A DNA stretch of 64,000 bases from Pararhodobacter marinus (lineage in GTDB: Bacteria; Pseudomonadota; Alphaproteobacteria; Rhodobacterales; Rhodobacteraceae): positions 124,001 to 188,000 of the forward strand of contig NZ_QEYD01000008.1 of assembly GCF_003122215.1 (NCBI RefSeq). The letters are read 5' to 3'. The translations under genes were made by a program, and so were the position numbers. Every line of letters begins with the position of its first letter. Within the stretch, counting starts at the first letter, position 1. Below are positions 1 through 64,000 of this stretch, in pieces. A model generated the notes under the pieces. It did no database searches. It had not been told where the DNA came from and worked only from the letters and a program-made list of their open reading frames with translations.

Positions 1-2037
1 CCCGCCGAAAATCGACAGGCCCGGCAGGCTGGAGGCCAGCGTCACCACCAGCCCGGCGAGCAGAATCAGCGTCGTCGCCGCCATCGGCGGCCCGGCTTCG
101 TGCACGGCCTGCGTCACGCGCCCGGCGGTGTCGCCCCGCGCCAGCCGGAAGCGGTTGAGGAAATGCAGTGTGTCGTCGATGGCGATCCCGAACGCGACGG
201 TCAGCGCGATCATGTTCATGATCGTGACCTCGCGACCCAGAAGGACCAGCCACGCCTCGACCCCCATGATCGGGATCAGGTTCGCCACCAGCCCCGCCAG
301 CGCCAGCCGGATCGAGCGATAGACCAGCGCGACCAGCAGGGTGATCGACAGGATCGTTGCGTAAAGCCCGAAGCGCAGGCTCTCGACGATGCGGGGGCCT
401 TCGACCAGCAGCGCATAGCCGGGACCGACGACGTGGGTCTCGGCTGCCAGTCCGGCCCCGGCGAGCCGGGTTTCCAGCGCCGACAGGGCCTCGTCGGCGC
501 GGATGTCGCGGGCGGCGATGGGCATCTGGACAGGCAGGGCATGGGCGCTGCCGTCCTGCGCGGACATCCGTTCCAGCATCCGCGCGCCGGCTTCGCCTTC
601 GGTAAAGGCTGCGGCGTCGGGGCCGTAGATCGCGTTCGCCGCTCGGCGCACCCGGTCGAGCGGCGCGTCGGGATCGGCCTCGACCACGACCAGCATCCGG
701 TCCGAACCCAGCCCGCTATCGTCCATCATCGCCAGCGCCTCGGTCACCGGGGCGCCCTGCGGCAGGTAATCGGCATAGCGGAACCCCACTTCCGAGCGGC
801 TCTGCAACGCCCAGACCCCGCCCAGAAGCCCGAGAGCAAGCACCGCCACGAGACGCCCGTGCCGCGACAGGGCCAGCGCGGGCGGCACGATGCGCGAAAA
901 GAGGCCCGGCGCCCGCGTGCCCGCGCGCGGCACGCCCAGCGCCCACATCAGCACCGGCGTCATCGCCAGAACGGCGATCAGGCACAGCACCATTCCCACC
1001 GCCCCGGCCCAGGCCATCGCGTTGAGCGAGGGCGAGTCGGGCAAGGCCAGCGAGGCAAAGGCAATGAGCGTCGTCAGCGAGGTGAACGCAGCCGCCGGGG
1101 CGGTCTGCGCCAGCGCCCGCGCCAGCCCTTCGGCGCGGGGCGTATCCGACGACAGCGCCCCGATCGCCGCGTGGTAGACATGGATCGAATCCGAGAAGGC
1201 CAGCACGATCAGCACGACCGGCAGCGCCCCCATCAGCGGGTCGATGGCGGTGCCCGTCGCGCCGAGAAAGCCCAGAAACCACACGAGGCCCGCGATGGGC
1301 GGCAGCGAGATCACCGCCACCGCCCGCACCGACCGGAACAGCACCGCCGAAACCAGCAGGCAGATCACCACGGCGGCAGGCACAAGGACGCGAAGATCGT
1401 GGATCAGCTCGACCGCGATGGCACGCTGGACTTCCAGCAGGCCCACGGGCGTGACGTCGAGCTCCGGCACGCTGCCGGCGGCGGCCATGACGCGCGCGGC
1501 AAAACCGTCGCCCGCCGCGCCCCGCTCGGCCGCGACCGAGATCAGCGTGGCGTCGAGGCTTTCGGACAGGATCTGCGCCGCAAGCGGGCTTTCCGCGCGC
1601 ATCAATTGCAGCCGTGCTGCGGGGGACAGTCCGGCCAGTTCCGGCCCGCTCAGCCACGCGCCGGTGCGCCCCGGTGCGGGCAGTCCGGGCAGCGAGATCA
1701 CCTGCGCCACGCCATCGACGAATTGCAGCTCCAGCACAAGGTTTTCCAGCGCCGTGAGCGCCGCGTCGCTGGCGAAACTCGGCGCGCGGACGAGCAGCAC
1801 CTCTTCGGCGCGGAACGGGGCGAAACGTTCGGAATAGCGGGTCATCGCCTGCGCGCCCTGCGTCTGGCTGCCGATCAGCCCGGACAGGTCCACCGCGACG
1901 CGGATCTGCGTGGTTTGCCAGAGCGCCAGAAGGGTGATCAGCACCAGCGCAAGGGCCGGGATCAGCGGGCGCGCGAGCAGCCGCGCGAACACGCGCGTCA
2001 GGCCCTGTTCATGCTCTGCTGCCCGTGCCGTCGCCAT
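1..2037 (-). CDS. RND/MMPL-family exporter, 3' end outside window
   Basis: The minus strand reads without a stop from an ATG at 2037 to the left edge, giving 679 residues of a large membrane protein. It shows one N-terminal membrane helix, a periplasmic loop, a block of helices near residues 190-350, a second loop, and a second helix block containing a GIAIDDTLHF motif. This two-fold layout is that of RND/MMPL (SSD-like) permeases, which export lipids, hopanoids or hydrophobic compounds. No fusion-protein or outer-membrane partner is visible. It lies 56 bp behind the nrtA-like gene on the same strand and could be cotranscribed. Substrate is unknown; the C-terminus lies outside the window. Confidence 0.85.
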   Translation of the reverse strand, partial: MATARAAEHEQGLTRVFARLLARPLIPALALVLITLLALWQTTQIRVAVDLSGLIGSQTQGAQAMTRYSERFAPFRAEEVLLVRAPSFASDAALTALENLVLELQFVDGVAQVISLPGLPAPGRTGAWLSGPELAGLSPAARLQLMRAESPLAAQILSESLDATLISVAAERGAAGDGFAARVMAAAGSVPELDVTPVGLLEVQRAIAVELIHDLRVLVPAAVVICLLVSAVLFRSVRAVAVISLPPIAGLVWFLGFLGATGTAIDPLMGALPVVLIVLAFSDSIHVYHAAIGALSSDTPRAEGLARALAQTAPAAAFTSLTTLIAFASLALPDSPSLNAMAWAGAVGMVLCLIAVLAMTPVLMWALGVPRAGTRAPGLFSRIVPPALALSRHGRLVAVLALGLLGGVWALQSRSEVGFRYADYLPQGAPVTEALAMMDDSGLGSDRMLVVVEADPDAPLDRVRRAANAIYGPDAAAFTEGEAGARMLERMSAQDGSAHALPVQMPIAARDIRADEALSALETRLAGAGLAAETHVVGPGYALLVEGPRIVESLRFGLYATILSITLLVALVYRSIRLALAGLVANLIPIMGVEAWLVLLGREVTIMNMIALTVAFGIAIDDTLHFLNRFRLARGDTAGRVTQAVHEAGPPMAATTLILLAGLVVTLASSLPGLSIFGG

Positions 2038-2093
2038 GCGCGCAAGGTATCACGCGGCGGACCCCCGGCAAGGGCGGGCACCGGCGTGCCGCG

Positions 2094-3464
2094 TCACCCG
2101 TCCTGCGCCTCGTCCCTGACGCGTTGCGCGCCGGTCAGGCCCAGCGGCAGGCTGTCGATATAGGTGTTTGGCGCGCGGCCGTCATAGGGGATGCCGTCAA
2201 ACAGCGTGACCGGCGGGCGGAAGCCGTCCGAGTCGAGCGGGAAGTCCTCGGGCCGGGCGAGCCCGTCGCGGATCAGGCTGCGGGCGGCGTCGCTGTAGAT
2301 GTCGGGCCGATAGACCGACGCGGCGATGTCGGCATACCACTGATCGGTCTGGGCCTGCGGGATCTGCCCCCAGCGGCGCATCTGCGTCAGGTACCAGATC
2401 GCGTCCGAATAAAACGGATAGGTCGCGTAGCCGCGAAAGAAGACGTTGAAATCGGGCACGGCGCGCATGTCGCCCGGCTCATACTCGAACGTCCCGGTCA
2501 TCGAGGCCGCGATCACCTCCGTTTCCGCGCCCACATAGTCCGACCGGCTCAGGATCTCGGCCGCCGCGCGCCGGTTGGCGTTGTCATCCGCATCGAGCCA
2601 CATCGCCGCGCGGATCAGCGCACGCAGGATCGCGCGGGTGGTGTTGGGATAGGCCTCGGCGAAATCGGCGCGCAGGCCGAAGACCTTTTCGGGATTGTCG
2701 GCCCAGATCTGGTAATCGGTGATCACCGCCACGCCGATCCCGCGTTGCACGGCGGCCTGGTTCCAGGGCTCGCCCACGCAATAGCCAGAGATCGTCCCCG
2801 CTTCGAGCGCGGCGGTCATCTGCGGCGGGGGCGTCACCGACAGGAAGACATCGGCGCCGATCTGGCCCGAGGCATCGTGCGGCGCGTAGAGACCCGGATG
2901 CAGCCCGCCCGCGGCCAGCCAGTAGCGCAGCTCGTAATTATGGGTCGAGACGGGGAACACCATTCCCATGTCGAAACGGCGGCCTTCCTCGCGGAACGCC
3001 CGCACGACGGGCGCCAGCGCGGCGGCGCTGATGGGATGGGCGGGGCGGCCATCGGGCCTGGACGGGACATGCGGGCGCATCATCTGCCAGACCTCGTTCG
3101 AGACGGTGATGCCGTTGCCGTTCAGATCCATCGACAGGGGCGTGACGATATGCGCCTGCGGACCGTAGCCGATGGTCGCGGCCAACGGCTGGCCCGCCAG
3201 CATATGCGCTCCCTGCAAGGTGCCCGCGATCACCCCGTCCAGAAGGATGCGCCAGTTGGCCTGCGCTTCCAGCGTGACGCTCAGCCCTTCCTCGGCGAAA
3301 TAGCCGCGTTCCAGCGCGATGGCGAGCGGCGCCATGTCGGTCAGCTTGATGAAGCCGAAGGTCAGCGCGCGGATTTCCGGTTCCCGGGCATGGCTTGCCA
3401 GGGCAGGCGCCGGGGCGCCCACAAGAAGCACCCATCCCAGTAGGAATGACAGGAAGCGGTTCAT
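2094..3464 (-). CDS. nrtA: NrtA/CmpA-type nitrate-binding periplasmic protein
   Basis: This 456-residue protein begins with a signal peptide (hydrophobic stretch ending APALA) and continues with the substrate-binding fold of nitrate/bicarbonate ABC transporters; length and features such as GYCVGEPWN and FEYEPGD fit NrtA. The start is the ATG at 3464, preceded by AAGGA. The signal peptide argues for a periplasmic transport protein rather than the cytoplasmic sensor NasS. No nrtB, nrtC or nasT lies in the window, and the next gene on the strand is an RND/MMPL exporter, so its permease is elsewhere or it has another role. A terminator hairpin in its leader suggests control by antitermination. 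The divergent molybdate genes fit a nitrate-reduction context. Confidence 0.82.
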   Translation of the reverse strand: MNRFLSFLLGWVLLVGAPAPALASHAREPEIRALTFGFIKLTDMAPLAIALERGYFAEEGLSVTLEAQANWRILLDGVIAGTLQGAHMLAGQPLAATIGYGPQAHIVTPLSMDLNGNGITVSNEVWQMMRPHVPSRPDGRPAHPISAAALAPVVRAFREEGRRFDMGMVFPVSTHNYELRYWLAAGGLHPGLYAPHDASGQIGADVFLSVTPPPQMTAALEAGTISGYCVGEPWNQAAVQRGIGVAVITDYQIWADNPEKVFGLRADFAEAYPNTTRAILRALIRAAMWLDADDNANRRAAAEILSRSDYVGAETEVIAASMTGTFEYEPGDMRAVPDFNVFFRGYATYPFYSDAIWYLTQMRRWGQIPQAQTDQWYADIAASVYRPDIYSDAARSLIRDGLARPEDFPLDSDGFRPPVTLFDGIPYDGRAPNTYIDSLPLGLTGAQRVRDEAQDG

Positions 3465-3528
3465 GGTCACGTCCTTTCCGGTCCCCGCGACGCCGGGGCG
3501 GCTGAAAGGATGCGCGCCAAAGACTGAG

Positions 3529-3585
3529 AAAAGAAAAACAGCCGCCGACAGATCCTGCGGGAGGAGGCAGGCGGTCGCGCGGCTG
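3529..3585 (-). terminator. Leader terminator/attenuator upstream of nrtA
   Basis: On the minus strand CAGCCGC (3579-3585) pairs with GCGGCTG (3539-3545). An inner stem CCTGC/GCAGG sits between them, and the hairpin is followed at once by TTTTTCTTTT (3529-3538). This is a good intrinsic terminator placed about 65 nt before the nrtA start, inside the leader and not after a gene. Nitrate assimilation operons in this group are often controlled by antitermination through the ANTAR protein NasT; that link is inference here, because no nasT is visible and I could not identify the paired hexaloops. Confidence 0.7.
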
Positions 3586-3701
3586 TGCTCAGATATCCCC
3601 GATGGCGGGAAGAGGTCTTTGTTTCCTATGGTTTCGTTTATCCGGCCGATCCGGGACAAGGTACAGGCCAAAGCCGCCGGCGCGGGGCCCGGGATGCGGC
3701 G

Positions 3702-3717
3702 GTGCAGAAAACTGCAC
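3702..3717. promoter_or_regulatory. Perfect palindrome between nrtA and the mod genes
   Basis: GTGCAG and CTGCAC flank a 4-bp spacer, making a perfect 6-bp inverted repeat in the 374-bp divergent intergenic region. It could be an operator for the nrtA promoter or a small RNA hairpin in the leader. It does not match the usual NtrC site order well. Nothing else in the rest of this gap resembles a gene. Confidence 0.4.
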
Positions 3718-3838
3718 GGCATTTGATCGGAAAACCGGTCCCGGCGCGCTGCCCGGTCAAAGAACCGGCTCTCGGCGAACGAATCGCCGCAGCGCCAAGC
3801 CGCTTGCATGCGCCGCCTTCCTGGTCCCAAGGTGACGC

Positions 3839-4210
3839 ATGAGCCAACCTGACGATCCCGCCCGCCTGCGCCTGCGCCTTCTGTTCCCGCCCGATGTCAT
3901 GCTGGGGCCGGGCAAGGCCGATCTGCTGGAGCATATCGCCGAGACCGGGTCGATTTCCGGCGCGGGGCGCGCGATGGGCATGAGCTACAAACGCGCCTGG
4001 AGCCTTGTCGAAGAGATGAACGCCGCGTTTCGCGAGCCTCTCGTGCTGAGCGTGCGCGGGGGCGCGTCGGGGGGCGGGGCGTCGCTCAGCGACACGGGCG
4101 AGGCGGTGCTGGCGCATTACCGCAAGGTCGTTGCCCTGGCCGCCTCTGCCGCCAAGGACGAGATCGCGGCGATCCGCGCGCTCCTGAGCGATATTCCCGA
4201 TGAGAAATAA
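3839..4210 (+). CDS. ModE-like winged-HTH protein without molybdate-binding domain
   Basis: This 123-residue protein matches the N-terminal LysR-type winged helix-turn-helix of ModE (LLEHIAETGSISGAGRAMGMSYKRAW at about residues 29-54, split by the turn), the domain that binds Mo-boxes. Full ModE is about 260 residues and carries two C-terminal TOBE/Mop domains that bind molybdate; those are absent here. It sits directly before modABC and divergent from nrtA, so a role in controlling one or both is likely. It may respond to molybdate through another protein or act as a constitutive DNA binder. The ATG at 3839 was chosen; no strong ribosome binding site is evident. Confidence 0.8.
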   Translation: MSQPDDPARLRLRLLFPPDVMLGPGKADLLEHIAETGSISGAGRAMGMSYKRAWSLVEEMNAAFREPLVLSVRGGASGGGASLSDTGEAVLAHYRKVVALAASAAKDEIAAIRALLSDIPDEK

Positions 4211-4237
4211 CGCTTGCCTCGCCGGCGCATGGCTGCA

Positions 4238-4257
4238 ATATGTTCGACGAAACATAT
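4238..4257. promoter_or_regulatory. Mo-box-like operator before modA
   Basis: ATATGTT and AACATAT flank a 6-bp spacer, a perfect 7-bp inverted repeat. Its ATAT-N-ATAT architecture with C/G-rich flanks resembles ModE-binding Mo-boxes described in Rhodobacter and E. coli. It lies between the stop of the HTH gene and modA, ending 17 bp before the modA ATG, where a bound repressor could block modA transcription. Confidence 0.65.
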
Positions 4258-4274
4258 CGCTGTCGAGGTCGCCC

Positions 4275-5027
4275 ATGTCCGTCCGCTTCGCTCTTGCCGC
4301 TGCGCTTCTTGTCGCGTCCCCCGTCGGCGCCCAGACAATAACAGTCTTCGCCGCCGCCAGCCTGGCCGATGCGCTGACCGAGGCGGCGGCACGCTACGAA
4401 GACGAGACCGGCACCGAGGCCACGCTCGCCTTCGCCGGCTCCTCGGCGCTGGCGCGGCAGATCCAGCAGGGCGCGCCCGCCGATCTGTTCATCTCGGCCA
4501 ATACCGACTGGATGGACACGCTGGCCGCCGAGGGTCTGATCGCGTCCGAAACCCGCATCGACCTGCTGGGCAATTCGCTGGTGCTGATCGCGCCCGCCCC
4601 GGCCGAGCCCATCACCCCGGACGCGCTGGACCTGCCCGCGCTTCTGGGGAACGGGCGGCTGGCCATGGCGCTGCTCGACGCGGTGCCCGCAGGCATCTAC
4701 GGGCAGGCCGCGCTTGAAAGCCTTGGCCAATGGGAAGCGGTGCAGGGGCAGGTCGCGCAGGGCGACAACGTGCGCGCGGCTCTGGCCTTCGTCGCCACCG
4801 GGGCGGCGCCGCTGGGCATCGTCTATGGCACCGATGCCGCCGCCGAGCCGCGCGTTTCGGTGGTGATGACCTTCCCCGAGGGCAGCTATCCCGCGATCCG
4901 CTACCCCGCCGCCGTCACTGCCGACGCCGCGCAGCCCGAAGCGGTGGGCGCGTTCCTTGACTGGCTGGCAAGCGCCCCCGCGCAGGCGATCTTCGCCCGT
5001 CACGGCTTTTCCCGCCCCGGCGCGTGA
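4275..5027 (+). CDS. modA: Molybdate ABC transporter, periplasmic binding protein ModA
   Basis: The 250-residue product has an N-terminal signal peptide (about residues 1-17, ending VGAQ) and the ModA signature FAAASLADAL followed by FAGSSALARQIQQGAPADLF, which line the oxyanion pocket. It captures molybdate (and tungstate) in the periplasm for ModBC. A longer reading from 4200 is possible, but it would put the signal peptide inside and would span the Mo-box, so the ATG at 4275, preceded by GAGG, is preferred. The stop codon directly precedes the modB ATG, so modABC is one operon. Confidence 0.93.
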   Translation: MSVRFALAAALLVASPVGAQTITVFAAASLADALTEAAARYEDETGTEATLAFAGSSALARQIQQGAPADLFISANTDWMDTLAAEGLIASETRIDLLGNSLVLIAPAPAEPITPDALDLPALLGNGRLAMALLDAVPAGIYGQAALESLGQWEAVQGQVAQGDNVRAALAFVATGAAPLGIVYGTDAAAEPRVSVVMTFPEGSYPAIRYPAAVTADAAQPEAVGAFLDWLASAPAQAIFARHGFSRPGA

Positions 5028-5720
5028 ATGGAGTGGCTGGGCCCCGAGGAATGGCAAGCCGTCGCCCTGTCGCTGAAAGTGGCGATCTGGGCGACGCTGG
5101 TGTCGCTGCCCCTGGGGATCCTTGCCGCGCATGTCCTCTCGCGGCGTGACTTTCCGGGCAAGGCGCTGCTCAACGGGATCATCCACCTGCCGCTGATCCT
5201 GCCGCCGGTGGTGACCGGTTACCTGCTGTTGCTGGGGTTCGGCCCGCGTGGTCCCATCGGTGCGCTGCTTGAACCCCTCGGCATCGTTTTCGCCTTCCGC
5301 TGGACCGGGGCTGCGCTGGCCGCCGGGATCATGGCCTTTCCGCTGATGGTCCGCGCGATCCGGCTGTCTTTCGACGCGGTCGATCCCAGGCTGGAAGAGG
5401 CCGCCTCGACGCTGGGGGCCTCGCGCGTCTGGGTCTTCCTGACCGTGACGCTGCCGCTCATCCTGCCCGGCGTGCTGGCCGGCGCGGTGCTGGCCTTCGC
5501 CAAGGCGATGGGCGAATTCGGCGCGACCATCACCTTCGTGTCCAACATCCCCGGTCAGACCCAGACGCTGCCCTCGGCCATCTATACTTTCCTTCAGGTT
5601 CCGGGCGGCGAAGCCTCGGCCATGCGGCTGGTTCTGGTGTCCATCGTGATCGCCATGGGCGCGCTTCTGGCCTCTGAAATGCTGGCGCGGCGGGTGCAGA
5701 AACGGGTGAGTGGCACATGA
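5028..5720 (+). CDS. modB: Molybdate ABC transporter permease ModB
   Basis: This 230-residue inner-membrane protein has about five predicted membrane segments and the EAA loop (EEAASTLGASRVWVFLTVTL, about residues 123-142) that contacts the ATPase. Length and sequence fit ModB. It forms the molybdate channel with ModC. The start abuts modA with no gap, and the last bases overlap modC by 4 bp, a sign of translational coupling. Confidence 0.95.
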   Translation: MEWLGPEEWQAVALSLKVAIWATLVSLPLGILAAHVLSRRDFPGKALLNGIIHLPLILPPVVTGYLLLLGFGPRGPIGALLEPLGIVFAFRWTGAALAAGIMAFPLMVRAIRLSFDAVDPRLEEAASTLGASRVWVFLTVTLPLILPGVLAGAVLAFAKAMGEFGATITFVSNIPGQTQTLPSAIYTFLQVPGGEASAMRLVLVSIVIAMGALLASEMLARRVQKRVSGT

Positions 5721-6820
5721 GCCTGCAGGTTGCGATCACCCATCGGCAGGGCGCCTTCACGCTCGACGCCGCGTTCGAGGCGCCGCCCGGAATCACCGTG
5801 CTGTTCGGATGCTCGGGCAGCGGGAAGACCACGCTGATAAACGCGGTCGCCGGGTTGCAGCGCCCGCAGGCGGGGCGGATCGTGCTGGATGGACAGCCGG
5901 TCTTCGACAGCGCGGCCGGTGTTTTCCTGCCGCCCCATCGCCGCAGGCTGGGCTATGTGTTTCAGGAAGGCCGGCTGTTCCCGCATCTGAGCGTGCGTCA
6001 GAACCTGACCTATGGTCGCTGGTTCGCGCCGCGTCGCGCGCGGGCTGCCGAGAAGGCCGAGTTCGACCGGATCGTCGACATGCTGGGCATCGGCCCGCTT
6101 CTGGAGCGTCGCCCCGCCGCGCTGTCGGGGGGCGAGAAACAGCGCGTGGCCATCGGGCGCGCGCTGCTGGCCCGGCCCGGCCTGATCCTGGCCGATGAGC
6201 CGCTCGCCGCGCTGGACGAGGCCCGGAAATCCGAGATCCTGCCCTATTTCGAGCGTCTGCGCGGCGAGGTGCCGATCCTTTATGTCAGCCATTCCGCCGC
6301 CGAGGTCGCGCGGCTGGCCACGACCATCGTCGTGCTCGATCAGGGCCGGGTCATCCGGCAGGGACCGGCGGCCGAGGTGCTGGCAGACCCCGCCGTCACG
6401 CCCATGGGCGCGCGGGCGGCGGGGGCGCTTCTGGTGGCGACCGTCCTGCGTCATCACGCGGACGGATTGAGCGAGTTGGATCTGGGCGGCGTGCCCCTGT
6501 TCCTGCCGCGCGTGGCGCAGGCTCCGGGCAGCCGGTTGCGCCTGCGGATCGCCGCGCATGACGTGATCCTGTCGCGTCGGCGGCCCGAGGGACTGTCCGC
6601 GCTCAACATCCTGCCCGCCACGGTGCACGAGGTCCGGCCCGGCGACGGGCCGGGCGCGATCGTCTCGCTCGATACGGCGGCGGGGCGGATGCTGGCGCGG
6701 ATCACCCGCCGCTCGGCGCAGGCGCTGGACCTGGTGCCGGGTGTCGCCTGCCACGCGATTCTGAAAAGCGTGGCCGTCGCGCCCGAGGATATCGGCACCC
6801 CGCAAGAGCGGGCGACCTAG
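5717..6820 (+). CDS. modC: Molybdate ABC transporter ATPase ModC
   Basis: The 367-residue protein carries Walker A GCSGSGKTT (residues 31-39), the ABC signature LSGGE (136-140), Walker B LILADEP (156-162) and a C-terminal region of about 100 residues consistent with the TOBE/Mop molybdate-binding domain of ModC. It powers uptake by ModB. Walker A has Cys32, a substitution common in ModC. The start overlaps the modB stop by 4 bp. The TOBE domain could supply the molybdate sensing that the upstream HTH protein lacks, which is inference. Confidence 0.95.
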   Translation: MSLQVAITHRQGAFTLDAAFEAPPGITVLFGCSGSGKTTLINAVAGLQRPQAGRIVLDGQPVFDSAAGVFLPPHRRRLGYVFQEGRLFPHLSVRQNLTYGRWFAPRRARAAEKAEFDRIVDMLGIGPLLERRPAALSGGEKQRVAIGRALLARPGLILADEPLAALDEARKSEILPYFERLRGEVPILYVSHSAAEVARLATTIVVLDQGRVIRQGPAAEVLADPAVTPMGARAAGALLVATVLRHHADGLSELDLGGVPLFLPRVAQAPGSRLRLRIAAHDVILSRRRPEGLSALNILPATVHEVRPGDGPGAIVSLDTAAGRMLARITRRSAQALDLVPGVACHAILKSVAVAPEDIGTPQERAT

Positions 6821-6910
6821 CGGCGCTTGCCCATATTCCCGCTTTGTTCTTCCCTGCGCCGGGCGCAGCCTGTATAGTGGCACCGAAGGCGGGCACCGGA
6901 GGGCCAGGCC

Positions 6911-8035
6911 ATGGACGGCGCGGACAGCTTCAGGGATCTTCAGCAGGCGGGCGGCGCCATGCCGCAGCGCAAGATCATCCATGTCGACATGGACGCCTTC
7001 TATGCCTCGGTCGAACAGCGCGACGATCCCGATCTGCGCGGCAAGCCCGTCGCCGTGGGCGGTGCCGGTCCGCGCGGCGTGGTGGCGGCGGCCAGCTACG
7101 AAGCGCGGCAATTCGGCGTCCGCTCGGCCATGCCCTCGGTCACGGCGCGGCGCAAATGTCCCGAGCTGATCTTCGTGCGCGCCCGCTTCGATGTCTATCG
7201 CGCGGTTTCGGCCCAGATCCGCGAGATCTTTGCCGAGCATACCGACCTGATCGAGCCTCTGTCGCTGGACGAAGCCTATCTCGACGTGACCGAGAACAAG
7301 CAGGGCATCGGCTCGGCCACGGAACTGGCGCAGGTGATCCGCGCCCGGATCAAGGAGGTGACGGGCCTCAATGCCTCGGCCGGGATCAGCTATTGCAAGT
7401 TTCTGGCCAAGATCGCTTCCGACCTGAACAAACCCAATGGGCAGGCCGTCATCCGCCCCAGCCAGGGCGCCGATTTCGTGGCGGCCCTGCCGGTGAAGAA
7501 ATTCCACGGCGTGGGCCCCGCAACGGCGAACAAGATGGCGCGGCTGGGGATCGAGACGGGCGCCGATCTGCGCGCCAAGCCGCTTGAGTTCCTGACCCGG
7601 CATTTCGGCAAGTCGGGCAGCTGGTATTACCGCATTTCGCGCGGCATCGACGAGCGCGAGGTCAAGGCGCATCGCGAGCGGAAATCCGTGGGGTCCGAAG
7701 ATACCTTCATGGAAGATATCCACGACATCGCCCGCGCGCGCGACGAGATCGCTGCGCTGGGCGCGCGGGTCTGGCGGCATACCTGCGACAAGGATCTGAA
7801 GGCCCGCACCGTCGTGCTGAAGGTGAAGTACAACGATTTCCAGCAGATCACCCGCTCGCGCACGCTGCAGGTGCCCTTCGCGTCGCAAGACGACATGCTG
7901 TCGCTCGTCAACGCGATGCTCGAGCCGCTTTTTCCCACGCCCAAGGGGATCCGGTTGCTGGGTGTGACCCTGTCGACGCTGAGCCGCGACGCGCCCGAGA
8001 GCGATGACGAGGGCGGGCAGCTATCCTTCTGGTGA
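6911..8035 (+). CDS. dinB: DNA polymerase IV (Y-family, translesion)
   Basis: This 374-residue protein has the Y-family polymerase motifs HVDMDAFYASVE near the N-terminus and PLSLDEAYLDVT (catalytic acidic residues), a fingers/thumb region, a little-finger domain, and a C-terminal QLSFW that resembles the beta-clamp binding motif. It copies damaged DNA with low fidelity. The ATG at 6911 has GGAGGG 7 bp upstream; an internal ATG at 6959 would give the usual short N-terminus. I found no GTTC-N7-GTTC LexA box in front. Its last 15 bp overlap the 3' end of the convergent LysR gene. Confidence 0.95.
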   Translation: MDGADSFRDLQQAGGAMPQRKIIHVDMDAFYASVEQRDDPDLRGKPVAVGGAGPRGVVAAASYEARQFGVRSAMPSVTARRKCPELIFVRARFDVYRAVSAQIREIFAEHTDLIEPLSLDEAYLDVTENKQGIGSATELAQVIRARIKEVTGLNASAGISYCKFLAKIASDLNKPNGQAVIRPSQGADFVAALPVKKFHGVGPATANKMARLGIETGADLRAKPLEFLTRHFGKSGSWYYRISRGIDEREVKAHRERKSVGSEDTFMEDIHDIARARDEIAALGARVWRHTCDKDLKARTVVLKVKYNDFQQITRSRTLQVPFASQDDMLSLVNAMLEPLFPTPKGIRLLGVTLSTLSRDAPESDDEGGQLSFW

Positions 8036-9220
8036 CGCGATGCGCGCAAGCTGCGTGGCCAGCGCCAGGGCAAAGGCCCGGATCGCGGGCGGCGGCGCGG
8101 CATCGCCCAGCCGGGTCAGGCCCACGCTGATCCCGGCATCGGGCAGATCGAAGGCCACACGTTTCAGATCCGGGCGCAACCCCGCCAGCGTCTCGTCGGA
8201 ATAGCTGAGCAGCGCGACCGAGTCGCTGTCGGCGATCATCTGCTCGGCATCGGCGAAGGACCAGATTTCATAGCTCTGCGCCGGGGGCACCGCGCCGAGC
8301 CTGCGAAACACCGTCTCGAAATAGCGCCGTACCGGCGTGCCGTGCGGGGCCACGACCCAGCTTTGCCGCGCCAGCGTGTCGATGGTGACGGGCGCGTCAT
8401 GCACCGGGTGGTCGCGCCGTGCCACCAGGGTGAACCGCTCGTCGTAAAGCGGTTCCTCGATGAAACCCGGAAACGGCGCGGGGCTGCGCAAGAGCCCGAC
8501 GATCACGTCGATCTCGCGCCGCTTCAGCGCCTCGCAAAGCGCGGTGTAGTTGCCCGGCACGCCGATAAGCCGCAGGTTGGGATGCAGGCGTGTCAGGTCT
8601 CCGAAGGCCGCCATCACCTTGGCCTGTCCGGAAAACGGCATCATCCCCACCGCCACGCGCCCGCTCATGCCCCGCGACGCCCGTTCCAGAAGATCGGGCA
8701 GGGCGCGCAGGTCGGTCTCGATCCGGTCCCACAGGGCCGCCAGCGCATAGGCGCCGGGCAGGGGGGTCAGCCCTTTCGCATGGCGCCTGAACAGCGGCGC
8801 CGAGACAAAGCCGGAAAGATCGCGCAGCGCCTGGCTGACCGCCGGCTGCGTCAACCCCAGATCGCGGGCGGCGGCCTGCGCGCTGCCTTGGCGCACCACC
8901 GCCGACAGGGCATCAAGATGCCGCCATCGGACCAGCGCGGGCAGTCGCGGCGCGCCCTCGGACAAGTCGGCGGCGACACGCTCCAGATCGGCGAGGATGC
9001 GCTGGCACAGATCGACCACGACATCGCCCTGTGCCGTGGGCTCGCTCCCCGTCCAGCCGCGCTGGAACAGGGCGACGCCCAGCCGCGCCTCGGCCTCGCC
9101 CAGCGCGCGGGACACCGAGGACTGGCTCGTCGCCAGCGTTTCGGCCACAAGCGCAAGGCGCCGGTGCTCGGACAGGGCGCGGATCACACGGGCTTCACGG
9201 GCGGTCAGGGGAAGGGGCAT
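8021..9220 (-). CDS. LysR-family regulator with two N-terminal HTH domains
   Basis: The 399-residue protein is about 90-100 residues longer than ordinary LysR regulators because it has two LysR-type HTH regions: one at about residues 5-62 (ETLATSQSSVSRALGEAEA) and another at about 98-158 (RDLGLTQPAVSQALRDL). An effector-binding domain follows from about 170 to the end. It is divergent from the LigM-like demethylase gene and very likely controls it. The 100-bp intergenic region contains a palindrome of the T-N11-A type that LysR proteins bind. The 3' end overlaps dinB by 15 bp. Confidence 0.9.
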   Translation of the reverse strand: MPLPLTAREARVIRALSEHRRLALVAETLATSQSSVSRALGEAEARLGVALFQRGWTGSEPTAQGDVVVDLCQRILADLERVAADLSEGAPRLPALVRWRHLDALSAVVRQGSAQAAARDLGLTQPAVSQALRDLSGFVSAPLFRRHAKGLTPLPGAYALAALWDRIETDLRALPDLLERASRGMSGRVAVGMMPFSGQAKVMAAFGDLTRLHPNLRLIGVPGNYTALCEALKRREIDVIVGLLRSPAPFPGFIEEPLYDERFTLVARRDHPVHDAPVTIDTLARQSWVVAPHGTPVRRYFETVFRRLGAVPPAQSYEIWSFADAEQMIADSDSVALLSYSDETLAGLRPDLKRVAFDLPDAGISVGLTRLGDAAPPPAIRAFALALATQLARIASPEG

Positions 9221-9228
9221 TCCCGGAT

Positions 9229-9251
9229 ATAAGCAAAACGGAATGGCTTAT
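9229..9251. promoter_or_regulatory. LysR-type operator (ATAAGC-N11-GCTTAT)
   Basis: A perfect 6-bp inverted repeat with an 11-bp spacer lies between the divergent LysR gene and the LigM-like gene, 9 bp from the LysR start. It matches the T-N11-A form of LysR binding sites. A further half-site, ATAAGC, occurs at 9262-9267, which would suit binding by a tetramer or by the second HTH of the regulator. Confidence 0.65.
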
Positions 9252-9320
9252 TCAATCTGCGCATAAGCGCGCGCCGCGCCTTGCGGTTATCGTGCCGGCA
9301 ATCGTTGGGAGGACAACACG

Positions 9321-10697
9321 ATGACCACCAGATCCCTGTCGGACCGCATCGCCGAAGCCGGCGGCAATCCCGCCAAGATGCTGCAGAACGCGCAGACCGG
9401 CCCCTACCAGTTCCCGGTCCCGCCTGCCTATACCAACTGGATCGAGGAAGTGCGCGCCTGGCGTAACGGCGCGGTGCTGCTGAACCAGTCCTATCACATG
9501 ACCGATCTTTACGTGCGCGGCGCCGACGTGAAGGCGCTGCTCGAACGCGTCGGCATCAACAGCTTCAAGACCTGGGGCAAGAACAAGGCCAAGCAACTCG
9601 TCTGCGTCAATTACGACGGCTATGTCATCGGCGACGTGATCGTCTTCGGTCTGGAAGAGGACGAGGCGCTGCTCATCGGCCGCCCGCCGGTCTGCAACTG
9701 GGTCGCCTACCAGGCCGAGATCTCGGGCCTGAACGTCACCACCGAATTCGACATCCGCAGCCTCGAGAACCCCGACAAGCCGCGCAAGCTGTACCGCTAC
9801 GAGGTGCAGGGGCCCAAGGCGCTGGATATCCTCAACGAGGTGAACGAGGGCGGACCGCTGACCACCAAGTTCTTCAACATGGGCGAGATCACGATCGCCG
9901 GCTGCAAGGCGCGCACGCTGTCGCACGGCATGGGCGGCGCGCAGGGGCTGGAGATCTGGGGCCCCTACGAGGAACACCAGAAGGTCTATGACCGGCTGCT
10001 GGAAGTGGGCGCGAAATACGGGATGCTCCGCGCCGGCGCACGGGCCTATTCCACTGCCTCGCAGGAATCGGGCTGGATCCCCTCGCCGCTGCCGGCGATC
10101 TATACCGGCGACAAGATGAAGCCCTATCGCGACTGGCTGAGCGCCGACAGCTTCGAAGCGATCAGCTCGGTCGGCGGCTCGTTCGAGCCCGAGAATGTCG
10201 AGGATTATTACCTCACGCCGTGGGATCTGGATTATCAGCGGGTCATCAAGTTCGACCACGATTTCATTGGCCGCGAAGCGCTGGAAAAGATGCAGGACGG
10301 CCCGCACCGCGTGAAGGTCACGCTGGTCTGGGACCGCGCGGACGTGCTGAAGATCTTCGACGGGCTGATGGGCGACTTCCCCGGGCCGAAGCTGATGGAG
10401 CTGCCCTCGGGGCATTATGCCGCGCATCCCTACGATCAGGTGCTGAAGGATGGCGAGATGGTCGGGATTTCGACCTATCCGGTCTATTCGGCGAATGAGC
10501 GCGCGTGGATTTCGCTGGCGATGGTGCGCGCGGACCTGTCCGAACAGGGGTCGAAAGTGTCGATCCTGTGGGGCGAGGCGAATGGCGGCTCGGACAAGCC
10601 GCATGTCGAAGAGCATGTGCAGATGGGAGTCGGCGCCGAGGTCCATCCCTGGCCGATCCATCAGGCCGCGCGCGAGAGCTATCGCAAGCAGAACTGA
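9321..10697 (+). CDS. LigM-like tetrahydrofolate-dependent aromatic O-demethylase
   Basis: This 458-residue protein belongs to the GcvT/aminomethyltransferase fold and matches in length and sequence style the LigM/DesA group, which moves a methyl group from vanillate, 3-O-methylgallate or syringate to tetrahydrofolate. Features include NQSYHMTDLYVRG, YEVQGPKALDILNEVN and a C-terminal GcvT-like domain. GGGAGGA precedes the ATG. The divergent LysR regulator and a terminator after the stop suggest a single-gene transcript. The 4-hydroxybenzoate hydroxylase gene 18 kb away fits aromatic-acid use. The true methyl donor cannot be read from sequence, and a DmdA-like role on another methylated compound is possible. 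Confidence 0.8.
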   Translation: MTTRSLSDRIAEAGGNPAKMLQNAQTGPYQFPVPPAYTNWIEEVRAWRNGAVLLNQSYHMTDLYVRGADVKALLERVGINSFKTWGKNKAKQLVCVNYDGYVIGDVIVFGLEEDEALLIGRPPVCNWVAYQAEISGLNVTTEFDIRSLENPDKPRKLYRYEVQGPKALDILNEVNEGGPLTTKFFNMGEITIAGCKARTLSHGMGGAQGLEIWGPYEEHQKVYDRLLEVGAKYGMLRAGARAYSTASQESGWIPSPLPAIYTGDKMKPYRDWLSADSFEAISSVGGSFEPENVEDYYLTPWDLDYQRVIKFDHDFIGREALEKMQDGPHRVKVTLVWDRADVLKIFDGLMGDFPGPKLMELPSGHYAAHPYDQVLKDGEMVGISTYPVYSANERAWISLAMVRADLSEQGSKVSILWGEANGGSDKPHVEEHVQMGVGAEVHPWPIHQAARESYRKQN

Positions 10698-10720
10698 CCG
10701 GCACGCGATGGTTGATGCAC

Positions 10721-10749
10721 GGGGCTGCCTTCGGGCGGCCCCTTTTTTG
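10721..10749 (+). terminator. Intrinsic terminator after the LigM-like gene
   Basis: GGGGC-T-GCC and GGC-G-GCCCC pair around a TTCG tetraloop, followed by TTTTTTG. It ends the transcript of the upstream demethylase gene. Confidence 0.9.
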
Positions 10750-10850
10750 TTGCGACACCCTGTCACAGGGGTGCGGCGGCGGAACCCGGCGGTCCCTGCG
10801 TTTCAAGGCTCGATGCAACACCCAATCGCTGTCATCCGCAGGAGCCTGTC

Positions 10851-11354
10851 ATGCGATCCCTTGTCAACCGCTACGCCACACCCTTCATCACCGGCCTGTT
10901 CCTGGTGTCCCTTGTTTCGGGCGTCGCGCTGTTCTTTCATTTCGGCTCGGCCTGGTTTCGCGGTATGCATGAATGGCTCAGCCTGCTGCTGATCGTGCCC
11001 TTCGTGCTGCATCTGTGGAAGAACTGGCGGCCTGTCACCTGCTATCTGCGGCGCGCCCCCTTCTGGATTGCCATGGCTGTCTCGGTCGTGCTGGCGGCTT
11101 TCTTCGTGATCCCGGTTCAGCAGGAAGGGCCCGCGCGCGGTGGCCCGCCGCAATTCGCGTTTTCCGAACGGATGATGCAGGCCCAGGTCTCGCAGATCGC
11201 GGACATCCTGCATGTTCCGGCGGATACGCTCATCTCACGCCTGCGTGCTGCCGACCCCGCGGTAGAGCCCGCCGATACGCTTGCCGCGATCGCCGCGCGC
11301 AGCCACCAGTCGACGGCGTCGGTGATCGCGGCCCTGGTCGTGCCCGGCGAGTGA
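10851..11354 (+). CDS. DUF4405-like membrane protein
   Basis: The 167-residue protein has about three hydrophobic segments in its first 90 residues, with histidines placed as in DUF4405 and cytochrome-b-like proteins (FFHFGSAW, MHEWLS, LHLWKNWRP). Such histidines could bind heme, but that is not shown. The C-terminal 75 residues are soluble and helical, of unknown role. The ATG follows an AGGAG. No partner genes are adjacent, and the next gene is 580 bp away. Function unknown. Confidence 0.75.
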   Translation: MRSLVNRYATPFITGLFLVSLVSGVALFFHFGSAWFRGMHEWLSLLLIVPFVLHLWKNWRPVTCYLRRAPFWIAMAVSVVLAAFFVIPVQQEGPARGGPPQFAFSERMMQAQVSQIADILHVPADTLISRLRAADPAVEPADTLAAIAARSHQSTASVIAALVVPGE

Positions 11355-11936
11355 GCCCCTCTCTGCAACGCAGCGGCGAATCACGCTGAGAGGCGAGATT
11401 CGCGACAATCGGGGATTTCCGGGGGGCTCGGCTCCGATGAGGAAACGGGCATCTGGCCCGCCGATGCCGTTTCTTCTGGTTCCTCAGCCGCGACAATGCC
11501 CGCCCCAATTTGGCCCTCCCAAGGCGGAAATCGGGCAAGAAAGGCGCAAAAGCGGCGGAGAAGGGGCTGAAATGTGGCGCAAGTGTGGCGGTGATTGTTT
11601 CCATATCGTGGATCGCTTGGCCCTTGGTGCAGGCTTTGATTTGAACCGAGCGACGCCGAAACGGCGCTGAAATACCGATTTCTTTTTGTTTTCTAGGGGC
11701 CTCTGCTATATTTGCTTCAGGCCCGAAATGGGTGGTCAGGTCATGGGGGTGATCTGACGGGATGCTGCCAATGTGTCCGGGGTGAATTGTGTCAGCGATC
11801 GTGGCTAGCCGCCGCGCGCTCCTCCGCGCATGTCCAGGCATCTCGCCCGGCGAAGGCCGGTTTTTCAGAGCCACCCGACACCGGGCCCGGCGAGTAGTCA
11901 GCAATGTCCGAAACCGGACTTGAGGAGAGAGTGAAT
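11355..11936. other. Long intergenic region with hairpins and possible leader
   Basis: No credible gene lies in these 582 bases. Seen here are a 7-bp inverted repeat (GCGAATC at 11376 / GATTCGC at 11397), an imperfect hairpin with GAAACGG-GCATC (from 11442) against GATGCCGTTTC (11463-11473), and an AT-richer patch from 11671 to 11715. That patch holds a possible -10 TATATT (11707-11712) with a poor -35 upstream. A terminator-like hairpin stands close to the next gene. Transcription starting near 11720 would give the Hint gene a leader of about 215 nt. Confidence 0.5.
11847..11865 (+). terminator. Terminator-like hairpin in the leader of the RTX/Hint gene
   Basis: CCGGC, loop GAAG, GCCGG, then TTTTT. 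It stands 72 bp before the chosen start of the RTX/Hint gene, on the same strand and with no gene before it to terminate. It may act as an attenuator; alternatively it ends a short unannotated transcript. The stem is only 5 bp. Confidence 0.5.
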
Positions 11937-13460
11937 ATGCCGCCGAGAAACGAAGGCCCCGTAACCATTGCTCCGGATGCCGTCGGGATCGTGGAAGGCA
12001 CCGACGCCGGTGAGGTGATTTCGGTTCCCTATACCGACCCCGAGGGCGACGAGTTCACCGATGCCGGTTCTGTTGTCAACGCAAGGGGCGGCAACGACAC
12101 CGTCTATGGCGGTCTGGGCAACGACACGCTCAATGGCGGCTGGGGTCATGACTGGGTCTTCGGCGGTGACGGCGAAGACAGCCTGCTGGGCGGCATGGGC
12201 GACGACACGCTGTGGGGCGATGACGGCGACGACACGCTGGAAGGCAACGAAGGCGACGACAAGCTCATCGGCGGCGCGGGCGACGACCTGATCACCGGCG
12301 GCGCGGGCGACGATCTGCTGATCGGCGACAACAACCCGGGCGATTTCGGTGGCCGCGAGCCGGGCGATGCGCCCGAAGCGGGCTATGGCAACGACACGCT
12401 GGTGACCGATAACGGCAACGACACCGCTTATGGCGGCTCGGGCGACGACGTGTTCCGCGTGTTCAACGATTTCGGCGCGCATCGCATCGTCGGCGGTGAA
12501 ACCGGCGAGTCCGCGACGGGCGACACGCTCGATCTGACCTCGGTCAGCGACGCGGTGCGGATGTATTACACCGGTGACGAGCAGGGCCTGATCAACGGCA
12601 GCGCCTCGACGCTCAACTTCGCCGAGATCGAGAAGACCTTCCTCGGCACCGGCGACGATTTCGTCGAGGTGATCGACAGCTCGACCACCGGCTATGTCAA
12701 TGGCGGCGACAGCTTCGATACGCTCGTCGTCGATGACGAGGCCGAGGTGTATATCACCGCCGAAGTCCCCTATGACGACGTGCCGGGTGCGACCTCGAAA
12801 ACCGGCTATATCGTCTTCAAGGATGGCTCGCGGCTGGATTTCGAGAGCTTCGAGAAGGTCGAGAAGGTCTGCATCTGCTTCACCCCCGGCACGCTGATCG
12901 ACACGCTGCGCGGGCGGATCGCGGTCGAGGACCTGTCGGTCGGTGACAAGGTCCTGACCCGTGACCATGGCTACCAAGAACTCACCTGGACCGGGCGGCG
13001 CGACCTGACGATGGCCGAGCTGGCCGTCAGCCCGTCCATCGTGCCGGTGCGCATCGAAGCGGGCGCATTGGGCGCCGGCCTGCCCGAACGCGCCATGACC
13101 GTTTCGCCGCGCCACCGGATGCTGATCACCGGCGCCCGCGCCGAGCTGATGTTCGGCGAGCGCGAAGTGCTGGTCGCGGCGGGCGACCTGCTCGACCTGC
13201 CGGGCGTGAGCCGGGTCACCGACGCGCCGGTCACCTATATCCACGTGATGTGCGACAGCCACCAGATCATCCGCGCCGAGGGCGCCTGGAGCGAAAGCTT
13301 CCAGCCTTCGGCGGTGGTGATCGACACGCTCGATGCCGAGGCCCGCGCCGAGCTTCTGGGCCTGTTCCCGGAACTCGCGACCGAAGAAGGCCGCGCCGCC
13401 TACGCCGCCGCCCGCCCGGTTCTTTCGGGCGCCGAAGCGCGGGGTCTCTTCGCCGCCTGA
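11937..13460 (+). CDS. RTX-repeat protein with C-terminal Hint_2 domain
   Basis: This acidic 507-residue protein has hemolysin-type calcium-binding nonapeptide repeats (GGxGxD-like, e.g. GGLGNDTLNGG) at about residues 50-175, a middle region with further beta structure, and a Hint_2 domain from about residue 311 starting CICFTPGTLI and ending near SESFQPS. RTX repeats fold with calcium outside the cell and usually mark type I secretion; no secretion genes are nearby. Hint folds can self-cleave, but whether this class does is unknown. The ATG at 11937 is chosen because GAGGAGAGA lies just upstream; an in-frame ATG at 11904 lacks one. A second Hint_2 protein lies at 56 kb. Confidence 0.88.
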   Translation: MPPRNEGPVTIAPDAVGIVEGTDAGEVISVPYTDPEGDEFTDAGSVVNARGGNDTVYGGLGNDTLNGGWGHDWVFGGDGEDSLLGGMGDDTLWGDDGDDTLEGNEGDDKLIGGAGDDLITGGAGDDLLIGDNNPGDFGGREPGDAPEAGYGNDTLVTDNGNDTAYGGSGDDVFRVFNDFGAHRIVGGETGESATGDTLDLTSVSDAVRMYYTGDEQGLINGSASTLNFAEIEKTFLGTGDDFVEVIDSSTTGYVNGGDSFDTLVVDDEAEVYITAEVPYDDVPGATSKTGYIVFKDGSRLDFESFEKVEKVCICFTPGTLIDTLRGRIAVEDLSVGDKVLTRDHGYQELTWTGRRDLTMAELAVSPSIVPVRIEAGALGAGLPERAMTVSPRHRMLITGARAELMFGEREVLVAAGDLLDLPGVSRVTDAPVTYIHVMCDSHQIIRAEGAWSESFQPSAVVIDTLDAEARAELLGLFPELATEEGRAAYAAARPVLSGAEARGLFAA

Positions 13461-13487
13461 TCCGGGCCCGGATCGCCGATCTGCCAG

Positions 13488-13517
13488 AGCCGCTCCCGAT
13501 CCATCGGGGGCGGCTTT
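13488..13517 (+). terminator. Terminator after the RTX/Hint gene
   Basis: AGCCGCTCCCGAT pairs with ATCGGGGGCGGCT (one T-G pair) and is followed by TTT. It lies 27 bp after the stop codon. Confidence 0.75.
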
Positions 13518-13604
13518 CCATATGGCCCGGCCCCAGCAGGGACAGGACGAACACGGTCTGGCGCAGGCCCCCGAAGGCGCCGCGGCCCGCCCCATCTTTG
13601 TTCC

Positions 13605-13659
13605 CGAAGTATCCTCAGGGGGTGAATTGGCGCAGCCAAGAGGGGGCAGAATGCCCCCT
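13605..13659. other. Intergenic element and bidirectional hairpin
   Basis: Between the convergent Hint and trkH genes there is a stretch GAAGTATCCTC-AGGGGGTGAA, vaguely like the motif repeated elsewhere in this window, followed by the hairpin AGGGGGC-AGAAT-GCCCCCT (13641-13659). The hairpin could serve as a weak terminator for trkH from the other strand, though neither side has a good T run. Confidence 0.4.
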
Positions 13660-13704
13660 TCCGGCCGGGCATCGGGCACGCGCCTGCGAGATCCTTACCC
13701 GGCC

Positions 13705-15165
13705 TCAGCCGCGCCAGAAACGCGGCAGCACCAGCACCAGCACCGCCACCATTTCCAGCCGCCCCATCAGCATGGCCAGGATCATCAGCCATTTCGACAG
13801 GGTGGGAAATTCGTGCATCGCGCCAGTCGGGCCGACGCCGGGCCCGAAGGCCGGGCCCACGTTGCAGATCGAGGTCCAGGCCGCCGTCAGCGCGGTGCGC
13901 ATCTCCAGCCCTGACAGCGACAGCAGCACGGTCAGCACGCCGAACCCCACGACGAAGGCGGTGAACATGACCACTACCGAATCCACCACCCCGCTGTCGA
14001 GCCGCCGGCCGTCCAGATGCAGCGGCACCACCCGGTTGGGATAAACCAGCTGCTTGAGCTGCGCGCGGATCGCCTCGAACAGGACAAGAAAGCGGAACAC
14101 TTTCAGCGAGCAGCCGGTCGACGCGGTACAGGCGCCAATGAAGCCCACCACGATCAGCACGAGGATCGGGAAATCGCCCCAGGCCGAGACATCGGCGCTG
14201 CCGAAGCCCGTGCCGGAAAACACCGAGACCACGTTGAACGCCGTCTCGCGCAGGATCCCGTCGGTCTCGGGATTCTCGTGCAGCAGCCGGTAGGCCAGCA
14301 CCGCGCCGATCGCGTAGAGCGTCCAGCGGAAATAGGCGCGGATCTGGATATCGGCGAAGAACGGCTTGTACGAGCCGTTGATGAGTTGCAGGTAGCGGAT
14401 GAAGGGCAGCCCCGCGAGCCACATGAACGCGATGCTGACCCAATGCGTGGCGCTGTCGAACAGCGCAAAGGACGTGTCTCGGGTGGAAAACCCCCCGGTC
14501 GACAGCGTGGTCAGCGCGTGGTTGACCGCGTCGAAAGTCGACATGCCGCACAGCAGATAGGCCGCGGCGCACAGGATCGTCAGCCCGGCATAGATCTGCA
14601 ACAGCATCCAGCTGATATCGGCGGCGCGCGGCAGCACCTTGCCCATCGTGTCGAAGCCTTCCGAGCGGAAGTGCTGCATCCCGCCCACCTTCATCACCGG
14701 CAGGAAGATCAGCGCCACCAGCACGATGCCCAGCCCGCCCAGCCATTGCAGGATCGAGCGCCACAGCAAAATCCCGGGCGGCATGGATTCGAGATTGTCG
14801 AACACGGTCGAGCCGGTGGTGGTGATGCCCGACATGGATTCGAAGATCGCGTCGGTCCAGTTGACATGGTCGAGCCCCATCTCCAGCGGGATCGCCCCGA
14901 AGACGGGCAGCACCACCCAGGACAGCGTGGTGACCAGAAAGCTCTGGCGCAGGGTCAGCGCCGGGCTCAGCGCGTTCGAGGTGGCGATCACCACCAGCCC
15001 GCCCGCGATCATCGTCACGAAGGCCGAGATCAGGAAGACCCGGTAATCCAGCGAGCCATAGGCAAGGTCGACGAGCGACGGCACCAGCATGATGGCTCCG
15101 AGCGCCACGAGCAGCCAGCCGATGATGTTCGCGACGGGGCGGAAGTCGATCATGCTGACAGCCAT
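13705..15165 (-). CDS. trkH: Trk/Ktr potassium uptake channel subunit TrkH
   Basis: The 486-residue membrane protein has the repeated MPM folds of the TrkH/KtrB superfamily, with selectivity-filter segments SGITTTGSTVF, LSTGGFST, FSGTGFG and ICNVGPAFG. It admits potassium at the inner membrane, normally with the regulator TrkA, which is not in the window. The ATG at 15165 (MAVSMIDF) is chosen; a TTG 24 bp upstream or the ATG at 15153 are alternatives. The next gene on this strand, pfkB, ends 31 bp upstream of this start. Confidence 0.93.
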   Translation of the reverse strand: MAVSMIDFRPVANIIGWLLVALGAIMLVPSLVDLAYGSLDYRVFLISAFVTMIAGGLVVIATSNALSPALTLRQSFLVTTLSWVVLPVFGAIPLEMGLDHVNWTDAIFESMSGITTTGSTVFDNLESMPPGILLWRSILQWLGGLGIVLVALIFLPVMKVGGMQHFRSEGFDTMGKVLPRAADISWMLLQIYAGLTILCAAAYLLCGMSTFDAVNHALTTLSTGGFSTRDTSFALFDSATHWVSIAFMWLAGLPFIRYLQLINGSYKPFFADIQIRAYFRWTLYAIGAVLAYRLLHENPETDGILRETAFNVVSVFSGTGFGSADVSAWGDFPILVLIVVGFIGACTASTGCSLKVFRFLVLFEAIRAQLKQLVYPNRVVPLHLDGRRLDSGVVDSVVVMFTAFVVGFGVLTVLLSLSGLEMRTALTAAWTSICNVGPAFGPGVGPTGAMHEFPTLSKWLMILAMLMGRLEMVAVLVLVLPRFWRG

Positions 15166-15196
15166 GGCGGCGCCCCGGTCGCGTGTCAAGCGCGCG

Positions 15197-16171
15197 TCAG
15201 CCAGACGCGTTCAGCCTGCAGCGGGGTGTGATATTGCTGGCATCCCCGGCGCGGCAAAGCTCGGTCCCGGGCGTCATGACTGCGGCTGCCGCGGCGGCCG
15301 TTCCGGCAATGAGCGCCTCGGCCCAGCCCGCGTTCCGGGCCAGTGCCAGCGCGAAAGCCGCGGTGAAACTGTCGCCGGCGCCGATCTTCGAGACCACCGG
15401 CACGACGGGTGGCTGGCAGTGCAGCCGGGTGTCGCCTGTGGCCAGCACCGACCCCTCGGCCCCGCGCGCGATGACCACGCAATCGGCCACACCCCGTGCC
15501 ACCAGCGCGGCGGCGACATCGAGACTGGCTGCCGGATCGGGCAGGGGACCTCCCGCGATGCCTTCGGATTCGGCTTGGTCCATGCGCAGGACATGGGGCG
15601 CCGCGCCTTCGCGCGGCTGCGCGACCAGCCGCTGCAACGCGGGTCCCGACGTATCGACGATCAGCCGGCAGCGCGGCCCCAGTCGCGCGGCCAGATCCTG
15701 CGGAAAGCCGTCTGAAAGGCCCGGCGGCTGGCTCCCGCTCAGCACGATCACGGCGGCGTCGCCGATCCGCGCGGCCTCGGCCTCGATCAGCGCGATCATC
15801 GCCGCCCCGGTTTCCGCCGTCCAGTCGGGGCCGGGCATCTGCAGGCGGTATTGCTGGCCGGTGGCGGTTTCGGTGACGGCAAGGTTGGTGCGCGTCTCGC
15901 CCCCGGGGTCGAAGGCGCGCAGGGTGACGCCGCTCTCCGCCATCAGCGCGGCAATCCGCGCGCCGGTCGGGCCGCCCAGTGCCGCGATCGCGCAGGGCCT
16001 TCCCCCCAGCTTGGCCGCCGCGCGCGCGACATTGAGGCCCCCGCCGCCCGGCTCGCTCAGCGGCCGGTCCAGACGCAATTTCGGGCCGGGCGTGACGCGC
16101 TCGGTCGCGCTCGAGACATCGAGCGCGGGATTGAGCGTGACGGTGAGAAGATCGGGGCGGGACTTGGCCAT
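15197..16171 (-). CDS. pfkB: PfkB-family 6-phosphofructokinase (Pfk-2 type)
   Basis: This 324-residue ribokinase-family enzyme carries PGGGGLNVAR at about residues 41-50 and the catalytic GAGDSF motif with Asp267. The GGGG form of the first motif is that of E. coli Pfk-2; FruK has GGKG. It therefore most likely phosphorylates fructose 6-phosphate, and no fructose PTS genes are nearby. 1-phosphofructokinase or tagatose 6-phosphate kinase activity cannot be excluded. The ATG is at 16171. Confidence 0.82.
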   Translation of the reverse strand: MAKSRPDLLTVTLNPALDVSSATERVTPGPKLRLDRPLSEPGGGGLNVARAAAKLGGRPCAIAALGGPTGARIAALMAESGVTLRAFDPGGETRTNLAVTETATGQQYRLQMPGPDWTAETGAAMIALIEAEAARIGDAAVIVLSGSQPPGLSDGFPQDLAARLGPRCRLIVDTSGPALQRLVAQPREGAAPHVLRMDQAESEGIAGGPLPDPAASLDVAAALVARGVADCVVIARGAEGSVLATGDTRLHCQPPVVPVVSKIGAGDSFTAAFALALARNAGWAEALIAGTAAAAAAVMTPGTELCRAGDASNITPRCRLNASG

Positions 16172-16250
16172 GGCTTGCCTTCATGCTGGGGCACGGGGCG
16201 AGCCTAGCGGCTTGCGGCCGGGCCGGAAAGGCCGGGCCGCAAGCGATCAT

Positions 16251-17351
16251 TCAGCCGACATGGATGAGCGTCGAGAACAGCTTCGGGTCCAGGCTTTCGC
16301 TCTGGAAGGTGGGCCCCTGGGTCAGGACGCTGACCGCATCGTGGCTGTGCAGGCTTTCCTGATGGCTGGCGACGACGCGGAAATCCCCGATCCGGCTGTC
16401 GCTGCGCATCGCTTCGCAGAACAGCCGCGCCGCATCCTCGACGAAGATCGGGTTGGCGGCGTTGAGCTCGGCGAAAGCCTGTTCGTCCTCGCGCTTGACC
16501 ATGACCTGCGTTTCCGTGGGAACGGCGCGGCGGCACAGGTCGATCAGGTCCTCGAACCACAGCACCTGCCCGGCGACGACCTCGACCGAGATTCGCGCAA
16601 CCGAGCGTTGCGAATGCGGCGTGGCCAGCTGGCCGCGCCCCGAGCGCGCATGTTCGCTGAGTTCCAGCGAGCAGGGGCAGGTCGAGGAATAGACATAGTC
16701 CAGATGCAGGAACTGCCGCCGCACCCCGCCCTGATCGACGAGTTCCAGCGCGATGTCGTAATATTGCCAGCCCGACAGGCCCGAGCGCAGGCTGTCCACC
16801 TTCATCGGGAAGGAAAACCGCATCTGGATGCGCGCGTCGAAGCTTTCCAGGTCCGCCTTGTAGTCGTCGAGCGCGGCTTCGATCACCTTGACCGAGAACA
16901 GCTTCTCGGCGTGCTGATAGAAGCTGCGCATGATGCGCGACATGTTGATGCCCTTCTTGTCGGCATCCAGACTGACCGTGCCGGTGACCGAGGCCTGAAG
17001 CGTCGTGTCGCCGCCTTCGCGGTTGCGGAAGCGCACGGGCAGGCGGAAATTCGAGATTCCCACATGCTGGATCGGCGCGCGGGCGCCGCGGATCAGGCTG
17101 GCCGGGCCGTTCTGCAGATCCGGCATCGAGCGCTTATAGGCCTCGTCCGGGGCGAAATCGGCGGGGTAGGTGGCACTGAGATCGGGATAGGCCGGGTCCG
17201 GCAGGCCGGGGATCAGCCGGCGCAGACGCGGGTCGAGCGCCGAGATGTCCTCGTCGCTGGCACGGTTTGCCCAGGCGCGCAGCGTATCGAGCGCGGCCTC
17301 GGCCTCGGATTGCGTGGGATCCCGTTCGTCGAGCGGCATGTGGATGTTCAT
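16251..17351 (-). CDS. folE2: GTP cyclohydrolase FolE2 (type IB)
   Basis: The 366-residue protein is a GTP cyclohydrolase IB, which makes 7,8-dihydroneopterin triphosphate for folate and queuosine. Recognisable parts are VGISNFRLPVR, the STCPCSLELSEH segment bearing the metal-binding Cys, and SHQESLHSHDAV. FolE2 works with metals other than zinc and in several bacteria replaces FolE under zinc limitation. GGAGGGG precedes the ATG at 17351, so an in-frame alternative start further upstream is rejected. folB and folP lie together at 43-45 kb. A palindrome upstream is listed separately. Confidence 0.93.
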   Translation of the reverse strand: MNIHMPLDERDPTQSEAEAALDTLRAWANRASDEDISALDPRLRRLIPGLPDPAYPDLSATYPADFAPDEAYKRSMPDLQNGPASLIRGARAPIQHVGISNFRLPVRFRNREGGDTTLQASVTGTVSLDADKKGINMSRIMRSFYQHAEKLFSVKVIEAALDDYKADLESFDARIQMRFSFPMKVDSLRSGLSGWQYYDIALELVDQGGVRRQFLHLDYVYSSTCPCSLELSEHARSGRGQLATPHSQRSVARISVEVVAGQVLWFEDLIDLCRRAVPTETQVMVKREDEQAFAELNAANPIFVEDAARLFCEAMRSDSRIGDFRVVASHQESLHSHDAVSVLTQGPTFQSESLDPKLFSTLIHVG

Positions 17352-17379
17352 GGCTTCGCCCCTCCGTTGGCGCGCAGGC

Positions 17380-17396
17380 GTAACGTAAGCAGTTAC
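17380..17396. promoter_or_regulatory. Palindrome upstream of folE2
   Basis: GTAAC and GTTAC flank a 7-bp spacer, centred 37 bp before the folE2 start. It could be an operator. Zur control of folE2 is known in other bacteria, but this sequence differs from the GTTAT-N3-ATAAC site found before znuA in this window, so the assignment is open. Confidence 0.35.
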
Positions 17397-17478
17397 CACC
17401 CTTTTTCAACGCTTCTACGACCGGGGCGACGCATCGGATCACAACCGCGCCGCCCCTATCGTAGGTCTTTGGTTCCGA

Positions 17479-18666
17479 TCAGATCGCCGCCAGCGCGGTT
17501 TCCAGATCGTCGAGCAGGTCCTCGACCGCTTCCAGACCGACCGACAGCCGGATCAGGCCCGGCGTGATGCCCAGCGTTTCCTTCTGCGGATCAGGAAGCC
17601 GCTGATGGGTCGTGGTCGCGGGATGCGTGGCGATGGTGCGCGCATCGCCCAGATTGTTCGAAATCAGCACCACCTGCAGCGCGTTCATGAAGGCAAAGGC
17701 CGCCGCCTTGCCGCCCTTCAGGTCGAAGGCGAGCACAGTGCCCGGCCCGTCCATCGTCGCCTGCGTCAGCGCGTGCTGGGGATGGCTGGGAAGGCCCGGG
17801 AACAGGACCTTGGCGACCGCGTCATGCTTTTCCAGCGCCTCGGCGATGGTCTGGGCGGAATGCGCCTGCGCGCGCACGCGCAGCTCCAGCGTCGTCAGGC
17901 CGTTCATCATCACCCAGGCGTTGAACGGGCTCATCGCCCCGCCGGTATGCTTGAGATAGGGCTCGATCTTGCCGCGGATCAGCTCGCGCGGGCCGCAGAT
18001 CACGCCGCCCAGGCAGCGGCCCTGGCCGTCGATATGCTTGGTCGCGGAATAGACGATCAGGTCCGCGCCATGCTCGACCGCGCGCGAAAAGACGGGGGTG
18101 GCGAAAGCGTTGTCCACCACGACCAGCGCACCCGCCTGATGGGCCAGACGGCAGACATTGGGCAGGTCGATCACTTCCAGCGTCGGGTTCGACACGCTTT
18201 CCAGGAACACCACCTGCGCGGGGGCGGACAGCGCATCGACCCATTGCGCGGCATCCGTGCCGTCGACGAAATCGACGGTGACGCCGAACCGCGCCAGCAC
18301 CTCTTCAAGAACGTACAGGCACGAGCCGAACAGCGCGCGGCTGGCGACGACGCGGTCGCCGGCCTTCAGCAGGGCTGTCAGTGCGCCCGAAACGGCGGCC
18401 ATGCCCGAGGCGGTGGCGAATGCGTCCTCGGTCCCTTCGAGCGCGGCGATGCGTTCCTCGAAAACCGCGGTGGTGGGGTTGCCGTAGCGGGCATAGATGA
18501 ACTCGTCCTCGCCCGCCTTGACGAAGCGCGCCTCGGCGCTTTCGGCATCGGGATAGGCGAAGCCCTGCGTGAGATACATCGCTTCGGCCATCTCGCCGTA
18601 CTGGCTGCGACGGGCACCGCCATGCACGGCGATGGTGCGGCTTTTCAATCGGTCTTTCGGGATCAT
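17479..18666 (-). CDS. metZ: O-succinylhomoserine sulfhydrylase MetZ
   Basis: This 395-residue Cys/Met-metabolism PLP enzyme has the cofactor lysine in YSATKH (Lys210) and the MetZ-like ending GLIRLSVGLE. MetZ makes homocysteine directly from O-succinylhomoserine and sulfide. The ATG at 18666, preceded by AAGGGGG, is chosen over a very long in-frame extension that would cross the riboswitch. A SAM-II riboswitch and a consensus-like promoter lie directly upstream, so expression should fall when S-adenosylmethionine is plentiful. Confidence 0.94.
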   Translation of the reverse strand: MIPKDRLKSRTIAVHGGARRSQYGEMAEAMYLTQGFAYPDAESAEARFVKAGEDEFIYARYGNPTTAVFEERIAALEGTEDAFATASGMAAVSGALTALLKAGDRVVASRALFGSCLYVLEEVLARFGVTVDFVDGTDAAQWVDALSAPAQVVFLESVSNPTLEVIDLPNVCRLAHQAGALVVVDNAFATPVFSRAVEHGADLIVYSATKHIDGQGRCLGGVICGPRELIRGKIEPYLKHTGGAMSPFNAWVMMNGLTTLELRVRAQAHSAQTIAEALEKHDAVAKVLFPGLPSHPQHALTQATMDGPGTVLAFDLKGGKAAAFAFMNALQVVLISNNLGDARTIATHPATTTHQRLPDPQKETLGITPGLIRLSVGLEAVEDLLDDLETALAAI

Positions 18667-18744
18667 CGTTTTCGCCCCCTTGCGCCCTGCCTGAGTCGGG
18701 GCGCGGTCCATACCGGCGGGAGGCAGCGGGGCCCATCGACCACG

Positions 18745-18803
18745 CCACGCCTCTTTAGCGGATTCTTTAACGTGGGCCACAAGCCGGCACAAACCCCCAC
18801 GGC
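18745..18803 (-). promoter_or_regulatory. SAM-II riboswitch upstream of metZ
   Basis: On the minus strand the stretch has the SAM-II core: a GTGGGG stem followed by TTTGTGCCGGCTTG, then CCCACGTTAAAGAA, then CGCTAAAGAGGC. These are the pseudoknot stems, the ACGTTAAA loop and the CGCTAAAG segment typical of the class. It lies about 80 nt before metZ. SAM binding is expected to hide translation initiation signals and lower MetZ synthesis. Confidence 0.88.
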
Positions 18804-18808
18804 CCGGC

Positions 18809-18837
18809 CAATACGCCGGAAACGTGGCGAGGGTCAA
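18809..18837 (-). promoter_or_regulatory. Probable sigma-70 promoter of metZ
   Basis: Reading the minus strand, TTGACC (18832-18837) and GTATTG (18809-18814) are separated by 17 bp. Transcription would start just before the SAM-II aptamer, which supports the assignment. Confidence 0.65.
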
Positions 18838-18975
18838 GCAGAAGGGCTTTTTTCTGCCGGATTCGGGCGATTGCGGCCCGGGATTGTCCCCGAATGGTCC
18901 ATGCCACGCCCACGAATCGCCCGGATTCCCGCGCAGCCTGATCCCATGACAATTGACCGACCGGACATGAGACCA

Positions 18976-19419
18976 ATGAAATCTGCCTTTCAGGACCATG
19001 TGCAGGACCAGTATCGTGGAGTTGCCCTTAAATCCGTCGCCCTGAGCGCGTCGATCTTTGCTGCCGCCCTGTTCGGCTTCGGCCGGGTGCTGGACGACGC
19101 GCAGGCGCAGACGCTTGCCGCGCTGAGCACCGAGATCGCGCTGCAGATGCCCAATGCCGAGGTGCAGATGACCTCTGTGGCGCGGACCGAGGTAGAGACC
19201 GCTTTGCGCGCGATGTCGGACAGCGATCTGAGCCTGACCTATGCGCGGATCTACGCGACCTTCCGCGACTATGTCGGCCATGACGATCTGTCGGTGGCGC
19301 GCGCGCTTGTGGACTACGCGGTGCTGGCGCAGGCCGAGATGGAGGCGCGCGGCATCCGCCGTCCCTCGGGCACGCCGACCGCGCGCGAGATGCTGACCAC
19401 CTACGAACTGGTGATGTGA
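18976..19419 (+). CDS. Small membrane-anchored protein, function unknown
   Basis: The 147-residue product has a single hydrophobic segment near residues 19-40 and a soluble, mostly helical domain rich in short acidic stretches after it. I do not recognise the family. In-frame ATGs at 18946 and 18967 are possible starts; none has a clear ribosome binding site. It is divergent from metZ, whose promoter lies about 140 bp away. Codon use is like that of its neighbours, so I take it as real. Confidence 0.6.
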   Translation: MKSAFQDHVQDQYRGVALKSVALSASIFAAALFGFGRVLDDAQAQTLAALSTEIALQMPNAEVQMTSVARTEVETALRAMSDSDLSLTYARIYATFRDYVGHDDLSVARALVDYAVLAQAEMEARGIRRPSGTPTAREMLTTYELVM

Positions 19420-19721
19420 CACCTGTCCGCCGGGGCGGGGGAGCGCGGCGGCGCGTTCACCGTGTCGTGTGCGGGTCGGTTCCGGATTGACGAAACAATT
19501 CAGTCGTGTGGCGCGTTTGTGCCATGCGACTTTCTTTTTGTGTTCACGCTTTGGCCATGCTTCCCCCGCAGGCTGAACCAAGGGACGCCGCGCGACGACT
19601 CATAGCTGTATTTGCGCGGCCCGTTGCCGCAGACCGCTGACCGAACCCGAGTGAAACCAGACTGACCGACAGAATGGACCCGCTTTTGACCTGACCCCGT
19701 TCCCCTTGCCCCGAGGCTGAC
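19420..19721. other. Intergenic region without recognised content
   Basis: About 300 bases between the small membrane protein and the hydrolase. It contains a TTGACG and a T-rich stretch (TTTCTTTTTG), but I see no convincing promoter pair, hairpin terminator or small gene. Confidence 0.4.
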
Positions 19722-20675
19722 ATGACGCTGATTCCGATCACCGCAATTCCCGAAGGTCTGGCCCTTGCCGGTGGATCGGAACCCCCCGATGCGGCCATCG
19801 CCGCGGCTTTGGCGGATCTGCCGCACAACGCCCCCGTCGTGATCATGGTGCATGGCAAGGGCTACCGCCCCGGACAATTCGACCGCGACCCGCATAACCT
19901 GCTGTTCGCGCCGCGCGGAGGGCATGGAAACAGCCGCAACATCTCGTGGCCGCGGCGGCTGGGCTTTGCCTTGCCCGGGCCGCGCGATCCGCTGGGCCTG
20001 TGCATTGCCTTCGGCTGGGAAGCCAGCGGGCGGATCTGGGCGGCGACGGCGAAGGCCGATGCGGCCTCGGGGCAGCTCGCCGCGCTGATCGCGCTGATCC
20101 GCCGGTTCGCGCCGGGGCGCCGGGTGGACCTGATCGGCCATTCGCTGGGCGCGCGGGTGATCCTGGGCGCGGTCGCGCAGGCCGAGGCGGGCTCGGTGGG
20201 TCGCGCGATCCTGCTCGCGGGCGCGGATTTCACCGGGCGGGCGCGGCAGGTGCTGGACACGCCCGCCGGTCGCGCGGCCGAGTTCTTCAACGTCACCTCG
20301 CGCGAGAACGACCTGTTCGATTTCCTGTTCGAGCGTGCGCTGTCGCCCCTCGGCCGTGAGGCGGCGCTGGGGCGCGGTCTGGGCGGGGCGGAGAACTGGC
20401 TCGACATCCAGATCGACCATGCCGCCACGGTCCAGGGCCTGCGCGCGATGGGCCTGCCGCTGGCCGCGCCGCCGCTCAGGATCTGCCATTTCTCGGTCTA
20501 TCTGCGGCCCGGCGTGTTCCGGCTGTACCGCCGGCTCGTGCATGACCGCGACGGGCTGACGATGGCGCAGCTGCGCGCGGCGTTGCCGCTGACCCCCGAT
20601 CCCCGCTGGAGCCGGTTTCCCCGGCTGCTTCCGCGCCGCTGGCCCGGGGCGACCCCGTTCGGCAAGCGGGCCTGA
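19722..20675 (+). CDS. Alpha/beta hydrolase, esterase-like
   Basis: The 317-residue protein has an oxyanion-type VVIMVHGKGYRPG segment near residue 40 and the nucleophile elbow GHSLGAR near residue 140, the serine motif of alpha/beta hydrolases. A C-terminal His for the triad is likely in the ICHFSVY region or nearby, but cannot be assigned firmly. No signal peptide is seen, so it is probably cytoplasmic. The ATG follows a weak GAGG. The substrate is unknown. The gene is convergent with yciB, 4 bp away. Confidence 0.75.
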   Translation: MTLIPITAIPEGLALAGGSEPPDAAIAAALADLPHNAPVVIMVHGKGYRPGQFDRDPHNLLFAPRGGHGNSRNISWPRRLGFALPGPRDPLGLCIAFGWEASGRIWAATAKADAASGQLAALIALIRRFAPGRRVDLIGHSLGARVILGAVAQAEAGSVGRAILLAGADFTGRARQVLDTPAGRAAEFFNVTSRENDLFDFLFERALSPLGREAALGRGLGGAENWLDIQIDHAATVQGLRAMGLPLAAPPLRICHFSVYLRPGVFRLYRRLVHDRDGLTMAQLRAALPLTPDPRWSRFPRLLPRRWPGATPFGKRA

Positions 20676-20679
20676 GCGC

Positions 20680-21285
20680 TCAGCGCTCGCCGATCCAGTG
20701 TTTCTCGATCAGCTTGTAGTTCGAGATCAGGAACAGGAACATCACCGCCATCTGCCCGAACGTGTCCCACAACACGTAGGTATCGGTCGAGAAATTGCGC
20801 CAGACGACCTCGTTCATCGCCGCGAAGACAAGGAAGAACCACGCCATGCGGCGGGTCAGGATCATCCAGCCCTCGTGGTCGATGGGCAGCGCCTGATCCA
20901 GCACGAAGGCCAGCCAGGACTGCCCGCGCCACAGGCCGATGAACAGAAGGATGCCGAACAGGCCGAAGATGAAGGTGGACTTCATCTTGAACACCCGCTC
21001 GTCGTTGAAAAGCACCGTGGCCAGGCCCAGCACGATCACCATGATCAGCGTCACCAGCTGCATCCGGCTCAGCCGCCCGGTCAGGATCCGCATGGCGATG
21101 GCCGAGGCGACCTGAAGCGGCACGAAGACAACGACGGCGACGACGAAGCCGCCATACTCGGTCCCGCCCCAGGTGACGGTCGCGTCGCGCATGTAGAGAT
21201 ACACCGCCAGAAAGATCAGCAGCGGCCCGAATTCGAGCAACTGGCGCGTCAGGGCCGAGGGCTGTTGGCGTTGCGGCTGGGTCAT
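20680..21285 (-). CDS. yciB: Inner-membrane protein YciB / intracellular septation protein A
   Basis: The 201-residue product has about five membrane helices and the family features KPTFIFGLFG-like KSTFIFGLFGILLFIG, RMAWFFLVFAAMNEVVWRNFSTDTYV (conserved asparagine and tryptophan) and a charged C-terminus. YciB/IspZ affects cell-envelope synthesis and division, with an unknown biochemical role. The ATG at 21285 (MTQPQRQQ) gives the usual length; a longer in-frame reading does not fit. Confidence 0.9.
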   Translation of the reverse strand: MTQPQRQQPSALTRQLLEFGPLLIFLAVYLYMRDATVTWGGTEYGGFVVAVVVFVPLQVASAIAMRILTGRLSRMQLVTLIMVIVLGLATVLFNDERVFKMKSTFIFGLFGILLFIGLWRGQSWLAFVLDQALPIDHEGWMILTRRMAWFFLVFAAMNEVVWRNFSTDTYVLWDTFGQMAVMFLFLISNYKLIEKHWIGER

Positions 21286-21376
21286 CGGGGCTCCGGATAT
21301 CTGTCGGGCGCCATGTGACCCATTGCCCGGACCGAGCGCAAGGGTTCGTGTCGCCACACCGCGCTGTCCTGAGGCG

Positions 21377-22033
21377 CTACAGGCAGGGGATGAAGGGGCG
21401 CAGGAAGCGGTGCCACCCGAGCCGCATTTCGGTGCAGTCGACGTCATCGCGATAGGCGCCCGGGTCGCGCAGGAAATGCAGCTCGGCAAAGGTCATGCCG
21501 TTGGCATGGCGCAGCCTGACGACAACAGGGGCGTGCAGGTAATAATGGAAATACTCCAGACCGGCGGAATGCAGGCCGTCGGCGGGCGCGTCCTCCTCGT
21601 CCGGCAGAGCGAGGTCGTGGAGAATACCGTCCACCCACGCGCTGAGGACAAGGCCATTGGGCCCCTCGTTCGGTGCATGAAGTTCGATGGCATACCGATC
21701 GGACCGCGTTGCCGCGCGGCCCAGATCGCAGACCGGAAGCCGGGTTCCGGCATCAAGACCGGCGGTAAACAGAAGGACGCGGTCGCGGTTCTGGTCGAAG
21801 ACGTCGAAGAGACGCTCGAAGGCGAGCGCCGCCTCTTCGATGGCGTGGTCCCGCTCGGCGGCGGGGCGATCCCCGAGTCTGCAGTCCCACATGACGCCGC
21901 CTGTCGGAAGCGAGGGGCGGAAGCTCGAGGCGACCGCGAGCGACGAGGCGAGGAACGCCACGAAGGCCGACGCCCAGCCAAGGACCGCAAGAACGCGCCG
22001 CGCGCTCGGGCGCAGCAGGGGAACAAAACGCAT
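21377..22033 (-). CDS. Hypothetical exported or membrane-anchored protein
   Basis: The 218-residue product begins with positive charges and a hydrophobic segment (residues 15-38), consistent with a signal anchor. Its mature part contains paired cysteines and a tryptophan- and histidine-rich stretch (HSAGLEYFHYYLHAP). I do not recognise the family. It lies between yciB and the nitroreductase gene, same strand, with gaps of about 90 bp on each side, so operon membership is unclear. Confidence 0.6.
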   Translation of the reverse strand: MRFVPLLRPSARRVLAVLGWASAFVAFLASSLAVASSFRPSLPTGGVMWDCRLGDRPAAERDHAIEEAALAFERLFDVFDQNRDRVLLFTAGLDAGTRLPVCDLGRAATRSDRYAIELHAPNEGPNGLVLSAWVDGILHDLALPDEEDAPADGLHSAGLEYFHYYLHAPVVVRLRHANGMTFAELHFLRDPGAYRDDVDCTEMRLGWHRFLRPFIPCL

Positions 22034-22132
22034 TCACAAAATCCGGTAATCCGGGTCGACGACCCGCAGCGGTGCCCGGACTGCCCCTGAAACGCCCGCC
22101 GCCCCAAGGCATTCCTGCCCCTGCGGGCCCCG

Positions 22133-22831
22133 TCAGCCGTGCCAGCGCACGATGCCCTCGATCCCCTCGCGGTCGGTGCGGGCGGCGTTGGCGGGGTGGT
22201 CGGGATCCTCGTAGCCGAAGGCGATGCCGACCATCAGCAGCGCTCCGGGGGCCAGGCCCAGATGCTCGCGCACGATGTCGGGATAGAGCGACAGCGCCCC
22301 CTGCGCGCAGCTTCCCAACCCCCGCGCGGTCAGCGCCAGCAGGAAGGTCTGCACGAAACCGCCCAGATCGGCGGCCTCGCGGATGCCGAAATTCTCGGGC
22401 AGGAAAACAAAGGCCGCATGCGGCGCGCCGAAGGCGTCGAGATTGCGCAGAAAGGCCGAGGCGCGCCCAGCCCGGTCGTCGCGGGCGATGCCCATCGCGC
22501 CGTAGAGCGCCTTGGCCGAGCCGATCTGCCGGTCGCGATAGACGCCGCGATAGGCGGTATCCATCGGCACATCCGGCGCCGGGCGGCCCGCGCTGGCGTG
22601 GTCCATCATCGCCTGACCCAGCGCGCGCAGTTTCTCGCCCGAGACCAGATGCACCGACCATGGCTGAACGTTGCAATTGGACGGCGCCCAGAGCGAAGCC
22701 TGCATCGCAGCGGCGATCAGCTCGGGCGCGACCGGGTCGGGTTTGTAGCCGCGCACCGACCGGCGGGCGCGCACCAGCGCGTCGAAGGCGTCGGCGGTCA
22801 GGGGGGCGTCTGTCGCTTGGGCTTTGGTCAT
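22133..22831 (-). CDS. Nitroreductase-family FMN oxidoreductase
   Basis: The 232-residue protein has the nitroreductase features: RRSVRGYKPDPV near residue 24 for FMN binding, WAPSNCNVQPWSVHLVSG near residue 48, and GLGSCAQGAL with GIAFGYEDPDHPAN near the C-terminus. It likely uses NAD(P)H to reduce nitro compounds, quinones or a similar acceptor. The native substrate is not evident. It lies 10 bp downstream of the GT25 gene and probably shares its transcript. Confidence 0.9.
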   Translation of the reverse strand: MTKAQATDAPLTADAFDALVRARRSVRGYKPDPVAPELIAAAMQASLWAPSNCNVQPWSVHLVSGEKLRALGQAMMDHASAGRPAPDVPMDTAYRGVYRDRQIGSAKALYGAMGIARDDRAGRASAFLRNLDAFGAPHAAFVFLPENFGIREAADLGGFVQTFLLALTARGLGSCAQGALSLYPDIVREHLGLAPGALLMVGIAFGYEDPDHPANAARTDREGIEGIVRWHG

Positions 22832-22841
22832 GGTGTCCTCT

Positions 22842-23573
22842 TCAGCGCAGGGCGCGCAGCGCGCCCGAGACGCGGCGCAACCCGGGCAGTCGGTCGAACC
22901 AGCGGGTCTCGGCGATATCCGAGCGCGAGGCGCGCTGCACGGCGATTTCGGGCGCGATGCCCAGCGAGGTCAGCGCCGGATGGCGCGCGCGCAGCACGTT
23001 GAGCGCGCCGTCGACATGCATCGGGCCGCCCTCGGGGCTGCCCGCCGGACGAGTGAGCATCCGGCGCAACTCGGGCGCGACGGTTTGGGCGGCGCTTCGG
23101 GTCAGGCCCAGGAAGTGAAGCTGGATCAGGCCCAGATCGGCGGGAAAGGCGATGAGCCCGTCGACATCGGGCGCGGGCGTGCGCGCGGGCATGTCGCCGG
23201 GATGGCCGTAGAAGATCTGCCAGTCTCGGCCCGCCAGCGCACGGGCCAGCGCCGGCAGGCGGGCGGGGGCGCCGGGCGCGAAGCCCATATCGTCTTCCAG
23301 CACCAGGCACCGTTCCCAGTCGTGATCGAGCATCCGCTCCATCACGCCCAGATGGCTGAGAAACGCGCCATGCGCGCCGACCGACGGGAAACCCGCCGCG
23401 CCGTCGGGGCGTTTCGCCGCGAAGATCTCGACCTGCGGATGATCCGGTGACAGGCCGGCCTTGGCCAGTTCCTGCGCAATGCCGCGCCGCCGGTCGGCAC
23501 GCTCGGGCAGGTTGATGATGACGACGCGGTGGAACGTGTCGAGCAGGGCCTGTGAAAGAGAGCGGTCTGACAT
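22842..23573 (-). CDS. Glycosyltransferase family 25 protein
   Basis: The 243-residue protein shows the GT25 pattern: VVIINLPERADRR at about residues 17-29, GAFLSHLGVMERML in the middle and CLVLEDDM, the nucleotide-sugar site. Members add galactose or glucose to lipopolysaccharide or other glycans. The ATG at 23573 is chosen. No other surface-polysaccharide genes are in the window, so it is an isolated transferase; it probably forms a two-gene unit with the nitroreductase. Confidence 0.85.
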   Translation of the reverse strand: MSDRSLSQALLDTFHRVVIINLPERADRRRGIAQELAKAGLSPDHPQVEIFAAKRPDGAAGFPSVGAHGAFLSHLGVMERMLDHDWERCLVLEDDMGFAPGAPARLPALARALAGRDWQIFYGHPGDMPARTPAPDVDGLIAFPADLGLIQLHFLGLTRSAAQTVAPELRRMLTRPAGSPEGGPMHVDGALNVLRARHPALTSLGIAPEIAVQRASRSDIAETRWFDRLPGLRRVSGALRALR

Positions 23574-23663
23574 GGCGTATCCGGCTGGGCTGATGTCTTT
23601 CTTGCCTTGGCAAGCGTTTCTTTGCAACCGCAGCGATGCGCGGCTGGCCCGTCAAGGTACCCG

Positions 23664-24221
23664 TCAGCGATCCGTCAGCCGCGCGGGCAGGGGCCAGGTG
23701 ACCAGCATCATCAGCGAGCGCCAAAGCGGGCCGGGATCGGTGTAGCTGGCGCTTTCGCGCCCCGCGAGGCGTGCATAGAACAGCCGCGCCTCGTAATTCT
23801 GCCGCACGACGCCCAGCCCCACGCCGCGATGACCCTGATCCGCCAGCGCGTCGAACGCCGCCTGCATCAGCGCCCGGCCCAGTCCCTGCTTGCGGGTGTC
23901 CGGGGCAACGTAGAGATGCGCGATTTCGGCGCTGACGCTCTCGTCGGGCCGGGCGCCGCTGACGCCGTCGCCCGCCGCGCCGCCGCTTACCAGCCCCGCC
24001 ACCGCGCCGCAGTCATCGAGCGCGATCCACGTCGTTTGCGCAGGGTCCTGCAGCCGGGCCTGCCAGCCGCGCAGCCGGTGCGCCAGGTCGAGCTTTTCAA
24101 GCGCCACGGCCGGGGCCAGCGCGCCATAGGTGTCACGCCACACCGCGACATGAAGCGCGGCGAGCGCGGGGGCATCCTGCGGAACGGCGGGGCGGATCAA
24201 GGGGGGCTGCGGGCGGGTCAT
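23664..24221 (-). CDS. GNAT-family N-acetyltransferase
   Basis: The 185-residue product has the GNAT acetyl-CoA binding motif in HLYVAPDTRKQGLGRALMQAAFDAL and the following beta4-alpha4 segment NYEARLFYARLAGR. The N-terminal LIRPAVPQDAPALAALHVAVWRDTYG segment is typical of the family. The ATG at 24221 is chosen; two ATGs a few codons upstream are possible. The acetyl acceptor is unknown. Confidence 0.85.
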   Translation of the reverse strand: MTRPQPPLIRPAVPQDAPALAALHVAVWRDTYGALAPAVALEKLDLAHRLRGWQARLQDPAQTTWIALDDCGAVAGLVSGGAAGDGVSGARPDESVSAEIAHLYVAPDTRKQGLGRALMQAAFDALADQGHRGVGLGVVRQNYEARLFYARLAGRESASYTDPGPLWRSLMMLVTWPLPARLTDR

Positions 24222-24317
24222 GCTGCACCATTGCCGCATCACGGGCTTCGTGCAAGTCTGGCGACGGAAAGCGGGTTCCCGGACGTTAAGCGGGGACAGG
24301 CAACGAAAGGATACCCG

Positions 24318-24800
24318 ATGTCAGCCCCGGTCGAACGCTATGCCCGCATGCAGGTCATCCTGCACTGGACGACGCTTGCCTTGCTTCTGGTGAGCTTCAT
24401 CAGCCACGAAGGCATGAAAAGCGCGTGGCGCGCCTTTACCCGCGACGGCGTGACCGAGCCGGTGCTGGGCGCGCAGATCCATGTCGCGGTGGGGATCGCG
24501 GTTCTGGTGCTGACGCTGTGGCGCCTTGCGCTGCGGGTCACGCGGCGGGGGCCGAAACCCGTCGCCGGACAGCCGCCGATGCTGACCGTGGCCTCGTCCA
24601 TCGTGCATGGGCTGATCTACCTGGTTCTGCTGGCGCTGCCTCTGAGCGGGATGGCGGCGTGGTTCGGCGGGATCACCGATGTGGGCGAGGTGCATGAAGT
24701 GCTGTTCACGCTGGGCCTGGTTCTGGTCGGCCTGCATGTCGCGGCCGCCCTGTTCCATCAGTTCGTGCTGAAAGACCACCTGCTGGCGCGGATGCGCTGA
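24318..24800 (+). CDS. Cytochrome b561-like membrane protein
   Basis: The 160-residue protein has four membrane segments with the heme-ligand histidines of bacterial cytochrome b561 (ILHWTTLALLL, IHVAVGIAVL, SIVHGLIYL, GLHVAAALFHQFVLKD). It would pass electrons between quinol and a periplasmic or cytoplasmic partner. AAAGGA precedes the ATG. The stop overlaps the start of the next gene (TGATG), so both are translated from one message although their functions have no obvious link. Confidence 0.9.
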   Translation: MSAPVERYARMQVILHWTTLALLLVSFISHEGMKSAWRAFTRDGVTEPVLGAQIHVAVGIAVLVLTLWRLALRVTRRGPKPVAGQPPMLTVASSIVHGLIYLVLLALPLSGMAAWFGGITDVGEVHEVLFTLGLVLVGLHVAAALFHQFVLKDHLLARMR

Positions 24801-25552
24801 TGGCGGGACTGCGGCTGGGTTTCGTCGGCACCGGCACCATCGCCTCGGCGGTGGTGCGCGGGCTGGCGCGCGAGGGTCATGCGATCACCGTCTCGGAGCG
24901 CGGTGCGCGGCATTCGGCGGCGCTGGCGGCGGAAATCCCGGATCTGGCGGTGGCCGGCAATCAGGGCGTGGTCGATGCCAGCGACGTGGTGTTTCTGGGC
25001 CTGTTGCCCGAGGCCGCGCCCGAAATCCTGAGCGGCTTGCGGTTCCGCCCCGGGCAGCGGGTGATCTCGTTCATGGCGGGTGTCGATCTGGCCGAGGTGG
25101 CGGCGCTGTGCGCGCCCGCCGGGGCCTCGGCGCTGATGTTGCCTTTTCCGGGCATCGCGCAGGGCGGCTCGCCAATTCTGGCGATGGGCGACACCGATCT
25201 GGTGGCGCTGATCTTCGGCAGCACGAACACGGTCTTCACCGTGCCCGACGCCGCGCAGATGCAGACCTATCTGAGCGCGCAGGCGGTGCTGTCGCCGGCC
25301 GTGGCGATGGTGGGCGCGGCGGCGGAATGGATGGCCGCCCGCGGGGTCGATGCCGGGACGGGCGAGGCCTTCCTGCGGCTTCTGGTCGGCAGCAGCCTGC
25401 AATCGAGCGCATGCGCGCCGATGATCGCGGCGCTGAACACGCCCGGCGGCTATAACCAGCGGCTGCGCGTCCATATGGAACACGCTGGCACGCCCGAGGC
25501 GCTGAAAGCGGGGCTCGACAAGCTGGCCGGGGAAAAAAGCGAGGGGAACTAA
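24800..25552 (+). CDS. Pyrroline-5-carboxylate reductase-like oxidoreductase
   Basis: The 250-residue protein has an N-terminal Rossmann motif GFVGTGTIASAVV and a helical C-terminal dimerisation region similar to ProC, but the C-terminal signature of ProC (P-G-x2-S/T-x2-A-L) is replaced by NTPGGYNQ. It may not be the main proline enzyme. The start overlaps the cytochrome b561 stop by one base. Its 3' end overlaps the convergent LprI-like gene by 4 bp. Confidence 0.75.
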   Translation: MAGLRLGFVGTGTIASAVVRGLAREGHAITVSERGARHSAALAAEIPDLAVAGNQGVVDASDVVFLGLLPEAAPEILSGLRFRPGQRVISFMAGVDLAEVAALCAPAGASALMLPFPGIAQGGSPILAMGDTDLVALIFGSTNTVFTVPDAAQMQTYLSAQAVLSPAVAMVGAAAEWMAARGVDAGTGEAFLRLLVGSSLQSSACAPMIAALNTPGGYNQRLRVHMEHAGTPEALKAGLDKLAGEKSEGN

Positions 25553-25938
25553 CGCGCGAGCTCGAGCAGCGTCGCGACCCGGTCGCGGCCCAGCATGATG
25601 CGGCAGGACGCGATCCCCAGGGAGGTGCCCGAACCGCCGCCGAAGGTTTCGCCGATATAGGCGCAATGCGCGTCGCGATAGGCGTTCCACGCCCCCTGCG
25701 CGGTTTCCAGCGCGGGGGCGGCCGTCGGGCGTCCCGTCGCGCTGTCGATTTCGGCGGCGGCGATCAGGGCGTAGCTATAGGCCGTCTCGACCGTGTCGTC
25801 GACGCGTTCGAGCGTGTCGCGCAGGCAGGCGCCGATCTCGATCTGGCTGCCGCCGGGGCATTCCATTTCCGGATCGGCCTGCGCGGCAGAAGCGCACAGC
25901 AGCAGGGTCAGGCACGGGGCGAGGGCGAGACGGCGCAT
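25549..25938 (-). CDS. LprI-like (DUF1311) secreted small protein
   Basis: The 129-residue protein has a signal peptide (about residues 1-21, ending AAQA) and the LprI N-terminal pattern: CPGGSQIEIGACLRDTLERVDDTVE, then AQGAWNAYRDAHCAY. Four or more cysteines probably form disulfides in the periplasm. Some members of the family inhibit lysozyme. A second, related gene lies 62 bp upstream on the same strand. Confidence 0.8.
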   Translation of the reverse strand: MRRLALAPCLTLLLCASAAQADPEMECPGGSQIEIGACLRDTLERVDDTVETAYSYALIAAAEIDSATGRPTAAPALETAQGAWNAYRDAHCAYIGETFGGGSGTSLGIASCRIMLGRDRVATLLELAR

Positions 25939-26000
25939 GGGGTAGCCTCCGGTTGGGTCGGCTTCAGCCTAGCGCGCCGTGGATGCGCTGCCCAGCCCGA

Positions 26001-26375
26001 TCACGATTCCGGGCGGCGAAGCTGGGCGATGCGCGCGCGTGTCAGCGCGATGCGGCAGGCGAGAAAGACATAGCCCGCCGCCTCGCGCAGCGCATGGGTC
26101 TGGACCAGCGCATGGCATTGCGCCTGACGATAGCTCCGCCAGGCGGTCTGCGCGCGCTCCAGCGTCTCAACGGCGTTCGTGTCGTTGAACAGCATGTCCA
26201 CGGTCCGCGCGAGGCCCTGCGCGCTCTCATAGGCGCTGTCCATCTCGGCCTCCAACGCGCGCATCCGCGCGTCGAGGTCTTCCATAAGGTCTTCATAGGT
26301 TTCGGCCATCGGGCATTCGGCGGCGGCATTGGCGCCGGGAATGACATAGATCGTGCGGCGGAAATCGGTGTGCAT
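26001..26375 (-). CDS. LprI-like (DUF1311) protein without signal peptide
   Basis: The 124-residue product resembles its downstream neighbour: CPMAETYEDLMEDLDARMRALEAEMDSAYE followed by AQTAWRSYRQAQCHAL and a short ending with CRIALTRARIAQL. It therefore looks like a duplicate. No hydrophobic leader is present; the start, ATG at 26375 with AGGAG upstream, seems firm, so the protein is predicted to stay in the cytoplasm. Loss of the signal after duplication is a reasonable reading, but not proven. Confidence 0.72.
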   Translation of the reverse strand: MHTDFRRTIYVIPGANAAAECPMAETYEDLMEDLDARMRALEAEMDSAYESAQGLARTVDMLFNDTNAVETLERAQTAWRSYRQAQCHALVQTHALREAAGYVFLACRIALTRARIAQLRRPES

Positions 26376-26496
26376 CGGGGGCTCCTGCGCTGAGACCCTC
26401 TTGTCGCCCGGATCGCGCGCGCGGGCTGTTCCGCCGGGAACACGGTCTGCCGATGCCTCGTCTTGCACTTCGCGGGGATACGGGCATTCTGGACCG

Positions 26497-27468
26497 ATGT
26501 TCACGCTTGCCGATCTCGACGCCGCCCATGCCCTCGTCTCCCGCCATGTTCCGCCGACGCCCGCGCTGGACTGGCCGCTGCTTTCCGTGGCGCTGGGCGC
26601 GCGGCAGGTGATCGTCAAGCACGAGAACCACGCCCCCACCGGCGCCTTCAAGGTGCGCGGCGGCGTCACTTTCATGGACTGGCTCCGGCGCACGCATCCT
26701 CGGATGGAGGGCGTGATCACCGCCACGCGCGGCAATCACGGCCAGAGCCAGGCACGTGCGGCGACCGCGATGGGGCTCAGGGCGAAGATTCTCGTGCCGC
26801 AGGGCAATTCGGTCGAGAAGAACGCCGCGATGCGGGCTTATGGCGCCGATCTGGTCGAGCATGGCAGCGATTTCGACGACGCCAAGGACGAGGCGATGCG
26901 GCTGGCCGAGACTCAGCCGCTGTTCCCGGTGCCGCCCTTTCACCGCGAACTGGTGCGCGGCGTCGCGACCTACGGGCTGGAGCTGTTTCGCGCGCATCCC
27001 GATCTGGACCGGGTCTATGTGCCGATCGGCTGCGGCTCGGGCATCTGCGGGGTGATCGCCGCGCGCGACGCGCTGGGCCTGTCGTGCGAGGTGGTGGGCG
27101 TGGTGAGCACCGCCGCTGATGGCGCGTTGCGCTCGGTGGCCGAGGGGCGGGCGGTGCCCACCGAGAGCGCGCGCACCTTTGCCGACGGTATGGCGGTGCG
27201 CGTGCCGGTGCCCGAGGCGCTGGCGATCTACGGCCCCGGCGCGCATCATCTGGGCGCCGTCACCGATGCGCAGGTGGCCGAGGCGATCCGGCTTTATTTC
27301 ACCGCGACCCACAATCTGGCCGAAGGCGCCGGGGCGGCCGCGCTGGCGCTTGCCGTGGCCGAGCGTGACGAACTGGCGGGCCGCAAGGTCGGGCTGGTCC
27401 TGTCGGGCGGCAATATCGACCGCGACTGGTACGCGCAGGTTCTGGCGGGTGGCACGCCGCTGGTCTAG
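26497..27468 (+). CDS. Serine/threonine dehydratase family PLP enzyme
   Basis: The 323-residue fold type II PLP enzyme has the cofactor lysine in TGAFKVRGG (Lys52), the glycine-rich phosphate-binding loop GCGSG near residue 178 and a C-terminal SGGNID. It resembles catabolic threonine dehydratase and the ectoine-pathway EutB group; there is no C-terminal ACT domain, so isoleucine feedback is not expected. The ATG at 26497 is used. No ectoine genes are nearby. The 3' end overlaps the convergent hydrolase by 4 bp. Confidence 0.85.
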   Translation: MFTLADLDAAHALVSRHVPPTPALDWPLLSVALGARQVIVKHENHAPTGAFKVRGGVTFMDWLRRTHPRMEGVITATRGNHGQSQARAATAMGLRAKILVPQGNSVEKNAAMRAYGADLVEHGSDFDDAKDEAMRLAETQPLFPVPPFHRELVRGVATYGLELFRAHPDLDRVYVPIGCGSGICGVIAARDALGLSCEVVGVVSTAADGALRSVAEGRAVPTESARTFADGMAVRVPVPEALAIYGPGAHHLGAVTDAQVAEAIRLYFTATHNLAEGAGAAALALAVAERDELAGRKVGLVLSGGNIDRDWYAQVLAGGTPLV

Positions 27469-28172
27469 CCGGTGAGCCCCAGCAGGATCTCGGACAGGGC
27501 CTTGGGCTGCGTCAGCAGGGGCACATGGCCGCATTCCAGGGTGAAGACCGCCTCGCAGGGCGTCGCCGCGACCATCTGCTGTTGCAGCGGGTAGGACACG
27601 ACCCGATCCTCGGTGCAATGGATATAGGCCTTGGGCACGCCCGCCAGCGCCGGGCCGATCTGTGCCTTGTCGGTCTGGGCCTTGTTGGGCTGCGGGCTGA
27701 GCGCCGACATTGCCGCCGCCGCCGCGCGGGGCGAGGCATCGGGGAACAGGGCGGCGGGGGCCTCGTCGGTCAGCGTCGTTGTGCCGGGAACCGGGCCGGG
27801 GCGGACATAGGCCTGAACGCCCGGCGCGTCCTGCTGGCGGATGAGGTCCAGAAGGCTTTCGCCGTCGCGCGGCAGAAGGGCCGCGACGAAGACGCAGGCG
27901 GTGACCTGCGCGGGCAGGCGCGACGCCGCCTGTGCGATGACGATCCCGCCCATCGAATGCCCGACCAAGAGCGCGGGCGGGCCGTCGGCCAGCCGGGCGC
28001 AGACATGGTCGACATAATCGGGCTGCCCGATCTCGCCCGAGGGTGGGTTCCGGCCGTGGCCGGGCAGGTCGAGCGCCTCGACATCGTGTCCTGCCGCTTT
28101 CAGCAGCGGCGCGACCGCCGCCCAGCTCAGCGCGTTGCCCCACGCCCCGTGTACCAGAATGATCCGCGCCAT
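27465..28172 (-). CDS. Alpha/beta hydrolase (esterase-like)
   Basis: The 235-residue protein follows the plant-esterase-like alpha/beta hydrolase layout: ILVHGAWGNALSW near residue 5, nucleophile GHSMGG near residue 71, and a C-terminal CGHVPLLTQP with the catalytic histidine. It is cytoplasmic by its lack of a signal. The pobA gene lies 52 bp upstream on the same strand, so a part in aromatic or ester breakdown is possible but unproven. Confidence 0.85.
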   Translation of the reverse strand: MARIILVHGAWGNALSWAAVAPLLKAAGHDVEALDLPGHGRNPPSGEIGQPDYVDHVCARLADGPPALLVGHSMGGIVIAQAASRLPAQVTACVFVAALLPRDGESLLDLIRQQDAPGVQAYVRPGPVPGTTTLTDEAPAALFPDASPRAAAAAMSALSPQPNKAQTDKAQIGPALAGVPKAYIHCTEDRVVSYPLQQQMVAATPCEAVFTLECGHVPLLTQPKALSEILLGLTG

Positions 28173-28224
28173 GACGCCCCCCGTTTGCCCGGCATCCTGC
28201 CGCGCGACGGGGGGCGCCGCAAGC

Positions 28225-29421
<1,197 letters not shown>

Positions 29422-29425
29422 TCAT

Positions 29426-29442
29426 AGATGAGCCGTGCATCT
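29426..29442. promoter_or_regulatory. Palindrome between pobA and the MDR gene
   Basis: AGATG and CATCT flank a 7-bp spacer in the 180-bp divergent region. It could be an operator for pobA; the regulator is unknown. Confidence 0.35.
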
Positions 29443-29574
29443 TTCACAGGGACGGGTCGCGCCGAAACTTGGACGAATCGCGCATCGCGCTTGACGTCAC
29501 GGCGGGTGTGGCAGCGGGGGCTGGGCCGGGCGCCCGGGCCGGGTTAGCATGGCCTCAAAACGGGAGGAGAGATC

Positions 29575-30597
29575 ATGGCTCAGGTGACACAGGCGCTGGC
29601 CTTGCGCGAGGGTGGCTTTGCCAGGGGGCCGCGTCCGCAGGTGCCCGAGGACCTGCACGCCCATCTGGAGCTGCGCGAGGTCACGCTGCCGGAGCTGGGC
29701 GCGGGTCAGGTGCTGGTCGAGGTGATCCTGAGCCCGGTCAACCCGTCGGATTTCTTCTATCTGCAGGGTGCATACGGCCAACCGCGCCAGCAGGGACAGG
29801 CGGCAGGTTTTGAAGGCTGCGGACGGGTGATCGCGGCGGGCGGCGCGGCGGGTGAAAAGCTGATCGGACAGCGCGTGGCGTTTCTGGGCAGCTTGTCGGG
29901 CGCCTGGGCAAAGCACGCGGTGGCCGAAGCGGCCCTGTGCATTCCGCTGCACGACGCGGTCAGCGATGTCGACGGCGCGGCGCTGATCGTGAACCCGCTG
30001 ACCGCCGTGGCCCTGGTCGACCGTGCGCGGGAGGGCGGGGATGCCTTCATCCTCAACGCCGCCGCCTCGCAACTGGGACGGCTGATGCTGGGACTGGCGC
30101 GCGACGAGGGGCTGAAACCCGTCGCGGTAATCCGCCGGCCGGGCGAGGAAGACGCCCTGCGCGCGGCGGGCGCGACCGAGGTTCTGGTCAGCTCGGCGCC
30201 CGATTTCATGGATCAGGCGGGCGCCGCCATCAAGGCGCTGAAACCGCGCGTGCTTCTCGATGCTGTGGGCGATCAGGCGACGGCGGATCTGTTTTTCGCC
30301 ATGCCCGCCCGCGCGGCCTGGGTAATCTATGGCAAGATGTCGGACGAGGCCCCGAGCCTCGGGCAGATGGGGCAGTTCATCTTCATGGGCAAAACGGTCG
30401 AAGGCTTCTGGCTGAGCCGCGTTCTGCCCGCCCTGTCACCCGAACGCGCTGCCGCGGCCATTGCGCAGGTGCAAAAGCGGTTTGCCAGGGGCGACTGGCA
30501 GACGCGCGTGGCCGAGGAAATCCCGCTGGACACCGCGCTGGACCGGATCCTGCCCGCCTATGCCCGCAGCGCGGGAAAGGTGATGATCCGGCCCTGA
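29575..30597 (+). CDS. MDR-family NAD(P)H-dependent quinone/enoyl reductase-like protein
   Basis: The 340-residue medium-chain dehydrogenase/reductase has the substrate-domain pattern SPVNPSDFFYLQGAYG and GFEGCGRVIAAG, and a nucleotide-binding domain starting near NAAASQLGRL. The zinc ligands of classic alcohol dehydrogenases are missing, so it belongs with quinone oxidoreductases or trans-2-enoyl-CoA reductases. The normal AxxGGVG turn is replaced by AAASQLG, seen in enoyl reductase-type members. GGGAGGAGA precedes the ATG. Divergent from pobA. Confidence 0.85.
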   Translation: MAQVTQALALREGGFARGPRPQVPEDLHAHLELREVTLPELGAGQVLVEVILSPVNPSDFFYLQGAYGQPRQQGQAAGFEGCGRVIAAGGAAGEKLIGQRVAFLGSLSGAWAKHAVAEAALCIPLHDAVSDVDGAALIVNPLTAVALVDRAREGGDAFILNAAASQLGRLMLGLARDEGLKPVAVIRRPGEEDALRAAGATEVLVSSAPDFMDQAGAAIKALKPRVLLDAVGDQATADLFFAMPARAAWVIYGKMSDEAPSLGQMGQFIFMGKTVEGFWLSRVLPALSPERAAAAIAQVQKRFARGDWQTRVAEEIPLDTALDRILPAYARSAGKVMIRP

Positions 30598-30607
30598 CGA
30601 CAGGCAA

Positions 30608-30636
30608 AGGCGCCGACCGGAAGCGGTCAGGCGCCT
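30608..30636. terminator. Bidirectional terminator hairpin
   Basis: AGGCGCC-GACCG, loop GAAG, CGGTC-A-GGCGCCT. It lies between the convergent MDR and YqjE-like genes. The minus strand continues TTTG; the plus strand has no T run. Confidence 0.65.
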
Positions 30637-30661
30637 CGCTTGCGCGGCCTGGCGCGATCCA

Positions 30662-30988
30662 TCACGGCGTGTGTTTCGATTTCATCGCCTGCGCGACGCC
30701 GTAGCCCTGCGCGAAGGCGGCAACCACAGAGTTCAGCGGGTTCGCGGCGACCGGGGCAGGGGGCGGCACGGGAACGCGCGGGCGGCGCAGCGCCAGCCAC
30801 AAAACCAACATGCCCACAGCCAGCAAGCCCCCGCCCATGATGAGCGCCGTGGCCATCGGTCCGTAGGTCAGCACCAGGGACAGCCAGAGGGCGCGGAGGG
30901 CGAACACCACCCCCGCGCCGACGAAGGCGAGCCCGAACAGCGCAACCGCTGCCCGGATCGCGATTTGACGGGCGGCCAGCGCAAGCAT
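30662..30988 (-). CDS. YqjE/holin-like small membrane protein
   Basis: The 108-residue protein has two membrane segments (about residues 12-32 and 43-65) and a proline-rich tail. Size, topology and position behind a DUF883 gene suggest the YqjE/holin-like group; in E. coli yqjD-yqjE have the same order. A TTG overlapping the DUF883 stop by 4 bp is an alternative start. The pair seems to be under general stress control (see promoter upstream of the DUF883 gene). Role unknown. Confidence 0.65.
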   Translation of the reverse strand: MLALAARQIAIRAAVALFGLAFVGAGVVFALRALWLSLVLTYGPMATALIMGGGLLAVGMLVLWLALRRPRVPVPPPAPVAANPLNSVVAAFAQGYGVAQAMKSKHTP

Positions 30989-30993
30989 GCCGC

Positions 30994-31341
30994 TCAACCC
31001 TTGCGCGCGGCGAGAGCCCCGACAAGAAAGCCGATCGCCGCAGCGCCCGCAACGATCGCGGCGGGACGTTCGCGCACCATGTCCTCGGCCCCGCCCGCCG
31101 CGCTTTCGGCGAACTGGCGGATATGCTGGAACTGGTGGTCTGCGCCGCTGAACAGCGATTCCGCCGCGCCCCGCGCCGCATCGGCGGCGGTGTTGGCCTT
31201 GGCCTGCGCGCGCGAGCTGAGGCTGCTTTCCTGCGCTTGGGCGTAAGCACGCATCTCGTGCGCGAGGGCGCCGAGATCGGCCTTGAGGGCATCGAATTCA
31301 CGCTTCAGCTGCGCCGTGCTGGGTTGGCTGGCTCGGGCCAT
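30994..31341 (-). CDS. DUF883 (ElaB/YqjD-like) membrane-anchored protein
   Basis: The 115-residue protein has a long amphipathic helix, then a C-terminal hydrophobic anchor (AAIVAGAAAIGFLVGALAA) preceded by RERP, the arrangement of ElaB/YqjD. E. coli members attach to the membrane through the C-terminal helix and bind ribosomes in stationary phase. AGG precedes the ATG at 31341. An exact GGAAC-N16-CGTT promoter stands upstream. Confidence 0.85.
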   Translation of the reverse strand: MARASQPSTAQLKREFDALKADLGALAHEMRAYAQAQESSLSSRAQAKANTAADAARGAAESLFSGADHQFQHIRQFAESAAGGAEDMVRERPAAIVAGAAAIGFLVGALAARKG

Positions 31342-31379
31342 GATAAGCCTCCGTGATGAATGAATGTGTCAGGCAATGA

Positions 31380-31404
31380 AACGCGCAGGCGGCGCAATGG
31401 TTCC
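31380..31404 (-). promoter_or_regulatory. Sigma-EcfG type promoter of the DUF883 gene
   Basis: Reading the minus strand, GGAAC (31400-31404) and CGTT (31380-31383) are 16 bp apart, which matches the known EcfG general stress promoter. The start codon of the DUF883 gene is about 40 bp downstream. Confidence 0.8.
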
Positions 31405-31528
31405 CGCGCGTCTGCGCCCGGGCGGCGCGCGCAGCGGCAGCGCTCATCGTCAGGCTGTGCCGGGACTTGCCTGCAACCCGGGCGTGAAGGCTCTTTTGCC
31501 GGACTCGCCACAAGAGTCACAAAGAGTC

Positions 31529-31554
31529 GGAACCAACTGCCCCCTGGCGCGGTT
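31529..31554 (+). promoter_or_regulatory. EcfG-like promoter upstream of the DUF1328 gene
   Basis: GGAAC (31529-31533) is followed after 16 bp by CGGTT. The -35 is exact and the -10 differs from CGTT by one inserted or changed base. It would serve the DUF1328 gene and perhaps dps. Confidence 0.55.
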
Positions 31555-31615
31555 ACTTGATCAAAAGGCCCTGCAGCATGCGGGCCTCGTTCAACAGAAA
31601 GAAAGGAGACCTTCC

Positions 31616-31789
31616 ATGCTTGGTTGGGCCCTCACATTCTTTGTTATCGCCCTCATTGCCGCCGTGTTCGGCTTTGGTGGCATCGCCAGCGCGTCGGCGG
31701 GTATCGCCCAGATCCTGTTCGTCGTGTTCCTTGCCCTGTTCGTGATCGCCCTGGTGGCCCGCGCCGTGCGCGGATCGTCCCGGGTTTAA
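31616..31789 (+). CDS. DUF1328 small membrane protein (YtjA family)
   Basis: The 57-residue protein is almost wholly two hydrophobic helices ([17 protein letters not shown] and [18 protein letters not shown]), the exact layout of DUF1328/YtjA. AAAGGAG precedes the ATG. The role is unknown; the family is often stress-induced, in agreement with the EcfG-like promoter upstream and the neighbouring dps. Confidence 0.88.
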
Positions 31790-31879
31790 GGGCAGACGGG
31801 CGCCGGGCGGTCTCTTCCGCCCGGCGCATCCGGCCCTTCAACCCCTCCCAACTTGATCCCAAGATACCAGAGGTTTGTT

Positions 31880-32383
31880 ATGAAAGATGTCCGCAACGTT
31901 TCGCCCGAAGCCGTCAAGGTGAATACCGGCGTGAAGAAGCCCGCCGAGGTTTCCGAGAAGCTGGCCGAGATCCTGACCGGCACCTATGAGCTGCTGATCC
32001 GCACGCACGAGGTGCACTGGAACGTCGAAGGCCCGATGTTCTACGGCGTGCACATGCTGACCGAAGAGCAATATGGCGAGCTGTTCGCCGCCACCGACGT
32101 TCTGGCCGAGCGCATCCGCGCGCTGGGGCATCTGGCGCCGGCGACGCCGAAGGCTCTGGTCGATACCAGCGGCGACACCGTCGCCGGAGAAAAGACCACG
32201 ACGGCCAAGATGCTGACCATGCTGAAGGACCGTCACGAGGCGCTGGCGCGTCTGTGCCACGAAACGACCGATCTGTGCGAAGGCGAGGATGTCAACGATC
32301 CCGTCACCGCCGATCTGTGCAACGGGCGGTCGGCCGTGCATGAAAAGGCCGCGTGGATGCTGCGGTCGATGGCGGCGGACTGA
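31880..32383 (+). CDS. dps: Dps-family DNA-protecting ferritin
   Basis: The 167-residue protein has the Dps ferroxidase residues spread over HEVHWNVEGPMFYGVH and DVLAERIRALG, and the expected four-helix length. Dps dodecamers bind DNA and oxidise iron with peroxide. The ATG at 31880 is chosen; the ribosome binding site is weak (AGAGG about 10 bp upstream). Placement in the general stress island fits the usual EcfG control of dps. A GC-rich hairpin without T run (32398-32418) follows the stop. Confidence 0.92.
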   Translation: MKDVRNVSPEAVKVNTGVKKPAEVSEKLAEILTGTYELLIRTHEVHWNVEGPMFYGVHMLTEEQYGELFAATDVLAERIRALGHLAPATPKALVDTSGDTVAGEKTTTAKMLTMLKDRHEALARLCHETTDLCEGEDVNDPVTADLCNGRSAVHEKAAWMLRSMAAD

Positions 32384-32500
32384 TCGCCCGCCCCGGTTTG
32401 CCGGGCGCTTGCCGCCCGGCCCCGCACAGCCCCGCGCCCGGCCGGAACCCGGCGGCGCGGGGTTTGTCTGTCCGGCGTTCGGATGAGGACAGGACGCCGC

Positions 32501-32525
32501 AAAAAGGGCGCCCCGAAAGGCGCCC
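32501..32525 (-). terminator. Terminator of phyR
   Basis: On the minus strand GGGCGCC, loop TTTCGG, GGCGCCC, then TTTTT. It lies 47 bp past the phyR stop codon. Confidence 0.85.
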
Positions 32526-32571
32526 CGTTGCAAGGCCAGTGGCAAGGATCGTCAGCGCCACGCCGGAAGCA

Positions 32572-33384
32572 TCACGCGCGGAGCGTTTCCGTCGACGAGA
32601 AGAACATCGCCTGGCTGACCGCCGAGCGGACCTGTTCCTCGGTATAGGGCTTGGTGATGACGAAGGCGGGCTCGGGGCGTTCGCCCGTGAGCAGACGCTC
32701 GGGGAAGGCGGTGATGAAGATCACCGGGGTATCCTTGGCGGTCTTGAGGATCTCGTTCACAGCCTCGATCCCCGACGACCCGTCCGCAAGCTGGATGTCC
32801 GAGAGGATCAGGTCGGGCTTCTCGCGCCCGAACAGCTCGACGGCCGCCTTGTGGGTGGGCGCCACGCCGGTGATGCGGTGGCCCATATCGGCGACGATGG
32901 ATTGCAGATCCAGCGCGATGATCGCCTCGTCCTCGATCACCAGAACGCGGCCCGACACGCTGTCTTCCATGTCACGCAGCGCCAGGGCGTAAAGCTCGCG
33001 TACCTCGGAGGCGTCCATGTCCATGATCGTGGCAACCTCGTCTTCCGAGAATTCCTCGATCGTCTTCAGCAGAAGAACCTCACGCGTATTGGGGGCGAGC
33101 TTGGCCAGATGCGCCTGGGCGCGTGCCGAGATCCCGCTTTCGGTGTCTTCCGTCAACGCCCCCGAGGACGACCAGATCGCGTGGAACGCTTTGAACAGCG
33201 CCACCTTGTGCGAGTAGTCGCCGTCAAAGACCGAACGGTCGATGAGCAGTGCCTCCAACGTCAGGGCCGCATACTTGTCGCCGGTAAGCTGGCTGCCACT
33301 CAGGGCGCGTGCATACCGGCGCAGATAGGGCAGAAGGTCGGCAACGATGGTTGACAGGAACTGTTCCTTCTGAGCGATCGGCAT
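32572..33384 (-). CDS. phyR: General stress response regulator PhyR (anti-anti-sigma)
   Basis: The 270-residue protein joins an N-terminal sigma-factor-like domain (about residues 1-135) to a C-terminal receiver domain (about 145-262), with the phosphorylation site Asp196 in LILSDIQ, the acidic pocket EDE at 151-153 and a KPYT lysine. When phosphorylated, PhyR binds NepR and frees EcfG. It is divergent from nepR-ecfG and shares an overlapping promoter region with them. The next kinase downstream of ecfG is a likely phosphate donor. Confidence 0.97.
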   Translation of the reverse strand: MPIAQKEQFLSTIVADLLPYLRRYARALSGSQLTGDKYAALTLEALLIDRSVFDGDYSHKVALFKAFHAIWSSSGALTEDTESGISARAQAHLAKLAPNTREVLLLKTIEEFSEDEVATIMDMDASEVRELYALALRDMEDSVSGRVLVIEDEAIIALDLQSIVADMGHRITGVAPTHKAAVELFGREKPDLILSDIQLADGSSGIEAVNEILKTAKDTPVIFITAFPERLLTGERPEPAFVITKPYTEEQVRSAVSQAMFFSSTETLRA

Positions 33385-33414
33385 CTTTTTTTCTGTCCTT
33401 TTCGCGAAATTCTT

Positions 33415-33439
33415 GGAACCAAACGCGTGGACAGGGGTT
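33415..33439 (+). promoter_or_regulatory. EcfG-type promoter of nepR-ecfG
   Basis: GGAAC (33415-33419), 16 bp, GGTT (33436-33439). The -10 differs from CGTT by its first base. It occupies the same DNA as the opposing phyR promoter. Confidence 0.72.
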
Positions 33440-33446
33440 TGGTTCC
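33422..33446 (-). promoter_or_regulatory. EcfG-type promoter of phyR
   Basis: Reading the minus strand, GGAAC (33442-33446), 16 bp, CGTT (33422-33425), an exact match. It overlaps the nepR-ecfG promoter; together they sit in a perfect 10-bp inverted repeat with a 12-bp spacer (33415-33446). Confidence 0.85.
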
Positions 33447-33496
33447 CGACCTAGTAAGAATTTTGTCAGGTTGAGGGCCGTTTGCCGAAGGACGCC

Positions 33497-33667
33497 ATGC
33501 AGCAAGATAATCACAACAATGCGCTGGAAGACCAGATCGCCGAGAACCTTCGCCGGGCGTTCAGTGAACGTGCTGAAGAAAAGGTGCCGGACAGGTTCAT
33601 GGATCTTCTCCAGCAACTGAGAGAGCAGGATTCACCCCGCAACGATCGGTCGTCGAATGACAACTAA
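33497..33667 (+). CDS. nepR: Anti-sigma factor NepR
   Basis: The 56-residue protein carries the NepR core ENLRRAFSERAEEKVPDRF followed by MDLLQQL. NepR holds EcfG inactive until phosphorylated PhyR takes it away. The ATG at 33497 is the likely start; a TTG 15 bp upstream would extend the product slightly. Its end overlaps ecfG by 11 bp in another frame, so the two are translated together. Confidence 0.93.
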   Translation: MQQDNHNNALEDQIAENLRRAFSERAEEKVPDRFMDLLQQLREQDSPRNDRSSNDN

Positions 33668-34232
33668 AAGCCCCGTCGTGGATCCGCGCGACGAAATCGT
33701 TACCCATCTGGGTCCGATGCGGGCCTTTGCGCTGTCGCTGACACGCAACGGCGCAGAGGCCGACGACCTTGTGCAGGAAGCGCTGGTCAAGGCCTGGAAG
33801 AATATCGAAAGTTTTCAGGTCGGCACGAATATGCAGGCCTGGCTGTTCACCATCCTGCGCAACACCTTTTACTCGCTCCGGCGCAAGCGCTCGCGCGAGG
33901 TGGCCGACCCCGACGGCATCGCCGCAGGGCAATTGTCGGTCAAGCCCGCACATGACGGGCGGTTGCAATTGTCGGAGTTTCTCGAAGTGTTCGCCCAGTT
34001 GCCGGTCGAACAGCGCGAAGCTCTGGCACTGGTCGGGGCTTCGGGGTTCTCCTACGAGGAAGCGGCGGCGATGTGCGGCGTGGCGGTGGGGACCATCAAG
34101 AGCCGCGCCAATCGTGGGCGCGCGCGCCTCGTTGAAATGTTGCACGCTGGCGAAGACGGCTACGGGGACATGACGGATCGTGTCACCTCGGCCATCGTGA
34201 ATGCCGGCGCCCAGGGACGACTAACCGCGTGA
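33657..34232 (+). CDS. ecfG: ECF sigma factor EcfG (general stress response)
   Basis: The 191-residue protein has sigma region 2 (RAFALSLTRNGAEADDLVQEALVKAWKN, split by the helix turn) and region 4 (VEQREALALVGASGFSYEEAAAMCGVAVGTIKSR, likewise), as in EcfG/SigT. It directs RNA polymerase to GGAAC-N16/17-CGTT promoters, several of which are visible in this window, including the one before its own operon. It overlaps nepR by 11 bp and the kinase gene by 4 bp. Confidence 0.96.
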   Translation: MTTKSPVVDPRDEIVTHLGPMRAFALSLTRNGAEADDLVQEALVKAWKNIESFQVGTNMQAWLFTILRNTFYSLRRKRSREVADPDGIAAGQLSVKPAHDGRLQLSEFLEVFAQLPVEQREALALVGASGFSYEEAAAMCGVAVGTIKSRANRGRARLVEMLHAGEDGYGDMTDRVTSAIVNAGAQGRLTA

Positions 34233-35971
34233 GCAGAAGGGTGACGTGGCCATTCCGGGGGCTGGCCACGAGAATTGCAGGAACGCTAGCAATCGCGCTG
34301 ATGCCCATCGGCGCGATTGCCGTCTATCAGGCCGTGCAGATTGCCGCCGAAGAGCAGAGCCGCATGGAAGTGGCGCTGCTGACCTCGACGGCCGAAGCGG
34401 CGGCGGGCGAGGCGCTGGCGATTTCCTCGGCCTCGGGCGCGGTCGCGACGCTGGCGGCGATGGTCGCGGCGAATGCGGGCCCGACGGATGGCTGTTCGGA
34501 CATGTTTCGCAACGTGGTGCGCGATACGCCGCAATACTCGTTTGCGGGCTATGTCTCGGCCGATGGTATCCTGCAATGCGGCTCGGCCGATGTCGGGCGC
34601 GACATGACGGACGGGCTTTTGTTCCCGCGCATGGATGTCGAGCGCGAGCCGATGGTTCTGGCCAGCGGCTTCGGCTCGATCAGCGGAACCTCGGTCATCG
34701 TCTCGGCCGCGCCGGTCTATGACGGGCGCACCTATATCGGCTTCGTCGCCGTGTCGGTGCCCCATTCGCGGATCTTCGGCATCCCCGGCAGCGCCGGGCT
34801 GGAACAGTCGATCAACATCATCACCTTCAACGCGAACGGCGATCTGTTGTCGGCCGACCGCGAATTCGGCCAGGTCGAGGCGACCCTTCCCGTGGGCCGG
34901 CCTCTGCCCTCTTTGGTGTCGAACCGGCAATTCGCCTTCACCGCCATGTCGGCCGGCGGCGAACAGCGCGTCTTTGCCGTGGTGCCCATCATTCCGGGCG
35001 CGGTTTATGCGCTGGGCAGCTGGCCGCGCGAGGCGCTGGGCTGGATGCGCCTGTCGCCCGTCCTGTTCCCGGTGCTGATGCTGCTGACCGGGTTGATCGT
35101 GGCTTTCGGGGCGGTCAACGCGCTGGTCATCCGCTATATCCGCAAGCTCAAGGACAACCTGAACGAATTCTCGCGCTCGCGCCGCATCCTGCCCCTGTCG
35201 TCCAACCGCGCCTCGCTGCCGCAGGAACTGGTCGACATCGACGAGACCTGGAGCGATCTGGCCAATCATCTGGTGCGCGACGAGGCCGAGCTGGAAAACA
35301 TGGTGCACGAAAAGAGCGTCTTGCTCAAAGAGGTGCACCACCGCGTCAAGAACAACCTGCAACTTATCGCCTCGATCGTGAACCTGAAGATCCGCCGCGC
35401 GACCTCGCCCGAGGCCCGGCGGTCGCTGAGGGAAGTGCAGATGCGGGTGATGTCGATCGCCGCCGTGCATCGCGCGCTTTATTCCGAACCCACCAGCGGT
35501 CAGGTGCGGGCGGACGATCTGCTGAACACGGTGGTCAATTCGACCATCGCGGCGGGCGTGACGGACGAACGTCAGATCACCATCGAGCAGGATTACGCGC
35601 CGATCCTTCTGTACCCCGACCAGGCGGTGCCGCTGCTTCTGATGGCGACCGAAGCCGTCACCAACGCCCTGAAATACATGGGCCGGCGGGAAGATGGTGA
35701 AGCGTCGCTGCGGATCTCGCTGGAAGCGACGACGGATACCGAGGCCACGCTGCGGGTGGTCAATACCTGCGGCACGCCCTTCGTCCCGCGCGAACAGGTG
35801 CTGGGTTCGGGGCTGGGTCGGTCGCTGATCGCCGGCTTCGCGACGCAGGTCGGCGGCGTCGTCACCACCGACGTGACCGAGGATTATTACGATTTCCGGC
35901 TGGTCTTCGAAGGCTCGGTCTTCGATCCCGACCCGGCCGATCACAACGTTCCCGAACTGGATGACGAGTAA
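34229..35971 (+). CDS. HisKA_2-type sensor histidine kinase, likely PhyK-like
   Basis: The 580-residue protein starts at a GTG overlapping the ecfG stop. It has a first membrane helix (about 15-36), a periplasmic sensor region of about 230 residues with two cysteines, a second helix (about 276-300), a HAMP-like linker, the HisKA_2 box EVHHRVKNNLQLIASI with the phospho-acceptor His370/371, and an ATPase domain with TEAVTNALKY and GSGLGRSLI. Kinases of this family at the phyR locus phosphorylate PhyR. The signal sensed is unknown. Confidence 0.92.
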   Translation: MSRRVTWPFRGLATRIAGTLAIALMPIGAIAVYQAVQIAAEEQSRMEVALLTSTAEAAAGEALAISSASGAVATLAAMVAANAGPTDGCSDMFRNVVRDTPQYSFAGYVSADGILQCGSADVGRDMTDGLLFPRMDVEREPMVLASGFGSISGTSVIVSAAPVYDGRTYIGFVAVSVPHSRIFGIPGSAGLEQSINIITFNANGDLLSADREFGQVEATLPVGRPLPSLVSNRQFAFTAMSAGGEQRVFAVVPIIPGAVYALGSWPREALGWMRLSPVLFPVLMLLTGLIVAFGAVNALVIRYIRKLKDNLNEFSRSRRILPLSSNRASLPQELVDIDETWSDLANHLVRDEAELENMVHEKSVLLKEVHHRVKNNLQLIASIVNLKIRRATSPEARRSLREVQMRVMSIAAVHRALYSEPTSGQVRADDLLNTVVNSTIAAGVTDERQITIEQDYAPILLYPDQAVPLLLMATEAVTNALKYMGRREDGEASLRISLEATTDTEATLRVVNTCGTPFVPREQVLGSGLGRSLIAGFATQVGGVVTTDVTEDYYDFRLVFEGSVFDPDPADHNVPELDDE

Positions 35972-36059
35972 GCGGACCGGCGACCGCGAGGCACGGGTTG
36001 ACGTCGCAGGGCAGCTTTCATGCTAAACTTGCCAGACCTTGTTCCGATGGCGAGCCCCC

Positions 36060-36584
36060 ATGCGTTTCATGCCCTTCCAGACCGCGCGCTTCCGCGTTGC
36101 CCATTGGTGCCCGCTCTTGGGCGACGCTTCTGCGCGCCGGGCGCTGGAAGAGGCGCTGCGTGACATACTGACACCGGCCGTTCTGGCACACCTGCCCGAA
36201 AGCTTCCGCCCGGATCCCGGCAAAGGCAGCGCATCGCGCTGGATCGACGCGCGCGCGGCGGAAAGCGATGTGCTGACCATCCACGCACAGCGCGATGGGC
36301 GTCTGGTCGGCTTGGTGATCCTTGCAGCCGGGCCGAATGACGCCGCGCCGGCGGTGCTGCATCTGGGCTACCTGTTCGCGCAGCCGGTCTGGGGGCAGGG
36401 GGCCGCGTCCGAGGTTCTGGGCGGACTGCTGGCATCGCTGCGAGGCCGGGCGCCGATCAGTCTGCTGGGTGGGGTGGATCGGGACAACCCGGCCTCGGCC
36501 CGCGTGTTGCAGAAGGCGGGTTTCCAGCGCGACCCGGAACTTTCGGGGCCGCGGGGCGAGATGTATCGGCTGGACCTTGCGTGA
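36060..36584 (+). CDS. GNAT-family N-acetyltransferase (RimJ/RimL-like)
   Basis: The 174-residue protein follows the RimJ-type GNAT pattern: LHLGYLFAQPVWGQGAASEVLGG (acetyl-CoA loop, with the segment Q-x-x-G-x-A-like VWGQGAA) and DRDNPASARVLQKAGFQ. It would acetylate an amine or a protein N-terminus; the target is unknown. The ATG at 36060 is used; a TTG upstream is a poor alternative. Confidence 0.82.
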   Translation: MRFMPFQTARFRVAHWCPLLGDASARRALEEALRDILTPAVLAHLPESFRPDPGKGSASRWIDARAAESDVLTIHAQRDGRLVGLVILAAGPNDAAPAVLHLGYLFAQPVWGQGAASEVLGGLLASLRGRAPISLLGGVDRDNPASARVLQKAGFQRDPELSGPRGEMYRLDLA

Positions 36585-36600
36585 GGCGTGACCAACCGGA

Positions 36601-37641
36601 TCACTCGTCGCGCGCGGTGTCCGACAGGATCAGCTCCTGCCCCTGCTTGTAGATCGAGCTGTCTTTCCACAGCGACTGGAACCACAGCACCAGCGGGATC
36701 GCCACGATGCCGCCGATCGGGCCCCAGAGCCACAGCCAGACGGTCAGCGACAGGAAGACCAGGAGCGGGTCGAGCCGCATCCGCTGACCGATCAGCATCG
36801 GCGTGACGAATTGCGCCTCCATCAGGTTGATCGTCAGGTAGATGAGCGGCACGCCCGCCACTGCGAGCCCGTCGAACGACACCGTCCCGGCGAGCAGAAG
36901 CATCGCCGCCGTGATCGCCGGGCCCAGATAGATGACGAAATTCGCCAGCCCCGCGACCAGCCCCCAGACCGGCGCGCCGGGCAGGCCATAGGCGGTCAGC
37001 GCAAGGCCCACGGCGATGCCGAGCCCGGTATTGATCACGGTGACGATGGCGAAGTAGCTGGCGACGCGCTCTTCGGCCAGCCGGAAGGTCGAGGGGCGGA
37101 AGCCGATCAGCTTCGCCCAGTCATAGGCGCGTTCCTTGCCGTAAAGGAAGAAGAACAGCCCGCCCAGAAAGATCAGGAACTGCGCGCCCAGTTGCGGTGC
37201 CAGCCATGCCGCATCGGCCAGAGTGGGCAGCGCATCGCCGCCGCCGTCCCCGCTGCCATCGCCGCCGGCGGGAGTGATGGCCTCCATCATCTCGCGCTGC
37301 ATGTCGAACAGGCCGCTGAGCTTGTAGCGCAGATCCAGCGCGGCCGAGCGCAGCTCGGCCACCACACCCGGCCACGAGACGATCACCTCGTTGACCCAGG
37401 GCCGCAGCAACAGCGCGATACCCAAAAGCGTCATCATCGTGGCGATCAGGGTGATCGTGCTGGCCAGCGCCACTGGCACGCCGAGGCGACGCAGGCGGTT
37501 CTGGATCGGGGTCAGCACCAGCGCGATGACAAAGGCCAGAACCAGCGGTGCCATCACCGCCTCGGCGTATTTCAGGGCGGCAAGGCCCGCGAGAACGGCC
37601 AGAAGCGTCTCGGGCCAGCGCTGGCGAATGAAGGTGGTCAT
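36601..37641 (-). CDS. AI-2E family transporter (YdiK/PerM-like)
   Basis: The 346-residue protein has about seven to eight hydrophobic segments and the AI-2E family pattern, including an early PLVLAFVIALVLTPIQNRL stretch, a soluble loop around residues 95-160 and a C-terminal FVTPMLIGQRMRLDPLLVFLSL. Members export autoinducer-2, sodium or other small molecules, so the label does not fix a substrate. GGAGAG precedes the ATG. Confidence 0.88.
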   Translation of the reverse strand: MTTFIRQRWPETLLAVLAGLAALKYAEAVMAPLVLAFVIALVLTPIQNRLRRLGVPVALASTITLIATMMTLLGIALLLRPWVNEVIVSWPGVVAELRSAALDLRYKLSGLFDMQREMMEAITPAGGDGSGDGGGDALPTLADAAWLAPQLGAQFLIFLGGLFFFLYGKERAYDWAKLIGFRPSTFRLAEERVASYFAIVTVINTGLGIAVGLALTAYGLPGAPVWGLVAGLANFVIYLGPAITAAMLLLAGTVSFDGLAVAGVPLIYLTINLMEAQFVTPMLIGQRMRLDPLLVFLSLTVWLWLWGPIGGIVAIPLVLWFQSLWKDSSIYKQGQELILSDTARDE

Positions 37642-37786
37642 GGGCTCTCCTGCATGGATGGCTCGCCGGGGCAGCGCTTCGGGTCAGCGCTTCGACATGC
37701 AGGACGACCGGGACAGGGGGACGCCCAATGGCAGGCGGCATACCCCCGGAGTCGGTGCGTCATGGTCGACGCGATCGCGTACGCGA

Positions 37787-37810
37787 AACGCGGGGCCGGA
37801 GCCCCGCGTT
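37787..37810 (-). terminator. Hairpin after the PRC-barrel gene
   Basis: A perfect 10-bp stem, AACGCGGGGC against GCCCCGCGTT with a TCCG loop on the minus strand, lies 20 bp past the stop codon. A T run is almost lacking (TTTCG), so termination strength is uncertain. Confidence 0.6.
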
Positions 37811-37829
37811 CAAAGATACCATAGTCGGA

Positions 37830-38525
37830 TTACATTTCGACTTCGGGCATCGCTTCGAGTTCTTCCATCGAATGGTCGATGACCACGTGGTCGATGTCGC
37901 CGTCTTCGTCAACCGAGACCTGCAGCGATTCCGAACCCAGAGCCACCGGCTTTTCGCCAATGCCCAGGAAACCGCCCACGTCGATCACGAAGCGCTCTTC
38001 GCCGCCTTCGGCATCGGCGGGGATCACGGCGCTGATTTCGCCGACCCATTCGTCGTTGGTGTCATAGGCGCGCGTGCCGACCAGGTCTTCGCTGCTGGCG
38101 AGCGAGGCGATGTCGACAATCGAGTGGCCTTCTTCGGTCGCCATCGTGTCCATGTCGCCATCGGCGGCCATATCGGTTTCCGCGTCGCCCATCGGCAGCA
38201 GCGGCTCGTCCGCGGCAACGGCATCGTCGTCAGCCGTGGTGCCCATGGTCGCATCGGCGTCGGCGGTGGTCGACATCTCGGTGTCGTCGGCCGGCATCAT
38301 GTCGGTTTCGGCATCGGCGGTCGCATCGGTTTCGTCGAGCGGCGCGATATCGGATTCGGCATCAGCCGACTGTTCCATCGTGGTGCAGTCTTCGCCCTCG
38401 CACAGCTCGGTCGCGGCATTGGCGTCGACATCGGTCGTGTTGTCCATCGCCTGCGCGTAAACGGCGGTCGAGCCGGCGGTCATGCCGAGGATCAGGGCGA
38501 ACGGCAGAAATTTGTTCGGTTTCAT
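37830..38525 (-). CDS. Exported acidic protein with PRC-barrel-like C-terminus
   Basis: The 231-residue product has a signal peptide (about 1-25, ending VYAQA), a long very acidic low-complexity region rich in Asp, Ala, Thr and Met (about 28-135) and a C-terminal PRC-barrel-like domain (about 140-231, DLVGTRAYDTNDEWVGEI). PRC-barrel proteins of this kind are common envelope stress proteins in Rhodobacterales. An exact GGAAC-N16-CGTT promoter upstream places it in the EcfG regulon. Confidence 0.82.
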   Translation of the reverse strand: MKPNKFLPFALILGMTAGSTAVYAQAMDNTTDVDANAATELCEGEDCTTMEQSADAESDIAPLDETDATADAETDMMPADDTEMSTTADADATMGTTADDDAVAADEPLLPMGDAETDMAADGDMDTMATEEGHSIVDIASLASSEDLVGTRAYDTNDEWVGEISAVIPADAEGGEERFVIDVGGFLGIGEKPVALGSESLQVSVDEDGDIDHVVIDHSMEELEAMPEVEM

Positions 38526-38572
38526 GTCTTCTCTCCAGTCGTTGTGACGCGCGTTTGCGTCTCTGGGAATAC

Positions 38573-38597
38573 AACGTCCGGGCGTGAGATCGGTTCC
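38573..38597 (-). promoter_or_regulatory. EcfG-type promoter of the PRC-barrel gene
   Basis: Reading the minus strand, GGAAC (38593-38597), 16 bp, CGTT (38573-38576): an exact EcfG match, about 50 bp before the start codon. Confidence 0.82.
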
Positions 38598-38664
38598 GGA
38601 GATCCGCAGGATTCTTCTCTGTAGAGGACGTTTTTTCTGAAATAAATTCAGATGGTTGATTTTG

Positions 38665-38713
38665 CATTCGAACAAAATGAGGGCGCAACCCGAGATTGAT
38701 CGGGTTGCGCCCT
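38665..38713 (-). terminator. Strong terminator after the SH3 gene
   Basis: A perfect 14-bp stem, AGGGCGCAACCCGA (38680-38693) against TCGGGTTGCGCCCT (38700-38713) with a 6-nt loop. On the minus strand it is followed by CATTTTG. It ends the SH3-domain gene transcript before the PRC-barrel promoter. Confidence 0.85.
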
Positions 38714-38746
38714 GTCGGCACCGGTTAGGTCGGAGCCGGGGATCGC

Positions 38747-39400
38747 TTAGCGGATCACGTAGACGATGCGGCGGGTTTCGCGCTCGACCACGACATCGTT
38801 GCCGTTCACGTTCAGATAGGCGATTTCCTGGTTCTCGGGGACGTCGTACAGCGTCACTTCGCCCGGCACCGCGGCACCGACCACCGGCTCACCCGTCAGG
38901 AAGACCGGATCGACCGGGTTTTCCTGGATATAGACGGTTGTTTCGTCGCTGACCGAGTTGTGCGCGGCGATGCCCGTCATCATCGAGCCCGCAACGGCGC
39001 CCACCGGACCCGCGAGCAGCGCGCCGGCGACGGCGCCCATGCCGGCACCCAGAGCGGTCGCTTCGTCCTGGCTATTGTCTTCGATGATGGTGATCTGCTG
39101 CGCCGAGGCTTCCGACAGCGGCTTCATCTCGCCACCCTGATCGAAGGTCAGGTACGGCGCATAGGCCCAGCCTTCGCCCGACGAGCTGGTCACCTGGCAC
39201 CAGCTTTGCTCGGCGTTGCAGCCCGCGACTTCGACCTCGTCGCCGGTCAGGATGACGCCGTCGATCTGATACTGGCCGCCCGGGCCCGAACGCAGATTGA
39301 TATCGGCGGCAGCCGTCGCCGTGACCGCGCCGGCAATCGTCGCCGACGAGGCAAGGGCCAGCGCCGAAACAGTGGCGAGCGTCAGGGTCTTGGTCATCAT
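38747..39400 (-). CDS. SH3-domain exported protein with DUF1236-like C-terminus
   Basis: The 217-residue protein has a signal peptide (about 1-25), a bacterial SH3 domain (about 30-88, INLRSGPGGQYQIDGVI and GWAYAPYL), a glycine/alanine-rich hydrophobic stretch (about 113-145) that may insert in the membrane, and a C-terminal DUF1236-like domain (VPENQEIAYLNVNGNDVVVERETRRIVYV, split at the turn). It should act in the envelope. The tandem ATGs leave a one-codon doubt on the start. A GGAAC-N16-TGTT sequence upstream suggests stress control. Confidence 0.85.
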   Translation of the reverse strand: MMTKTLTLATVSALALASSATIAGAVTATAAADINLRSGPGGQYQIDGVILTGDEVEVAGCNAEQSWCQVTSSSGEGWAYAPYLTFDQGGEMKPLSEASAQQITIIEDNSQDEATALGAGMGAVAGALLAGPVGAVAGSMMTGIAAHNSVSDETTVYIQENPVDPVFLTGEPVVGAAVPGEVTLYDVPENQEIAYLNVNGNDVVVERETRRIVYVIR

Positions 39401-39450
39401 GGTCGTGTCTCCGTTTCCTTCGCGGCTTTGCGCCGCCGGTATGGCTGGAA

Positions 39451-39475
39451 AACACCGCCGAGGCCGGGTGGTTCC
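39451..39475 (-). promoter_or_regulatory. EcfG-like promoter of the SH3 gene
   Basis: Reading the minus strand, GGAAC (39471-39475), 16 bp, TGTT (39451-39454). One base of the -10 differs from CGTT, so this is weaker evidence than the other copies. Confidence 0.5.
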
Positions 39476-39632
39476 TCAGTTTCTCGTTCCGCCGGCGGAT
39501 CCCGGCGCAAGGCGGCGGGAAACCGCCGGTCGGTGCACCGGACAGCCTTCATGCCTGCGCCCGGCGCCGGATTTCTGCGCTTGCACGGTGGCCGTTTAAG
39601 CCTATCCTGCGCCGCGCAACGGAGATCGCGCC

Positions 39633-42200
<2,568 letters not shown>

Positions 42201-42540
42201 GCGGTGAATGTCAGTCATTAATAGGTGTTGATTTCATTACGAAAATCGTTGCCGGCCCCGCAGCGAGCCCGACGCCGCACGCGACCCGGCACCATCGATC
42301 CTGCGATGCCGCATATCGCTGCTGCGCCTGCACAGTGGCCAGCCGGGGAAAACCCTTGCGGTTTGTGGACTTGCGACGCGTTTTGAGGTATCTCTCGTGA
42401 CGGGATGCCTTGCGGCCTTGGGGGGAACCGGGCCGGAACGCCATCCCGACAATCGACAAGAGGCCGCTCTGTTGAGGCGGCACACCGGACGTCGCTGGCA
42501 AAGCCTTCGTGCTGCCTGTGGCTGACAGAGGATGGACGGT
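42201..42540. other. Intergenic region before the cell-wall hydrolase gene
   Basis: A short AT-richer patch follows the PPDK-like gene (42210-42247). The rest is GC-rich with no clear terminator hairpin. The promoter of the hydrolase must lie here, but I cannot choose a -35/-10 pair. Confidence 0.4.
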
Positions 42541-43203
42541 ATGGGAACGGTGAGCAGGATGGCGGCCCTTGGGCTGGCCTCGGTACTTGCATTGACGTCA
42601 CTGGCTGCGACCTCGCATCGGGCGGCGGCCGAATTTCCGCTCGAGCAATCGCTGGCTCTGGCCTTCAGCGCCGAGCGCGAGGCGATGCGCGGGGTGTCGA
42701 CCTCTCTCGTGTCGCGGGCGACGACCCCGCTTGACGATCCGACCGCGATCCTGCGCTACGATGCGTCCTATCTCATGACCATGCCGCAATCGGGCGATAC
42801 CGAAACCAGTTGCCTGGCCGAGGCAATCTATCACGAGGCGCGGGGCGAGGATGTCTACGGGCAATTCGCGGTGGCCGAGGTGATCCTGAACCGCGTCGAC
42901 CTGCCTGCCTATCCCGACAGCGTCTGCGGCGTCGTGCATCAGAACGCGACCCGCCTGAACGCCTGCCAGTTCTCGTATGCCTGCAACGGTCGCTCGCGCG
43001 CGATGACCGAACCCGGCGCGCGGCGTATGGCCAATGCCATCGCGCAGGTGATGATGTCGGGTGCGCCGCGCGAATTGACCGACGGTGCGACGCATTTCCA
43101 CACCACGGGCGTGCGCCCGCGTTGGGCGTCGAGCTTTCAGCGCACGGCGCAATACGGCTCGCACCTGTTCTACCGCGAACCGCTGCGGCTGACCTTCAAC
43201 TGA
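42541..43203 (+). CDS. Cell-wall hydrolase, SleB/Hydrolase_2 domain
   Basis: The 220-residue protein has a signal peptide (about 1-30) and a C-terminal Hydrolase_2 domain from about residue 95: CLAEAIYHEARGE with the catalytic glutamate, then FAVAEVILNRV and ACQFSYACNG. These enzymes cleave peptidoglycan in the periplasm as SleB/CwlJ do in spores. The ATG at 42541 with AGAGGA 8 bp upstream is preferred to the ATG at 42532. Confidence 0.85.
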   Translation: MGTVSRMAALGLASVLALTSLAATSHRAAAEFPLEQSLALAFSAEREAMRGVSTSLVSRATTPLDDPTAILRYDASYLMTMPQSGDTETSCLAEAIYHEARGEDVYGQFAVAEVILNRVDLPAYPDSVCGVVHQNATRLNACQFSYACNGRSRAMTEPGARRMANAIAQVMMSGAPRELTDGATHFHTTGVRPRWASSFQRTAQYGSHLFYREPLRLTFN

Positions 43204-43381
43204 GCGCCCGCCAGCGCACCGCGCCGGCGGATTCCCGCTGCGAGGACGGGCGGGCGTCTATCGGAAACGCCGGGCGTCGCGCATGGGCGCCATGATGCCG
43301 GGTTCGGGCTGTGCAACCGCGTCGCGGCGGGGTAAGGCGGGGCACCGAACCCGTCCCCGACGCTGACCGGAGGCTCTGAGC

Positions 43382-44290
43382 ATGAGCACCGATATCCATC
43401 TTGCCTTCGCCCATCCCGAAGAGCGCGCCGAAGCCACCGCCTCGGCCGATCCGCGCGACCGGATCTCGCTGCGCGATTACGCCGTCGAGGCCGAGATCGG
43501 CGCCTTCCAGACCGAGCGCGGCCATACCCAGCGGCTGATGTTCAACGTCGTCGTCGAGGTGCGACCGCAATCCGGGCCGATCGACGACGATGTCGACCGC
43601 ATCATGTCCTATGACACGATCACCGAGGCCATCGCCGACGAGCTTGCGGCGGGGCGGCTGAACCTGCTGGAGACCCTGTCCGAGCATGTGGCCGAGCGCA
43701 TCCTCGCCCATCCCCGGGCCATGCGCGCCTTCGTGCGGGTCGAGAAGCTCGACCGCGGGCCGTTCAAGCTGGGCGTCGAGATCGTGCGCACCCGCGCCGC
43801 CGTGCCGGTGCAGAACCAGGCCGAGGATGCAAGCCTGCACCCGGTCGTGGTCTACATGGACAACGCCGCCATCGCCGCGCAGGATTTCAGCGACCGCATC
43901 GACCGGCTGGCCGCGCGCGGCGCGCCCGTTGTGATCTGCGTGGGCCTGCCCGAGGCGCATCCGCCGCGCGTGGCCGTGACCGCCGTGCAGCGCCGCATCG
44001 ACCTGCTGGCCGTCGAGCAGAACGCCTGGGCGCTGGCCTCGCGCGATCAGCGCTGCCTGGTGGTCGAAAGCCGGACCGAGATCGACTGGGCGATCCGGCA
44101 GGGGCGGATCATCGTCTGGGCGCCCTCGAAGCTGGTGCTCGATGCGCCGGACGGCCCGCTGGGCCATGCCTCGAACGGGCCGGCGCTGGCGCAATGGCTG
44201 GCCGAGACGCTGGCGGCCGAGGCGTTCCTGGTGCCCTGGGGCGTGTCCCTGCCGGCGGGCAGCCGGGTCCCGGTCGAGACCTTCCCCTGA
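43382..44290 (+). CDS. folB: Dihydroneopterin aldolase FolB with C-terminal extension
   Basis: The first 145 residues or so are FolB: ISLRDYAVEAEIGAF, then SYDTITEAI and LLETLSEHVAERIL, the pterin-binding and catalytic parts. FolB alone is about 120 residues; this protein has 302. The remaining 155 residues (from VVVYMDNAAI) contain VVICVGLPEAHPP and IIVWAPSKLVLDAP, alternating strands and helices of a domain I do not recognise. folP lies 264 bp downstream on the same strand, so folate genes are grouped. Confidence 0.85.
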   Translation: MSTDIHLAFAHPEERAEATASADPRDRISLRDYAVEAEIGAFQTERGHTQRLMFNVVVEVRPQSGPIDDDVDRIMSYDTITEAIADELAAGRLNLLETLSEHVAERILAHPRAMRAFVRVEKLDRGPFKLGVEIVRTRAAVPVQNQAEDASLHPVVVYMDNAAIAAQDFSDRIDRLAARGAPVVICVGLPEAHPPRVAVTAVQRRIDLLAVEQNAWALASRDQRCLVVESRTEIDWAIRQGRIIVWAPSKLVLDAPDGPLGHASNGPALAQWLAETLAAEAFLVPWGVSLPAGSRVPVETFP

Positions 44291-44305
44291 CGCGATGCAG
44301 AGGGG

Positions 44306-44359
44306 GCGGCGGCCCGGCCGACGCTCCCGCCCGCCCACCCCGCTTGGCCGGGCCGCCGC
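44306..44359. repeat. Interspersed hairpin element, copy A
   Basis: A perfect 14-bp inverted repeat (GCGGCGGCCCGGCC at 44306-44319 and its complement at 44346-44359) encloses a 26-nt loop with CTCCCGCCC and CCACCCCGCTT. The loop is nearly the same as in copy B at 50.8 kb although the arms differ. It starts 15 bp after the folB stop. It may act as a terminator or mRNA end, but no T run follows. Confidence 0.75.
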
Positions 44360-44411
44360 GTGGCTGTGCTGTGGTCGAGTACAGCCGTTGCGCAGGTTGC
44401 GCAGGCAGCTT

Positions 44412-44432
44412 GAGTATTTGGAGCAGAATGAA
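44412..44432 (+). repeat. 21-bp interspersed motif, copy A
   Basis: GAGTATTT, three variable bases (GGA), then GCAGAATGAA. Two further copies with other middle bases occur at 50926 and 58810. All three lie on the plus strand shortly after a gene end. Confidence 0.75.
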
Positions 44433-44554
44433 GGGGCCGGGCGACCCTCTCGAGCGGGGGCCGATCGGCGGCAAACCGCGAAGGGGCTGAAACATTGGCG
44501 CCGGGCTTGCGGGCTTGCTTGCCAAGCGGGCCGCGATCTGATTCTCAGGAGGGC

Positions 44555-45526
44555 ATGACAGTCCCGTTCCATCCCGTTCCCCGTTCCGATCTTCCCCGGC
44601 CCGAGGGCGCCCTGCCGCTCGCCGGCAGTGCCCATGTCTGGTGGCAGGGCGATGCGCCCGATGCCGCGCGCCTGTCCGCGCCGAAACCCGTTCTGCCGGG
44701 GCTGCCCGCCGACCGTCCGCTGGTCATGGGCATCGTCAACGTGACGCCTGACAGTTTCAGCGATGGCGGCACGCTGGGCAGCGTCGCGGCGGCGGTCGAG
44801 CGGGCGCGCGCGCAGGTGATGGCGGGGGCGGATATCCTCGATATCGGGGGCGAGAGCACGCGGCCCGGCGCGGCCGAAGTGCCGGTGCTGGAAGAGACTG
44901 CCCGCACCGCGCCGGTGATCGCCGCGATCCGCGCGGCCGGGATCGACACGCCGATCTCCATCGACACGCGCAAGGCGGGCGTCGCGCGGGCGGCGATCGA
45001 GGCGGGGGCGGATATCGTCAACGACGTCTCGGCGCTGACCTGGGATGCCGATCTGGCGCGGGTCACCGCCGAGGCGGGCGTGCCCATCTGTCTGATGCAT
45101 GCGCAGGGGACGCCGCAGACGATGCAGGCCGATCCGCGCTATGACGACGTGTTGCGGGACGTCTACGACTGGCTGGCGCGGCGCATGGATCATGCCGTGT
45201 CGCAGGGAATCGATCCCGCGCGGATCATCACCGATCCGGGCATCGGTTTCGGCAAGACGCTGGGTCATAACCTGACGCTGCTGCGGGGCCTGTCGCGGTT
45301 TCATTCGCTGGGGGCGCCGATCCTTCTGGGCGCCTCGCGCAAGCGCTTCGTGGGCACGTTGTCGGGGGTCGAGGAGGCCGCCGCGCGGATGCCCGGATCG
45401 GTCGCCGTGGCGCTCTGGGCCGCCGGGCAGGGTGCGCAGATCCTGCGGGTTCACGACGTGGCGGAAACCGTGCAGGCCCTGGCCTTGTGGCGGGCGCTGA
45501 CGGATCAGACGGGAGACGAGGCATGA
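44555..45526 (+). CDS. folP: Dihydropteroate synthase FolP
   Basis: The 323-residue enzyme has the DHPS motifs [47 protein letters not shown] and GASRKRF. It joins dihydropterin pyrophosphate to 4-aminobenzoate and is the sulfonamide target. An N-terminal extension of about 50 residues precedes the barrel. GGAGGG stands before the ATG at 44555. The last bases overlap glmM by 4 bp. Confidence 0.96.
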
Positions 45527-46866
45527 GCCGGAAATTCTTTGGCACCGACGGGGTGCGCGGACAGGCCAATTCCGCGCCGATGACCGCCGAGATCGCGCTG
45601 AAGCTGGGCGCGGCGGCGGGGCGGTATTTCCGCCGCGACGGGGGCAATGTACACCGTGTGGTGATCGGCAAGGACACGCGGCTGTCGTGCTACATGCTGG
45701 AGAATGCGCTGACCGCCGGGCTGACCTCGACGGGGATGAACGTGCTGCTGCTGGGCCCGGTGCCGACGCCTGCCGTGGGGTTTCTCACGCGGTCGATGCG
45801 GGCGGATCTGGGGATCATGATCTCGGCCAGCCACAACCCGGCCACGGATAACGGCATCAAGTTCTTCGGCCCTGACGGGTTCAAGCTGTCGGACGAGGCC
45901 GAGGCCGAGATCGAGGCGATCCTGGAGGGGCCGATGGCGCTGGCGCCGCCTTTGGAGATCGGGCGCGCGAAGCGGATTGATGACGGTTTGGGGCGCTATG
46001 TCGAATACGCCAAGACCACGCTGCCGCGCGGCGCCAGCCTGCGCGGGCTCAAGGTGGTGATCGATTGCGCCCATGGCGCCGCCTACCGCGCGGCCCCCGA
46101 GGTGCTGTGGGAACTGGGCGCCGATGTGATCCCGGTGGGCGTCAACCCCAACGGGTTCAACATCAATGACGGCGTCGGCTCGACCCATCCCAAGCTCGCC
46201 GCCGAGACAGTGGTGGCGCATGGCGCGGATCTGGGGATCTGCCTGGATGGCGATGCCGACCGGGTGCAGATCATCGACGAACACGGGCGCGTCGCCGATG
46301 GCGATCAGATCATGGCGCTGATGGCGGCCCGCTGGGCGATGGAAGAGCGTCTGAACGACGGCACGCTGGTGGCCACGGTGATGTCCAATCTGGGGCTCGA
46401 GCGGTTCCTGCAGGGGCAGGGGCTGCGGCTGGAGCGTACGGCGGTGGGCGACCGCTATGTCGTCGAGCGGATGCGCGACCGGGGGCTGAACCTTGGCGGC
46501 GAGCAATCGGGCCATATCGTGATGACCGATTACGCCACCACCGGCGACGGGCTGATTGCGGGGCTGCAATTCCTGCTGGCGATGGCCGAGACCGGCACCC
46601 CCGCCAGCACTCTGACCCGGCAATTCGAGCCGGTGCCGCAGAAGCTGCAGAACGTGCGCTATGCCGCCGGGCAGGCACCGATGGAGGCAGGCAGCGTCAA
46701 GGACGCCATTCGCGCCGCCGAGGCGCGGCTGAACGGCCAGGGGCGGCTGCTGATCCGCAAATCGGGCACCGAGCCCCTGGTGCGGGTGATGGCGGAATGC
46801 GAGGATCCCGCGCTTCTGGATGAGATCGTCGCGGGGCTGGTGGCCGAGATCGAGGCGGCGCTTTAG
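45523..46866 (+). CDS. glmM: Phosphoglucosamine mutase GlmM
   Basis: The 447-residue enzyme has the family start [10 protein letters not shown], the phosphoserine loop MISASHNP (Ser103), the metal-binding DGDADR and the C-terminal [14 protein letters not shown]. It turns glucosamine 6-phosphate into glucosamine 1-phosphate for cell-wall precursors. The folP-glmM order is common in bacteria. The 3' end overlaps convergent znuB by 4 bp. Confidence 0.97.
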
Positions 46867-47669
46867 CGCGCCCGCCGGTCTGACGACAGGCTGCCGACAC
46901 TCAGGGCGGCGACGAACAGCGTCGCCGCCGCCACCACGATAGACGGCCCCGCCGGCGTGTCCCAGGTGAGCGAGGCGCCCAAACCCGCCACCACGGCCAG
47001 TGCTGCGACGAAGACGGCGCCAACGGCCATCCGCTCGGGCGAGCGGGCGAAGACGCGGGCCGTCGCGGGCGGCACGACCAGAAGCGCACCGATCAGAAGT
47101 GCCCCCACCACTTTCAGCGACACCGCGACGGCCAGTGCCAGCGCCAGCGTCAGGATCAGGCGCTCGCGCTCGGGCTTGACGCCCAGCGACAGGGCCAGAT
47201 CCTCGCTGATCGTGGCGGTGAGCAGCGCCTCCCACCGCCAGGCCATCAGCGCCAGCACGCCAAGCGTGCCCGCCGCCATGCCCCACAGCTCGGACGGGCG
47301 CACGGTCAGGATGTCGCCGAACAGGAAGGCGGTCAGATCGACGCGCGTGCCGGTCAGGAAGGACGCGGCGACCAGCCCCAGCGCCAGCGCGGAATGCGCC
47401 AGCACGCCCAGCGTGGTGTCCATTGCCCAGCCGCGCCCGGCCAGCGCGCTGACGAACAGCGCCATGGCAAAGGCCGTGACCAGCGTGCCCACGAAGATCG
47501 ACAGATCGAACCCCAGAGCCAGCGCGACGCCCAGGATCGCGGCATGGGCGGTCGCGTCGCCGAAATAGGCCATGCGCCGCCAGACGACGAAGCAGCCCAG
47601 CGGGGCCGCCGCCAGCGCGGCCATCAGCCCGGCCGCCAGCGCACGCAGCAGGAAGGCGTCAATGATCAT
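46863..47669 (-). CDS. znuB: Zinc ABC transporter permease ZnuB
   Basis: The 268-residue membrane protein has seven to eight helices and the family traits [21 protein letters not shown] and [19 protein letters not shown] of ZnuB/ABC-3 permeases. It carries zinc over the inner membrane with ZnuC and ZnuA. The ATG at 47669 is inside the end of znuC (11-bp overlap), so zur-znuC-znuB is one coupled operon. Confidence 0.95.
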
Positions 47670-48420
47670 GGTCGCAGGTCTCGTGGTCGTGGGGGTGGTC
47701 GGGGTGATCGGCGCCGTGGTCGTGGTGGTGCTGATAGAGCGCGAAGGCACCCTGCGTGCCCAGTCCGAACAGCGCGCGGTATTCGGGCGCGTTCGATACG
47801 ACCGAGGGCGTGCCCTCGCAGCAGACATGGCCGTTGAGGCACACGACGCGGTCCGAGGCGCTCATCACGACGTGCAGATCGTGGCTGACGCTGAGAACGG
47901 CGCAGCCCAGTTCCTGGCGCACCGTCTCGATCAGGCGGTAGAAGGCGGCGGTGCCGGGCTGGTCGAGTCCCTGCGTGGGTTCGTCCAGCACCAGAAGCTG
48001 CGGATCGCCGGCCAGCGCCCGCGCCAGCATCACGCGCTGCATCTGGCCGCCCGACAGGGTCGCCATGGCGCGGGCTTCGAGCCCCGGCGCGCCCACCCGC
48101 GACAAGAGATGCGCCACCGCGTCGCGGTCGAGCTTGCGCGTCAGGCGCAGGAAGCGTTCGACCGACAGCGGCAGGTTCGCGTCGAGATGCAGCTTCTGGG
48201 GCACATAGCCCACGCGCAGCCCCGGCGCGCGCCGGACGTGGCCCTCGGACGCCGGAACCATGCCCAGGAGCGCGCGCAGCAGCGTGGACTTGCCCGAGCC
48301 GTTGGGGCCGACGATGGTGACGATCTCGCCCGGGTTCAGCGTGAAATCGACATGCGTCAGCACCGGCGCGGCCGGGCCATAGGCGACGGAGAGCCCGCGC
48401 GCCTCGATCAGGGTGCTCAT
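47659..48420 (-). CDS. znuC: Zinc ABC transporter ATPase ZnuC
   Basis: The 253-residue ATPase has Walker A GPNGSGKST (about residue 38), signature LSGGQ, Walker B LLVLDEP and the switch histidine in SVSHDLH. The last 25 residues form a His/Asp-rich tail (HHHDHGADHPDHPHDHE), which may hold zinc near the transporter mouth. The ATG at 48420 overlaps the end of zur by 4 bp. Confidence 0.95.
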   Translation of the reverse strand: MSTLIEARGLSVAYGPAAPVLTHVDFTLNPGEIVTIVGPNGSGKSTLLRALLGMVPASEGHVRRAPGLRVGYVPQKLHLDANLPLSVERFLRLTRKLDRDAVAHLLSRVGAPGLEARAMATLSGGQMQRVMLARALAGDPQLLVLDEPTQGLDQPGTAAFYRLIETVRQELGCAVLSVSHDLHVVMSASDRVVCLNGHVCCEGTPSVVSNAPEYRALFGLGTQGAFALYQHHHDHGADHPDHPHDHETCDHDH

Positions 48421-48953
48421 TGCGCGGCCTCCGCGCTGCAGGCGGTGCACAGGCCCACCGCCTCGATCGTGGCGCGCTCGATATGGAAGCCCATGCCGGC
48501 GGCGCCCTGGTCGAGCGTGCCGCGCAGCGGATCGGCGGGGATTTCCGCCACGCTGTCGCAGCCCCGGCAGATCAGGAACGCCGCGTGATGCGACTCGCCC
48601 GGATGGTTGCAGGCGGTGAAGGCGTTGAGGCGGCGAATGCGGTGAGCAAGCCCGTTTTCCACAAGGAAATCGAGGGCGCGATAGGCGACCGGCGGCTGGT
48701 GGCCGAAGCCCTCGTCCGACAACCGCTGCAGCACGTCATAGGCCCCCATCGCGCCGTGGCGTTCCAGCAGGATTTCCAGCGTGCGGCGGCGCACCGGCGT
48801 CAGCCGCAACCCGCGCGCGCGCACCATGTCGTCCGCCCGCTGCAGCGTGGCATCCACGCATTCGTGGTGGTCGTGCGGTTCGAAGGCCGCATGGGCGCCG
48901 TGCTGCGGATCGGCTTTCGGCGGGGATTTCGGCGGGGCTTTGGGCTCGGGCAT
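48417..48953 (-). CDS. zur: Zinc uptake regulator Zur (Fur family)
   Basis: The 178-residue protein has a Fur-family winged helix (LRLTPVRRRTLEILLE, YDVLQRLSDEGF) and the metal-binding end FLICRGCDSVAEI with CTACSAEA, two CxxC pairs for structural zinc. Its N-terminus of about 30 residues is rich in His, Pro and Lys, unlike most Zur proteins. It represses its own operon and divergent znuA when zinc is abundant. The palindrome between them is the likely target. Confidence 0.93.
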   Translation of the reverse strand: MPEPKAPPKSPPKADPQHGAHAAFEPHDHHECVDATLQRADDMVRARGLRLTPVRRRTLEILLERHGAMGAYDVLQRLSDEGFGHQPPVAYRALDFLVENGLAHRIRRLNAFTACNHPGESHHAAFLICRGCDSVAEIPADPLRGTLDQGAAGMGFHIERATIEAVGLCTACSAEAAQ

Positions 48954-48979
48954 GGGGGAGGGGCCTTGCGCATGGAAGT

Positions 48980-49007
48980 GTTATATCATAACAAGTGACA
49001 GTATAAC
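48980..49007. promoter_or_regulatory. Zur box in the zur/znuA intergenic region
   Basis: GTTAT-ATC-ATAAC (48980-48992) is a perfect palindrome of the Zur kind found in alphaproteobacteria, with outer bases extending the match (GAAGT...). A partial half-site, GTATAAC, follows at 49001-49007. The region lies 26 bp from both start codons at its edges and could control both operons together. Confidence 0.82.
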
Positions 49008-49032
49008 ATTCCTGACGACAGAGCCAAGACCC

Positions 49033-50055
49033 ATGATGCGCCCCTTACTCGCCCTTTCGCTGATCGCGACACCGGCTTTCGCCGAAGCGCCGCGCGTGCT
49101 GACGGATACGCCCGTCACCCAATCCCTGGTCGCGCAGGTGATGGGCGATCTGGGGACGCCCGCGATGCTGCTCGACCAAGGCGGCGATCCCCATCACATG
49201 CAGTTCCGCCCGTCGCAGGCACGCGCGCTGTCCGGCGCCGATCTGGTCGTGTGGGTCGGCGAGGGGCTGACGCCCTGGCTGGGCGAGCCGGTGGAAACGC
49301 TGGCATCGGGCGCGGTTCTGACATTGTCCGAGGTTGAGGGTCTGCATCTGCGGGCGTTCGGCGAGGAGGCTGCGGATCACGGTCACGATCACGATCATGA
49401 TCACGATCACGACCACGAGGGTCACGATTACGACGGCCACGATCATGACCATGACGCGCATGATCATGACGACCATGGGCATGAGGACCACGAAAGCCAC
49501 GACCACGAGCATGACGGCCATGACCACGTGCATTCGGGCCTCGATCCGCATCTGTGGCTCGATCCCGGGAACACGGTGATCTGGCTCGAGACGATTGCCG
49601 AGACGCTGGGCGGGCTCGATCCCGACAACGCGATGGTCTACGAGGCCAATGCGCAGGCCGCGATCGACACGACGCTGTCGTTGCAGGCCGAACTGGCGCT
49701 GCAGCTTGCGCCGGCTTCGGGGCGTGGTCTGGTGATGTTTCACGACGCTTATGGCTATTTCGCGGAAACCTTCGATCTGAGCATCGTCGCGACGATCACG
49801 GGCGGCGATGCGACCGCCCCGGGCGCGGCGCGGCTGTCGGCGCTCAGGTCCGAGCTGCAGGAAGAGGGCGCGGTCTGCCTGTTCCCCGAAGCCAACCATT
49901 CCGACGATTTCGCCCGCGTGGTGATCGAAGGCACCGAGATCCGGCTGGGGGCGCCGCTGGACCCGGCCGGGGTGACGCTGGAACCCGGCCCGATGCTGTA
50001 TCGCGATTTGCTTCGCAACCTGGCGCAGGCCGTTGCAGATTGCGTCGAGGGTTAA
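49033..50055 (+). CDS. znuA: Zinc-binding periplasmic protein ZnuA
   Basis: The 340-residue protein has a signal peptide (about 1-17), the first zinc histidine in GGDPHHMQFRPSQ, a long His/Asp loop (about residues 116-167) and DPHLWLDP, then further metal-binding residues near HDAYGYF. The charged loop is much longer than in many ZnuA proteins and probably collects zinc. The ATG at 49033 (MMRP) is taken; it is divergent from zur-znuCB across the Zur box. Confidence 0.94.
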   Translation: MMRPLLALSLIATPAFAEAPRVLTDTPVTQSLVAQVMGDLGTPAMLLDQGGDPHHMQFRPSQARALSGADLVVWVGEGLTPWLGEPVETLASGAVLTLSEVEGLHLRAFGEEAADHGHDHDHDHDHDHEGHDYDGHDHDHDAHDHDDHGHEDHESHDHEHDGHDHVHSGLDPHLWLDPGNTVIWLETIAETLGGLDPDNAMVYEANAQAAIDTTLSLQAELALQLAPASGRGLVMFHDAYGYFAETFDLSIVATITGGDATAPGAARLSALRSELQEEGAVCLFPEANHSDDFARVVIEGTEIRLGAPLDPAGVTLEPGPMLYRDLLRNLAQAVADCVEG

Positions 50056-50163
50056 ACCGGGGGTTGAGGGGGTGAATCCGGCTCGGCTTCAGGCGGTTGT
50101 GGAAACACTCTTTCACCCAAACGGGGGTTGACCCGGCCTCTGCGCAAGTGTCCCTGTCGCAGG

Positions 50164-50829
50164 ATGTGCGGACGCTTTGCCATTACCCTGCCCGATGATG
50201 CGATGACGCAGTTGTTCGACGCGGTGCCGGCCAATGATCTGCCGCCGGTGCCGCGTTACAATATCTGCCCCACGCAACCCGTTTCGGTGGTGATCGCCGC
50301 CGAGGGACGACGGCGCTACGGTCCGATGCGCTGGGGCTTCATTCCGACCTGGTACAAGACGCCCACCGACGGGCCGCTTCTGTTCAACGCCCGGTCGGAA
50401 ACCCTTGCCGAGAAAAGCGCGTTCCGCGAGGCGGCGCGTCGGCGGCGCTGCCTGATCCCGGCTTCGGGGTTCTACGAATGGACGCGCGAGGGCGAGACGC
50501 GGCTGCCGTGGTTCATCACCCGTGCGGATGGCGCGCCGATGGTCTTCGCCGGCATCTGGCAGAGCTGGGAAGGACCCGAAGGCGTGCGCGTGGCCAGTTG
50601 CGCCATCGTCACCGCCGCGGCGAAGGGCGAGATGGCGGCGCTGCATGACCGCGTCCCGGTCCTGGTGGCGCCCGAGAACTGGGCCTTGTGGCTGGGCGAG
50701 AAAGGCCATGGTGCGGCACGGGCCATGGTGGCACCCGAGGACGGCGTGCTGGCCTTTCGCCGCGTCGGCACGGCGGTCAATTCGAACCGCGCCGAGGGGC
50801 CCGACCTGATCGAACCGCTGGAGAGCTGA
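50164..50829 (+). CDS. SRAP-domain protein (HMCES/YedK-like)
   Basis: The 221-residue protein starts MCGRF, so Met removal exposes the catalytic Cys2. Further motifs are NARSET, SGFYEW with the active-site glutamate, and LHDRVPV with the histidine. SRAP proteins form a stable link to abasic sites in single-stranded DNA and so shield them during replication. The start at 50164 is fixed by the need for Cys at position 2; an upstream start would hide it. Its stop is 1 bp from repeat element B. Confidence 0.93.
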   Translation: MCGRFAITLPDDAMTQLFDAVPANDLPPVPRYNICPTQPVSVVIAAEGRRRYGPMRWGFIPTWYKTPTDGPLLFNARSETLAEKSAFREAARRRRCLIPASGFYEWTREGETRLPWFITRADGAPMVFAGIWQSWEGPEGVRVASCAIVTAAAKGEMAALHDRVPVLVAPENWALWLGEKGHGAARAMVAPEDGVLAFRRVGTAVNSNRAEGPDLIEPLES

Positions 50830-50830
50830 G

Positions 50831-50890
50831 AGGGCAGGGCGCGCGCGCGGCGCTCCCGCCCACCCACCCCGCTTGCGCGCGCGCCGCCCT
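50831..50890. repeat. Interspersed hairpin element, copy B
   Basis: AGGGC-(AG)-GGCGCGCGCGC (50831-50848) pairs with GCGCGCGCGCCGCCCT (50875-50890), with a 2-nt bulge. The 26-nt loop differs from that of copy A in two bases, while the arms have a different sequence that still pairs. It starts right after the SRAP gene. Confidence 0.75.
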
Positions 50891-50925
50891 GTCCCGGCGG
50901 CAAAGCGGGGCGGGCTGCGTCGCGT

Positions 50926-50946
50926 GAGTATTTCGGGCAGAATGAA
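50926..50946 (+). repeat. 21-bp interspersed motif, copy B
   Basis: GAGTATTT, variable CGG, then GCAGAATGAA. It lies 35 bp after the hairpin of copy B. Confidence 0.75.
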
Positions 50947-50983
50947 AGCGATAGCGCGGCGCAAAGGACGGTCGCGGAAACGG

Positions 50984-51005
50984 AAAACGCCGCCCCGGGG
51001 GGCGG
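50984..51005 (-). terminator. Terminator of gltA
   Basis: On the minus strand CCGCC and GGCGG close a GC-only hairpin followed by CGTTTTCC. It lies 30 bp after the gltA stop. Confidence 0.7.
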
Positions 51006-51034
51006 AGTTTCGATGTTGACGGAGCGCCGGGCCC

Positions 51035-52330
51035 TCAGCGGCCTTCGACCTCGACATAGTCGCGGCGCGGCGCACCGGTATAGAGCTGGCGCGGGCGGCC
51101 GATCTTCTGTTCGGGATCGCCGATCATCTCTTTCCACTGCGCGATCCAGCCGACCGCGCGCGACAGCGCGAAGATCGGGGTGAACATCGAGGTGGGGAAA
51201 CCCATCGCCTCGAGGATGATGCCCGAGTAGAAATCGACGTTGGGATAGAGCTTTTTCGAGACGAAATACTCGTCTTCCAGCGCGATCCGTTCGAGTTCCT
51301 TGGCCACGGCCAGGGTTTCGTTGTCCTCGATCCCCAGAAGGCCCAGCACCTCGTCGGCGGATTCCTTCATCACTTTCGCGCGCGGGTCGAAGTTCTTGTA
51401 GACCCGGTGGCCGAAGCCCATCAGGCGGAAGGGATCGTCCTTGTCCTTGGCGCGGGCGATGAATTCGGGGATCCGGTCGACGGTGCCGATCTCGCGCAGC
51501 ATTTCCAGGCAGGCCTGGTTGGCGCCGCCATGGGCGGGGCCCCAGAGGCAGGCGATCCCGGCGGCGACGCAGGCGAAGGGGTTGGCGCCCGACGAGCCCG
51601 CCAGACGCACGGTCGAGGTCGAGGCGTTCTGCTCATGGTCGGCATGCAGCATCATGATCCGGTCCATCGCCTTGGCGAGGATCGGGTCGACCACGTAATC
51701 CTCGGCGGGGACCGAGAAGCACATGTTCAGGAAGTTGCCAGCGTAATCGAGCGAGTTCTTCGGATAGACGAAGGGCTGGCCGATCGAGTACTTGTAGGCC
51801 ATGGCGGCGATCGTCGGGATCTTGGCGATCATGCGGATCGCCGCGACTTCCCGCTGCCAGGGGTCCGAGATGTCGGTCGAATCGTGGTAGAAGGCCGACA
51901 TCGCGCCGACCACGCCCACCATCGTCGCCATCGGATGCGCGTCGCGGCGGAAGCCGCGGAAGAAGTTATGCATCTGTTCGTGGACCATCGTGTGACGGGT
52001 CACGCGGGTCTCGAAATCGACCATCTGCTGGGCCGAGGGCAGCTCTCCGTAGAGAAGCAGGTAGCACACTTCCAGATGGTGCGACTTGTCGGCGAGCTGT
52101 TCGATCGGGTAGCCGCGATACAGCAATTCGCCCTTGTCGCCGTCGATATAGGTGATGGTCGAGGAGCACGCCGCCGTCGAGGTGAAGCCCGGGTCGTAGG
52201 TGAAGACATCGCCCTGCGCGTAGAGCTTGCGGATGTCCACCACGTCCGGTCCGACGGTCGGTGAATGCATCGGCAGATCGATCGACTTGTCGCCAAACGT
52301 GAGTTTCGCGCTTCCCTTGGTGTCGGCCAT
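51035..52330 (-). CDS. gltA: Citrate synthase GltA
   Basis: The 431-residue enzyme matches hexameric type II citrate synthases: [38 protein letters not shown], and the signature [15 protein letters not shown] with catalytic histidines and aspartate ([15 protein letters not shown] follows). It condenses acetyl-CoA and oxaloacetate. AAAAGGGGA precedes the ATG. gltX lies 58 bp upstream, same strand. Confidence 0.97.
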
Positions 52331-52388
52331 CGAGGTCCCCTTTTGTTATTGTCCGGTTGAGCCGGGCTGCCCCTGGCAGCGCGGCGGC

Positions 52389-53810
52389 TTAGTGTTCCAT
52401 TGCCGCATCCTGGATCCGTGCAAGGGATTCGTCTCGACCCAGCACAACCATCATGTCGAACACGCTGGGTGACACGGTCCGCCCGGCAAGAGCGGCGCGA
52501 AGGGGCTGCGCGATCTTGCCGAGGCCGAGGCCGTGTTGTGCCGCGAGTTCGGTGACAATAGCTTCGAGTCTCTCGCGCTCCCAGCTAGCATTTTGCAGAT
52601 GCGGCGTCAATTCTTTCAGTATACTACGGGATACCGGATCCAGCGCTTTCGCCGATTTCTGATCCGGCTCGATTGGCCGTTCCGTCAGGACAAAATGAGC
52701 CCTTTCAAGGATTTGGCCGAAGTTGCGCGCCTTGTCCTTCAATTGGGGCATCGCTGCCGCGACCAGCGGGCGCTGCCGTTGGGTCAGCGGTTCTGCCCCG
52801 GTTGCGGCAAGGAAATCGTCGAGTTCTTGCAGCGCTGCGGCATCGTCCATGGCGGTGAAATGCTGCGCCGTCAGATGGTCGAGTTTCTTCAGGTCCAGCC
52901 GCGCCGGCGCCTTGCCGATTCCGCCCAGATCGAACCAGTCTAGCGCCTGTTCGTCAGTGAAGAATTCGGCGTCCCCATGGCTCCAGCCCAGCCGCGCCAG
53001 ATAGTTGCGGATCGCGGCGGCGGGATAGCCCATCTTCTGGTAATCCTCGACCCCCAGCGCGCCGTGGCGCTTGGACAGCTTCTTGCCGTCCTCGCCATGG
53101 ATCAGCGGGATATGGGCGAAGACCGGCACGTCCCAGCCCATCGCCTGATAGACCTGCATCTGTCGCGCCGCGTTGTTCAGATGGTCGTCCCCCCGGATCA
53201 CATGCGTCACGCCCATGTCGTGGTCGTCGACCACCACGGCGAGCATGTAGGTGGGCGTACCATCCGAGCGTAAACAAACCATGTCATCGAGCTGGTCGTT
53301 CCGGAACACGACACGGCCCTGCACGGCGTCCTCGATCACCGTCTCGCCGTCGCGCGGCGCTTTCAGCCGGACGACATAGGGCGCGTCGGGATGGGTCGCG
53401 GGATCGGCGTCGCGCCAGGGCGACTGGAACAGGGTCGAGCGGTTCTCGGCGCGCGCGGCCTCGCGAAAGGCCTCGATCTCGTCTTGGGTCGAGAAGCATT
53501 TGTAGGCATGTCCGCGCGCCAGCATTTCCAGCGCCACCTCGGCATGGCGGGGGGCCTGTTCGTGCTGGCTGACCGCCTCGCCGTCCCAGTCGAGCCCCAG
53601 CCATGTCAGGCCCGACAGGATCGCCGCCGTGGCCTCGGGCGTCGAGCGGGCGCGGTCGGTATCCTCGATGCGCAGCAGGAACCGGCCCCCACGCCCGCGC
53701 GCGTAGAGCCAGTTGAAGAGCGCGGTCCGCGCCCCGCCGATATGCAGAAAACCGGTGGGCGAGGGGGCGAAGCGGGTGACGATGGCAGAGCCTGCCGGGG
53801 GGGTAGTCAT
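52389..53810 (-). CDS. gltX: Glutamyl-tRNA synthetase
   Basis: The 473-residue class I synthetase has the HIGH-type motif in [16 protein letters not shown] (about 17-32) and the KMSKS-type motif KLSKRHG (about 248), then the C-terminal anticodon-binding region ending with the FDMMVVLGR segment. It charges tRNA-Glu. The 3' part (about 52540-52740) is less GC-rich than its surroundings, but the reading frame stays intact. It is divergent from comEC and next to gltA, a usual order in Rhodobacterales. Confidence 0.96.
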
Positions 53811-53885
53811 CAGGTGTTAACCTTTCGGAAACCACGAGGGATTTAAACTTGCCGAAGCTCTAGGCAATGACAGGGGCGAGAACAA

Positions 53886-56033
53886 GTGTCGAGCCATGCG
53901 GCGCTGGAGGACGAGGAGGGGCCTCTTGTGCCCGACCCGGTTCGCAAGCGGGCAGGGGCCGGGCCCTCGCGGCGAAGGGCCCTCTGGTCGCTGCCGGCCG
54001 ACGCGATCGTGCAGGCGCGCGGGACGTTGTTTCCCTTCGTGCCGGTGGCGCTGGGACTGGGGATCGGGCTGTATTTCGCAGCCCCTGCCGAACCGACGCG
54101 CGGGGGGCTGACGCTGCTGTCGGGGCTGGCGCTGGCGGGGCTGGTCCTGGGCTGCCGGGCAGAGGGCGCGCTGCGGCCCCTGATCTGGGCGCTTGCGCTG
54201 GTGGCGCTGGGCGCGCTGCTGGCGGCGCTTCGCACGCAGGCTGTGGCGGCGCCGGTGCTGGGCTGGGCGCGCTATGGACCGATCGAAGGGCGCATCGTTG
54301 CGGTGGACCGCTCGGGCTCGGACGCGCTGCGGCTGACGCTGGACCGCGTGGTGTTGCCCGGCCTGCCGCCCGCACGCGTGCCCGAACGGGTGCGGGTGTC
54401 GATCCACGGGGAACCCGATGACGAGCCCGATCTCGACCCCGTTGCCGGCACCGTGGTGGTGCTGACCGGCTTTCTGGCCCCGCCCGGCGGTCCGGTCGAG
54501 CCGGGCGGTTTCTCGTTTCGAAGGCTGGCCTGGTTCGAGGGGCTGGGCGCGGTGGGCTATACCCGGAACCCGGTCCTTGCGGTCGAGGATCCGGCGCGCG
54601 CGCTTGCGTTGACGCGGCTGCGCTACCGGCTGGCCGAGGCTATCCGCGCGCGGCTTCCGGGCGAGGCGGGGGGCTTTGTCGCGGCGATCCTGACGGGCGA
54701 CCGCTCGGGCGTCGGTCAGGATACGCTCGACGATCTGCGCCGTTCGAACCTGGCGCATCTGCTGGCGATTTCCGGGCTGCATATGGGGCTTCTGACCGGC
54801 GTGGTCTTTGCCGCCCTGCGCGGCGGCATGGCGCTGATCCCGGTGCTGGCGCTGCGCTGGCCGATCCGCAAGCTGGCGGCGCTGGGCGCGCTGGCGGCGG
54901 GGCTGGCCTATCTGGCGCTGTCGGGGGGCAATGTGGCGACACAGCGCGCCTTCATCATGGCGGCGGTGATGCTGATCGCGGTGATGGTGGACCGGCGCGC
55001 GATTTCGATCCGGTCGGTCGCGGTGGCCGCCGTCATCGTGCTCGCGTTGCGGCCCGAGGCGTTGCTATCGGTCGGCTTTCACATGTCCTTTGCCGCGACC
55101 GTGGCGCTGGTTGCGGTGTTCCGCTGGCTGCGCGACCGCAGGCCGGGCGCCGCGCGCCCGCGCGGCTGGCGGCGGGTCCTGGCGGGGCTTTCGGGCGCTG
55201 CCCTCTGTTCGCTGGTCGCGGGGCTTGCCACCGCGCCCTATGCCGCCGCGCAATTTCACCGCGTGGTCGATTACGGGCTGCTGGCCAATATCGTCAGCGT
55301 GCCGCTGATGGGCGCGCTGGTGATGCCGGCGGCGGTGCTGGCGGCGGTGCTGTGGCCCGTGGGGCTGGACGGGATCGGGCTCTGGCTGATGCAGCTCGGA
55401 ACGCGCTGGATCCTGTTCGTCGCCGATGCCGTGGGCGGGCGCGATGGGGCCGTGACGATGGTGCCTGCGCCGCCGCTCTGGGTGATCCCGGCCTTGTCGC
55501 TGGGCGCCTTGTGGCTGATCCTGTGGCCCGGACGCGCGCGCCATGCGGGCGCCGTCGTGGCGGTGGCGGCGCTGGCCTTCTGGACCGGGTCGGAAAGACC
55601 GCCGCTGCTGATCGAGGGCGAGGGCGCTCTGGTCGGCCTGATGACGCCCGAAGGCCGCGCACTGAGCCGCGCGCGGGGCGCGGGCTTCGTCGCGCGCAAC
55701 TGGCTGGAGGCCGATGGCGACGGCGCGTCGCAGGACGTGGCGGCTGCGCGGGCAGGGATGCAGCCGGTGCCGGGCGGCGCGCGGTTCACCTTTGGCGGGT
55801 CGGAATGGGTGCATCTGACCGGGCAACGCGGCATCGCGCAACTGGATGCGCATTGCGCCAGCGGCGTCACCGTGGTGACGGATCAGCGGCTCGAGGCCCC
55901 GCCGCCGGGCGATTGCCGGGTGATCGACCGCCGCGCGCTGGGGCGCACCGGGGCGATGGCGCTCTGGCCCGATGGCCGCGTCGTGACGGCCGAGGCACTG
56001 ACGGGCCGCAGGCCGTGGAGCGGGCGACGCTGA
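53886..56033 (+). CDS. comEC: ComEC/Rec2-family DNA uptake channel
   Basis: The 715-residue membrane protein has a N-terminal DUF4131-like region, an OB-like periplasmic segment (about 140-200) and the competence domain with LAHLLAISGLHMGLL, GGNVATQRAFIMAA and LLSVGFHMSFAAT. It would conduct single-stranded DNA through the inner membrane. The C-terminal region is short and has no metallo-beta-lactamase motif. The start is a GTG at 53886 with GGGGCGAG before it, and the exact start is uncertain. Confidence 0.9.
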   Translation: MSSHAALEDEEGPLVPDPVRKRAGAGPSRRRALWSLPADAIVQARGTLFPFVPVALGLGIGLYFAAPAEPTRGGLTLLSGLALAGLVLGCRAEGALRPLIWALALVALGALLAALRTQAVAAPVLGWARYGPIEGRIVAVDRSGSDALRLTLDRVVLPGLPPARVPERVRVSIHGEPDDEPDLDPVAGTVVVLTGFLAPPGGPVEPGGFSFRRLAWFEGLGAVGYTRNPVLAVEDPARALALTRLRYRLAEAIRARLPGEAGGFVAAILTGDRSGVGQDTLDDLRRSNLAHLLAISGLHMGLLTGVVFAALRGGMALIPVLALRWPIRKLAALGALAAGLAYLALSGGNVATQRAFIMAAVMLIAVMVDRRAISIRSVAVAAVIVLALRPEALLSVGFHMSFAATVALVAVFRWLRDRRPGAARPRGWRRVLAGLSGAALCSLVAGLATAPYAAAQFHRVVDYGLLANIVSVPLMGALVMPAAVLAAVLWPVGLDGIGLWLMQLGTRWILFVADAVGGRDGAVTMVPAPPLWVIPALSLGALWLILWPGRARHAGAVVAVAALAFWTGSERPPLLIEGEGALVGLMTPEGRALSRARGAGFVARNWLEADGDGASQDVAAARAGMQPVPGGARFTFGGSEWVHLTGQRGIAQLDAHCASGVTVVTDQRLEAPPPGDCRVIDRRALGRTGAMALWPDGRVVTAEALTGRRPWSGRR

Positions 56034-56169
56034 GCGGGCAGGGGGCCCGGTCTGAGTCCCCCGTGCAACACTTGCCGCTGCAACCGTGCCGTGACTGGCG
56101 CAACGGGCATGAAAAACTGGAAACGCTGAACGCCGTTTGTTAGCGTTACGGAAACAAACAGGCAAGATA

Positions 56170-57291
56170 ATGAGCAGTGTATCCGGCTTCAGCGGCGTCT
56201 ATGTCGTTGAATGGGCGCAGACCGCGCCCGGCGAGGAATGGGGCCTGTCGCCAGACATGCTTGCGGTCGGCATGTCGTGGCGCTGGCGCGGCGATGCACA
56301 ACGGCTGGATGCCGGGGTCGCCGCTTTATGGCTTGCCAGGCCACAGGACCGCACCAATCCCCGCAGCCGCGCGCGGCGCCGGTTGCGGCGGCTCGCGCTG
56401 GCCGGGATGCCCCTTCACCCGGTCCGCGACAGGGCCGATCCGTCAGTGGACGGCACGCTGCAGGCAGGGTTCGACGGCGAGACGCCTGCCGGCACGCTGC
56501 CCGGCGCCCCGCGTCCCGAGGCAATGCTGCTCACCGATGGAGAACGGCTGTATCCGGCGCGGCTGGTCCGGGTTTCGGGGCGGCTTCTGGTCGTCTTCCA
56601 CCCGATGCTGCCCGCGCCTGACACCGCGCTGTGGATCGCGGCGCTGAGCCTCGATCCGCGGATCGGGGGCCGAGAGGCGGCGCAGCCCGGGGCGGGGCAT
56701 AGCGGTGTGATCTGCTTCCTGCCCGGCACCGCCATCGCCACGCCCGACGGGCCGCGCGCGGTCGAGACCCTGGCGCCCGGCGAGCGGGTGCTCACGCGCG
56801 ACAACGGCGCGCAGCCGGTGATCTGGCGTGGCGAGACGCGGCTGTCGGGGGCCGAACTGTACCTGCATCCGCATCTTCGCCCGGTGCGCATCGCCTCGGG
56901 CGCACTGCCCGGCGGGCGGCCCAAGGGCGATCTGCTGGTCTCGCCCGCGCATCGGCTGCTGCTGCGGGCGCCCGGCTGCCTGCAATCGGACGAGGTGCTG
57001 GTCGCGGCGGGCGATCTGGAGGATGGTCGCGGCATCCGGCGCGATTTTACCGCCAGCGCCGTGCGCTATGTCCATCTGATGCTGGCGCGCCACGAGATCC
57101 TCACCGCCAATGGCGTGGCCTGCGAGAGTTTCCATCCCGGTCTGGCCGAGCCGCGCGTGCTGAAATGGCACGCGCGCTCTCTGGAGCAGGCGGCGCCGGG
57201 GCTTCTGGGGGATCTGGCGCGGTTCGGCGATCCGGCGCGGCAATGCCTCAGCCGGGGCGAAGCCGGGATCCTGCGCGACGCGCTGGTGTAG
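56170..57291 (+). CDS. Hint_2-domain protein
   Basis: The 373-residue protein has an N-terminal part of about 175 residues without clear family and a Hint_2 domain from Cys182 (VICFLPGTAIATPDGPRAVE) to about residue 330, ending ESFHPG. The start ICF-PGT and end ESF-P match the RTX/Hint protein at 12 kb, so the two domains are paralogous. No RTX repeats or signal peptide are visible. Hint folds may self-process; a splicing partner is absent. GGCAAGA precedes the ATG at 56170. Confidence 0.82.
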   Translation: MSSVSGFSGVYVVEWAQTAPGEEWGLSPDMLAVGMSWRWRGDAQRLDAGVAALWLARPQDRTNPRSRARRRLRRLALAGMPLHPVRDRADPSVDGTLQAGFDGETPAGTLPGAPRPEAMLLTDGERLYPARLVRVSGRLLVVFHPMLPAPDTALWIAALSLDPRIGGREAAQPGAGHSGVICFLPGTAIATPDGPRAVETLAPGERVLTRDNGAQPVIWRGETRLSGAELYLHPHLRPVRIASGALPGGRPKGDLLVSPAHRLLLRAPGCLQSDEVLVAAGDLEDGRGIRRDFTASAVRYVHLMLARHEILTANGVACESFHPGLAEPRVLKWHARSLEQAAPGLLGDLARFGDPARQCLSRGEAGILRDALV

Positions 57292-57292
57292 C

Positions 57293-57607
57293 TCAGCGTC
57301 GGAACGGACGCGGCAGCCGCGCGCGCCAGTAGCGCCAGCTGACCTGCAGCCGGATCAGGAACCGCGCGACGATGGGCCGGATGCCGGGAATGTCGATGGC
57401 CAGAAGCGCGATGCCCACCGGGATCATCCAGAATCCCAGCACCGGCAGAAACCCCAGAAACCCGCCGAAGATGAACAGCAGCGCCATCGGCGCGCGCAGC
57501 CAGCCGCGACCGGGCGCGGTGAGGCCTCGCATCGGGCCGTCCATGCCCGGCAGGCTGCGCCCGAGGCGGTTGAGCTGACGCTCGAAACGTTGATGCTCGC
57601 GGTTCAT
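57293..57607 (-). CDS. Small membrane protein, PGPGW-like
   Basis: The 104-residue protein has a charged N-terminus, a hydrophobic stretch (about 41-75, ALLFIFGGFLGFLPVLGFW and then IPVGIALLAID) that forms one hairpin of two helices, and a basic C-terminus. The helix hairpin resembles the PGPGW family, but the assignment is tentative. It is convergent with the Hint gene with only 1 bp between stops. Confidence 0.65.
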   Translation of the reverse strand: MNREHQRFERQLNRLGRSLPGMDGPMRGLTAPGRGWLRAPMALLFIFGGFLGFLPVLGFWMIPVGIALLAIDIPGIRPIVARFLIRLQVSWRYWRARLPRPFRR

Positions 57608-57822
57608 TTCGCGGTTTGCGGCGGGAATGGGTCCGGTCCTTGTGTTGCGGTCCGCGCCGGGCGGCGCCCTCAGACCCGCGCGTTGTGGCGGTGTCCTGCT
57701 GAAAACGCGATGTGGGCGATCCTGTTCCGTCGTGCAAGGGCGCGAAACCGAGAATGCCGCTCAATTGCGCGCTATCGGCGAAGGGGCGCCGCTGGCCCGC
57801 TGCATCCGGGCGGATTGGCGCA

Positions 57823-57850
57823 TTGACAGCGCGGGGGCAGGCTGTATAAG
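57823..57850 (+). promoter_or_regulatory. Consensus sigma-70 promoter of rpsD
   Basis: TTGACA (57823-57828) and TATAAG (57845-57850) with a 16-bp spacer, preceding rpsD by about 240 bp. This is the best housekeeping promoter in the window and fits a ribosomal protein gene with a long 5' leader. Confidence 0.85.
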
Positions 57851-57858
57851 CGCGCCGT

Positions 57859-57892
57859 CCGGGTTGCTGCTCTTGGCACGACCCGGCTTTTC
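57859..57892 (+). promoter_or_regulatory. Terminator-like hairpin at the start of the rpsD leader
   Basis: CCGGGTTG (57859-57866) pairs with CGACCCGG (57879-57886), followed by CTTTTC. It begins within a few bases of the predicted transcription start. The rest of the leader (to 58086) has repeated GGGGAAAC and GAGACCC segments and looks able to fold. S4 controls its own operon in other bacteria by binding mRNA, so a regulatory leader is plausible; its class is unknown. Confidence 0.55.
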
Positions 57893-58086
57893 ATTGGTGT
57901 TGGTGGACCTCGCAAGGGGAAACCTGTCACCGGGGAGACCCGGGAAGGACAACGCCCTTCTGTCCCGCTCTGGCCGGGGCCGGAGACCACGGGGAAACGG
58001 AGCGTCACCGGACGATCTGAGACCCGAAACGTGGGACCCGGTTTTCGGACAAAGTCGGGGACGCAAAACAAGGAAGGAGATCAGCC

Positions 58087-58707
58087 GTGACCAAACGCAC
58101 GACTGCCAAGTACAAGATCGACCGCCGCATGGGCGAGAACATCTGGGGCCGCGCCAAGTCGCCGGTCAACCGCCGTGAATACGGCCCCGGCCAGCATGGT
58201 CAGCGCCGCAAGGGCAAGATGTCGGATTTCGGCACCCAGCTGCGCGCCAAGCAGAAGCTGAAGGGCTATTACGGCGACCTGACCGAGAAGCAGTTCAAGC
58301 GCATCTACGGCGAAGCCGCCCGGGTGAAGGGTGACACCGGCGAGAACCTGATCGGCCTGCTCGAGCGCCGCCTGGATGCCGTCGTCTACCGCGCCAAGTT
58401 CGTCCCCACCATCTTTGCCGCCCGCCAGTTCGTGAACCACGGCCACGTGACCGTGAACGGCAAGCGCGTGAACATCGCGTCGTACCGCGTCAAGGAAGGC
58501 GATGTCGTCGCCGTCCGCGACCGTTCGAAGCAGATGGCGCTGGTGTTGGAAGCCGTCGCCTCGGCCGAGCGTGACGTGCCCGATTATCTCGAAGTCGACC
58601 ATTCCAAGCTGACCGCGACCTTCGTGCGCACGCCGGGTCTGGGCGATGTGCCCTACGCGGTTCAGATGGAACCGAACCTCGTCGTCGAATATTACGCGAA
58701 GAACTGA
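58087..58707 (+). CDS. rpsD: 30S ribosomal protein S4
   Basis: The 206-residue protein matches S4 over its length, with the basic N-terminal part ([14 protein letters not shown]) and the S4 RNA-binding domain near [15 protein letters not shown] and [13 protein letters not shown]. It nucleates 30S assembly on 16S rRNA and may repress its own translation. A GTG start is used with AAGGAAGGAG upstream. It is expressed alone, between its own promoter and terminator, and not in the alpha operon. Confidence 0.98.
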
Positions 58708-58739
58708 TCCGGCCACGGCTGAGGTCTTGCCACTTGGAA

Positions 58740-58771
58740 GGGCCGCGCCGGGGAACCGGCGTGGCCCTTTT
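58740..58771 (+). terminator. Terminator of rpsD
   Basis: GGGCC-G-CGCCGG, loop GGAA, CCGGCG-T-GGCCC, then TTTT. It lies 32 bp after the stop codon. Confidence 0.92.
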
Positions 58772-58809
58772 CGCATTCACGCTCTCTTCGCTGCCGTTGC
58801 CCCCGAAGA

Positions 58810-58830
58810 GAGTATTTTCGGCAGAATGAA
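58810..58830 (+). repeat. 21-bp interspersed motif, copy C
   Basis: GAGTATTT, variable TCG, then GCAGAATGAA, 38 bp past the rpsD terminator and 80 bp before hisC. Unlike copies A and B it has no CTCCCGCCC-loop hairpin before it. Confidence 0.72.
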
Positions 58831-58910
58831 GCCAGGGGGCGCGGCCTATCGACCGGCGAAGCGCCGCCGGGGCCGCCCCGGGATACACGCGTGTTGAGGG
58901 ACACCAGACG

Positions 58911-60008
58911 ATGAACGACGAGATCCTGCCACAGATCAGGCCGCAGCCCGGCATCATGGAGATCGCGCTGTATGTCAGCGGGCAGAGCAGCCTTGCCGGC
59001 AAGGCCGAGGTGCTGAAACTGTCCTCGAACGAGAACCCGTACGGCCCCTCGCCCAAGGCGCAGGCGGCCTATGCCGAAGCCGCCGCGACGCTGCATCGCT
59101 ATCCCTCGACCGATCATGCCGAGTTGCGCGCGGCGATCGGCGCGGTGCACGGGCTCGATCCCGACCGCATCATCTGCGGCGTCGGCTCGGACGAGGTGTT
59201 GCAATTCATCACCCAGAGCTTCGCCGGGCCGGGCGATGAATGCATCACCACCGAGCACGGGTTCTCGATGTACCCGATCCTGGCCCATGCGGCGGGTGCG
59301 GTGCCGGTCGAGGTGGCCGAGACCGACCGCCGGGTCGATGTGGACAAGATCCTGGCGGCGGTCACGGCGCGCACGAAGATCGTGTTCATCGCCAATCCGG
59401 CCAACCCGACCGGCACGATGGTGCCCGGGGCCGAATTGCGGCGCCTCGCCGGGGCGTTGCCCATGGGCGTGATCCTGGTGCTGGACGGCGCCTATGCGGA
59501 ATTCGCCGGGGATTACGACGGCGGCGTATCGCTGGTCGAGGACTTTCCCAACGTTGTGATGACGCGCACCTTCTCGAAGATCCACGGGCTGGGCGGTCTG
59601 CGGATCGGCTGGGGCTATGCGCGGCGCGAGATCATCGACGTGCTCAATCGCGTGCGCCAGCCTTTCAACCTCAGCCTCGGGCAGATGGCGGCGGCGGAAG
59701 CGGCGGTGCGGGATGTCGAATACACCCGCTGGTGCGCGGCCGAGAACGCGCGCTGGCGCGATTTCCTGCGCAACGGGTTGGTGCAGATGGGCATCGCCTG
59801 CGACGAGAGCTTCGCCAATTTCGTGCTGGCCCGCTTCGACACGCCGGACGAGGCGGATGCGGCGGATGCGGCGCTGAAAGAGGACGGGATCCTCGTGCGC
59901 AAGGTGGCGGGCTACAAGCTGCCCGAGTGCCTGCGCATCACCGTGGGCGACGAAGCCGCCTGCCGCCGGATCCTCGGCGTGCTGGCCGCGTTCAAGGGGG
60001 TGCGCTGA
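58911..60008 (+). CDS. hisC: Histidinol-phosphate/aromatic aminotransferase
   Basis: The 365-residue fold type I aminotransferase has [11 protein letters not shown], the PLP-phosphate segment, [10 protein letters not shown] and the cofactor lysine in [15 protein letters not shown] (Lys223). It can transaminate histidinol phosphate and, next to tyrA, probably also prephenate or aromatic keto acids. The stop overlaps the tyrA start by one base, so the two are cotranslated. Confidence 0.94.
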
Positions 60009-60925
60009 TGGCACAGGTCTTTGAGCGCGTCGCGCTGATCGGGCTGGGCCTGATCGCGGGCTCGATGGCGCATGCGATGAAGCGTCACAAGCTGGCGGGT
60101 CATGTCGCGGGCTTCGCGCGCTCGGCCGAGACGCGCCGGGCGGCGGCCGAGATCGGCTTTGTCGACAGCGTGCATGACAGCGCCGCCGAGGCCGTGAAGG
60201 GCGCCGATCTGGTCGTGCTGGCCGTGCCGGTGGGGGCGATGGGCGCGGTGGCCGAGGAAATCGCGCCGCATCTGGCACCGGGGGCCACCGTCACGGATGT
60301 GGGCTCGGTCAAGCAGGCGGTGATCGACGCGGTCGGCCCGCATCTGCCCGATGGCGTGCATTTCATCCCCTCGCACCCGCTCGCGGGGACCGAGCATTCC
60401 GGCCCCTATTCGGGTTTCGCCACGCTCTTTGAAAACCGCTGGTGGCTGATCACGCCGCTCGACGGGGCCGATGAGGCCGCGACGGCGCGTCTGCGTCGGC
60501 TGTTCGAGGGCGTCGGCGCACAGGTTGACGAGATGGAGCCCGGCCATCATGATCTGGTTCTGGCGGTCGTGTCGCACACGCCGCACCTGATCGCCTATAC
60601 GATGGTGGGGGTGGCGGATCACCTGCGGCGCGTTTCGCAATCCGAGGTCATCAAGTATTCGGCCTCGGGGTTTCGCGATTTCACGCGGATCGCCGCGTCG
60701 GACCCGACGATGTGGCGCGACGTGTTCCTGACCAACAAGGAGGCGACGCTGGATATTCTGGGCCGCTTCACCGAAGAGCTTTTCGTCCTGCAGCGCGCCA
60801 TCCGGATGGGGGACGGCGACCACCTGTACGAGTATTTCACGCGCACGCGGGCAATCCGGCGCGGGATCATCGAAGCCGGGCAGGATACCGACGCGCCCGA
60901 TTTCGGTCGCGCGCGGAAGGACTGA
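60008..60925 (+). CDS. tyrA: Prephenate/arogenate (cyclohexadienyl) dehydrogenase
   Basis: The 305-residue protein has the NAD-binding IGLGLIAGSMA near the N-terminus, then FIPSHPLAGTEHSG with the catalytic histidine and VVSHTPHLIAY. It oxidatively decarboxylates prephenate or arogenate on the way to tyrosine. There is no chorismate mutase or ACT domain. It is joined to hisC by a TGATG overlap, an order usual in Rhodobacterales. Confidence 0.95.
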   Translation: MAQVFERVALIGLGLIAGSMAHAMKRHKLAGHVAGFARSAETRRAAAEIGFVDSVHDSAAEAVKGADLVVLAVPVGAMGAVAEEIAPHLAPGATVTDVGSVKQAVIDAVGPHLPDGVHFIPSHPLAGTEHSGPYSGFATLFENRWWLITPLDGADEAATARLRRLFEGVGAQVDEMEPGHHDLVLAVVSHTPHLIAYTMVGVADHLRRVSQSEVIKYSASGFRDFTRIAASDPTMWRDVFLTNKEATLDILGRFTEELFVLQRAIRMGDGDHLYEYFTRTRAIRRGIIEAGQDTDAPDFGRARKD

Positions 60926-60929
60926 GCGG

Positions 60930-62102
60930 ATGCGGCGGCTGCGTCTGTGTCTGCTGGTGGCCGCGCTGGGGGCGCTGCCGCTGGCGGGCGGGACGCAACC
61001 CTTGCGCGCCGAAGCGCCCGACAGCTCGCTTTTTCCGCGCGCCCGACCCGGCACATTGGGGGGCGCTGTGCGGCTGACCATCGCCGAAGCCGCCGCGCAG
61101 GAAGCGGCGCGCGCCGCGGCGGCGGCCCGGGCGCGGGCGGCTTCGGACAGCGCGGCGCAGGCCGCCCGGCAGGCAGAGGCGCTGAGCGCGGCAAGCGACC
61201 GCGCCGCCGCCGAGGCGATGGCAGCCGTTGCCGGGGGCGCGGGCGGCGTGGTGATCAGCGAAGCCGCCGAGGCCGAGATGGCCGCGTTTCGCGCGCGGCA
61301 GGAGGCCGAGGCCGCCCGCATCGCCGCCGCGCGCGAGGAAGCGCGCCGCATCGCCGCTGAACGGGCCGAGGCGCGGGCCTCGGCGGCTGCGCTGGCGGCC
61401 TCGGACAGGCCGGTCAGCCCGCTTGCCGTGGCGCGCAGCCTGGTGCCCCGGCCTGCCTCGCCCCTCGTGCGCGAGCGGTTCGCCGCGCTGGCCTTGCGGC
61501 GCGCGCCCAGCCCGGCACGGAGCGAGGCCCCCTCGACGACGCCCACGCTGGCGCGGGCCTCGGGCGGGGGAGTGCGGGGCAATCTGTGCGGCACGCCGGG
61601 GCTCGAAGGCCGGGTTCTGGACCGGATCCGCAGCCGCACGCAGGGGTGCGGCGTGACCGAGCCCGTCAGCGTGACCAATGTGCAGGGCATCCCTTTGTCG
61701 CTGGCCGCGACGATGGATTGCGACACCGCGCGCGCTTTCGAGCGCTGGGTGCGCACGGAAATGATCCCGACCGTCGGGCGCACGGGCGGCGGCATCGCGC
61801 AGATCCGGGTGATCGGGCATTATTCCTGCCGCACCCGCAACAGCCAGCGGGGCGCGCGGATTTCCGAACACGGGCGGGGCCGTGCCATCGACGTGGCCGG
61901 TTATCAGCTGCGCGACGGCGAGACGGTCAGCGTGCTCGACGATTACCGGCGCGGGCGGCATTCGCGCTCGCTCCGGCGGATGTACGAGGCGGCCTGCGGC
62001 ATCTTCCGCACCACGCTCAGCCCCGATTCGGACCGGTTCCATCAGGACCATTTCCATTTCGACCTGGCCCAGCACCGGGGCGGCGGCACCTATTGCCGCT
62101 GA
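60930..62102 (+). CDS. Extensin-like protein with long alanine-rich linker
   Basis: The 390-residue protein has a signal peptide (about 1-27), an Ala/Arg/Glu-rich helical or coiled-coil region (about 45-170), a Pro-rich stretch, and a C-terminal extensin-like domain (about 225-390) with SCRTRNSQRGARISEHGRG-type motif, AIDVAGYQL and HQDHFHFDL. The H-x-D-H-F-H residues resemble metal sites of D-Ala-D-Ala peptidases (M15), so cell-wall activity is possible. It follows tyrA by 4 bp. Confidence 0.85.
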   Translation: MRRLRLCLLVAALGALPLAGGTQPLRAEAPDSSLFPRARPGTLGGAVRLTIAEAAAQEAARAAAAARARAASDSAAQAARQAEALSAASDRAAAEAMAAVAGGAGGVVISEAAEAEMAAFRARQEAEAARIAAAREEARRIAAERAEARASAAALAASDRPVSPLAVARSLVPRPASPLVRERFAALALRRAPSPARSEAPSTTPTLARASGGGVRGNLCGTPGLEGRVLDRIRSRTQGCGVTEPVSVTNVQGIPLSLAATMDCDTARAFERWVRTEMIPTVGRTGGGIAQIRVIGHYSCRTRNSQRGARISEHGRGRAIDVAGYQLRDGETVSVLDDYRRGRHSRSLRRMYEAACGIFRTTLSPDSDRFHQDHFHFDLAQHRGGGTYCR

Positions 62103-62208
62103 CGGCCTGCGGCCACTCTAACGCTGCGTGACTTCCCCGAAGGGCGCTTTTCCCCCCTCGGGGCGGGGGGGTATAGAGAGGGCGAGGACTTCAGTGAAAG
62201 GGACGGAT

Positions 62209-63384
62209 ATGGACGATATCGTCATTCTCAGCGGCGCGCGCAGCCCGATCGGCACGTTCGGCGGCAGCCTGTCGGGGCTTCCGGTGGCGGATCTGGCCAC
62301 GACCGTGGCCAAGGCGGCGATCGAGCGCGCCGGGATCGAGCCCGCGAAGATCGGCACCGTGGTCTTCGGCCATGTCATCAACACCGTGCCGCGCGACGCC
62401 TATCTGTCGCGCGTCGCGGCGATGGGGGCGGGCATCCCCGATACGACCCCCGCGATGAACGTGAACCGGCTGTGCGGATCGGGTGCGCAGGCCATCGTCT
62501 CGACCCTGCAGGCGCTGGCTCTGGGCGACGCAGAGTTCGGCCTGGCGGGCGGCGCGGAATCGATGAGCAACGCGCCCTATTCGGTGCCCGCCGCGCGGTT
62601 CGGCCACAAGATGGGCGATGCCACCTTCCTGGACATGATGCTGGGCGCGCTGACCTGTCCCTTCGGCACCGGCCATATGGGCGTCACCGCCGAGAATGTC
62701 TCGGACGAGCATGACATCAGCCGCGAGGCGCAGGATGCCTTCGCGCTGGAAAGCCAGCAGCGCGCAGCGCGCGCCATTGCCGAGGGCCGGTTCAAGGATC
62801 AGATCGTGCCGATCGTGATGAAGGGCCGCAAGGGCGAGATCGTCTTCGACACCGACGAGCACCCCAAGGAGACCAGCCTTGAAAAGCTGGCCGCGCTGAA
62901 ACCCGCCTTCAAGAAGGACGGCTCGGTCACGGCGGGCAATGCCTCGGGCATCAATGACGGTGCGGCGGCGCTGGTTCTGGCGCGGCGCGACGCGGCCGAG
63001 GCGGCGGGCCTGAAGCCCCGCGCGCGGATCGTGGGCTATGCCGTCGCGGGCGTGCGTCCCGAGGTGATGGGCATCGGCCCGATCCCGGCGGTCGAGCAGC
63101 TGTGCGAGCGTACCGGGCTGAGCGTGTCGGATTTCGACGTGATCGAATCGAACGAGGCCTTCGCGGCGCAGGCGCTGGCGGTGAACAAGGGGCTGGGCCT
63201 GGACCCGGCCAAGGTGAACCCCAATGGCGGCGCCATCGCGCTGGGCCACCCGGTCGGCGCGACCGGCGCCATCGTCACCGTGAAGGCGATGTATGAACTC
63301 GAGCGGACGGGCGGCCGCTATGGCCTGATCACCATGTGCATCGGCGGCGGCCAGGGCATCGCGCTGGCCATCGAACGGCTCTGA
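62209..63384 (+). CDS. Acetyl-CoA acetyltransferase (thiolase)
   Basis: The 391-residue thiolase has the nucleophile Cys89 in [10 protein letters not shown], His347 in [11 protein letters not shown] and the proton-transfer Cys377 in CIGGGQG. It condenses two acetyl-CoA to acetoacetyl-CoA (PhaA/AtoB) or cleaves 3-ketoacyl-CoA. No phaB or other polyhydroxybutyrate genes lie in the window, so the pathway is open. The ATG at 62209 has AAGGGA upstream. Confidence 0.94.
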
Positions 63385-63397
63385 GACTCAACGCCGC

Positions 63398-63418
63398 GGG
63401 GCGCGGTTTTCGCGCCCC
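63398..63418 (+). terminator. Hairpin after the thiolase gene
   Basis: GGGGCGCG, loop GTTTT, CGCGCCCC. It lies 13 bp after the stop codon; the T run is lacking (GGTTAA), so it is a possible rather than a sure terminator. Confidence 0.55.
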
Positions 63419-63516
63419 GGTTAAGGGCGTCTTCACCGATAGCGGCAATTCTGGGCGGGCCGCCGGGCGTCTTCGGGCGTCGGGCGGCCCGGTCAGTTCC
63501 AGGGTAGCCGCCGCCG

Positions 63517-64000
63517 ATGACGTTGTTCGACAAGCTCACGCAGGAACGCCGCTTGCGGCTGACGGCAGAGCGACGGCTCGATTTCTGCCAGCGCGAACGC
63601 GACGCGGCGCTGGCGCAGATCGACGCCCTGCGCAGCGAGATGGCGCAGCTGCGCCGGCAGGGCCGGACCAGCGCGCTGGACGAAGCGCTGCACGCCGCCG
63701 CGCTGGAAAGCATCCAGTTGCGCGCACGCGCAGAGACCGAAACCGCGCAGCGCAGCGCCACGCAGGCCGAGCGGCGGCTGTGGGATTCCATCAACACGAT
63801 CCGCGACGGTTTCGCCGTGTTCAACGCCCGTCAGGAGCTGGTGATCGCCAACCAAGCCTATCTGGGCGTGTTCTCGGGCATCCCCGAGGTGCAGATCGGC
63901 ATCACCTATCGCCGGCTGGTCGAGATCCTCGCGCATGAAGAGCGCGTGCTGCCGGGCGACGAGCCGCGCGAGGCCTGGATCGACGCCATGGTCGCGCGCT
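63517..64000 (+). CDS. PAS-domain sensor protein, likely histidine kinase, N-terminal part
   Basis: The 161 residues in the window start with a coiled coil (about 5-95, rich in Arg, Glu and Gln) and lead into a PAS domain (LWDSINTIRDGFAVFNARQELVIANQAY). Such a beginning is common in cytoplasmic hybrid histidine kinases of Rhodobacterales. The transmitter domain would lie past the right edge. The ATG at 63517 is used; there is no strong ribosome binding site. Confidence 0.8.
   Translation, partial: MTLFDKLTQERRLRLTAERRLDFCQRERDAALAQIDALRSEMAQLRRQGRTSALDEALHAAALESIQLRARAETETAQRSATQAERRLWDSINTIRDGFAVFNARQELVIANQAYLGVFSGIPEVQIGITYRRLVEILAHEERVLPGDEPREAWIDAMVAR

Follow-up and report, generated by a model that had tools for sequence, protein, structure and literature searches.

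The stretch of DNA analyzed here, 64,000 nucleotides in length and hereafter the window, contains a PhyR-NepR-EcfG locus, identified by gene order and Pfam domains: phyR is divergent from nepR-ecfG, and the encoded proteins have the expected domains. The phyR gene (32572–33384, minus strand) encodes a response regulator of 270 aa with a sigma-like domain, an anti-anti-sigma factor (PF22029, PF22233, PF00072). On the plus strand, nepR (33497–33667; PF18557) encodes an anti-sigma factor of 56 aa when read from the ATG at 33497, ahead of which there is an in-frame TTG at 33482. The end of nepR is overlapped by ecfG (33657–34232, plus strand), which encodes an ECF sigma factor of 191 aa (PF04542, PF08281), and the next gene after ecfG encodes an HWE/HisKA_2 histidine kinase (34229–35971, plus strand; PF07568, PF07536). 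Likely ribosome-binding sites can be read ahead of both units, AGGA for phyR (33396–33399, minus strand) and AAGGA for nepR (33488–33492, plus strand). By PhyR identity (88%), the window stands near Pararhodobacter.

Between the two units lies what we describe as an interlocked two-way EcfG promoter (33415–33446, assigned to neither strand), on the basis of a direct read, a chance test, and conservation upstream of phyR in the family. The element reads 33415 GGAACCAAACGCGTGGACAGGGGTTTGGTTCC 33446. Its arms, GGAACCAAAC and GTTTGGTTCC, are perfectly complementary over 10 bp and stand 12 bp apart, so the perfect inverted repeat reported in a preliminary description of this DNA is there in the letters. 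The plus strand carries GGAAC-N16-GGTT, with the -35 box of the nepR-ecfG promoter at 33415–33419 and its -10 box at 33436–33439; the minus strand carries GGAAC-N16-CGTT, with the -35 box of the phyR promoter at 33442–33446 and its -10 box at 33422–33425. The consensus for EcfG has been given as GGAAC-N16-CGTT in Rhizobium etli (PMC3892343) and as GGAAC-N16-17-C/GGTT in a study of Rubellimicrobium (PMC12148442), and both strands conform to it with a spacer of N16. The earlier proposal of an EcfG-type promoter on each strand, each with its -10 box inside the spacer of the other, thus agrees with the direct read and the published consensus. The two -10 boxes have no base in common, and all boxes of both divergent promoters fall within 33415–33446, that is, within one polymerase-binding site, as expected of a two-way promoter. 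An EcfG-dependent start is expected some 6–8 bp beyond the -10 box. Given this geometry, each transcript should start at the -35 box of its partner, which would put the two starts about 32 bp apart. The composite pattern has one match in the window and none in 100 dinucleotide shuffles.

Additional EcfG-like sites lie near the locus and upstream of open reading frames, at 31380–31404 (minus strand), 31529–31554 (plus strand), and 38573–38597 (minus strand). The reading frames behind them were judged by eye, and we take them to encode DUF883-like, DUF1328-like, and PRC-barrel-like proteins, respectively. Because the window holds six N16 sites of the C/G type, against 0.55 expected, and also a Dps/ferritin-like gene (31853–32383), the region around the locus is a small stress-response island. 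Two other matches were set aside. One, at 33343–33367, lies inside phyR and is probably due to chance. The other is a two-way match elsewhere in the genome (contig C1, 198411–198438; genome-wide checks were done as pattern searches), which lies inside a recombinase-like reading frame and has a 2-bp offset that is trivial, since GTTCC already contains GTT.

The distribution of the element was examined in 296 genomes, a sample of the family at close to one genome per genus, with the pattern GGAACNNAACN{9,13}GTTNNGTTCC. The exact composite occurs in 75 of these genomes, at exactly one site in each, and a reversed control pattern has matches in 2. A PhyR search was run on the same set, and by its coordinates 74 of the 75 sites are immediately upstream of PhyR; the remaining one belongs to a genome whose PhyR match begins at a contig edge. 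With a single site per genome, nearly always at PhyR, the composite is a feature of the phyR locus alone and not of the EcfG regulon in general. Lengths of 30 to 34 bp were allowed, and only 32 and 33 bp were seen, corresponding to spacers of 16 and 17; a variant one base shorter between one -35 box and the partner's -10 box was found in 31 further genomes, in all of them at PhyR. Adding and classing the sequence ahead of the other PhyR genes gave a total of 137 PhyR-bearing genomes of the family. The full interlock is present in 108 of the 137, which answers for the layout of the repeat the question of conservation in related genomes raised by the preliminary description. Both GGAAC boxes are present 30–34 bp apart, with at least one damaged -10 box, in another 15 genomes, and 14 have neither the interlock nor paired -35 boxes.

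Dinucleotide shuffling of the upstream regions of 154 relatives produced no interlock in 15,400 trials, and in most of these relatives' loci the outer GGAAC..GTTCC boxes lie 31–33 bp apart. In the window and 80 named relatives, an overlapping promoter pair is found at 70 loci, a 71st pair being a second match, offset by 2 bp, in a locus already counted. When the named relatives are placed on a PhyR tree, those without the interlock are scattered (7 changes, of which well-supported branches force at least 6), and the interlock is present on either side of the deepest fork; this distribution suggests an ancestral layout that was lost several times within the family. A search by gene order returned matching genomes only from the window's family.

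Several loci in the family have features of their own. Seven relatives, many of which belong to Rhodobacter/Tabrizicola, have a further EcfG-like site next to the interlock; it points towards nepR and would release nepR-ecfG from competition. Genomes with two or more PhyR genes contribute several upstream regions without an intact EcfG pair (six loci), and in such genomes another copy may keep an intact promoter pair. The locus of Dinoroseobacter shibae is on a plasmid and keeps the interlock, at 33 bp. In Roseobacter litoralis, phyR-nepR-ecfG is on a plasmid, and an EcfG site was not found in the intergenic region.

Outside the family, a class-wide alphaproteobacterial draw of 60 PhyR loci, 59 of them with a long enough upstream region, contains no interlock (0 of 59), which makes the interlocked form look like an innovation of the window's family. 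Nine of the class-wide loci, from seven families, have back-to-back promoters with an offset of 31–34 bp, and the rest have more distant promoters, a single promoter, or no match. The -35 boxes were measured at ten back-to-back loci and are 5–9 bp apart. This layout, with its near-constant offset, may also limit simultaneous polymerase binding. Three loci of one genus carry a conserved palindrome, GGAACC-N15-GGTTCC, before phyR, in which each -10 box would fall within the opposite -35 box. Its 2-bp offset is trivial and it was left out of the interlock counts; it could represent another two-way promoter, tighter than the interlock, or have arisen by chance from the sequences of the boxes.

We consider it probable that the element is a fully interpenetrating two-way EcfG promoter that admits EcfG-RNA polymerase in one orientation at a time, and that it likely acts as a ratio lock. 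The sequence, its specificity to the locus, its conservation in the family, and a variation matching two promoters are established, and from them we infer that both directions fire, that binding is mutually exclusive, and that there is a regulatory effect. One face would start phyR, the anti-anti-sigma factor, and the other nepR-ecfG, the anti-sigma factor together with the sigma factor. Owing to the complete overlap, the EcfG holoenzyme would occupy a single orientation at any moment. That polymerases exclude each other on these 32 bp can be soundly inferred from the overlap and from the precedent of sigma70 bidirectional promoters, where a polymerase already bound keeps the second one off (Warman et al., 2026, PMC12825309). 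At low free EcfG the two directions would be independent; as EcfG rises, total output would be capped and the phyR:nepR-ecfG initiation ratio would be fixed at the ratio of the binding rates. The net effect would be to lock the ratio at the partner switch, with neither direction winning.

A steady-state model makes these expectations more specific. Under exclusion, the modeled output ratio equals the binding-rate ratio at every holoenzyme level, whereas unequal promoters that stand apart converge on the same output at saturation. For a 2:1 pair, loss of one direction raises the other up to 3-fold at saturation. Cross-effects between the directions arise in the model only at high occupancy, as in E. 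coli, where five bidirectional promoters at basal activity show no effect of one direction on the other, transcription being too weak, and interference sets in once one direction is strongly activated (PMC12825309). On this modeling, competition should lower the other output only at high occupancy, and a fixed phyR:nepR initiation ratio is likely the firmer prediction. The preliminary description had proposed that RNA polymerase holds only one promoter at a time, that the synthesis of PhyR and of NepR/EcfG therefore competes, and that phyR wins. The first part we retain, on the strength of the complete overlap and the sigma70 precedent; the second would apply at high occupancy, according to the model, and fails at basal activity, both in the model and by the E. 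coli data (PMC12825309); the third we do not keep.

The prediction that phyR wins was drawn from a -10 mismatch on the plus strand. GGTT is within the published C/GGTT consensus (PMC12148442), however, and a GGTT site is also found at a neighboring gene in the window (31529–31554). Nor is there a consistent bias across relatives: among the 71 overlapping pairs, the -10 box is CGTT in 57 phyR and 48 nepR promoters, and loci with one decayed -10 box are split 8 to 8 between the directions. In the nearest genus, where the nepR -10 box deviates in three of four loci (TGTT, TGTT, and GGTT) against CGTT for phyR, a local lean towards phyR is possible.

The significance of a shared polymerase slot would lie in the PhyR:NepR ratio, which decides whether EcfG is free, so that the gain of the general stress response would be determined by this slot. 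Tentatively, we suggest that the interlock is a selected either/or device, invented once near the base of the family, which fixes the ratio of anti-anti-sigma to anti-sigma factor and caps feedback. If so, the synthesis ratio would be fixed at all sigma levels, the positive feedback of the stress response would be capped, and the Rhodobacter family would, close to its base, have adopted the interlock where other Alphaproteobacteria have separate or abutting promoters. Weighing against the interlock model, the genomes without the layout (14 of 137) and the extra nepR-direction sites in relatives indicate that the interlock is dispensable.

A possible alternative, short of probable in our judgment, is that both promoters work and that their overlap has no regulatory consequence, being a compaction that arose once and has been frozen since, because separating the promoters within a short shared stretch needs several simultaneous changes. 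Shared descent would by itself lead one to expect a fixed offset, as an insertion or deletion in the center alters both spacers together. Moreover, the basal activity of the E. coli bidirectional promoters is too low for competition (PMC12825309), and separate or back-to-back promoters suffice in other families. Yet the layout is kept in 108 of 137 genomes sampled at the level of genera, though a change of one base can disable one side, and lineages with extra promoters show that such gains can occur.

We think it unlikely that the element is an active EcfG promoter in a single direction, with the other match decayed or secondary and phyR or nepR mainly started elsewhere. Some relatives do have a single intact -10 box, but both cores are intact in 108 genomes, the decay falls on the two directions alike (8 to 8), and promoter function is the only one known to fix GGAAC and GTT at 16–17 bp on both strands. 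A further point in favor of a single active direction comes from Rhodobacter sphaeroides, where phyR and ecfG mRNAs answer different stresses (PMC5830050). 

One of the genomes in our sample, which we take to be Rhodobacter (Cereibacter) sphaeroides 2.4.1, has the interlock GGAACCGAACGCGGGCACCGGCGTTCGGTTCC, with symmetric core boxes, and a NepR-like reading frame of about 68 aa facing phyR; a NepR-like protein of 68 aa has been reported for this strain (PMC5830050). The same study places a start of the nepR-ecfG unit upstream of nepR by dRNA-seq (PMC5830050), in keeping with the plus-strand promoter. By qPCR at 7 min, membrane stress was the only condition to raise ecfG mRNA, in a PhyR-dependent manner, and phyR mRNA rose 2–3 fold under singlet oxygen, superoxide, and diamide, with no rise under membrane stress (PMC5830050). 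These limited data do not plainly support a simple ratio lock: either there is a second phyR promoter, or the mRNAs differ in stability, or the directions are not simply locked. Since the two mRNAs respond to different stresses, our confidence in the ratio lock is lowered, and the same data also count against phyR as the winner.

The reading as two overlapping promoters, on which the ratio lock depends, can be compared with the way the element varies. On either strand the fixed letters are GGAAC and GTT, the latter preferably preceded by C; arm positions 6, 7, 11, and 12 are variable and the sequence of the center is free. Because the search pattern required the fixed columns, the zero rate of change there is not independent evidence, and the independent evidence for promoters in these alignments is the enrichment at phyR together with the spacer lengths. 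Under a loose pattern, the spacer pairs are 16/16, 17/17, 16/17, 17/16, and few others, and where the offset changes, the spacer length is still 16–17 on either strand. Arm position 7 underwent 31 inferred changes, with a matching change in both arms on only 2 branches. Its letters match in 41 of 74 cases against 30 expected, a slight excess that may reflect relatedness or sigma preference. Spacers of 16–17 bp, a free center, and arms that vary largely independently point to two overlapping promoters and not to an operator or a hairpin, either of which would preserve the match between the arms. An operator for a dimeric transcription factor is accordingly very improbable: it would fit the perfect 10-bp arms in this genome and the slight excess at position 7, but the half-sites do not co-vary (2 matching changes among 31), the span differs by one or two bp (31–33 bp), and the invariant letters belong to EcfG boxes whose spacers match. 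An RNA hairpin or terminator is scarcely credible, for although the strand gives a stable fold (-17.3 kcal/mol, z -4.8), the predicted transcripts start at the outer edges and neither would carry the repeat, pairing at positions 6–7 is not kept in relatives, and no T-run follows the repeat.

The component parts of this arrangement are known, and its interlocked geometry, restriction to one locus, and family-wide conservation appear undescribed; no conserved interlock was found in the literature searched, which consisted mainly of open papers. Across the class, the PhyR-NepR-EcfG locus has the same genes in the same divergent order, with EcfG-type promoters for both units, which are described as EcfG-driven (PMC8103513, PMC4814048); here the promoters interpenetrate in 32 bp, and the published accounts searched make no mention of such an overlap. 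The bidirectional promoters that Warman, Grainger, and colleagues describe in E. coli and in further prokaryotes (PMC12825309) are alike in that divergent transcripts start from a short pseudo-symmetric sequence and a bound polymerase shuts out a second one. In those promoters the sigma70 -10 elements are shared or abutting and the starts are most often 18, 10, or 23 bp apart, whereas the element described here has no shared or overlapping -10 box, both of its promoters are of the ECF type, the two starts are predicted at a distance of about 32 bp, and the arrangement is conserved at a single orthologous locus throughout a family. The closest counterpart by gene content is the orthologous pair rsiA1-rpoE2 and rsiB1 of Sinorhizobium meliloti, where both promoters are RpoE2-dependent and the starts of rsiA1 and rsiB1 have been mapped (PMC3616915). 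There, the layout is back to back, with an offset of 31 bp and -35 boxes 5 bp apart, and the promoters do not interpenetrate. Interlocked and back-to-back promoters thus serve the same gene pair in different families, a natural contrast that makes the purpose of mutually exclusive promoters directly testable, with only a few dozen bp of sequence to swap.
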